A stretch of 34,668 nt of DNA. It comes from Clostridia bacterium. GTDB taxonomy: Bacteria; Aerophobota; Aerophobia; Aerophobales; AE-B3A. The position numbers were made by a program, and so were the translations under genes. The stretch covers positions 1 through 34,668 of the forward strand of contig DAOWIY010000020.1 in assembly GCA_030640665.1 (NCBI GenBank), read 5' to 3'. Below, in pieces: positions 1 to 34,668 of this stretch (within the stretch, counting starts at the first letter, position 1; every line of letters begins with the position of its first letter). The notes beneath the pieces were generated by a model. It was not told the origin of the DNA. It saw only the letters and a list, made by a program, of their open reading frames with translations, and ran no database searches.

Positions 1-189
1 GTATATTTTTCTTTTTCCTCCACTCGAAGCCTCGTTAAGGTAGCTTCTATAAGCAATCAGAATTGCTTTACGGAATATATAAGGCTCCTTCAGAAAATGT
101 CCTTCGGCAAGCGTATAATAAGAAATGCCTCAGGACATTTCCCGAGTTTCTTGCGAGGCTTTTACTCCCATTTTTTGAAAGGAATAATC

Positions 190-639
190 TTGAAGATTAT
201 ATTAAGAGAAAAAGTTGATAATATTGGAAAAAAGGGAGAGATAGTAGAAGTAGCCAGTGGCTATGCACGAAATTTCCTTCTTCCAAAGAACCTGGCCCTG
301 AGAGCTACTTCCAGTAATGTTAAGCAGTGGGAGGAAAGGAAAAGAGTTGCTCAACAAAAAAAGGAAAGAGGGAAATTGAAAGCTCTGAAAGTAGCAGAGA
401 AACTCAAAAAGGTAAGATTGATATTGCAAAGAGATATGGGGGAGGAAGGAAAATTATTTGGGGTGGTTACTTCTCAGGATATCGTTCAGGAGATTAAGAA
501 AAAATTAAATTTGGAAATAGATCATAGGAAAGTTAATCTAACCGAACCCATTCGAGTTATCGGAATCAAAGAAGTTCTTCTTAAACTGCATCCAGAAGTA
601 GAAATTCCTTTAGAGGTGGAAGTGAAGAAAAAAGGGTGA
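190..639 (+). CDS. rplI: 50S ribosomal protein L9
   Basis: The protein reads (L/M)KIILREKVDNIGKKGEIVEVASGYARNFLLPKNLA, a typical L9 N-terminus. The likely start is TTG at 190, preceded by AGGAA, not the ATG at 97 given in the ORF track. Confidence 0.95.
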   Translation: MKIILREKVDNIGKKGEIVEVASGYARNFLLPKNLALRATSSNVKQWEERKRVAQQKKERGKLKALKVAEKLKKVRLILQRDMGEEGKLFGVVTSQDIVQEIKKKLNLEIDHRKVNLTEPIRVIGIKEVLLKLHPEVEIPLEVEVKKKG

Positions 640-640
640 A

Positions 641-1906
641 ATGTCTAAAAAGCAAAATAAAATCTACATTATAGATGTTACCAATAGAGATGGAGTTCAG
701 ACATCTAGATTGGGTTTGGCCAAGTTAGAAAAAACTCTCATTAATCTCTATTTAAATGAGATGGGGATTTACCAGTCAGAATTTGGTTTTCCCTTTACTA
801 ACCACGAGATAAATTACCTTGAGGCTAATCTTGAGCTGGCTAAGATGGGAGTCCTTCGACCTATAATCCTCAGTGGTTGGTGTAGAGCAGTCAAGGACGA
901 TGTGAAGAAGGCTCACCAGATAGGACTCAAACACATCAATATCTCTATTTCCACCTCAGGGCAAATGGTGAAGGGCAAATTTGAAGGCAGAGTAGTAAGA
1001 GATCCTAAAGAGAACCCTTCTAAACCCAGCATAATAGGGATGATGATAGAGGCACTTGAGGAGGCAAAAAAAGGAGGAATGACCGTAGGTGTTAACGCCG
1101 AAGATTCCTCTCGGACCGATGATGAGTTTTTAATAAAATTTGCTCAGACAGCCAAAGAACATGGTGCTGACAGGATAAGATATTGTGATACGCTGGGCTA
1201 CGATGATCCTTTTACCATTTATCAGCGGGTAAAAAATCTGGCTAAAGAGGTTCGAATTCCCATAGAACTTCATTGCCATAATGATCTTGGTGTAGGAGTG
1301 GCCTGTTCAATAGCTGGAGCAAAAGGAGCTATTGAGGCAGGAGTAGACGCTTACATTAATACTACGATTAACGGTATAGGAGAGCGGACAGGAAATGCAG
1401 ACCTTGTTTCTGTAATTTTAGCTTTACGCAAATCCAGTGGCCTGAAAGATTTGAATTTATTGGACGAAAGAGTGAACCTCTCTAAAGCCTGGAGAACTGC
1501 CAAATATGCCTCTTATGCTTTTGGTGTTCCCATCCCCATAAATCAGGTAGGGGTGGGAGGAAATGCCTTTGCTCACGAATCAGGAATTCATGCTAATGGA
1601 GCCTTGAAAGATAGGCGTAACTATGAGCTTTATGATTTTGAGGATTTGGGAAGAGGGGAGCCAGAAATAGTGGAAACGGGTAGAGAGATAACTACAGGAG
1701 AATATGGAGGGATTAAGGGATTTAGAGATGTATATGAGAAATTAGAAATTGAGTTTAAGGATGAAAAAGAGACTTATACAGTTCTGGAGCTGGCTCGCTA
1801 TGCTAATGTACATACACAAAAACCTCTTACTAATGATGAACTTCTCTTTATTGCCCACTATCCAGAGCAAGCTAAGAAAATCCTTACCGTTGCTCCAGCG
1901 ATATAA
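641..1906 (+). CDS. Homocitrate synthase / isopropylmalate synthase family protein, possibly Re-citrate synthase-like
   Basis: HMGL-like TIM barrel motifs: IDVTNRDGVQTSR, ELHCHNDLGVGVA, NTTINGIGERTGNADL, AHESGIHANGALK. Confidence 0.85.
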   Translation: MSKKQNKIYIIDVTNRDGVQTSRLGLAKLEKTLINLYLNEMGIYQSEFGFPFTNHEINYLEANLELAKMGVLRPIILSGWCRAVKDDVKKAHQIGLKHINISISTSGQMVKGKFEGRVVRDPKENPSKPSIIGMMIEALEEAKKGGMTVGVNAEDSSRTDDEFLIKFAQTAKEHGADRIRYCDTLGYDDPFTIYQRVKNLAKEVRIPIELHCHNDLGVGVACSIAGAKGAIEAGVDAYINTTINGIGERTGNADLVSVILALRKSSGLKDLNLLDERVNLSKAWRTAKYASYAFGVPIPINQVGVGGNAFAHESGIHANGALKDRRNYELYDFEDLGRGEPEIVETGREITTGEYGGIKGFRDVYEKLEIEFKDEKETYTVLELARYANVHTQKPLTNDELLFIAHYPEQAKKILTVAPAI

Positions 1907-1908
1907 TT

Positions 1909-1964
1909 CGTCGCTCGTTGTTCGTATCTCGTATCTCGTATTGCGTGATGCGTATTGCGTATTT
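1909..1964 (+). repeat. Heptamer array: CGTCGCT CGTTGTT CGTATCT CGTATCT CGTATTG CGTGATG CGTATTG CGTATTT
   Basis: Eight consecutive units with the pattern CGTNNNN at exact 7-bp period, starting 2 nt after the stop codon (1904-1906). Confidence 0.9.
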
Positions 1965-2000
1965 CCTCTCCCCTCTGGGGAGAGGATTGAGGTGAGGGGG
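1965..2000. repeat. Palindromic interspersed repeat CCTCTCCCCTCTGGGGAGAGGATTGAGGTGAGGGGG
   Basis: Perfect 9-bp stem CCTCTCCCC/GGGGAGAGG with a 3-nt loop. Diverged copies lie at 10383-10409 and 18378-18410 (reverse orientation). Confidence 0.75.
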
Positions 2001-2038
2001 AAAAAGCCAGTCATTACTTTTATCAGGAGGCAACTTTT

Positions 2039-2269
2039 ATGAAACCAGCTTTATTAAATATTACAGAGATAAAGAGAAAATATCACAATTAATGGGTTCT
2101 CATAGTAGATCCTGTTTATAGTAAAACTCACAAGATAAAAAAGGGGAGAGTCCTTTTCTACAGTGAGGATAGAGAAAAAATTGATAAAGCAATGTTAGAA
2201 AGTAGAGAGAACAATATAGCTATAAGGTATTTAGGTACAGTGGACAAAGATTTATCAGTAATCCTATGA
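2039..2269 (+). pseudogene. Decayed first copy of the small companion protein of the retropepsin module
   Basis: Reads MKPALLNITEIKRKYHN*WVLIVDPVYSKTHKIKKGRVLFYSEDREKIDKAMLESRENNIAIRYLGTVDKDLSVIL*, with a single in-frame TAA at 2090-2092. Aligns by eye to the intact ORF at 2533-2760. RBS CAGGAGG lies upstream. Confidence 0.7.
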
Positions 2270-2460
2270 AATATCCTTTTGAAAAGACAGGTTCTTTAAT
2301 AATTATAACCATGAAATTAGAGCATGGTAATAAAACAGCAGATGTAGAAGTAGCCTTAGATACAGGGGCTGTAACCACTATCATAAACAGCAGTATTGCA
2401 GAATATCTAGGTTGTAATCCAGCTGCTTCTCAAAAGAGGAGACGTATAGTAACAGCCTGA
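2266..2460 (+). pseudogene. Truncated clan AA retropepsin-like aspartic protease (first copy)
   Basis: ALDTGAVTTIINSSIAEYLG matches AVDTGATYTMIPWEIAEALG of the second copy. The reading stops at IVTA, where the second copy continues ITASGIERAP. The ATG overlaps the upstream ORF end. Confidence 0.65.
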
Positions 2461-2532
2461 AGGCTTTCAGAACTCCTCGCAATCAGGCTGTGTCACACAT
2501 TCCGTACCTCAGAACTTATAGAGGAGGCTTTT

Positions 2533-2760
2533 ATGCAAGATAAAATAGAAGACATAATGAAGGAGTATAAGGATGAGTGGCTCTTGATAAAGGTTTTAAA
2601 GACGGATGAATTAGATAGGCCGAGAGAAGGAAAACTGATTTTACACAGCAAAAATAGGGATGAAATTTACGAGAAACAAAGGAAATTGAAAGATGACCTA
2701 TATATAACCTATTCTGGGAAAATTCCTAAAAAAGGATATGCGGTGGCTTTTAATGGCTAA
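2533..2760 (+). CDS. Small hypothetical protein, companion of retropepsin-like protease
   Basis: 75 aa ORF (KEYKDEWLLIKVLKTDELDRPREGKLILHSKNRDEIYEKQRK). Its stop overlaps the protease ATG (2753), and GAGGAGG lies upstream. Confidence 0.75.
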   Translation: MQDKIEDIMKEYKDEWLLIKVLKTDELDRPREGKLILHSKNRDEIYEKQRKLKDDLYITYSGKIPKKGYAVAFNG

Positions 2761-3136
2761 GTTAAAGTTCGATCCCAGTCTTCCCGTTATCGTTTTAGAT
2801 GTAACTTTAGAAGGTAAGATAGTAAAAAGAAGGATAAAGATGGCTGTGGATACGGGAGCAACTTACACGATGATTCCATGGGAGATAGCAGAAGCATTGG
2901 GTTATAGACCTGATATCTCTGTACAAAGGGTGACTTTGATCACGGCGAGCGGAATAGAAAGAGCACCTTTAATTAAAATAGATTCGTTAAGAGTATGTAA
3001 TAAAGAAGTTAAGAACGGAAAGGTAATCTGCCATGATTTACCTCAAAAAAGTTATGTTGATGGATTATTAGGTTTAAATACCCTTAAAGAACTTAAGGTA
3101 AAGATAGATTTCGGTGAAGCAACGATAGAAGCCTAA
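2753..3136 (+). CDS. Clan AA (retropepsin-like) aspartic protease
   Basis: MAVDTGATYTMIP catalytic DTGA motif, then ITASG and YVDGLLGLNTLKELKVKIDF, typical of the gag-pol-like aspartyl protease family. Start ATG 2753 is preferred to 2738. Confidence 0.8.
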   Translation: MAKLKFDPSLPVIVLDVTLEGKIVKRRIKMAVDTGATYTMIPWEIAEALGYRPDISVQRVTLITASGIERAPLIKIDSLRVCNKEVKNGKVICHDLPQKSYVDGLLGLNTLKELKVKIDFGEATIEA

Positions 3137-3248
3137 ACAAGGTTTATTCATCGTTTAATTTTTGGGAATTGTCCAGAAAATGACATAAAATTAAGGAAAA
3201 TTATGAATTCTGTGGTTTTGATATAGGAGACATTCCCGAAATATGTAC

Positions 3249-3290
3249 TTGTAGCTCAGTTGGATAGAGCATCGGATTGCGGATCCGATT
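3249..3290 (+). pseudogene. Partial tRNA-Arg (GCG anticodon): D-arm and anticodon arm only
   Basis: GTAGCTCAGTTGGATAGAGCATCGGATTGCGGATCCGA has an intact D stem (GCTC/GAGC) and anticodon stem (TCGGA/TCCGA) around loop TTGCGGA. No T-arm or acceptor follows. Confidence 0.75.
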
Positions 3291-3441
3291 CAAGGCAAAT
3301 TCCAAAAGCAAGACCAGAAGAAGCAAACCTAATTCAGATAAGCTTTCTAGCCAATTTTCTTTTCCTAACCAGTTATATGAATTTATGTGATTTTATAACT
3401 TGCATGGACACTATTTGGACACCAAAATATAAGGATTAAAA

Positions 3442-3702
3442 ATGAATTATATCCAAATCATAATTGCTATAGTTGCAATATGGGGAGCTGGCTTATCCAC
3501 CTATACAGCTATTAGAAATTCCATAAAAGAAAAGTTTAGGATAAAAGTAGAGTTAGGCTCTGGATTTCTAACAGGTGACAAAATAGCCTTTTTAAAAGCT
3601 GCAAATATAGGTAACCGACCTGTCACTTTATCCTCTTGCGAATTCAGCGTAAAACCAACAATTAAAGAGTATCCAGGAATAGAGGGGAAGAAGATATGCT
3701 AA
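3442..3702 (+). CDS. Small hypothetical protein with an N-terminal TM helix, possibly truncated
   Basis: ORF MNYIQIIIAIVAIWGAGLSTYTAIRNSIKEKFRIKVEL with a hydrophobic N-terminus. The abrupt C-terminus suggests truncation. Confidence 0.4.
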   Translation: MNYIQIIIAIVAIWGAGLSTYTAIRNSIKEKFRIKVELGSGFLTGDKIAFLKAANIGNRPVTLSSCEFSVKPTIKEYPGIEGKKIC

Positions 3703-3895
3703 GGATGGCTGTTGAGTACCTTAGCGATATCCTAGAAAACTGCAAAAAGCTCAAGAACATTTTTAGAGAGAGTATAAAAAAATGCATCTCTTTTATTCCA
3801 GAAATTCTCTACAAGGAAAAAAAGCAAATAGAGGATAAGTTGAATAAGATACCAAAAAATACCAGAACAATCAGAAAAAAGATAGGTTTTGTAGC

Positions 3896-3923
3896 TTGAC
3901 ACTTCAGATTTTTATGCTATCTT
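3896..3923 (+). promoter_or_regulatory. Putative sigma70-type promoter TTGACA-N16-TATCTT
   Basis: TTGACA at 3896-3901, TATCTT at 3918-3923, 16-nt spacer. Confidence 0.45.
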
Positions 3924-3976
3924 TAAACTAGAATTGACAATTTAATATAGTTATCAGCTCACGCAGGCAGCAATCT

Positions 3977-4039
3977 GGGGGCTGACTCTCAAAGTATTAC
4001 GCTTTTATGTAGTGTTTTGGGGGTCAGCCCCCTTTTTTT
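3977..4039 (+). terminator. Rho-independent terminator-like hairpin
   Basis: GGGGGCTGAC (3977-3986) pairs with GTCAGCCCCC (4023-4032), followed by TTTTTTT. The stem can extend with G-U pairs. Confidence 0.7.
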
Positions 4040-4137
4040 ATGGGATTTTCCCATGGGGGACTGGAGAGTTAAAAGAAGAAAGAACAAGAAAGCTCAAGAA
4101 GTTTATTTTTTCAGCTTCGTACATCAAACGTTAACCG

Positions 4138-5505
4138 CTAGCCAAGAAATAATTTCCCCACCTTGTTTATATCCCCTGCGCCTAGAGTAAGTATTAAATC
4201 TCCTTCTTTTGATTCTCTTTTTAAAAAATTGATCATTTCCTTAAAGGTAGGAAAATAATATGTTTGTTTTCTTCGCTTTTCTTTAACTTTTTCAAATAAC
4301 AGTTTTCCGTCTATTCCAGGAAGGGGATTTTCTCCCGCAGCGTAGATGCTGGTTAAAAGAAGAATATCTGCTCTTTCAAAAGAGTGAGCGAATTTAGAAA
4401 GAAGCATTTTAGTTCGGCTGTAACGGTGAGGTTGGAAGATGGCAATTACTCGTCTTCCCAGTCTTGCTGCTGCTTTTAGGGTTACTTCAATCTCGGTAGG
4501 GTGATGAGCATAATCGTCCACTACTAAAATGCCGAATTTTTCTCCTATTACCTCAAACCTTCTTTTTATTCCCTTAAAAAGAGAAAGGGCTTCTTTAATT
4601 TCATTCCATTTTATTCCCAGAGTTATTCCTACGCCAATGCTGGCTAAGGAGTTATATATATTGTGTTTTCCAGGTAAAGAAAGATTTATATTTCCCATAC
4701 TTCTGCCTTTATAGTTAACCTCATAAGAAGAGCCAAATTGTTCCAGTTTTATATTCTCTGCTAAAAGGTGAGCAGGGGAGTTGATTCCATAGATGATTAA
4801 TTTTTGAGAAGCGGCTAAAGAACTTCCTTTTAGAACCTTATCCAGGCCAGGATTATCTTTATTAATAATCAAGGTTCCTCCAGGTTTTAACCTTCTAAGA
4901 AATTGAATAAATGCTCCGAAGAGCCTAGCCTCCGAGCCATAATAGTCCAGATGATCATCTTCTAAGCTTGTAAGAACCGAGATTTTGGGAGAGAGAAATA
5001 AAAAAGAGCCATCAGATTCATCACTTTCTGCCACTACATATTCGCTCTTGCCTAATTGGCTATTGCCGCCAATATCATTAAGTTCCCCCCCAATAAACAT
5101 AGTAGGATTTTTACCTCCTCGGTGAAGAAGCGAGCAGATGAGAGAAGTAGTAGTAGTTTTTCCATGAGTTCCAGCGACAACAATCCCTTCCTTTTCATTG
5201 ACCAGCTCACCCAAAAGGGCACCTCTTGAGATAAGAGGAATTTTTTTTCTTTTTGCTTCTTGAACTTCAGGATTGAGAGAAGGGATGGTGGAAGAGGTTA
5301 CTACTAAGTCGGCTCCTGCAAGATGAGAAGAGATGTGTCCCTGATAAATAGTTGCTCCTCTTTTCTCCAGGTGCTCTGTAAGGGTGTTCTTTTTTCTATC
5401 CGAGCCACTAATGAGGTATCCTTTCTCTAACAGCACTTTAGCTAACCCACTCATTCCAATTCCCCCGATGCCTATAAAATGGATGGATCGAACCCCTTTT
5501 AGCAT
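4138..5505 (-). CDS. murC: UDP-N-acetylmuramate--L-alanine ligase
   Basis: IHFIGIGGIGMSGLA, GTHGKTTTTSL, DDYAHHPTEI motifs. Confidence 0.97.
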   Translation of the reverse strand: MLKGVRSIHFIGIGGIGMSGLAKVLLEKGYLISGSDRKKNTLTEHLEKRGATIYQGHISSHLAGADLVVTSSTIPSLNPEVQEAKRKKIPLISRGALLGELVNEKEGIVVAGTHGKTTTTSLICSLLHRGGKNPTMFIGGELNDIGGNSQLGKSEYVVAESDESDGSFLFLSPKISVLTSLEDDHLDYYGSEARLFGAFIQFLRRLKPGGTLIINKDNPGLDKVLKGSSLAASQKLIIYGINSPAHLLAENIKLEQFGSSYEVNYKGRSMGNINLSLPGKHNIYNSLASIGVGITLGIKWNEIKEALSLFKGIKRRFEVIGEKFGILVVDDYAHHPTEIEVTLKAAARLGRRVIAIFQPHRYSRTKMLLSKFAHSFERADILLLTSIYAAGENPLPGIDGKLLFEKVKEKRRKQTYYFPTFKEMINFLKRESKEGDLILTLGAGDINKVGKLFLG

Positions 5506-6614
5506 AGCTTTTTCCCCATCTCACAGACTAACTCCGCCATTTTCCTGGCAGCTTGAGGTCTGCCTAACTTCTTACTTTGTCTACTCATTTTTTCAAGCAG
5601 AGGTTTGTTGCCTATTAAGTCTAAAAGTAATTTTTTTAGCCTTTCTTTAGTAAGGTTCTTTTCAATAATAATACAGGCTGCTCCTTTTTCCTGTAGGATT
5701 TTAGCGTTCTTGTATTGATGTCCTTCTGCAGCATAAGGATAAGGGATGAGGATACTGGGTAGTCCCAGGGCAGTAATCTCAGCTATAGCTCCCGCTCCAC
5801 TTCGGCAGATGACCAAGTCAGAAGCGGCGTAAGCATATCGTATTTCCTCTAAGTAGGGAAAAGTCAAGGATTTAATCTCCAAAGATTTAAGGAAGTCTCT
5901 TGCCCATTTTACATCGTTTCTTCCAGTGATAAATATTACCTGAATTTCTGTAGCTATCTTTTCTTTATCTAATAGTTTAATCGCTTCTGCTCCAGATTTA
6001 TTTAGACTGTGAGCTCCTTGACTGCCTCCCAGGAAAAGAAGGGTAAATTTGTTTTTGTCTAAATCGAGCTTCTTTATTCCTTCTTCTCTTTTTGCCTTGA
6101 GAATTTCAGAGCGGATGGGATTACCAATGAGCTGGATCCTATTTTTTACTCTTCGGGACAGATACTCATTTGTTTGAGCCCAACTGGTGGCTATTTTTGA
6201 GGCGTACCAGGAAAGAAACCTGTTGGTAAGGGAGGGATATACATTCTGTTCACATATAAGGCTCCGAATACCAAAAAGGAAAGCAAGCGTCACCACCGGA
6301 TATGAGTGAAAACTACCCATTCCTATTACTATGGACGGTTTAAATTGCCAGAGAATGAGGAAAGATTGGAAAAAGGATACCACCAGGCTTACCCCAAAGC
6401 TGACCCATTTTATAGATAAGGCTCTGGGAAAAGTTTGAGTCTTTATCTGCTTGAATTCAAATCCCTGCAAGGGGATAAGCTCTCTCTCCAAATCTTTTTT
6501 TCCTGCTACCCAGAGGATACGGCTAACTAAATGGTGTTCTTTGAGGTAAGAGGCTATGGCTAAGGCTGGATAAAGATGGCCTCCTGTGCCCCCGGCGGCT
6601 ATTAAGATTCTCAT
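5499..6614 (-). CDS. murG: UDP-N-acetylglucosamine--undecaprenyl-PP-MurNAc-pentapeptide transferase
   Basis: MRILIAAGGTGGHLYPALAIA, GGSQGA, CRSGAGAIAEI motifs. Confidence 0.97.
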   Translation of the reverse strand: MRILIAAGGTGGHLYPALAIASYLKEHHLVSRILWVAGKKDLERELIPLQGFEFKQIKTQTFPRALSIKWVSFGVSLVVSFFQSFLILWQFKPSIVIGMGSFHSYPVVTLAFLFGIRSLICEQNVYPSLTNRFLSWYASKIATSWAQTNEYLSRRVKNRIQLIGNPIRSEILKAKREEGIKKLDLDKNKFTLLFLGGSQGAHSLNKSGAEAIKLLDKEKIATEIQVIFITGRNDVKWARDFLKSLEIKSLTFPYLEEIRYAYAASDLVICRSGAGAIAEITALGLPSILIPYPYAAEGHQYKNAKILQEKGAACIIIEKNLTKERLKKLLLDLIGNKPLLEKMSRQSKKLGRPQAARKMAELVCEMGKKLC

Positions 6615-7738
6615 CTTTTCCGCATTCTACTCCTTCTCCAGCTATAAATTACTGGTGTGGCCACAAAAATGGAGGAATATGTTCCTATTACTATTCCTAC
6701 TAAAAGAGCAAAGGCAAATCCATGGATTACGGCTCCTCCCCAGAGGAATAAAATTAGAACCACCAGGAAAGTAGTTAAGGAGGTGATAACCGTGCGAGAT
6801 AAAGACTGATTGATGCCCAGGTTGAGAATCTTTTTAGAGGATGTTCTTTTCTTTCGGTAGACCTCAGAATTTTCCCGAATTCTGTCATAGACAACAATGG
6901 TATCGTTCAAGGAATAGCCAATTATGGTAAGTAGAGCAGCTATTATAGGAAGGGTAAATTCATAACCTCCCAGGGTTAGGGCTCCTACGCTGATGAAGAC
7001 ATCATGAACCAGGGCAACTACTGCTCCCACAGCAAACCTTAACTCAAACCTCCAGGCAATGTAGGCGAGCATGCCTACCAGGGCAAAGATTATGGCTAAA
7101 ATAGCATCTTTCCGAAGCTCCTTACTCACTTGAGGACTTATGAAATTGGAGCCCTCAAGTGAGAATGTGTTTTTTTCTCCCCCAAACTCTTTTTTTATAG
7201 CTTCTTCAATTTTTGCACTTGCTTTTATAGGAATGATGCGGTAAAGAATAAGAGAAGCGAGAGAGTCTTCTGTTGCCTGGTTAATATCAATTCTCTCTTC
7301 TTGGGAGGGGTCAAGGGTGAAGAAATTGGCTAGATTTTCATATCCTAGTGCCTCTATTTCAGGAATATTTTTGAGTTCCTCCAGACTTGTAAATTTACCT
7401 TGTTTTTCTCGATAAGCAATTATTTTTGAGGCTATATTCTGAGAAGCTTCCTCTACTTTATGTTTTATAAGGATAAGATTTTCTTCTTTTCTACCATATT
7501 GCTGTATGACTGCTTTGCTTAAACCAATTTCAGCCAGGACCCCTCTTATCCAAGCAATAGAAGGAGATTCACTGAACTTAAGATGAACTTCAACTCCCCC
7601 TGTGAAGTCCAGGCCCAGTTTTAATCCTCCTCTTGAAATAATCAAAAAAAGAGTAGCGGCTATCATTATCCCTGAGATGATGAAAGCTTTCTTCCTTAAG
7701 GCAATAAAATCTATCTTTGTTTCTCCAAAAAATCGCAT
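6611..7738 (-). CDS. secF: Protein translocase subunit SecF with an atypical insertion in its periplasmic domain
   Basis: GLDFTGGVEVHLKF, NDTIVVYDRIREN, and SecF TM architecture. Confidence 0.95.
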   Translation of the reverse strand: MRFFGETKIDFIALRKKAFIISGIMIAATLFLIISRGGLKLGLDFTGGVEVHLKFSESPSIAWIRGVLAEIGLSKAVIQQYGRKEENLILIKHKVEEASQNIASKIIAYREKQGKFTSLEELKNIPEIEALGYENLANFFTLDPSQEERIDINQATEDSLASLILYRIIPIKASAKIEEAIKKEFGGEKNTFSLEGSNFISPQVSKELRKDAILAIIFALVGMLAYIAWRFELRFAVGAVVALVHDVFISVGALTLGGYEFTLPIIAALLTIIGYSLNDTIVVYDRIRENSEVYRKKRTSSKKILNLGINQSLSRTVITSLTTFLVVLILFLWGGAVIHGFAFALLVGIVIGTYSSIFVATPVIYSWRRSRMRKR

Positions 7739-7749
7739 TAGAGTTTCTC

Positions 7750-9051
7750 CTAGATACTCAGTTTTTTTATGGGTTTTCCTGCTATTAGTAAGTTAAAGAT
7801 AACCCGAGTTACCACTACGGCCGTAAATAAACTGGCCAGGATTCCAATGGATAAAGTGATAGCAAATCCTTTTATCGGGCCGCTGCCAAATTGAAGAAGA
7901 ATAAGAGCAACAATCAAGGTGGTGATGTTTGCATCGAGGATGGTTCTCAGAGCCTTATTATAGCCGGCATCTACTGCTGAGCGAGGAGCTCTTCCTTCCT
8001 TTAGCTCCTCTCTTATTCTCTCGAAAATGATAACATTAGCATCAATACTCATCCCGATGATAAGAATGATTCCAGCAATACCGGGAAGGGTTAGAGTTGC
8101 TTTTAAGGCGGCCAGGGCTCCTAATATAAAGAGTAAATTTAATAGAAGCGCCGCATCAGCAATTAAGCCCGCTTTCTTATAATAAAAAATCATAAAAAGG
8201 ACAACAGCGAAGAAACCAATGAATCCCGCTAGAAGACCCTTCTGGATAGAATCTTTCCCCAGGGAGGGACCTACAATAGTGTTCTGAATAATATCAAATG
8301 GAATGGGCAAAGCACCGCTTCTGAGAACAATCTTTAGTTCGTTAGCCTCCTCCATGGTAAAGTTTCCTGTAATCTGCGCCTTACCACCAGAAATACGAGT
8401 CTTTATCACAGGAGCAGATTGAATTACGTTATCTAATATTATAGCCAGTCTTTCTCCTACATGTTGGCCCGTAATCTCAGCAAATTTCTCTGCTGCCTCA
8501 GGCTTAAAATCTAAACCTATGTAAGGCTCTCCCCATTGTCCAATTTCTACCCGGGCGTCTTTAATATCATTACCCGACAAAAGAGCCTTCTTTTTTACCA
8601 GGTATGGCTTTTTCTTTGAGTTTTCATATTTATAAAGTATCTCGTCTTCGGGGGGGATATTTCCTTGAAGAGCCTTATCTATGTCTCCTTTTTCGTCTAC
8701 CAGTTTGAATTCCAGAAGGGCAATTTTTCCAATGAGTTCCACTGCCCTTTGTGGATCTTCTATTCCTGGTAAATCTACGACTATTCTTTTATCCCCTTGG
8801 CGAGCGATGCTGGGCTCCCTTACTCCAAACTGGTCAATTCTATTTCTGATAATCTCCAGTCCTAAATCTACCGCATCTCTAGGACTTTCTCCCTCAGGAA
8901 GTTTGCTAGTATCTGCTTCCAATATAACATGCATACCTCCCTTTAAATCTAAGCCCAGGTTTATCTTTTCTTCAAGAGGATAGATAGCCCAGATGGCTAA
9001 AGTTGCCACTCCTATTATAAATAATATTAACCATTTACTGTATTGATACAT
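7750..9051 (-). CDS. secD: Protein translocase subunit SecD
   Basis: GLDLKGGMHVILE, VDLPGIEDPQRA, GMSIDANVIIFERIREEL motifs. Confidence 0.97.
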   Translation of the reverse strand: MYQYSKWLILFIIGVATLAIWAIYPLEEKINLGLDLKGGMHVILEADTSKLPEGESPRDAVDLGLEIIRNRIDQFGVREPSIARQGDKRIVVDLPGIEDPQRAVELIGKIALLEFKLVDEKGDIDKALQGNIPPEDEILYKYENSKKKPYLVKKKALLSGNDIKDARVEIGQWGEPYIGLDFKPEAAEKFAEITGQHVGERLAIILDNVIQSAPVIKTRISGGKAQITGNFTMEEANELKIVLRSGALPIPFDIIQNTIVGPSLGKDSIQKGLLAGFIGFFAVVLFMIFYYKKAGLIADAALLLNLLFILGALAALKATLTLPGIAGIILIIGMSIDANVIIFERIREELKEGRAPRSAVDAGYNKALRTILDANITTLIVALILLQFGSGPIKGFAITLSIGILASLFTAVVVTRVIFNLLIAGKPIKKLSI

Positions 9052-9065
9052 CTAGCACTCCCTAA

Positions 9066-9267
9066 AATTCGTTGCTCGTTGCTCGCCTCTCGTCGATTAA
9101 TCTTTTTGATTAAGTTTGTGAACATATGAGATTCGTGATCAATTTTTTCCAAATATACTCTTTTTTCTTTTCATTATTTATAACTCGTATTTTGTTATTC
9201 GTACCTTGTCAATCATTTATTTTTTTCTTCTTTTCGAGATACGAACGACGAGCAACGAGATACGAAT
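9066..9267. repeat. Inverted heptamer-array element (AATTCGTTGCTCG... / ...CGAGATACGAATT)
   Basis: Left arm CGTTGCT CGTTGCT CGCCTCT (9070-9090). Right arm AGATACG AACGACG AGCAACG AGATACG (9237-9264), reverse-oriented, with outer ends AATTCGT/ACGAATT. Confidence 0.8.
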
Positions 9268-9346
9268 TGGTCGGGGCGACCGGATTCGAACCGGTGACCT
9301 CTTGCGCCCCATGCAAGTGCGCTAAACCAGGCTGCGCTACGCCCCG
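9268..9346 (-). tRNA. tRNA-Pro (GGG), CCA encoded
   Basis: Reverse complement CGGGGCGTAGCGCAGCCTGGTTTAGCGCACTTGCATGGGGCGCAAGAGGTCACCGGTTCGAATCCGGTCGCCCCGACCA. Cloverleaf is readable, with anticodon loop ATGGGGC. Confidence 0.95.
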
Positions 9347-9460
9347 AAGTATTTTTTAGGTCTATTTATACGCTTACCGAAAGACATTCCTCGAAGAAGC
9401 TGAGTAGAAATAATCCAAAGCGGATATACAGCGACAGAGAGGAATTGTCCTGAGGTACTC

Positions 9461-9799
9461 TTATTCTAATATCTGAAGTGTCTCTTGCAGTTCTTTTTTT
9501 ATAATAAGAGGGTCAAGCCAATCTTTTCTTTGTCTGTCTCTTAGTTCTTTTCGAGCCCCATTAATGGTGAATTTCTTTTCATATAATAGATTTTTTATCC
9601 AGAGAACCAATTCAACATCTTTTTTTTGGTAACGTCGATGTCCACCGCGACTTTTTTGAGGACGAAGCTCCTTGAATTGAGTTTCCCAAAAACGAAGGAT
9701 ATAAGGAGGAAGATGAGTAATCTTACTTACTTCTCCTATACAAAAATATTTATCTGGGATAATATCTCTCTGCTCCTTATTTTCACTATTTTGAAGCAT
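9461..9799 (-). CDS. MerR-family transcriptional regulator
   Basis: FCIGEVSKITHLPPYILRFWETQFKELRPQKSRGGHRRYQKKDVELV is a MerR HTH with the RGGHRRY motif. Confidence 0.85.
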   Translation of the reverse strand: MLQNSENKEQRDIIPDKYFCIGEVSKITHLPPYILRFWETQFKELRPQKSRGGHRRYQKKDVELVLWIKNLLYEKKFTINGARKELRDRQRKDWLDPLIIKKELQETLQILE

Positions 9800-9830
9800 A
9801 GGAATACATTATCATATCGATGTATTTTTT

Positions 9831-10009
9831 GAGACCAGGCCTAACATTTCGTTGTTCGTTGCTTGTATCTCGTATCTCGTAAAAAGACTTTAAGGCAAAC
9901 AACAAAATACAGAAGGGCGCTGCAAGAAGTTCGACACTCAAAATTCAAAAAACTTGATTGACGAGATGCGAACAACGAGATACGAGTGACGATGTTTAGG
10001 CCTGGTCTC
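9831..10009. repeat. MITE-like element with TIR GAGACCAGGCCTAA and internal inverted heptamer arrays
   Basis: GAGACCAGGCCTAACAT at 9831-9847 versus ATGTTTAGGCCTGGTCTC ending at 10009. Internal CGTTGTT CGTTGCT TGTATCT CGTATCT (9850-9877) and AGATGCG AACAACG AGATACG AGTGACG (9964-9991). Confidence 0.8.
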
Positions 10010-10040
10010 TCTTTTAAAATTTCTCCTTAGAATAATTCCT

Positions 10041-10313
10041 TTAGGCTACCGCTTCTTTTAAATTCTTACCTGGTTCAAATTTAGGAACATCTTTAGCCGG
10101 AATCTGGATCTCCTTACCCGTTTGAGGATTTCTTCCTCGACGTGCTTTTCTCTTCCTCACTTTAAAACTTCCAAAGCCAACTAAGGTGATTTTCTCTCCT
10201 CTAGCCAGAGAGTCAGTGATGGTTGAGGTTATCGCATCTATTGCCTCTCTACATACCCTCTTTGTTAAACCCACCTGACCGGCTACTTCTCCTACCAACT
10301 CAGCTTTGTTCAT
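10041..10313 (-). CDS. HU family DNA-binding protein
   Basis: MNKAELVGEVAGQVGLTKR and GFGSFKVRKRKARRGRNPQTGKEIQIPA motifs. Confidence 0.95.
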   Translation of the reverse strand: MNKAELVGEVAGQVGLTKRVCREAIDAITSTITDSLARGEKITLVGFGSFKVRKRKARRGRNPQTGKEIQIPAKDVPKFEPGKNLKEAVA

Positions 10314-10330
10314 TCTCTCCTCCTTTATTT

Positions 10331-10458
10331 ATTTAGCGTAGAGCGCATAGCGTTTAGTGGATAGTATCGCTTCGCTCCATTTCCTCTCCCACAAAAAATA
10401 GGGTGAGGGTTATTTTTGTCTTTCCTAAACGCTATACGCTACCCGCTATTCGCTATAT
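10331..10458. repeat. Inverted heptamer-array element (GTTTAGC/GTATAGC type) enclosing a CCTCTCCC...GGGTGAGGG repeat
   Basis: Left arm ATTTAGC GTAGAGC GCATAGC GTTTAGT GGATAGT (10331-10365). Right arm CCTAAAC GCTATAC GCTACCC GCTATTC GCTATAT (10424-10458). The 10383-10409 palindromic repeat lies in the loop. Confidence 0.85.
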
Positions 10459-11076
10459 TTTCACTTTCTCTCCAATTTTTCTCTCTTTCCCTCTCAGAAG
10501 TCGTTCTATGTTGCTTCGATGTCTAAATAAAATAAGAGAAGCTCCCATTATACTTAGAGTAAGGCAAAATTGAGCTTTACTTGGCATCCAGAACCAAATG
10601 AAAAAAGGTAGACTCCCTGCCGCCATCATTGAGCCGAGGGAGACATAGCGGGTAAAAACTATCACTCCCACCATCATTAGAGCGGAGAATAGAAAAGGGA
10701 AAGGAGTAAGGATTAAAAATACACCAGCTGTTACAGCTACTCCTTTTCCTCCTCTGAATTTTAAAAATATAGGCCAATTATGTCCTAGGATAGATAAGAG
10801 TCCAGATATTCCACCGGTTACTTGAGGAGCAAATCCAAGGAGTGGTGCAAGAAGGATTCCTAAGTAGACGGAAACTACTCCTTTTGCTATATCTATAGTT
10901 AGTACTAAGAGACCAGGGAAAAGTCCTAAAACACGCAAAGCATTGGCAAATCCTACATTACCGCTGCCAAAATCTCTTATATCTATTTTTTTAAGAAGTT
11001 TCCCTATCAGGTAGCCCGAAGGAATAGAGCCCAAAAAGTAACCTATAATTAAAATCAACGAAAAAATAATAATCAT
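10453..11076 (-). CDS. plsY: Glycerol-3-phosphate acyltransferase PlsY
   Basis: GYFLGSIPSGYLIGK, GSGNVGFANALRVLG, KFRGGKGVAVTAGV motifs. Confidence 0.95.
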   Translation of the reverse strand: MIIIFSLILIIGYFLGSIPSGYLIGKLLKKIDIRDFGSGNVGFANALRVLGLFPGLLVLTIDIAKGVVSVYLGILLAPLLGFAPQVTGGISGLLSILGHNWPIFLKFRGGKGVAVTAGVFLILTPFPFLFSALMMVGVIVFTRYVSLGSMMAAGSLPFFIWFWMPSKAQFCLTLSIMGASLILFRHRSNIERLLRGKERKIGEKVKI

Positions 11077-11080
11077 TCTT

Positions 11081-12601
11081 TCAAAAACCTTTTTTTAGCT
11101 TTTTTTTCATTTTCTCCTCGATGAAATCTCCTATTACGATTCCATCTTCCTCAAAAGAAGGAAGGCTGTTGATTTTCTCCTCTTTCCCTTTTTTCTTTGT
11201 TTCTTTTTTTGTTTTTATCAACCGGCGTACACTAAGTCTAATTCGTCGTTTTTTCTCATCGATTTCTACAATTTCTGCCTTTACATCTTTTCCTATAGAA
11301 GTGACCTTTTCTGGATGGGGGACATATTCCTTATCTAATTCCGAAACATGGATAAGTCCATCTATTCCTGAAGCCAAATTGACAAAAACGCCGAAGTTAG
11401 TTATCTGCTGGACCTTACCAGAAACTATATCTCCTACTTTATATTTTTGCAAGAGCTTTTTCCAGGGATCGGATTTGGTTTGTTTTAAACCTAAGGAAAT
11501 CTTTTTTTTCTCTACATCAATATCTAATATCTTCACCTCTACTTTTTCTTCTTCTTGCAGGACCTCTTTTGGGTGTCCTGTACGTCTGTTCCAGGAAAGG
11601 TCGGAGATATGAATTAAACCTTCCAATCCTTCTTCGAGCCTCACAAAAGCTCCAAAATTTGTGAGATGGGTAACCTTTCCTTCGACGAGTGAGCCTATCT
11701 CATATTTCTTTTTGACTTCTGTCCAGGGATCGGATTTGGTTTGTTTTAGACCTAAGGAAATCTTTCCTCTCTCTTTATCCAGTTTTAATACCTTTACTTT
11801 TATTTCGTCTCCTCTTGAAAGTAGATCCTGCGGGTCCTTCACCCATTCCCAGGAAAGATTCTCTGGGTAAATTAATCCATCAATTCCTCCCAAATTCACA
11901 AAGATGCCAAATTTAGTTATAGAACTTACTCTTCCGGCAACGATTTTTCCCTCTTCTAAACTGGCCAAGGTCTTTTCTTTCCTCTTCTCTTTTTCCTTTA
12001 GAAGGAAGAGCTTTCTGGAAAGAACTATATTTTTCAAGTTTTTTTCTAATTTAATAACTCTGACACTGATATCTCTTCCAATGAATTCTTTGAGGTTATC
12101 CCCTTTATTTAAACTTATATGAGAGGCAGGAATAAAAGCATTTAGTGAATTTAGACTGGCGAGAAGCCCTCCTTTTACTATTTTCTTCACTTTTACCACT
12201 ATAGATTCGTTCTGTTTAAACGCCTCCTCAAATTTTGCCCAACTTAGGCGAAAATCTGCCTCTCTCTCAGATAACAAGAGCTGTCCTTTTTCACTTTTCT
12301 CTGAGATATAAACTTGCATACTTTCCCCTGACTGAAGGGGTTGTTCTCTTTTTGCTGTAAGTTCTTCCCAGGGCATAAAGCCTTCCGATTTTGCACCTAC
12401 ATCCATGAGAATTCCTTCTTTATTGGTTTGTACAACTTTAGCTTCTGTTATATCTCCTTTTTTCGGGAAGTAGAAGTTTCCATATTCCTGGACTATTTTA
12501 CCAAAATCATCTATTTTCTTTTCTCTCTTTTCTCCTATCTTTTCCCTCATTATTTTATCAGTGGCTTTATCTAGGAATCTTTCCTCTTTTGACTTAGACA
12601 C
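11081..12601 (-). CDS. rpsA: 30S ribosomal protein S1 (multiple S1 domains)
   Basis: Repeated S1 domains (GKVTHLTNFGAFVRLEEGLEGLIHISDLSW, GLKQTKSDPW). Confidence 0.92.
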   Translation of the reverse strand: MSKSKEERFLDKATDKIMREKIGEKREKKIDDFGKIVQEYGNFYFPKKGDITEAKVVQTNKEGILMDVGAKSEGFMPWEELTAKREQPLQSGESMQVYISEKSEKGQLLLSEREADFRLSWAKFEEAFKQNESIVVKVKKIVKGGLLASLNSLNAFIPASHISLNKGDNLKEFIGRDISVRVIKLEKNLKNIVLSRKLFLLKEKEKRKEKTLASLEEGKIVAGRVSSITKFGIFVNLGGIDGLIYPENLSWEWVKDPQDLLSRGDEIKVKVLKLDKERGKISLGLKQTKSDPWTEVKKKYEIGSLVEGKVTHLTNFGAFVRLEEGLEGLIHISDLSWNRRTGHPKEVLQEEEKVEVKILDIDVEKKKISLGLKQTKSDPWKKLLQKYKVGDIVSGKVQQITNFGVFVNLASGIDGLIHVSELDKEYVPHPEKVTSIGKDVKAEIVEIDEKKRRIRLSVRRLIKTKKETKKKGKEEKINSLPSFEEDGIVIGDFIEEKMKKKLKKGF

Positions 12602-12602
12602 T

Positions 12603-13451
12603 TTAAGTTCCCTTACCTCCTTGATTTAGTAATTTATTTTTTATCTTCTCTATCACCTCTTCAGGGGTAGAGGTTCCTCCGGTGATACCAACTCTTTTTA
12701 TTCCCTTCCACTCTTTCATACTCAGATCTTCCTCTTTTTCAACAAAACAGGTTTTTACTTCTAAGGATTGACACAATTTAACTAATTGATGAGTATTAGA
12801 GCTGTTATATCCACCCACTACTATTACTGCTTCAACTTCTCTGGCTAACTTCCTTATCTCTTCCTGACGCTCTCTTATTATTCTGCATATAGTATTAAAA
12901 ACTCTACACTCGCTTGTTTTTTCTATTAATCTCTTCACAATACGGCTAAAGTTCTCAATATTCTCTGTAGTTTGAGCTACTATCCCTGCTTTTTTTAAAA
13001 AGGGGAGTTTTTCTGTCTCTTGGGAGTTTTTAACTACGTAAACTCTCCCCTTTTTTACGTTAGCTATTACTCCCCTTACCTCAGGATGGGTATCCGTGCC
13101 TACGATGATCACCCGGTAAGATTCTTGAGAAAGAGATCTTACTATTTTTTGCACCTTTAGTACATAAGGGCAGGTAGCATCCAATACTCTTAATTTTCTT
13201 TTTCTTGCCTCTCTTATTACAGAAGGATCTTCTCCATGGGACCTAATAATTAATGTTCCTTCTTTAATTTGAGATAGGTTCCCTATGGACTTAATGCCTC
13301 TTCTTCGCAAGTTTTCTGCTACTTGAGGATTGTGAATTAGATCTCCCAGAATATAAACTTTCCTATTCCTTTTGATCTCGTCCAGGGTTAATTTTAAAGC
13401 TCTTTTTACTCCAAAGCAAAGGCCAATTTTCTCAGGGAGAAATATTTGCAT
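12603..13451 (-). CDS. ispH: 4-hydroxy-3-methylbut-2-enyl diphosphate reductase
   Basis: GLCFGVKRAL, LGDLIHNPQV, RSHGEDP, DATCPYV, GGTSTPEEVI motifs. Confidence 0.96.
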   Translation of the reverse strand: MQIFLPEKIGLCFGVKRALKLTLDEIKRNRKVYILGDLIHNPQVAENLRRRGIKSIGNLSQIKEGTLIIRSHGEDPSVIREARKRKLRVLDATCPYVLKVQKIVRSLSQESYRVIIVGTDTHPEVRGVIANVKKGRVYVVKNSQETEKLPFLKKAGIVAQTTENIENFSRIVKRLIEKTSECRVFNTICRIIRERQEEIRKLAREVEAVIVVGGYNSSNTHQLVKLCQSLEVKTCFVEKEEDLSMKEWKGIKRVGITGGTSTPEEVIEKIKNKLLNQGGKGT

Positions 13452-13502
13452 TGTATAGTTAGTTAGTTATTTTCTTATCTTCACCTAACGATATTAACGA
13501 CA

Positions 13503-14123
13503 TTAACATTTCAAAAGCATCCTCATACTGTTTTCCAATTTCTTATGGAGTCTCTCTATGGAGGTTTTAACATCTTCTTTTTTAGATTTCTTACCTCTTA
13601 AGGGTTCTCCTATCCGCGCCTCTATCTTAGCTAATCTTATCATCTTTTTTCCTCTAGGCAAGACCTTTTCTGTTCCTCGAATAATGACAGGCACTAAGGG
13701 CACGTTTGCTCTAAGAGCTATTCTCGCTGTTCCTTGCTGCAGGCGTCCAAGTTTTCCTTCCCAGCTTCTTGTTCCTTCTGGAAAAAGAACGAGGAGTTCT
13801 CCTTTTTTTAAAAGATCCAAAACCTTTTGGTAGACTGTTTTATCTACTCTTTCTCTTTTAACGGGAAAAGCTCCTAGTTTGGTTATTAAAAGACGAAAAA
13901 GAAAATTTTCAAAGAGCTCTTCTTTAGCCATAAAATTAATCTTGCGGGGAGCGAGAAGACCTAAGACAATAGGGTCAAAATAACTTAGGTGATTAGAAGC
14001 AAGAATTGCTCCCCCTTTTAAAGGAACATTCTCTTTTCCCCGGATCTTTACGGCAAAGAAAACTTTAAAGATTATTATAGCCGGTCCCCGCAACAGACTA
14101 TACCAAAGGGGAGTTTCTTTCAT
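13503..14123 (-). CDS. plsC: 1-acyl-sn-glycerol-3-phosphate acyltransferase
   Basis: ASNHLSYFDPIVLG (NHxxxxD) and LFPEGTRSWEG motifs. Confidence 0.93.
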   Translation of the reverse strand: MKETPLWYSLLRGPAIIIFKVFFAVKIRGKENVPLKGGAILASNHLSYFDPIVLGLLAPRKINFMAKEELFENFLFRLLITKLGAFPVKRERVDKTVYQKVLDLLKKGELLVLFPEGTRSWEGKLGRLQQGTARIALRANVPLVPVIIRGTEKVLPRGKKMIRLAKIEARIGEPLRGKKSKKEDVKTSIERLHKKLENSMRMLLKC

Positions 14124-14857
14124 TTAATGGTTTTTTTAACTTGTTTTAATATCTTGTCCACTGTTTGAGAGATACTTAAATGGGTGTTATCTATAACTAT
14201 TGCTTTCTCGGAGATTTTCAAAGGAGAGGTTTTTCTTTGGCTATCTATTCTGTCCCGCTCGAGAAGTCCAGTAGCTACTTTTTCTTTATTTGAAGAAATA
14301 CCTTTGGTTTTTTCCTCTTTCCAGCGTCTCTCAACTCTCTCCTCAAAAGAGGCATTAAGGAAAATTTTGATATCGGCTTTTGGAAAGACTACTGTTGTGG
14401 TATCTCTACCTTCAGCTACTATACCTTCGTGTTTACCGAGCTTTTTTTGTTGAGCAACCATTGCCTCCCGAACCCCTTTTACAATTGAAACTAAAGAAAC
14501 ATATTTATTTATCTCTGGGCAGCGAATTAAAGAGGTTACATCTTTGTTATCCAGGTAAACCTTAGTTTCCACATTGGATCCGGGCTTTAAACAAATTTGT
14601 ATCTTTTTAGCTAGCTGAGAAAGAGCTTTTTCATCCTTAATATTTACTTTATCTTTTAAAGCCTTCCATGTCAAGGCTCTATACATTGCTCCTGTATCCA
14701 GGTATGAATAACTCAGTCTCTTAGCTAAAAGATGGGCCGTGGTGCTTTTTCCCGAGCCTGCTGGTCCATCAATAGCTATAATTAAGTTTTTTTTAGGTTG
14801 AAGAGAGAACTTTATCCAGGGCTTTGATGAACTGTTCATTTTGCTTTTTTGTTCCAA
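14120..14857 (-). CDS. cmk: Cytidylate kinase
   Basis: IIAIDGPAGSGKSTTAHLLAKRLSYSYLDTGAMYRALT and EGRDTTTVVFPKADIKIFL. The true start is uncertain because it overlaps the hisC 3' end. Confidence 0.94.
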   Translation of the reverse strand: MEQKSKMNSSSKPWIKFSLQPKKNLIIAIDGPAGSGKSTTAHLLAKRLSYSYLDTGAMYRALTWKALKDKVNIKDEKALSQLAKKIQICLKPGSNVETKVYLDNKDVTSLIRCPEINKYVSLVSIVKGVREAMVAQQKKLGKHEGIVAEGRDTTTVVFPKADIKIFLNASFEERVERRWKEEKTKGISSNKEKVATGLLERDRIDSQRKTSPLKISEKAIVIDNTHLSISQTVDKILKQVKKTIK

Positions 14858-15905
14858 TGGTCACCCTTATGCAATCACTGAGATTGTATGCTCCCATTCT
14901 CCTTACAATTATTCCTTCTTTGAGTAATCTTTTTTCGACATCTGAGGTCTTTTCTCCTATCTTGATTAGGATAAAATTGGCCTCTGTGGGAATGAAGGAG
15001 AGTTTAAGCCTCTTAAGATGAGAATAAAGAAACTTTTTTCCTTCTTTGACTAGCTTTCTACTTCGGGTAATCTGATTCTTATCTTTTAGGCTGGCTAAGG
15101 CAGCTACCTGGGCCAGAGAATTTACGTTAAAAGGAGGGCGGGCCCGGTTAAGTATTTCCATGATTTCTGATTTAGCAATTCCGTATCCTATCCTTAGACC
15201 GGCCAGGCCATAGATTTTAGAAAAAGTGCGCAAGACGATAACATTATTTTCCCCATCTATAAGATCTATAGTTTGAGGATAATCTTTATCTTCTACATAT
15301 TCAGAGTAAGCCTCATCAAAGATTACTAAAATTCGGGAAGGAATCTCTTTCAAGAAACTCTTTACTTCGTCCTTTTTTACAATGGTACCGGTGGGATTAT
15401 TAGGATTGCTAATGAAGATTAATTTCGTTTTAGGACTTATAGCTTTAGCCATAGCTGATAGGTCCAGCCTGAAATCATTTAAGGGAATAGAAATAACCCT
15501 TGCCTGACTGAGCTGGGTATCTATTCCGTACATTAAAAAAGAAGGGTCTCCCATTATCGTCTCTTCACCTTTTTGAAGAAATACCCGCGTAATTAAAGAA
15601 ACGATTTCATCAGAGCCGTTTCCCAGGATAATTCTACTATCTTCCAACCCCAGTTTTTCTGCCAGAGCTTTCTTTAAGTAATATCCACTCCCATTCGGAT
15701 AAAAGTTAATCATTGAGGTATAATTCTTGATAGCCTTAACTGCTTTAGGAGATGGGCCGAGAAGATTCTCGTTAGAAGCAAGTTTGATTACTTTTTTTAG
15801 TCCTAACTCTCTTTTTACCTCTTCCATGGGTTTACCTGGCTGGTAAGTTTTAATCTTCAAAATATCAGGTATTGCTAGCAGTTGAAGTTTATTCTGTTCG
15901 GACAT
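14793..15905 (-). CDS. hisC: Histidinol-phosphate aminotransferase
   Basis: LASNENLLGPSPKA, FISNPNNPTGT, RTFSKIYGLAGLRIGYG. Likely start is the ATG at 15905 (MSEQNKLQL); the longer ORF to 16001 runs through a repeat. Confidence 0.92.
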   Translation of the reverse strand: MSEQNKLQLLAIPDILKIKTYQPGKPMEEVKRELGLKKVIKLASNENLLGPSPKAVKAIKNYTSMINFYPNGSGYYLKKALAEKLGLEDSRIILGNGSDEIVSLITRVFLQKGEETIMGDPSFLMYGIDTQLSQARVISIPLNDFRLDLSAMAKAISPKTKLIFISNPNNPTGTIVKKDEVKSFLKEIPSRILVIFDEAYSEYVEDKDYPQTIDLIDGENNVIVLRTFSKIYGLAGLRIGYGIAKSEIMEILNRARPPFNVNSLAQVAALASLKDKNQITRSRKLVKEGKKFLYSHLKRLKLSFIPTEANFILIKIGEKTSDVEKRLLKEGIIVRRMGAYNLSDCIRVTIGTKKQNEQFIKALDKVLSST

Positions 15906-15937
15906 TAGATTTCTTCCCTTTTTGGACGCAGATATCT

Positions 15938-16010
15938 CGTATATCGTATTTAGTACTTCGTTTCTCTTTTTTCTTTTCGAGTTACGAGCGACGAGCAACA
16001 AGCGACGATT
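15938..16010. repeat. Inverted heptamer-array element at the hisC/ilvD junction
   Basis: Left CGTATAT CGTATTT AGTACTT CGTTTCT (15938-15965). Right AGTTACG AGCGACG AGCAACA AGCGACG (15980-16007), reverse-oriented. Confidence 0.8.
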
Positions 16011-17658
16011 TTAGTATTGCCCCTTCGCTGGCAGGGCCTACGAGCTCGCTGTAGCGAGCTAAATAGCCTTCTTTTACTTTAGGAGAAGGTCTCCTCCAAT
16101 TCCTTTTTCTTTCGTTAAGTACCTCTTTTGATAAGTTTACCTCTAGTTTTCTCTCTGGAATGTCAATGAGAATCTCATCTCCATCTTTTAAGAGAGCAAT
16201 CGGGCCTCCTACTGCTCCCTCAGGACAAATATGGCCGATGCAAGGACCTCTTGTTCCTCCTGAAAATCGTCCATCGGTAAGCAAAGCTACTGACTCGGAT
16301 AATCCCATTCCTACCAGTGCTGCGGTAGGGGAGAGCATTTCTCTCATTCCGGGTCCTCCCCTGGGTCCCTCGTAGCGAATAACGATAACCTCGCCTTCTT
16401 TTATTTTCTTTTCATAAATAGCTTTAATCGTCTCCTCTTCGCTATTAAAAATCCGAGCCTTTCCTTCGAACTTTTTCACTTTATCGCTCACAGCAGATTG
16501 CTTTACTACCGCTCCCTGGGGAGCCAAAGAACCAGTGAGTATAGCTAGGCCTCCTTCTTTATGATAGGGATTATCCAGACTTCTGATTATTTCTACATCG
16601 AAGACCTTTCCTTCTCGGGCAATTTCTTTTATGGATTTGCCAGATACAGTAGGACGGTGGGCAAGAAAGTTTTCCAGTCTATTTAATAGAGCAGGGATTC
16701 CTCCAGCCCACTCCAGGTCTTCCATAAAATAATCTCCCCCCGGCCGAAGATTAACCAGGTGAGGTGTTTTTTTGCCTATTTCATCAAATCTATCAAGGGA
16801 GAGTTTAACTCCAGCCTCATAGGCGATGGCTAAAAGGTGAAGAACGGTATTGCTCGATCCTCCAAAGGCCATATCCACTCGAATGGCATCCTCAAAAGCC
16901 TGCCTTGTCATTATTTCCCTGGGAAGGAGATTTTCTTTGATTAGTTCCGGGATTCTTTCTCCACTTTCGTAAGCAATTCTTTTTTTCTTGGCGGAAATGG
17001 CTAAAGCACATCCTGATTGGGGAAGGCTCATTCCCAGAACTTCGGTAAGACAATCCATTGTATTAGCTGTATATAAGCCCTGGCATGAGCCCATCCCAGG
17101 ACAGGCTTCTTCTTCTAGGCATCGAAGTTCTTCCTTATTTATTTCTCCTTTTTTAAATCTACCCACAGCTTCATAGGCATCTCTTACATAGGAAAGCCTT
17201 CTTCCCCTTAATCTGCCTGAGAGCATGGGGCCGGCAGTAACTACAATGGTGGGAATGTTAATGCGGGCGGCGGCCATAAGGGCACCCGGTGTTATCTTGT
17301 CGCAATTAGTGAGAAGGATAAGGCCATCAAGAGAGTGGGCCTCGGCTACAGCCTCAATAGAATCAGCTATAAGCTCCCGCGAGGGAAGAGAATACTTCAT
17401 TCCAGAGTGCCCCATAGCAATTCCATCACATATAGCAGGGATACCAAAGATAAAAGGATAACCACCTCCTGCCTCTACTCCTCTTTCTATAAATCTCTCT
17501 AACTCACGCATTCCTACATGGCCGGGAACTATTTCACTGAAACTGGAGGCAACTCCTACAAAGGGTTTGTTTAAAGCTCTTTTTGTTATTCCTGTACCGT
17601 AAAGCAGGGCTCTGTGAGGAGTCCGCTCCACTCCCTTTTTTATAAGATCACTGCGCAA
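15982..17658 (-). CDS. ilvD: Dihydroxy-acid dehydratase
   Basis: [53 protein letters not shown]. The C-terminal KSSLVARRS tail and stop codon are encoded by the repeat element. Confidence 0.95.
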
Positions 17659-17670
17659 TTCTTACTCCTT

Positions 17671-17850
17671 GAACTAGCGTTTAGCGTATAGTTTTTCCAG
17701 CTGTAAACAATAAGGGGTAAGCGGTAATCTTCTTTTTTCACGAAGTACGATGTACGAAGTACGATGTACGAATTTATGTGCTCGGGTCGGCTTCGAATCC
17801 CCTTTTCTCTCTTGCTATTCACTATTCACTAAATACTAACGACTATTTTT
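17671..17850. repeat. Composite of four heptamer arrays filling the ilvD/tRNA-Ala intergenic region
   Basis: GAACTAG CGTTTAG CGTATAG (17671-17691); GTAAACA ATAAGGG GTAAGCG GTAATCT (17703-17730); ACGAAGT ACGATGT ACGAAGT ACGATGT ACGAATT (17740-17774); GCTATTC ACTATTC ACTAAAT ACTAACG ACTATTT (17814-17848). Confidence 0.85.
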
Positions 17851-17926
17851 TGGTGGAGGCAGGGGGATTCGAACCCCCGACCTCGTCCACGCCAAGGACG
17901 CGCTCTCCCAACTGAGCTATGCCCCC
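17851..17926 (-). tRNA. tRNA-Ala (GGC), CCA encoded
   Basis: Reverse complement GGGGGCATAGCTCAGTTGGGAGAGCGCGTCCTTGGCGTGGACGAGGTCGGGGGTTCGAATCCCCCTGCCTCCACCA. Confidence 0.95.
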
Positions 17927-17927
17927 A

Positions 17928-18266
17928 TCACTTTATTATCTTTTTGGCATCAGCCCATAATCTCTCCAATTGGTAAAAATTCCTTCCTCTTTTAGAAAAA
18001 ATATGGACTATTATTGAGCCAAAATCTAAAAGAACCCAACAGTCATTTGTCAAATTCCTTGGGTTAAACTGTTTTATTCCTTTTTTTTTGAGTTCTCTCT
18101 CTATAGCTTGAGCAATACTTCGCATATGGGGAGAAGATTCTCCACTGCAGATAATAAAATAATCAGCTATTGTCGAAATTTCTTTTAAATTTAAAAGCAG
18201 TATATCCTTTGCTTTTTTGCTCTCCACTATTTTGACAGTGGCTCGAGCTAGTTTCTGGGAGGTCAA
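17928..18266 (-). CDS. rsfS: Ribosomal silencing factor RsfS
   Basis: [39 protein letters not shown] and [11 protein letters not shown] motifs. Confidence 0.93.
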
Positions 18267-18440
18267 ATTTTCTTTCTCCTCAATCTACATAGTTTTCTCC
18301 GGAATTGCTTATCCCAAAATTTACCTAGATTCGGTAAACTCCTCTGGAGCATCTTGTATCCAGTAATTAGTTAATTTCCCCTCATCTTAATCCCCCCCCA
18401 AGGGGAGAGGAGATTTTTTTACGATATACTATATACGGTT

Positions 18441-19046
18441 TTACCACCTATAGAGATTATACTTATGAATATATTTTTCCACTACTTCTGGTAGAAGATA
18501 TTTAATGGTTTGTCCCTTCTTTATTCTTTTTCTGATCTCTGTGGAGGAGATGGCCAGAGCAGGAACTTCTACCAGGAAGGTATATTTTTGAAAACGGAGG
18601 TCTATCTTTTTTATGTTTAATTTATATCCTGGTCTGGAAGCAGCGATAAACTTTGCCATCTGTGGTAGGTCATCTGTTTTATGCCAGGCAGAGATTTCAG
18701 CTATAGCATCGGCTCCGGTGATAAAGTAGCATTCTGTTTCCTCTCCGTAAATCTGCTTCAATTGTGCAATAGTGTCCCGAGTGTAAGATTCGCCTTGCCG
18801 TTCTATCTCTATGGAAGAGACTGAGAAGTGCTCATTACTAGCTGTGGCTAGAACTGTCATCATCCAACGATGCTCCGGTAAGGCAATTTCGTCATTACCT
18901 TTATGGGGAGGTTTGCCAGAGGGGACAAAAAGCACCTCATCTAGCTTAAATTTATCCCGGATAAACTCTGCTGCCACTAGATGTCCCTGATGAATAGGAT
19001 TGAAGGTTCCTCCCATAATACCCAATTTGAGAGGTGATTTGCTCAT
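18441..19046 (-). CDS. nadD: Nicotinate-nucleotide adenylyltransferase
   Basis: LGIMGGTFNPIHQGHLVAAEF and ISSTEIRKRI motifs. Confidence 0.96.
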   Translation of the reverse strand: MSKSPLKLGIMGGTFNPIHQGHLVAAEFIRDKFKLDEVLFVPSGKPPHKGNDEIALPEHRWMMTVLATASNEHFSVSSIEIERQGESYTRDTIAQLKQIYGEETECYFITGADAIAEISAWHKTDDLPQMAKFIAASRPGYKLNIKKIDLRFQKYTFLVEVPALAISSTEIRKRIKKGQTIKYLLPEVVEKYIHKYNLYRW

Positions 19047-20569
19047 CTTGCATACTCTATAGCTCGAAGTTCTCTGATTACCGTTATCTTGATTTGTCCG
19101 GGGTATTTTAATTTTTTCTCAATTTTGTGAGCCAGTTCTCGGGAGAGTTCTGCAGTTGCTTCGTCTGAAACCTCTTGCGGGTGCACCATAATACGTAGTT
19201 CTCTGCCGGCTTGAATAGCATAAGCTTTTTCTACTTTCTCGAAAGAGTCAGCTATTTCTTCTAAATCCTCAATTCGTTTAAGATAAGCTTCTAGAACCTC
19301 TTTTCTTGCACCGGGACGAGCAGCTGATATAGCATCCGAGATTTGGACTAAGACAGCTAAAGTGGTTTCCGCTACTTGATCTTCATGATGAGCGGCAATA
19401 GCATGGACAATATTAGGTGATTCCCCATATCGTTCAGCAAGATTAGCTCCGATTAAGGCATGAGGGCCTTCCATCTCCCGATCGACAGCTTTTCCAATAT
19501 CGTGAAGAAGTCCTGCTCTTTTTGCCTGGACATAATCTGCCTTAATCTCAGCGGCTATAATACCAGCTATATAAGAAACTTCTTTTGAATGTTGCAGCAC
19601 ATTCTGTCCATAACTGGTGCGAAATTTTAATCTTCCTAAAAGATTGGTTAGCTCAGAGGGTAAATCAGAGATTCCCATATCAAAGGCTACCCGCTGACCC
19701 TCCTCCTTTATCATCTCCTCTATATCCTTTTTGGTTTTTTCCACTATTTCTTCAATTCTAGCTGGGTGTATTCGAGTATCGGCAACAAGTCGTTCTAAAC
19801 TGACTTCCGCAATCTTTCTCCTTAAAGGGTCAAAACAGGAGATTACTACTGTCTCTGGAGTGTCATCCACGATTAGATCTACTCCTGTGAGAGCTTCGAA
19901 GGCTCTTATGTTTCTTCCCTCTCTTCCTATAACCCTTCCTTTCATCTCATCATTGGGCAAGGAAAGAGTGGAGACGACTGAGTTACTTGCCTCATCCACA
20001 GCACAGCGCTGAATGGCTGTAGCCAGGATTTTTCTTGCTTTTTTATTAGCTGTCTCTCTAGCTTCTTTTTCTACTTGTTGAATAATCTGAGCAGCCTCAT
20101 TTTTTACTTCCTTTTTTATAGTTTCCAGCAGAGTTTTTTTTGCTTCCTCAGCAGAAAGACCAGAGGCTCTTTCTAGTTCTTTCCTCCATTTAATCTCCAG
20201 CTCTTTTGTCTTTTCTTTATCTTTTTTTAACTCTTCTTCTTTAGAAAAAATACTTTTCTTTTTCTTTTCTAATTCTTGTAAACGATGATCTAGAACCTCC
20301 TCTCTCTCTATTAACCTTCTTGATAGTTTATGGAGTTCATCAGTCTTTTCCTTGGTTTCTTGTTCAAAAGCTGCTCTTACTCGGTGAAGTTCCTCTTTTT
20401 TCTCTAGTTCAATCTCTCTTTTTCTGTTTTTGATCTCCCCTTCCACTTGAGATAATTTATCTTGAGCCCTATTTAATAGGGACCTCGTTCTCAGCCTGGT
20501 AAGAAGAGTGGTTATTACCCATCCTCCCATTACACCTACTAGCACATATATCAACATTAGATTAATCAT
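19043..20569 (-). CDS. rny: Ribonuclease Y
   Basis: N-terminal TM and coiled coil, KH motif GRVIGREGRNIRAFEALTGVDLIVDDTPE, HD motif LLHDIGKAVD. Confidence 0.97.
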   Translation of the reverse strand: MINLMLIYVLVGVMGGWVITTLLTRLRTRSLLNRAQDKLSQVEGEIKNRKREIELEKKEELHRVRAAFEQETKEKTDELHKLSRRLIEREEVLDHRLQELEKKKKSIFSKEEELKKDKEKTKELEIKWRKELERASGLSAEEAKKTLLETIKKEVKNEAAQIIQQVEKEARETANKKARKILATAIQRCAVDEASNSVVSTLSLPNDEMKGRVIGREGRNIRAFEALTGVDLIVDDTPETVVISCFDPLRRKIAEVSLERLVADTRIHPARIEEIVEKTKKDIEEMIKEEGQRVAFDMGISDLPSELTNLLGRLKFRTSYGQNVLQHSKEVSYIAGIIAAEIKADYVQAKRAGLLHDIGKAVDREMEGPHALIGANLAERYGESPNIVHAIAAHHEDQVAETTLAVLVQISDAISAARPGARKEVLEAYLKRIEDLEEIADSFEKVEKAYAIQAGRELRIMVHPQEVSDEATAELSRELAHKIEKKLKYPGQIKITVIRELRAIEYAR

Positions 20570-20632
20570 GGTAATTACTCCCCTCTTAATCTATTTTCAA
20601 AGATCTAAAACCTAACTCGATGTTATTATCTA

Positions 20633-20664
20633 TAGTAACATACATCTCGTGACGTATGTTACTA
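20633..20664. promoter_or_regulatory. Perfect 11-bp inverted repeat in a divergent intergenic region
   Basis: TAGTAACATAC (20633-20643) and GTATGTTACTA (20654-20664), separated by ATCTCGTGAC. Confidence 0.6.
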
Positions 20665-20745
20665 TCAAACATACATTTTTTGAATTCTTTTGTCAAGAAA
20701 TGCCTCAGAAGAAAAAGGGGAAAAGGGTGAGCAAAAAGGCCCCTC

Positions 20746-20773
20746 TTGTCAAACAACGGTGAGGTGCTATAAT
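20746..20773 (+). promoter_or_regulatory. Putative sigma70 promoter TTGTCA-N16-TATAAT
   Basis: TTGTCA at 20746-20751, TATAAT at 20768-20773, ATG at 20781. Confidence 0.6.
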
Positions 20774-20780
20774 TCGTATA

Positions 20781-21704
20781 ATGAAGATGGAGTTAAGTTA
20801 TCCCAGCTATCTAAAATTATACGAGGAGGGAGAGCTAGAAAAGCGGGTAGAAGAGGCCTATGAGCTGCTCGGCAGATGTAATATCTGTCCACGTAAATGT
20901 GGTGTAAATCGAATAAAAGGAGAGAAGGGATTCTGTAAAGCAGGCAAAGAACCTATGGTTTCTAGTTTTCATTCTCACTTTGGGGAAGAGCCACCCATAT
21001 CTGGTTATCGAGGTTCTGGAACTATCTTTTTTACCCATTGTAATTTGAGGTGTCTGTTTTGTCAGAATTACCCCATTTCTCATCTGGGAAATGGAAATCA
21101 AATTTCTCCTTCACAGCTTTCTCAAATGATGCTTAGCTTGCAAAAAAGAGGATGTCATAACATAAACTTAGTTACTCCTACCCATTTTACACCTCAAGTT
21201 CTCTCTGGCCTTTTTCTGGCTATCAAAAAAGGTTTAAATATACCCTTAGTCTATAACTGTGGTGGTTATGAGAGGGTGGAAACTTTGAGGCTTCTGGAGG
21301 GTATAGTAGATATTTATATGCCAGATATGAAATATGGAGAGGAAGAAAAGAGCAAGAAATTCTCTTCTGCTTCTGATTATTTTGAAGTAGCAAAAAAAGC
21401 AATTAAGGAAATGTATCGACAGGTGGGAAATCTTGAGTTAAATAGGAAAGGAATTGCTCAAAGAGGTCTTTTGGTGAGACACTTGATTTTACCCAATGAA
21501 GGAGGGGGGACAAGAAAGGTGTTTAGTTTTTTAAGAGAGGAGATTTCCCCTGCTGTCTATCTTAGCATTATGAGTCAATACTTTCCTGCTTATAAAGCGC
21601 AAGAATTTAAAGGATTAAATAGAAAGGTCACCCGGGAAGAATACGAGGAGGCTCTTCATATTGCTAGCGAGTTAGGTCTAGAAAGAGGGTGGCGACAGAA
21701 CTAA
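20781..21704 (+). CDS. Radical SAM protein, PflX/PflA-like
   Basis: CNICPRKCGVNR, GFCKAG, FTHCNLRCLFCQNYPIS (CxxxCxxC) motifs. Confidence 0.9.
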   Translation: MKMELSYPSYLKLYEEGELEKRVEEAYELLGRCNICPRKCGVNRIKGEKGFCKAGKEPMVSSFHSHFGEEPPISGYRGSGTIFFTHCNLRCLFCQNYPISHLGNGNQISPSQLSQMMLSLQKRGCHNINLVTPTHFTPQVLSGLFLAIKKGLNIPLVYNCGGYERVETLRLLEGIVDIYMPDMKYGEEEKSKKFSSASDYFEVAKKAIKEMYRQVGNLELNRKGIAQRGLLVRHLILPNEGGGTRKVFSFLREEISPAVYLSIMSQYFPAYKAQEFKGLNRKVTREEYEEALHIASELGLERGWRQN

Positions 21705-21759
21705 AAGCTAGATAAGGAGGTTAATTATTAATCGTTCTAAACTCATATCTTGTCTAAAT

Positions 21760-23475
21760 GTGGTTATGGTGGGGGTGGTTCTTTTAGCTATTTTTTCTCT
21801 TGTCTTGAAGTATGGGTTTTATTTATCAAATGAGACTAAGGCCCTGCTCTATCAGCTGTATATATTTATAGCAGGAATATTTGTGGCCGAATTTTTTCTT
21901 AAGTTGGCCCTATCTCGGGAGAGGAAAATTTTTTTAAAAGGCAATCGAATAGATTTTTTCCTCGTTCTCTTTTTCCTCTTTTTTATTTTATCCCTCAGAG
22001 GAATGTTTGCTTTGCCTGAACTTTCTCATTTTCGGCAAAGAATAGGTGTTTCCTCCTGGACTGAGAGTTCTGTTGTAATTTGTCAGATTTATATTGTTGC
22101 CTTTCTTCTTTTAAGATTGCCCCAGCTTAATAAAATAATAGCTATCTTGCGAATAAAGCCCCCATTGGTAGTTATTTTAACCTTTGTCAGCATTATTGCT
22201 CTAGGAACTCTATTACTTCTTCTTCCTCGCTCTACCATACCAGGCGAGGAGACTACCTTTATGGATGCTTTGTTTACAGCCACTTCAGCAACCTGTGTTA
22301 CTGGTCTTATTGTGGTGGATACGGGTGCTCATTTTTCTTTGTCAGGACAGTTAATTATTCTTTTTCTTATACAAATAGGAGGATTAGGATTGATGACCTT
22401 TACTTCCTTCTTTGCCTTGAGTTTAGGCAAAGGGTTCGGAGTTAAGGATAGGGTTCTTCTTCGGGATATACTTAATTATAGAGACTTGGGTAGAATGGGA
22501 TCTTTAATTCTTTCCATCTTTGCTATTACCTTTATTATTGAAGCGATAGGAGCTCTTCTTCTCTATACCCAATTTCTCCCTTATCATGAAAATAGTTTAT
22601 CTTCTGCTTATTCAGCCATTTTTCATTCTGTTTCTGGTTTCTGTAATGCTGGTTTTTCGCTTTATTCAGATAGTTTTAGAAGGTATCAAGGCAATCTAGG
22701 AATTAATTTTATTATGAGTAGTTTAATAATTCTAGGGGGACTAGGGTTTATAGTGATAGTCAATCTCTTGCGCTGCGGATACGCTCGTCTTAAGGGCAAA
22801 AAGGAGTTTTTGTTTCTTCAGAGCAAATTAGTTCTCTTGGTTTCTTTTCTTTTGATTGGTGCAGGAATGAGTCTTATTCTTCTAGGAGAAGGAGGGGGAG
22901 TATTAAAGACTTTTTCTTTAAAAGAGAAATTATTAGGGGCTTATTTTCAGTCAATAACAGCAAGGACAGCTGGATTTAATACATTAAATATAGGAAACTT
23001 AAGCATTTTTTCTGCTTTCCTTCTTATTGTTTTTATGTTCATAGGAGCTTCTCCTGGTTCTACAGGAGGAGGTGTTAAAACAAGTACCTTTGCTACTTTA
23101 TTTTTTACCGTTAAATCTATGGTTCAAGGAAAGAGCAGAGTGGAAGTCTTCAGCCGTACTATTCCTCGGTTAATAGTCTATCAGGCTTTATCTGTGGCTA
23201 TTCTTGCTTTGGGATGGATTGCTTTCTCTACTTTATTTCTTACTCTTACTGAACATGCTTCTTTTATGGATATTTTGTTTGAAGACCTCTCTGCTTTTGG
23301 AACGGTAGGATTATCCAGGGGACTTACCCCTCATTTGACGGTGGCGGGGCGAATTATTATTCTTCTAACTATGTTGATAGGAAGGATTGGACCTCTAACT
23401 TTAGCCTTAACTATAGGAGGAAGGAGAGTTAGTGAACTTTATGAATATCCTGAGGAAAGAGTAATGATTGGGTAA
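21760..23475 (+). CDS. trkH: TrkH/KtrB-family potassium transporter
   Basis: Multi-TM protein with TATSATCVTGLIVVDTG, SVSGFCNAGFSLYSD and SPGSTGGGVKTST selectivity-filter segments. The start may lie further upstream (see findings). Confidence 0.92.
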   Translation: MVMVGVVLLAIFSLVLKYGFYLSNETKALLYQLYIFIAGIFVAEFFLKLALSRERKIFLKGNRIDFFLVLFFLFFILSLRGMFALPELSHFRQRIGVSSWTESSVVICQIYIVAFLLLRLPQLNKIIAILRIKPPLVVILTFVSIIALGTLLLLLPRSTIPGEETTFMDALFTATSATCVTGLIVVDTGAHFSLSGQLIILFLIQIGGLGLMTFTSFFALSLGKGFGVKDRVLLRDILNYRDLGRMGSLILSIFAITFIIEAIGALLLYTQFLPYHENSLSSAYSAIFHSVSGFCNAGFSLYSDSFRRYQGNLGINFIMSSLIILGGLGFIVIVNLLRCGYARLKGKKEFLFLQSKLVLLVSFLLIGAGMSLILLGEGGGVLKTFSLKEKLLGAYFQSITARTAGFNTLNIGNLSIFSAFLLIVFMFIGASPGSTGGGVKTSTFATLFFTVKSMVQGKSRVEVFSRTIPRLIVYQALSVAILALGWIAFSTLFLTLTEHASFMDILFEDLSAFGTVGLSRGLTPHLTVAGRIIILLTMLIGRIGPLTLALTIGGRRVSELYEYPEERVMIG

Positions 23476-23486
23476 AGGGGGAAAAA

Positions 23487-24170
23487 ATGCGTAAATTTGC
23501 TGTTATAGGATTGGGTGGATTTGGCGGCACGGTTGCACAAAGTTTGGCAGAAAGAGGAGCAGAAGTAATTGCTGTAGATAAAGATAGTAGCTTAGTGGAT
23601 AAATTTGCCCAAATAGTGACCCTAGCAGTTAAGTTGGATTCTACAGATGAAGAGGCCCTGAAGGCTCAGGGAATAAATGAGGTAGATGTAGCTATAGTGA
23701 GTATAACAGATTTTGAGACTTCGGTACTGACTACAGCTCTGCTCAAACGATTAGGAGTACCCATAGTCATTACCAGAGCTTCTCAATCTCCTTCTCGTAT
23801 TGAGGAGCGAATATTGGATCTTGTAGGAGCGGATAGGGTGATTTTGCCGGAAGTGGAGATGGGTAAAAGGATAGCTAAAAACCTTTTAGTTTCCAATATT
23901 CTAGACTATCTGCCTATTTCTGAGAAATATAGTGCTGCTGAAATTCGAGCTCCCAAGTCTTTCTGGGGCAAAAAGATAGGCGATCTTAAAATTCGGGAAA
24001 GATATAAAGTGAACATATTAGAAATGAAGAAAATATCGGGAGAAGGAAAAGAAGAGCGGGTAGAGAAAGTAAGCTATCTTCCCCACCCCAATGATGTTAT
24101 TGGAAAAGGAGATATACTACTGGTGATTGGGGAGGAGAAAGACATCGAGCGTCTGTCAAAAGGAGAATAA
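23487..24170 (+). CDS. trkA: TrkA/KtrA-family potassium uptake regulator
   Basis: FAVIGLGGFGGTVAQSLAERGAEVIAVDKD Rossmann NAD-binding domain plus a TrkA-C domain. Confidence 0.93.
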   Translation: MRKFAVIGLGGFGGTVAQSLAERGAEVIAVDKDSSLVDKFAQIVTLAVKLDSTDEEALKAQGINEVDVAIVSITDFETSVLTTALLKRLGVPIVITRASQSPSRIEERILDLVGADRVILPEVEMGKRIAKNLLVSNILDYLPISEKYSAAEIRAPKSFWGKKIGDLKIRERYKVNILEMKKISGEGKEERVEKVSYLPHPNDVIGKGDILLVIGEEKDIERLSKGE

Positions 24171-24262
24171 ATTCGTTGCTCGTGAAGAAAAAAGCGGATG
24201 ATTAAAAGCTTTAGAGATTTGGAAATCGTGTTATGCTTCAAGCAGGAAAGGAGGGAGAAAAA

Positions 24263-24493
24263 ATGTGGGTTTTGGTGCTGCGGATAATGGCTTATTTTTT
24301 TGGGATAGTAGGGGGACTGAGTTTAGTAACTGGCGTAATATTGCGGGTAGCAAAGGGGCCGCAGGGATCTATTTTTTTTGAAATCCAGCCCAATGCTTAT
24401 CTGGGATTTTCGCAGGTTTGTTTATTGTTTGCCATTGCTTTGGGAATAGCAGCAATACTGGAAAGAAAAGAGGGAAAGAAAAAGAAAAAGTAA
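24263..24493 (+). CDS. Small membrane protein of unknown function
   Basis: Two predicted TM segments in MWVLVLRIMAYFFGIVGGLSLVTGVILRVA...CLLFAIALGIAAILE. Confidence 0.55.
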   Translation: MWVLVLRIMAYFFGIVGGLSLVTGVILRVAKGPQGSIFFEIQPNAYLGFSQVCLLFAIALGIAAILERKEGKKKKK

Positions 24494-24508
24494 CTAAATA
24501 CTAAATCA

Positions 24509-24595
24509 GCCGGGATGGCGGAAGTGGTAGACGCGCATGGTTGAGGGCCATGTGGACATTAGTCCATGGGGGTTCAAATCCCCCTCCCGGCACCA
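24509..24595 (+). tRNA. tRNA-Leu (GAG), CCA encoded
   Basis: GCCGGGATGGCGGAAGTGGTAGACGCGCATGGTTGAGGGCCATGTGG...GGTTCAAATCCCCCTCCCGGCACCA, with a long variable arm and anticodon loop TTGAGGG. Confidence 0.95.
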
Positions 24596-24599
24596 AATT

Positions 24600-24627
24600 C
24601 GTCGCTCGCTACTCGTTGCTCGTATCT
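24600..24627 (+). repeat. Heptamer array CGTCGCT CGCTACT CGTTGCT CGTATCT
   Basis: Begins 4 nt after the CCA of tRNA-Leu. A stub copy (CGTTGCT CGTGAAG) lies at 24174-24187 after the trkA stop. Confidence 0.85.
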
Positions 24628-24669
24628 CGTGAAAAAATTTCCTCTAACTTGCCTCTTATAGCTTAAAGC

Positions 24670-25812
24670 TTGCTTAAAAAGAAAATGAATAGAGATGCTA
24701 TTATTACCTCTGCGAAAAGAGTAACTATTAAAGTAGGTAGTAGTCTTCTACTAACCGAAGAAGGCGATCCTGACCTTTACTTCATGGAAGGATTAGCTGA
24801 GGATGTTGCTACCTTGATTAGGAAAGGCAAAGAGGTTATTCTAGTTAGTTCGGGGGCTATTGGTATGGGAAGGGAGGAGTTAGGAACAGAAATGGGGAGA
24901 AAATACAATACCATTTCTTCCAAGCAGGCTCTTGCCAGCATAGGACAAACTCGTTTGATGAATATGTACTATCAACTTTTTCAAAAATATAATCTTTCTG
25001 TTGGCCAAGTGCTTTTAAGTGGAGTTGATCTTTCCCATCGTTCTTCCTATCTAAACGCTCGCAATACTTTCTTTACTCTTCTTAGGCTTAAGACTATTCC
25101 CATTGTCAATGAGAATGATACTGTAGCTGTGGAAGAGATTAAGTTTGGTGATAATGATACCCTTTCCGCTTTAGTGGCTGGGTTAGTGAACGCAGATCTT
25201 TTAATAATCTTCTCAGACATAAAAGGTTTATATACTTCTGATCCGAGGAAAAATCCAGAGGCGCGATTAATTAAACAAGTAAGAGAGATAGACAAAGATA
25301 TAGAAGAGATAGCCTCTAGTACATCAGTAGAGGGAAGGATAGGGGGGATGCAGACTAAAATCAAGGCAGCTAAAATAGCTACTCGTTCCGGTATTCCAGT
25401 AGTTGTAGGCGGAAGAAAGAGAAGTTTTCTCAAAGAGGTTTTTGCGGGAAAGGAGGTGGGAACATTGTTCCTGCCTCAGAAGGGTAGTCTAGCTTCTCGT
25501 GAAAAGTGGATTGCCTACGGGCACTTTCTTGAGGGTGCGATTATAGTGGATGAGGGCGCAAAGGGGGCATTAGTCAAAGAAGGAGGAAGCCTTCTTCCTG
25601 CTGGTGTAGTTGGGGTGAAAGGTGAGTTTGAAGCTGGAGACTCCATAAGTTTATTAGACAAAGAAAGAAAAGAATTCGCTCGAGGCATAGCCTATTATTC
25701 CTCTCAAGATATAAAAAAGATAAAAGGAATGAAAAGCTCTTTTATTGAATCACAGTTAGGATATAAGTATCATGACGAAGTTGTCCATCGCGATAATTTG
25801 GTGATACTATAA
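24670..25812 (+). CDS. proB: Glutamate 5-kinase with PUA domain
   Basis: TIKVGSSLLL, SSGAIGMGREELG, NENDTVAVEEIKFGDNDTLSALVAGLVNADLLIIFSDIKGLYTSDPR. Confidence 0.96.
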   Translation: MLKKKMNRDAIITSAKRVTIKVGSSLLLTEEGDPDLYFMEGLAEDVATLIRKGKEVILVSSGAIGMGREELGTEMGRKYNTISSKQALASIGQTRLMNMYYQLFQKYNLSVGQVLLSGVDLSHRSSYLNARNTFFTLLRLKTIPIVNENDTVAVEEIKFGDNDTLSALVAGLVNADLLIIFSDIKGLYTSDPRKNPEARLIKQVREIDKDIEEIASSTSVEGRIGGMQTKIKAAKIATRSGIPVVVGGRKRSFLKEVFAGKEVGTLFLPQKGSLASREKWIAYGHFLEGAIIVDEGAKGALVKEGGSLLPAGVVGVKGEFEAGDSISLLDKERKEFARGIAYYSSQDIKKIKGMKSSFIESQLGYKYHDEVVHRDNLVIL

Positions 25813-26853
25813 ATGGACTATCGCAGGATACAGAGCCGTGGTTGGAGGAAGCTCTTCCTTCTGATTCTTTTTCTTTTTTCTCTTTTCTTTCTATGTGGTT
25901 GTGGCGAGAACCTCCAACCCGTTGTTTTTCCCCTAAAAGAACCTTATCTTGCCTACTTTTCCCCCAAAAATTCTCTTTATCCTCATCTTGTCTATTTAAT
26001 TCGAGAAGCTAGAGAAAGTGTCTATGCTGCTTTTTATAAGATAGAGCTAAAGGAAGTATCTCGTGCTCTCATTGAAGCTCATGAAAGAGGGGTGGAGGTG
26101 AGGGTATTTACTGATGATCTGACTTCCTATGATAAAGGATCTCAATTTGGCGAGCTGAATGAGTTTCATCTCATTAAAAAGGACAAAGACCCAGAGAGTC
26201 TTATGCATCATAAATTTTGCCTCATTGATGAGGAAATAGTCTGGACAGGTTCTTTTAATCCTACTTCAAAAGGGTCCTTCAAGGAGAACAATAATGTAGT
26301 GGTTATAAAATCCCGGGCTTTGGCTGCCGAATTTATGAAAGAGTTTGAGAAATTATGGGAGGGAAAACCATCATCTCCTGCTAATTTTTCTCACTCTCAA
26401 ATTTCACTAAGTGGAGCCCAGGCAGAGGCTTACTTCTCTTTGCATGATAATCCTGAAGAGGCTATCATTAGAGAACTAGAGAAAGCTAAAGAGAGTATAC
26501 ATTTTGCTCTTTTTACTTTCACCTCTCCAGAAATTGCTCATGCTCTTATTCACAAATTTGCAGAAAATGTGGAAGTGAAGGGAATAATGGAGAAGGAACA
26601 GGATAGTTCCTTCTCTCGATATCGTTCTTTAAAGAAACTGAGGATGCCTGTAGAGCAGGATGGAAATTTCTATTTTATGCACCATAAGTTCTTTATAATT
26701 GATAAAAAGATTGTTATCACCGGTTCTTTTAATCCTACCTGGCGCGCCAACTATCAGAATCGAGAAAATCTTCTCATAATTCAGAGTTCTTCCCTGGCTG
26801 CTCAATACGAAGAGGAGTTCTATAGGTTGTGGAAGGAAGCAGTGAAAAGATAA
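25813..26853 (+). CDS. Phospholipase D-like (HKD) lipoprotein, two catalytic motifs
   Basis: HHKFCLIDEEIVWTGSFNPT and HHKFFIIDKKIVITGSFNPT; signal peptide with lipobox-like FFLCGCG. Confidence 0.88.
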   Translation: MDYRRIQSRGWRKLFLLILFLFSLFFLCGCGENLQPVVFPLKEPYLAYFSPKNSLYPHLVYLIREARESVYAAFYKIELKEVSRALIEAHERGVEVRVFTDDLTSYDKGSQFGELNEFHLIKKDKDPESLMHHKFCLIDEEIVWTGSFNPTSKGSFKENNNVVVIKSRALAAEFMKEFEKLWEGKPSSPANFSHSQISLSGAQAEAYFSLHDNPEEAIIRELEKAKESIHFALFTFTSPEIAHALIHKFAENVEVKGIMEKEQDSSFSRYRSLKKLRMPVEQDGNFYFMHHKFFIIDKKIVITGSFNPTWRANYQNRENLLIIQSSSLAAQYEEEFYRLWKEAVKR

Positions 26854-26867
26854 AAGGAGAAAGAAAA

Positions 26868-28259
26868 ATGCAAGTAGCTAAAGAGAGTATAGAGCGTAGT
26901 ATTTTAGAGACCTATGAAAATAGCTTTCCATCCTCGCGAAAGTTATACAAGAAGGCATTGAATCTATTTCCCAATGGGATAACTCATGACAATAGGTTTC
27001 TAAAGCCCTTTCCTATTTATGTTGATCATGCCCTGGGAAGCAAAAAATGGGATGAGGATGGCAATGAATATATTGATTATTTTGGAGGTCATGGTGCACT
27101 ACTCTTAGGGCATGGACATCCTAAAGTGGTAGAGGCGGTAAAAAGACAAATTACAAGAGGTACGCACTATGGTGCTTGTCACCGCCTAGAGGTGGAATGG
27201 GCAGAATTGATAATGGATATGGTTCCCTCGGCACAGAAAGTTAGATTTGTCAATTCCGGAACAGAGGCTACTCTTATGGCTATAAGGCTAGCTAGAATTT
27301 TTACTGGCAAAAGTAAAATTCTCAAATTTGCCGGACATTTCCATGGTTGGCACGACAATCTGATTCCAGGAACTACTCCTCCCTATGAGCTATCTCTACC
27401 GGGAATACTGAATGGCGTCCTGGAGAGTATCATTGTATGTCCACCTAACGATATTAAAAGAGTAGAGAAGATCCTGCAAAAGGATAATGAGGTAGCTTCC
27501 GTAATTATTGAACCTACAGGGGCGAGTTTTGGGATGATACCTACGCGTGAGGGGTTTCTTAAAGAACTTCGTCAGGTTACAAGAAAGTGGGGAGTTTTAC
27601 TTATTTTTGACGAGCTTATTACTGGTTTTAGATGCGCTCGGGGTGGTGCTCAAGAATATTATGGGGTGATGCCAGATCTTACCACTCTTGGTAAGATACT
27701 TGCTGGAGGACTTCCGGGTGCAGCTGTAGCTGGAAGAGGAGATATACTTGAGCCTTTGGAGAGCAGGGAGGACGAGAAGTGGAATCTCGGCAAGAAAATG
27801 TTTCACTACGGTACTTTTAACGCCAACCCACTTTCTGCTTCTGCTGGTATTGCTACTCTAAAAATTGTAGCCACTGGCGAGCCTATCTCCAGAGCAAATA
27901 AAATGACTTCAATGCTGATAAAAGGTATGAATGAAGTCATTGACAAGCACAGGATTCCCTGGTGTGTCCATGGTGAATTTTCAGGTTTTAGATTCCTCTT
28001 AAATCATGCTTGTTACAAGAGAGCTTCCTGTAATTTCCGCAAGTGTGACTATGATTACAAAAAGCTCAAAGGGGCCAATGATCCTGTCCTGGTGCAGAAT
28101 TTGCGTTGTGGTATGCTTCTGAATGGGATTGATGTTGCCAAGCAGGGGGGTTGGGTTTCTGCAGCCCATTCTGCCGAGGATGTAGAAAAAACCATTGTAG
28201 GCTTTGATAGAACTATTGACTGGATGAAGAGGAGTAAGCTTTTAACGAGTTTTGATTGA
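26868..28259 (+). CDS. Class III aminotransferase, glutamate-1-semialdehyde aminomutase-like
   Basis: FPNGITHDNR, RFVNSGTEATLMAIRLAR, LIFDELITGFR and LGKILAGGLPGAAVAGR. ATG 26868 is preceded by an AAAGGAG SD. Confidence 0.88.
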   Translation: MQVAKESIERSILETYENSFPSSRKLYKKALNLFPNGITHDNRFLKPFPIYVDHALGSKKWDEDGNEYIDYFGGHGALLLGHGHPKVVEAVKRQITRGTHYGACHRLEVEWAELIMDMVPSAQKVRFVNSGTEATLMAIRLARIFTGKSKILKFAGHFHGWHDNLIPGTTPPYELSLPGILNGVLESIIVCPPNDIKRVEKILQKDNEVASVIIEPTGASFGMIPTREGFLKELRQVTRKWGVLLIFDELITGFRCARGGAQEYYGVMPDLTTLGKILAGGLPGAAVAGRGDILEPLESREDEKWNLGKKMFHYGTFNANPLSASAGIATLKIVATGEPISRANKMTSMLIKGMNEVIDKHRIPWCVHGEFSGFRFLLNHACYKRASCNFRKCDYDYKKLKGANDPVLVQNLRCGMLLNGIDVAKQGGWVSAAHSAEDVEKTIVGFDRTIDWMKRSKLLTSFD

Positions 28260-28283
28260 CAGAAGACGGGTTTGTGATAAAAT
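28256..28283 (+). promoter_or_regulatory. Putative sigma70 promoter TTGACA-N16-TAAAAT overlapping the aminotransferase stop codon
   Basis: TTGACA at 28256-28261, TAAAAT at 28278-28283, upstream of the nucleotidyltransferase gene at 28375. Confidence 0.6.
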
Positions 28284-28374
28284 ACCTAATGGGGATAAAG
28301 ACGTAAATATTCAGTAGTATACGTGCTTTAGTGAATATTTACTTAAAGGCAAAAAGAACTGGTAGGAGTGAGAT

Positions 28375-29454
28375 ATGAGCGTAGCTGTGATAATGGCGGG
28401 AGGACTGGGGAAAAGATTATGGCCAGAGAGTAGAGTAACTCACCCCAAGCAACTTCTCAGTTTAGAAGAAAAAGAAAGTTTCCTTCAAGCAACTTACAGG
28501 AGAGCTTCTAACCTTTTTGGCTCGGAGAATGTATATCTGGTAATAAGAGAAGAATTAAAGCAGGCAGTGATAGCTCAGCTTCCAGGGATCTGTCTGGATA
28601 ATATCATTGCAGAACCTCAAGGAAAAGATACTGCTCCTTGCATTGGTTTTGCTAGTACTTGGATAAAGAAAAAAAGAGGGGACGATTCTATGGCGGTGCT
28701 TCCTGCCGACCACTTGATAAGGAACGAGAAAAGGTTTGCTCAGATTATTTTGGCGGCAGTCGAACAAGCGGAAAAAGGTTTTTTAATAACCATTGGCATT
28801 AAGCCTACCCGCGCTGAGACTGCCTATGGATATCTTCAGATAGGAGACCAGTTGGAGGATTTAGATGGAATTCCTCTTTTTGCAGTAAAGAGATTTACAG
28901 AAAAACCTTCTCAGAAAAAAGCTAAAGAGTTTTTTGAACAGGGAAATTTTCTCTGGAATGCAGGGATCTTTGCCTGGAAACCGACTACTATTTTGAAACA
29001 GATAGAAATGTATCTTCCAGATCTTCATCAGGGATTAATGAGGATTGAAAAGGCTTTAGGAACAAAGGAAGAGAAGAAGATAATAAGAGAAGTTTACCTT
29101 TCTCTTCCTAAAATTTCCATTGATTATGGGATAATGGAAAAGGCCTCTTCGGTAGTAGCAGTCCCAGGGGATTTTTTTTGGGATGATATAGGCAACTGGG
29201 GTGCCCTGGAACGAATATTTGCCAAGGATGAAGAAGGAAATATTGTCAAAGGATTAGTACAGAAGAGGGGAAGCAGCGACTGTATATTGATAAATAGAGA
29301 GGATAAGATTTTGGGAGTTATAGGAGTCTCTAATTTAATTATCATAAATACAGAAAAGGGTGTCCTTGTTGTAAGGAAAGAAATGGCTCACAAAGTGAAG
29401 GATTTGATGAACGAGCTCTTAGGGGATGAGAAGTTAAAAGAGTATCTACAGTGA
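28375..29454 (+). CDS. manC: Mannose-1-phosphate guanylyltransferase
   Basis: VAVIMAGGLGKRLWPESR, QPGKDTAPCIGFA-like EPQGKDTAPCIG, FTEKPSQKKAKEF, WNAGIFAWKP motifs. Confidence 0.92.
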   Translation: MSVAVIMAGGLGKRLWPESRVTHPKQLLSLEEKESFLQATYRRASNLFGSENVYLVIREELKQAVIAQLPGICLDNIIAEPQGKDTAPCIGFASTWIKKKRGDDSMAVLPADHLIRNEKRFAQIILAAVEQAEKGFLITIGIKPTRAETAYGYLQIGDQLEDLDGIPLFAVKRFTEKPSQKKAKEFFEQGNFLWNAGIFAWKPTTILKQIEMYLPDLHQGLMRIEKALGTKEEKKIIREVYLSLPKISIDYGIMEKASSVVAVPGDFFWDDIGNWGALERIFAKDEEGNIVKGLVQKRGSSDCILINREDKILGVIGVSNLIIINTEKGVLVVRKEMAHKVKDLMNELLGDEKLKEYLQ

Positions 29455-29459
29455 ATCAA

Positions 29460-29494
29460 GTTTAGCGTTTAGCGTATAGCGTATAGTGGATACG
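29460..29494 (+). repeat. Heptamer array GTTTAGC GTTTAGC GTATAGC GTATAGT GGATACG
   Basis: Five units at 7-bp period, 6 nt after the manC stop. Confidence 0.85.
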
Positions 29495-29541
29495 GCGAGG
29501 CGCTCTAGAGCTTAGAAAAACTACTCTAATACAACTAATAA

Positions 29542-30585
29542 ATGGTAAAAGTTACTGAATCCAGATTAGGAACTCTACGTCAAAAGATAAAGGAGAGGAA
29601 GGTAGAGGGATTTCTTATTAAGAAGCCTCAAAATACCTTTTATCTTAGCCGCTGTTGGGCGGAAGGAAGGATATTACTCACCAAGCGGGAGAAGTTTTTT
29701 ATAACAACTTCCCTTTTTGCCGAAGAAGCAAGATCTAAGCTCAGCGGGTGGCAGATAGTTATTCAGAAAGATAGTTTTGAGGAAGCTGTCTTCCAAATTT
29801 GCAAAAAGCTAGGAAGTAAAAAAATAGGTTTTGAAGCTTCTCATTTTTCTTTTGAGGAGTATAGAAAATTAGGCCAGATTAAAGGAACTCTATGGATTCC
29901 CTGCCCAGGTTTAGTAGAAAAAGAAAGGGCGATAAAAGATACAGAAGAAATATCTTGCATAAGACGGGCTCTTAGAGTAGCAAAGGCTACTTTTGATTAT
30001 GTAGAAGCTAGGCTCAGAGAAAGGGTAACGGAAAAAGATCTAGCAAGAGAAGCCATTTATTTTTTAAGAAAAGATGCAGATGAAGAAGCTTTTCCTCTTA
30101 TAGTTCTTTTTGGGGAGAGGACTTCTTTGCCTCACGGTAAGCCTACTCAAAGAAGGTTGGAGAAGAATGAGTTAGTTCTTCTCGATTTAGGAGCAAAGAT
30201 AGAGGGTTATTGTTCTGATTTAACCAGAACTATTTTCTTTGGTCGGGTAAAAAAGAAGTGGCACCAGATTTACCATTTAATAACCGAGGCACAAAAAGAT
30301 GCTCTCCATCAGGTAAAGCCGGGGGTTATCTGTTCCCATATAGACAAGACATTGAGAGAGAAAATAAAAAAGGCTGGCTACGGTGAGGTTTTTTTGCATG
30401 ACAGTGGTCATGGGGTGGGTCTTGAAGTTCACGAGTCACCCTCTATAACTTTTAAATCGAAGGAAGTTTTAAAGCCGGGAATGGTCTTTACTTTGGAGCC
30501 TGGAGTTTATTTAGAAGGAGAAGGGGGGATAAGGGTAGAGGAGATGGTACTTGTTACTGAGAATGGAGGTGAAATTCTGGAGTGA
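29542..30585 (+). CDS. M24 family Xaa-Pro peptidase
   Basis: LLDLGAKIEGYCSDLTRTIFFG, HDSGHGVGLEVHESP and TLEPGVYLEGEGGIRVEEMVLVT motifs. Confidence 0.93.
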   Translation: MVKVTESRLGTLRQKIKERKVEGFLIKKPQNTFYLSRCWAEGRILLTKREKFFITTSLFAEEARSKLSGWQIVIQKDSFEEAVFQICKKLGSKKIGFEASHFSFEEYRKLGQIKGTLWIPCPGLVEKERAIKDTEEISCIRRALRVAKATFDYVEARLRERVTEKDLAREAIYFLRKDADEEAFPLIVLFGERTSLPHGKPTQRRLEKNELVLLDLGAKIEGYCSDLTRTIFFGRVKKKWHQIYHLITEAQKDALHQVKPGVICSHIDKTLREKIKKAGYGEVFLHDSGHGVGLEVHESPSITFKSKEVLKPGMVFTLEPGVYLEGEGGIRVEEMVLVTENGGEILE

Positions 30586-31139
30586 TTACCGTCAATGATC
30601 TTCGAAGTGGAATGAAGATAGATATGGATGGTGAGCTTTATGTGGTTGAGGAATTCCAGCATGTAAAACGAGCCAGAGGTGGTGCTTTTGCTCGTATCAA
30701 ATTGAAAAATCTTCAGAGCGGGCAGAGCATCAGAAAAGTCTTTCAACCTTCTCAAAAAATAAAAGATGCCTTTATCGTGGAAAAAAGTGCCCAATATCTT
30801 TATAAAGAGAGGGAGGATTTTCATTTTATGGATTTAGAGACTTTTGAAGGAAGAGTTATCTCAAAGAGAAATTTGGGTGAGAAGGTAAATTTTCTTATAG
30901 AAAATATGAAAGTAATCCTTCGATTATATGAAGAGAGGGTGATAGGGATAGAAATTCCTACCTTTGTAGAACTTAAAGTGAAAAAAGCTTCTCCAGGAGT
31001 TAAAGGGAATACGGTGAGTACACCCAGTAAGTTAGTGGTTTTAGAGTCGGGCTATAGCCTCCAGGTTCCTCTTTTTATAAAAGAAGGTGATATAATTCGT
31101 ATAGATACAAGGTCAGGTGAATACGTAGGGAAAAAATAG
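30582..31139 (+). CDS. efp: Translation elongation factor P
   Basis: NDLRSGMKIDMDGELYVVEEFQHVKRARGGAFARIKLKNL. GTG start overlaps the upstream stop. Confidence 0.96.
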   Translation: MITVNDLRSGMKIDMDGELYVVEEFQHVKRARGGAFARIKLKNLQSGQSIRKVFQPSQKIKDAFIVEKSAQYLYKEREDFHFMDLETFEGRVISKRNLGEKVNFLIENMKVILRLYEERVIGIEIPTFVELKVKKASPGVKGNTVSTPSKLVVLESGYSLQVPLFIKEGDIIRIDTRSGEYVGKK

Positions 31140-31157
31140 GATGTGTCCCTATTTTTT
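31131..31157 (+). terminator. Hairpin spanning the efp stop codon (AAAAAATAGG-N7-CCTATTTTTT)
   Basis: Perfect 10-bp inverted repeat 31131-31140 / 31148-31157 ending in a T-run. Confidence 0.5.
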
Positions 31158-31169
31158 AGGAGATAAAAG

Positions 31170-31616
31170 ATGGATCTTGATCAGCTGAGGGAAGTTATTG
31201 AGATTTTCGAATCTTCCTCTCTTTCCGAGATGGAGATAGAGGAGAAGGGAACCAGATTTAGATTGGCTAAGCACAAGGGAGGGAATAGTATTATTTCCAA
31301 AGAAGAAAACAGCATTATTCCTGAAAAAGAGAAGATACCATCTCCTACTAGAGATAAGGGAATAGAGGAACGTTCACTCTTTTGTGTAAGATCGCCTCTA
31401 GTGGGAACCTTTTATAGAACGTCTTCTCCAGAAGAGGAGCCCTTTATAGAGGTAGGAGATGAAGTCAGTGTGGGGCAGACTTTATGTATCATCGAGGCGA
31501 TGAAGGTGATGAACGAGATAACTTCAGAAGTTGCCGGAAAGGTTAAGGAAATCTTAGTAGAAAATGGACATCCAGTGGAGTACGATCAGAGATTGTTTTT
31601 AATAAGGAAGGATTAG
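31170..31616 (+). CDS. accB: Biotin carboxyl carrier protein of acetyl-CoA carboxylase
   Basis: [11 protein letters not shown] biotinylation motif. Confidence 0.95.
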
Positions 31617-32972
31617 GTGTTTAGTAAGGTTCTCATTGCTAATCGAGGTGAGATTGCTCTTCGTATAATAAGAGCCTGTAAAGAATTAGGGATAGAGACG
31701 GTAGTAGTTTTCTCTAAGGAAGATGAGCATTCTCTGCCAGTAAGGTTTGCCGATGAAGCTATTTGTATTGGTCCGCGTGAACCAGCGGAGAGTTATCTTA
31801 ATGTCCCTCGGATAATCAGTGCTGCTGAGGTAGCAGGAGCAGATGCTATTCATCCCGGATATGGCTTTTTGGCTGAGAATGAGCAATTTGCTGAGGTTTG
31901 TCGTTCCTCAAAGGTGGAATTCATTGGGCCTGATCCAGAGGTGATTAGAAAGCTAGGCAATAAAGTGGAGGCACGCAATACTCTGGCTGAGAGAGGCATT
32001 CCAGTGATACCTGGTTCAGAAGAAATAGTGAGGGATAAATCCCAAGCTTCTAAGATAATCTCCCGCATTGGTTATCCGGTAATTCTGAAAGCCGCCTCAG
32101 GAGGAGGGGGTAGAGGGATGCGGGCGATACGGGAGAAAAGAGATCTAAATCTCTTTTTTGACTTAGCTCAGCAGGAAGCAAGGACTTCTTTTGGTAACCC
32201 AGATCTATATATAGAGAAATATATGGAGAAAGCAAGACATATCGAATTTCAGGTACTGGCTGATAAATCTGGTAATGCTGTCCATTTTGGAGAAAGAGAT
32301 TGTTCCATTCAAAGAAGATATCAAAAATTAATGGAGGAGTCCCCTTCCTCTGTTTTGAGTGGATCTTTGCGTAAAAAGATGGGAAAAATTGCTGTAAAAG
32401 CGACCAGGCAGTTAAATTATGTGGGAGCGGGAACAGTAGAGTTTTTATTAGATGAGAAGATGAAATTTTACTTCATGGAGATGAATACCCGTCTTCAGGT
32501 GGAGCATCCAGTAACGGAAATGGTTACAGGAAGAGATCTAGTTAAAGCTCAGATTGAAATCGCCGAGGGAGAGAATCTGGATTATACCCAGGAAGAGATA
32601 AGGATTGAGGGTGTTTCCCTGGAATGTCGCATTAACGCGGAAAATCCAGACAAGAATTTTACCCCTTGCTCGGGTAAAATCGTCACTTTTCATCTTCCTG
32701 GAGGTCCTGGAATTAGAGTGGATACACATATCTTTTCTGGCTATATCATTTCTCCTTTCTATGACTCCTTACTAGCTAAACTTATTACCTGGGGAAATGA
32801 TAGGGAGGAGACGATAGCTCGGATGCGGCGGGCTCTAGAAGAATTTGTTATAGAGGGGGTAAAAACTACCATTCCCTTTCATCAACGTATAATAGAGAAT
32901 GAACACTTTAAAAAAGGTCAGTTTTACACTGGCTTTGTCGAGGAAGAATTGATGAAAGGGAGTGAGGCATGA
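31617..32972 (+). CDS. accC: Biotin carboxylase
   Basis: KVLIANRGEIALRIIRACKELGI, HPGYGFLAEN, FMEMNTRLQVEHPVTEMVTG. GTG start. Confidence 0.97.
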   Translation: MFSKVLIANRGEIALRIIRACKELGIETVVVFSKEDEHSLPVRFADEAICIGPREPAESYLNVPRIISAAEVAGADAIHPGYGFLAENEQFAEVCRSSKVEFIGPDPEVIRKLGNKVEARNTLAERGIPVIPGSEEIVRDKSQASKIISRIGYPVILKAASGGGGRGMRAIREKRDLNLFFDLAQQEARTSFGNPDLYIEKYMEKARHIEFQVLADKSGNAVHFGERDCSIQRRYQKLMEESPSSVLSGSLRKKMGKIAVKATRQLNYVGAGTVEFLLDEKMKFYFMEMNTRLQVEHPVTEMVTGRDLVKAQIEIAEGENLDYTQEEIRIEGVSLECRINAENPDKNFTPCSGKIVTFHLPGGPGIRVDTHIFSGYIISPFYDSLLAKLITWGNDREETIARMRRALEEFVIEGVKTTIPFHQRIIENEHFKKGQFYTGFVEEELMKGSEA

Positions 32973-33291
32973 GTGTGAGGAGATAAAATTGAGGGAAGAA
33001 GGAAGTTATGAGATTGATAGGAAGGTAGTTATTGCACTTATCAAAAAAGCTCTCGGCAGACTCGAAGGAGTTTATGCTATCAAGAGGGGTTTATTTGGAG
33101 AAAGAGTTAAGGTAAAGCAACCAGGAGAGAAGATAAGAATTTCTCTTGAGTTAATCATTAAAGAAGGAAGTTCTATTCCTCAGGTTGTGGAAGAGACTCA
33201 GAAGGAGATAACCGAAGAGATACAAAAAACTCTAAATAGGGCTGTGGATAGAGTTGACATAAAGATAAAGAAAATCAAAGCTATCTCTTGA
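32962..33291 (+). CDS. Asp23/Gls24 family envelope stress protein
   Basis: SYEIDRKVVIALIKKALGRLEGVYAIKRGLFGERVKV and context after accC. Confidence 0.8.
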   Translation: MRHECEEIKLREEGSYEIDRKVVIALIKKALGRLEGVYAIKRGLFGERVKVKQPGEKIRISLELIIKEGSSIPQVVEETQKEITEEIQKTLNRAVDRVDIKIKKIKAIS

Positions 33292-33308
33292 AATAAAAGG
33301 AGGACAAA

Positions 33309-33830
33309 ATGGGATTTTGCAAAAAAGTGTTGTGGGGAATAGTTGTGGTTACTCTGGCTCTTTTTTCCCTGGGAGGATTTCTTGTTTCCCTAGAGATTAT
33401 TCCGAGGATTGTTATTATGGGAGTTCTTACTGGTTTCGAGGAGCAATTGTTGATCAAGGGAATTTTCGTCTCCTTCTTTGGTTTTCTATTTGTCTTGAGT
33501 ATAGTTCTATCCTTGTTGGCCCGAGAAAGAGCAAGGGATGCAATTATTCCTTTGAAAAATCCTCTTGGTGAGGTGGAGATCTCCCAGAAGGCAATCTGTG
33601 AATTTATCCAGCGAGTAGGCAAGGAGGTAGAGGGAGTTGAAGATATTAAAGCAAGAATTAAATCTAACGATGAAGGCATGGATGTTTATCTGGTTCTCTC
33701 TGCTCAAGCTCAAGGAGAAATTCCCCGATTAATAGACGAATTGCAGACAGTGGTAAAAAATTATCTCAATAATACCGTGGGGATTGAAAATATACGGGAG
33801 ATAAAGGTTAAGGTAGCTAAGATTCTTTAG
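33309..33830 (+). CDS. AmaP-like membrane protein (alkaline shock response)
   Basis: Two N-terminal TM helices, then GEVEISQKAICEFIQRVGKEVEGVEDIKARIK; adjacent to Asp23. Confidence 0.75.
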   Translation: MGFCKKVLWGIVVVTLALFSLGGFLVSLEIIPRIVIMGVLTGFEEQLLIKGIFVSFFGFLFVLSIVLSLLARERARDAIIPLKNPLGEVEISQKAICEFIQRVGKEVEGVEDIKARIKSNDEGMDVYLVLSAQAQGEIPRLIDELQTVVKNYLNNTVGIENIREIKVKVAKIL

Positions 33831-33838
33831 AGAATAAG

Positions 33839-34668
33839 ATGATTTACCAAAAACAAAGTTTGAAACAGAAGACCTCTCAGACTATCAGACAAAAACAGAT
33901 TGGCAGGGTAAAGCTGGCTCAGCTTTTTTCTCTTCCCGAAGATGAGTTCAGAAAATTAATTACAGAAATAGAGAAAAATTCTTTCTTTCAGGAATTAGTA
34001 CATAAGTGGAGAGTTATAAATTATAAAAAATTTAGCGGGGTACGAATTCCCTTTTCTCTTTCCCTCAATGAACAAATTGTTTCTTCCTCAGAGAATTTTG
34101 ATTTAGAAAGTCTTTTATATCAAAATTCAAAGGCTATACCTATTCTGAAAAAGATAGGAGCTATTATAGGCAAGGATCGATTCCGTGAGCTTTTATATAA
34201 GGGGATAGATGTTAGTGAAATAACCGAGAAGTGTAAATTGACCAGGGAGGAAAAAGAGACTTTTAAGATCTTTTTAGATAAGTTTGAGCTAGAAAAGATC
34301 GTCAGTGGTACTCAGGACTTTTTTCCCGATGAGAGTATTAAACGCTCAAATACCAGGGTCTTTAAAATAGCTACCATCGAAAGAGAAGAGGATAGGTTAG
34401 TTATCTATCCTTGTGCTGGAGAAAAGGGAGAAAATTACCTTGCCAAAGGCAAATACTACATTAATCATAATCAGTTTGAACAATTATATAAGAAGGGGAG
34501 ATTTACCCAGGGGAAGATTAGACAAATCTTTAAAACATTCAGGATGTTAGACTTGATTAATCGCAGAAGCAGCACTATTTATCGGATTATTCAACATATA
34601 AAAGAGAGACAAAGTGATTACCTTTACTCAGGAAACATAGATGATCTTAAACCTTTGACTCGACGAGA
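33839..34668 (+). CDS. rpoN: RNA polymerase sigma-54 factor-like protein, 5' portion (runs off window)
   Basis: Manual translation from ATG 33839 stays open to the window end. LINRRSSTIYRIIQHIKERQSDYLYSGNIDDLKPLTRR matches the sigma-54 core-binding/DNA-binding linker. Confidence 0.8.
   Translation, partial: MIYQKQSLKQKTSQTIRQKQIGRVKLAQLFSLPEDEFRKLITEIEKNSFFQELVHKWRVINYKKFSGVRIPFSLSLNEQIVSSSENFDLESLLYQNSKAIPILKKIGAIIGKDRFRELLYKGIDVSEITEKCKLTREEKETFKIFLDKFELEKIVSGTQDFFPDESIKRSNTRVFKIATIEREEDRLVIYPCAGEKGENYLAKGKYYINHNQFEQLYKKGRFTQGKIRQIFKTFRMLDLINRRSSTIYRIIQHIKERQSDYLYSGNIDDLKPLTRR

What the first reader, a model, noticed from the sequence alone, without database searches (positions are those of the whole stretch)
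9831..10009. 179-bp MITE-like hairpin with near-perfect TIRs and inverted heptamer arrays
GAGACCAGGCCTAACATTTCGT on the left matches the reverse complement of the right end, GAGACCAGGCCTAAACATCGT. Inside, both arms carry four heptamers in opposite orientation around a roughly 85-bp core (AAAAAGACTTTAAGGCAAAC...AACTTGATTG). It has the layout of a non-autonomous mobile element or a large cruciform between the HU-like and merR-like genes. No clear target-site duplication is visible.
Basis: partly seen in the sequence, partly recalled or inferred. Interest (0 to 1): 0.65.

Follow-up and report, generated by a model that had tools for sequence, protein, structure and literature searches.

The report
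Heptamer-capped insertion beside HU gene
Between two ordinary genes of an uncultured Aerophobetes-like bacterium sits a recent 179-base insertion whose two ends carry short runs of 7-letter words pointing outward; dozens of other insertions in this genus follow the same rule, which gives a first handle on the long-unexplained 7-base repeats of bacterial genomes.

Summary
In detail: 9831-10009 is a long imperfect palindrome with a unique 14-bp outer inverted repeat and two 32-bp heptamer arms around an 80-bp core. It is a lineage-specific insertion: the HU-merR gap of the same-genus genome and of 14 further order relatives lacks it. It is not a MITE family defined by those TIRs: GAGACCAGGCCTAA occurs nowhere else in 851 kb read. 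The heptamers do recur genome-wide. In 44 clean insertion/empty-site pairs between two species of the genus, insertion ends hold 7-bp-spaced RCKA anchors pointing outward 119 times and inward 2 times. The two ends of one insertion often carry different heptamer families, cognate arms pair no better than mismatched ones, there is no fixed target-site duplication, and cores are unrelated. So the hairpin is a by-product of two outward-facing "caps", not matched TIRs. The outer palindrome is best read as a host hairpin split by the insertion (one parallel case found). Inferred mechanism: the caps are the end sequences used when DNA is inserted in trans; no enzyme was identified. Intergenic heptamer arrays are known and unexplained; the outward end-capping rule appears new.

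The parts
9831..9844 (.). left arm of the outer 14-bp palindrome GAGACCAGGCCTAA; inferred half of a host (HU 3') hairpin stem split by the insertion
   Evidence: unique; no other copy; relatives carry a hairpin at this place; parallel split hairpin in L067
9849..9880 (-). left heptamer cap; outward (minus strand) reading ACGAGAT ACGAGAT ACAAGCA ACGAACA ACGA
   Evidence: family genome-wide
9881..9960 (.). 80-bp core, otherwise single-copy; its left edge AAAAAGACTTT recurs next to arrays elsewhere (L062, L065, L100, L413, L436)
9961..9992 (+). right heptamer cap; outward (plus strand) reading ACGAGAT GCGAACA ACGAGAT ACGAGTG ACGA
9996..10009 (.). right arm of the outer palindrome, TTAGGCCTGGTCTC
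9461..9799 (-). MerR-type regulator gene downstream (112 aa)
   Evidence: synteny with HU in 15 relatives
10041..10313 (-). HU gene upstream (90 aa)
10331..10458 (.). a second capped insertion, between HU and the upstream plsY-type gene: left cap AGCGTAG/AGCGCAT/AGCGTTT, right cap CGCTATA/CGCTACC/CGCTATT; G001 has an empty site here
   Evidence: G001 gap -3, window gap 121

Best explanation
The feature is a recent, lineage-specific composite insertion downstream of the HU gene in an Aerophobetes-like bacterium. Inferred: the caps are the end sequences that the inserting machinery recognises or joins, so that whatever lies between two outward caps (REP hairpins, filler, perhaps small gene cassettes) can be inserted in trans without a fixed target duplication. 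Also inferred: the insertion went into the loop of an existing palindromic hairpin (GAGACCAGGCCTAA stem), which now appears as the outer inverted repeat.
For: Empty sites: 15 of 15 relatives with a readable HU-merR gap lack it, including same-genus G001 with 88 bp there instead of 245. Polarity: 44 clean insertions of 60-450 bp between G000 and G001 have 119 outward against 2 inward RCKA pairs in their terminal 65 bp; 13 capped at both ends, 16 at one. Independent check: 7-periodic partner arrays lie on the inner side 25 against outer 4 times in G001, 11 against 5 in G000. Independence of the two ends: same family 17 of 40 against 12.5 expected (p 0.06); cognate A/A arms -23.7 against -24.9 kcal/mol for mismatched arms (p 0.74). 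Pre-existing end sequences rather than random growth: identical ordered blocks recur (ACGAGATACGAGATACGAACAACGA 5 times in G000; GCTAAACGCTACCCGCTATACGCTA 3 in G000 and 5 in G001), almost all arrays have 3-5 anchors, the first triplet is mostly GAT and the commonest triplet after the last ACGA is ATT; core edges recur. Split hairpin: L067 holds a capped insertion in the loop of a hairpin that has a 28-29-nt loop in four intact copies.
Against: No recombinase or transposase was linked to the caps: no Y1 transposase in either draft of the genus, no repeated transposase gene seen in self-comparison. Mixed cap families at one insertion are unusual for a transposase. 15 of 44 clean insertions match no RCKA cap at either end (some carry GCTT- or AATTAACT-type heptamers that the test pattern does not cover). 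The split-hairpin reading rests on two cases, and both genomes are incomplete drafts.
Confidence: 0.6

Rival explanations
1. The caps are made at the moment of repair: a telomerase-like reverse transcriptase or a slipping polymerase adds heptamers to broken 3' ends, which are then joined around filler DNA. RCKA would be the 4-nt realignment anchor and NNN the copied part.
For: Outward polarity at both ends, independent ends, small target deletions instead of a duplication; the anchor+triplet layout parallels the A-B-A' repeat addition of DRT10 (PMC12632851); G001 encodes one reverse transcriptase.
Against: No reverse transcriptase in G000, G002 or G005, which have the arrays (drafts); no Ku in any of 17 genomes; ordered blocks and core edges recur between loci, and several triplets are mixed in one array, which a single short template does not give.
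Confidence: 0.17
2. A classical MITE: a non-autonomous transposon with 14-bp (or longer) TIRs, moved by a DDE transposase.
For: Long TIR-like ends, 179 bp, intergenic, absent from relatives.
Against: TIRs are single-copy; target-site differences scatter from -18 to +4 bp apart from three short tandem-duplication cases, with no fixed duplication; caps of different families at the two ends of many insertions; cores unrelated.
Confidence: 0.08
3. A REP/REPIN-type element moved by a RAYT (Y1 tyrosine transposase), with the heptamers as by-products of GTAG-tagged ends; the inward reading of one heptamer family (GTAGCGG) equals the start of the genome's GTAG-tagged REP.
For: The genus carries abundant GTAG-type palindromes GTAGCGGTGCGATTTATCGCACCGCTAC, often as cores of capped insertions; REPs insert without target duplication (general knowledge); Y1 transposases occur in G002.
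Against: The 179-bp element has no GTAG-tagged palindrome; its caps are ACGA/TCGT; no Y1 transposase in G000, G001 or G005, while several relatives that have one (G009, G011, G013, G014) have no ACGA arrays.
Confidence: 0.1
4. A functional RNA hairpin (terminator, attenuator or processing element for HU/merR) kept by selection.
For: z = -7 fold; relatives have a short hairpin at the same spot.
Against: Absent in relatives; no T-run after the stem on the gene strand; no Rfam family; across 11 loci cognate arms pair no better than mismatched arms.
Confidence: 0.05

Closest known systems
Intergenic heptamer tandem repeats of prokaryotes (general survey PMC6344855; TAACTGA repeats of Beggiatoaceae, PMC4679880)
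   Same: 7-bp unit, intergenic, sporadic across phyla, function unknown; PMC6344855 calls heptamers the most abundant intergenic tandem repeats and says there is no clear clue to their function.
   Different: Those are described as direct repeats of one heptamer, in BOGUAY mostly just upstream of start codons. Here 4 positions are kept and 3 vary (RCKA+NNN), arrays have 3-5 anchors, and they face outward at both ends of lineage-specific insertions.
REP / BIME / REPIN elements with RAYT transposases (PMC3733652, PMC3116915)
   Same: Short intergenic palindromic insertions, paired in opposite orientation; GTAG-tagged palindromes are common cores of capped insertions in this genus.
   Different: The 179-bp element has no GTAG- or CGTC-tagged palindrome of REP layout; its ends are heptamer arrays; no RAYT in the two drafts of the genus.
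MITEs (bacterial miniature inverted-repeat elements)
   Same: Size, inverted ends, no coding capacity, empty sites.
   Different: Ends not shared by other copies, no target-site duplication, ends assort independently.
DRT10 tandem-repeat cDNA synthesis (PMC12632851)
   Same: Bacterial route to short tandem repeats with an anchor-plus-template logic.
   Different: DRT10 makes free, protein-primed cDNA; nothing links it to chromosomal arrays, and G000 has no reverse transcriptase hit.

Membership tests
MITE | multiple copies sharing the same terminal inverted repeats | tested here: not met
   GAGACCAGGCCTAA only at this locus; no second full-length copy
MITE | target-site duplication of fixed length | tested here: not met
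   at this locus none visible against G001; across similar insertions the difference scatters
MITE | absence (empty site) in relatives | tested here: met
MITE | autonomous partner with the same ends | tested here: inconclusive
   no Y1 transposase and no repeated transposase gene found, but DDE families were not searched and the genome is 84.5% complete
REP/REPIN | GTAG- or CGTC-tagged palindrome of 20-40 bp | tested here: not met
   sequence of 9831-10009; definition from PMC3733652
REP/REPIN | RAYT gene in the genome | tested here: not met
   none in G000 or G001 (drafts)
Intergenic heptamer repeat arrays | period of 7, intergenic, many loci in the genome | tested here: met
   101 arrays of period 7 against 2-27 for other periods from 4 to 13; 79 of 101 outside ORFs of 100 aa or more, which cover 89% of the DNA
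Intrinsic terminator | GC-rich hairpin followed by a U-run on the transcribed strand | tested here: not met
   gene strand after the stem reads AAAAAATACATCG
Known RNA family (Rfam) | match above gathering score | tested here: not met
   only three tRNAs in the window

The most novel reading that the evidence does not exclude
Prokaryotic heptamer arrays are the end caps of a previously undescribed DNA-insertion system: any DNA segment flanked by outward (RCKA NNN)3-5 caps, whatever the family at each end, can be inserted into intergenic DNA (hairpin loops, next to tRNA genes), by an unknown enzyme that leaves no target duplication.
Probability: 0.3. Interest if true: 0.85.

Novelty: new variant of a known kind. 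Interest (0 to 1): 0.6.

Why it matters
Heptamers are reported as the commonest tandem repeats in bacterial intergenic DNA, with no known function (PMC6344855). Here two related species give 44 clean insertion/empty-site pairs, in which the arrays sit at insertion ends with a polarity of 119 to 2. This turns an unexplained repeat class into a testable question about how DNA is inserted. It also warns that a strong predicted hairpin with TIR-like ends need be neither a MITE nor a regulatory RNA.

Tried and rejected
Rfam scan: nothing beyond tRNAs. Search for a second copy of the TIR or core: none; only the core edge recurs. Y1 transposase, reverse transcriptase and Ku as candidate partners: none tracks with the arrays. 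Repeated transposase genes by self-comparison: none seen. Hairpin kept by selection: cognate arms no better than mismatched ones. Generality in two unrelated array-rich genomes (G198, G286): G198 leans the same way (partner array on the inner side 5 times, outer 1), G286 is uninformative. The viral collection scan gave many hits to the loose ACGANNN pattern without follow-up. The first part of the inverted-array-pair test with 2-anchor arrays was noisy; stricter arrays were used.

Full report
What is there. Positions 9831-10009 hold a 14-bp perfect outer inverted repeat (GAGACCAGGCCTAA), then two 32-bp heptamer arms (9849-9880 and 9961-9992) around an 80-bp core. No other 14-bp perfect inverted repeat of that span exists in the window and none in 20 shuffles. 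The minus strand folds at -64.1 kcal/mol, z = -7.0. Rfam finds only tRNAs. The flanking genes encode HU and a MerR-type regulator, both on the minus strand.

Host. The window is contig C28 of a 1.01-Mb draft in 116 contigs, 84.5% complete. Its SecD is 75-77% identical to that of two MAGs labelled Candidatus Aerophobetes.

It is an insertion. HU and merR are neighbours in 15 relatives with a readable gap, and none has the element. The same-genus genome G001 (about 87% nucleotide identity over the aligned stretches) has 88 bp there instead of 245. By inspection, most relatives carry a short hairpin just after HU (in G001 AGGAGGCAGAAGAAATTCTTTTCTTCCGCCTCCT). The upstream HU-plsY gap holds a second heptamer-armed insertion in the window and nothing in G001.

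What repeats is the heptamer, not the TIR. The 179 bp has no second copy; about 40 short matches in the genome all fall on the arms, and the outer palindrome is single-copy. Period 7 stands out genome-wide: 101 complex arrays in 851 kb against 2-27 for other periods from 4 to 13 (14 is its harmonic), 79 of them outside ORFs of 100 aa or more. The families (ACGAGAT, GCTATAC, GCTTACA, ACTATGA, ACTATTC) share the formula RCKW+NNN when read outward.

Insertion/empty pairs. Aligning 322 kb of G001 stretches to G000 gave 76 length differences of 40 bp or more; 44 distinct clean pairs have at most 20 bp on the short side and 60-450 bp on the long side. In the terminal 65 bp of these insertions, 7-bp-spaced RCKA pairs point outward 119 times and inward 2 times; 13 insertions are capped at both ends, 16 at one, 15 at none by this pattern. 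G001 stretches were partly chosen because they hold ACGA arrays, which raises the share of capped insertions but cannot create the polarity. The motif was read off the same data; the polarity holds within the ACGA family alone, and the inner-side test points the same way (25 to 4 in G001, 11 to 5 in G000).

The two ends are independent. Of 40 outward-facing array pairs, 17 have the same family at both ends against 12.5 expected by random assortment (p = 0.06). Within ACGA/ACGA pairs the cognate arms are no more complementary than mismatched ones (-23.7 against -24.9 kcal/mol; p = 0.74). So the hairpin is not selected as such, and the arms are not TIRs of one element. There is no fixed target-site duplication: the difference runs from -18 to +4 bp, apart from three cases of 7-11 bp that look like short direct duplications.

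Caps look copied rather than freshly grown. Identical 25-bp blocks recur, nearly all arrays have 3-5 anchors, the innermost triplet is mostly GAT and the commonest triplet after the last anchor is ATT.

The outer palindrome. In L067 a capped insertion lies inside a hairpin family GGACAGGCTACTT...AAGTAGCCTGTCC; four intact copies have loops of 28-29 nt, the L067 copy 146 nt. By analogy the GAGACCAGGCCTAA palindrome is best read as a host hairpin at the HU 3' end split by the insertion. This is inference from two cases.

Mechanism. Polarity, independent ends, unrelated cores and lack of a fixed duplication fit a process in which the caps are the ends used for insertion, acting in trans. No Y1 transposase is found in either draft of the genus, reverse transcriptase only in G001, Ku nowhere. 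DDE transposases were not searched. End synthesis during repair, in the style of the repeat addition of DRT10 (PMC12632851), remains a rival.

Distribution and literature. The pattern ACGANNN x4 occurs 36 times in G000, 92 in G001, 20 in G002, 16 in G005, once in G007, and in no other genome of the order searched; it is abundant in a few unrelated genomes. Surveys report heptamers as the commonest intergenic tandem repeats, of unknown function (PMC6344855; PMC4679880). No paper found in the library describes outward arrays at insertion ends; most subscription journals are not in that library.

Verdict. It is a new variant of a known, unexplained repeat class, with a polarity rule that can be tested.

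Noticed in passing
window 9067-9097, 9241-9268, 17736-17846, 24603-24632; G000 and G001 stretches: Heptamer arrays crowd around tRNA genes: 7 of 17 tRNAs in G000 and 17 of 26 in G001 have an array within 100 bp, against 5% and 12% of ORF edges, and 29 of 34 such arrays point toward the tRNA. Longer spacers beside tRNAs may explain part of it.
   Followed up: partly
L399 about 1119-1618, L403 about 2154-2930, L452 about 3762-4501 (G001): Toxin-antitoxin-type genes (HicA, a PIN-domain protein, ParE/RelE-like) lie in segments that differ between the two species and have heptamer arrays at one or both edges: caps may carry small gene cassettes.
   Followed up: partly
many loci, e.g. L439 6764-6972, L452 1492-1631 (G001): Abundant GTAG-tagged palindrome pairs GTAGCGGT..ATTTAT..ACCGCTAC in three variants whose stem bases change together (TCGG/CCGA, TGCG/CGCA, TTTG/CAAA), often as cores of capped insertions.
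   Followed up: partly
L067 398-600 (G000); intact copies L035, L038, L073, L444: Terminator-like hairpin family GGGGACAGGCTACTTTTT - 28-29 nt - AAAAAGTAGCCTGTCCCC; in L067 its loop is filled by a heptamer-armed insertion.
   Followed up: yes
L431 310-1920 (G001:C85): Stand-alone 536-aa reverse transcriptase (RVT_1) next to a gene that looks like a DNA methyltransferase; no reverse transcriptase hit in G000.
   Followed up: no
G286 and G198 (unrelated genomes): Hundreds of ACGA+NNN heptamers with other triplets (TGG, TTT, AAT in G286; TGC, TGA, AGA, CGC in G198): the ACGA anchor recurs in unrelated genomes while the triplets differ.
   Followed up: partly
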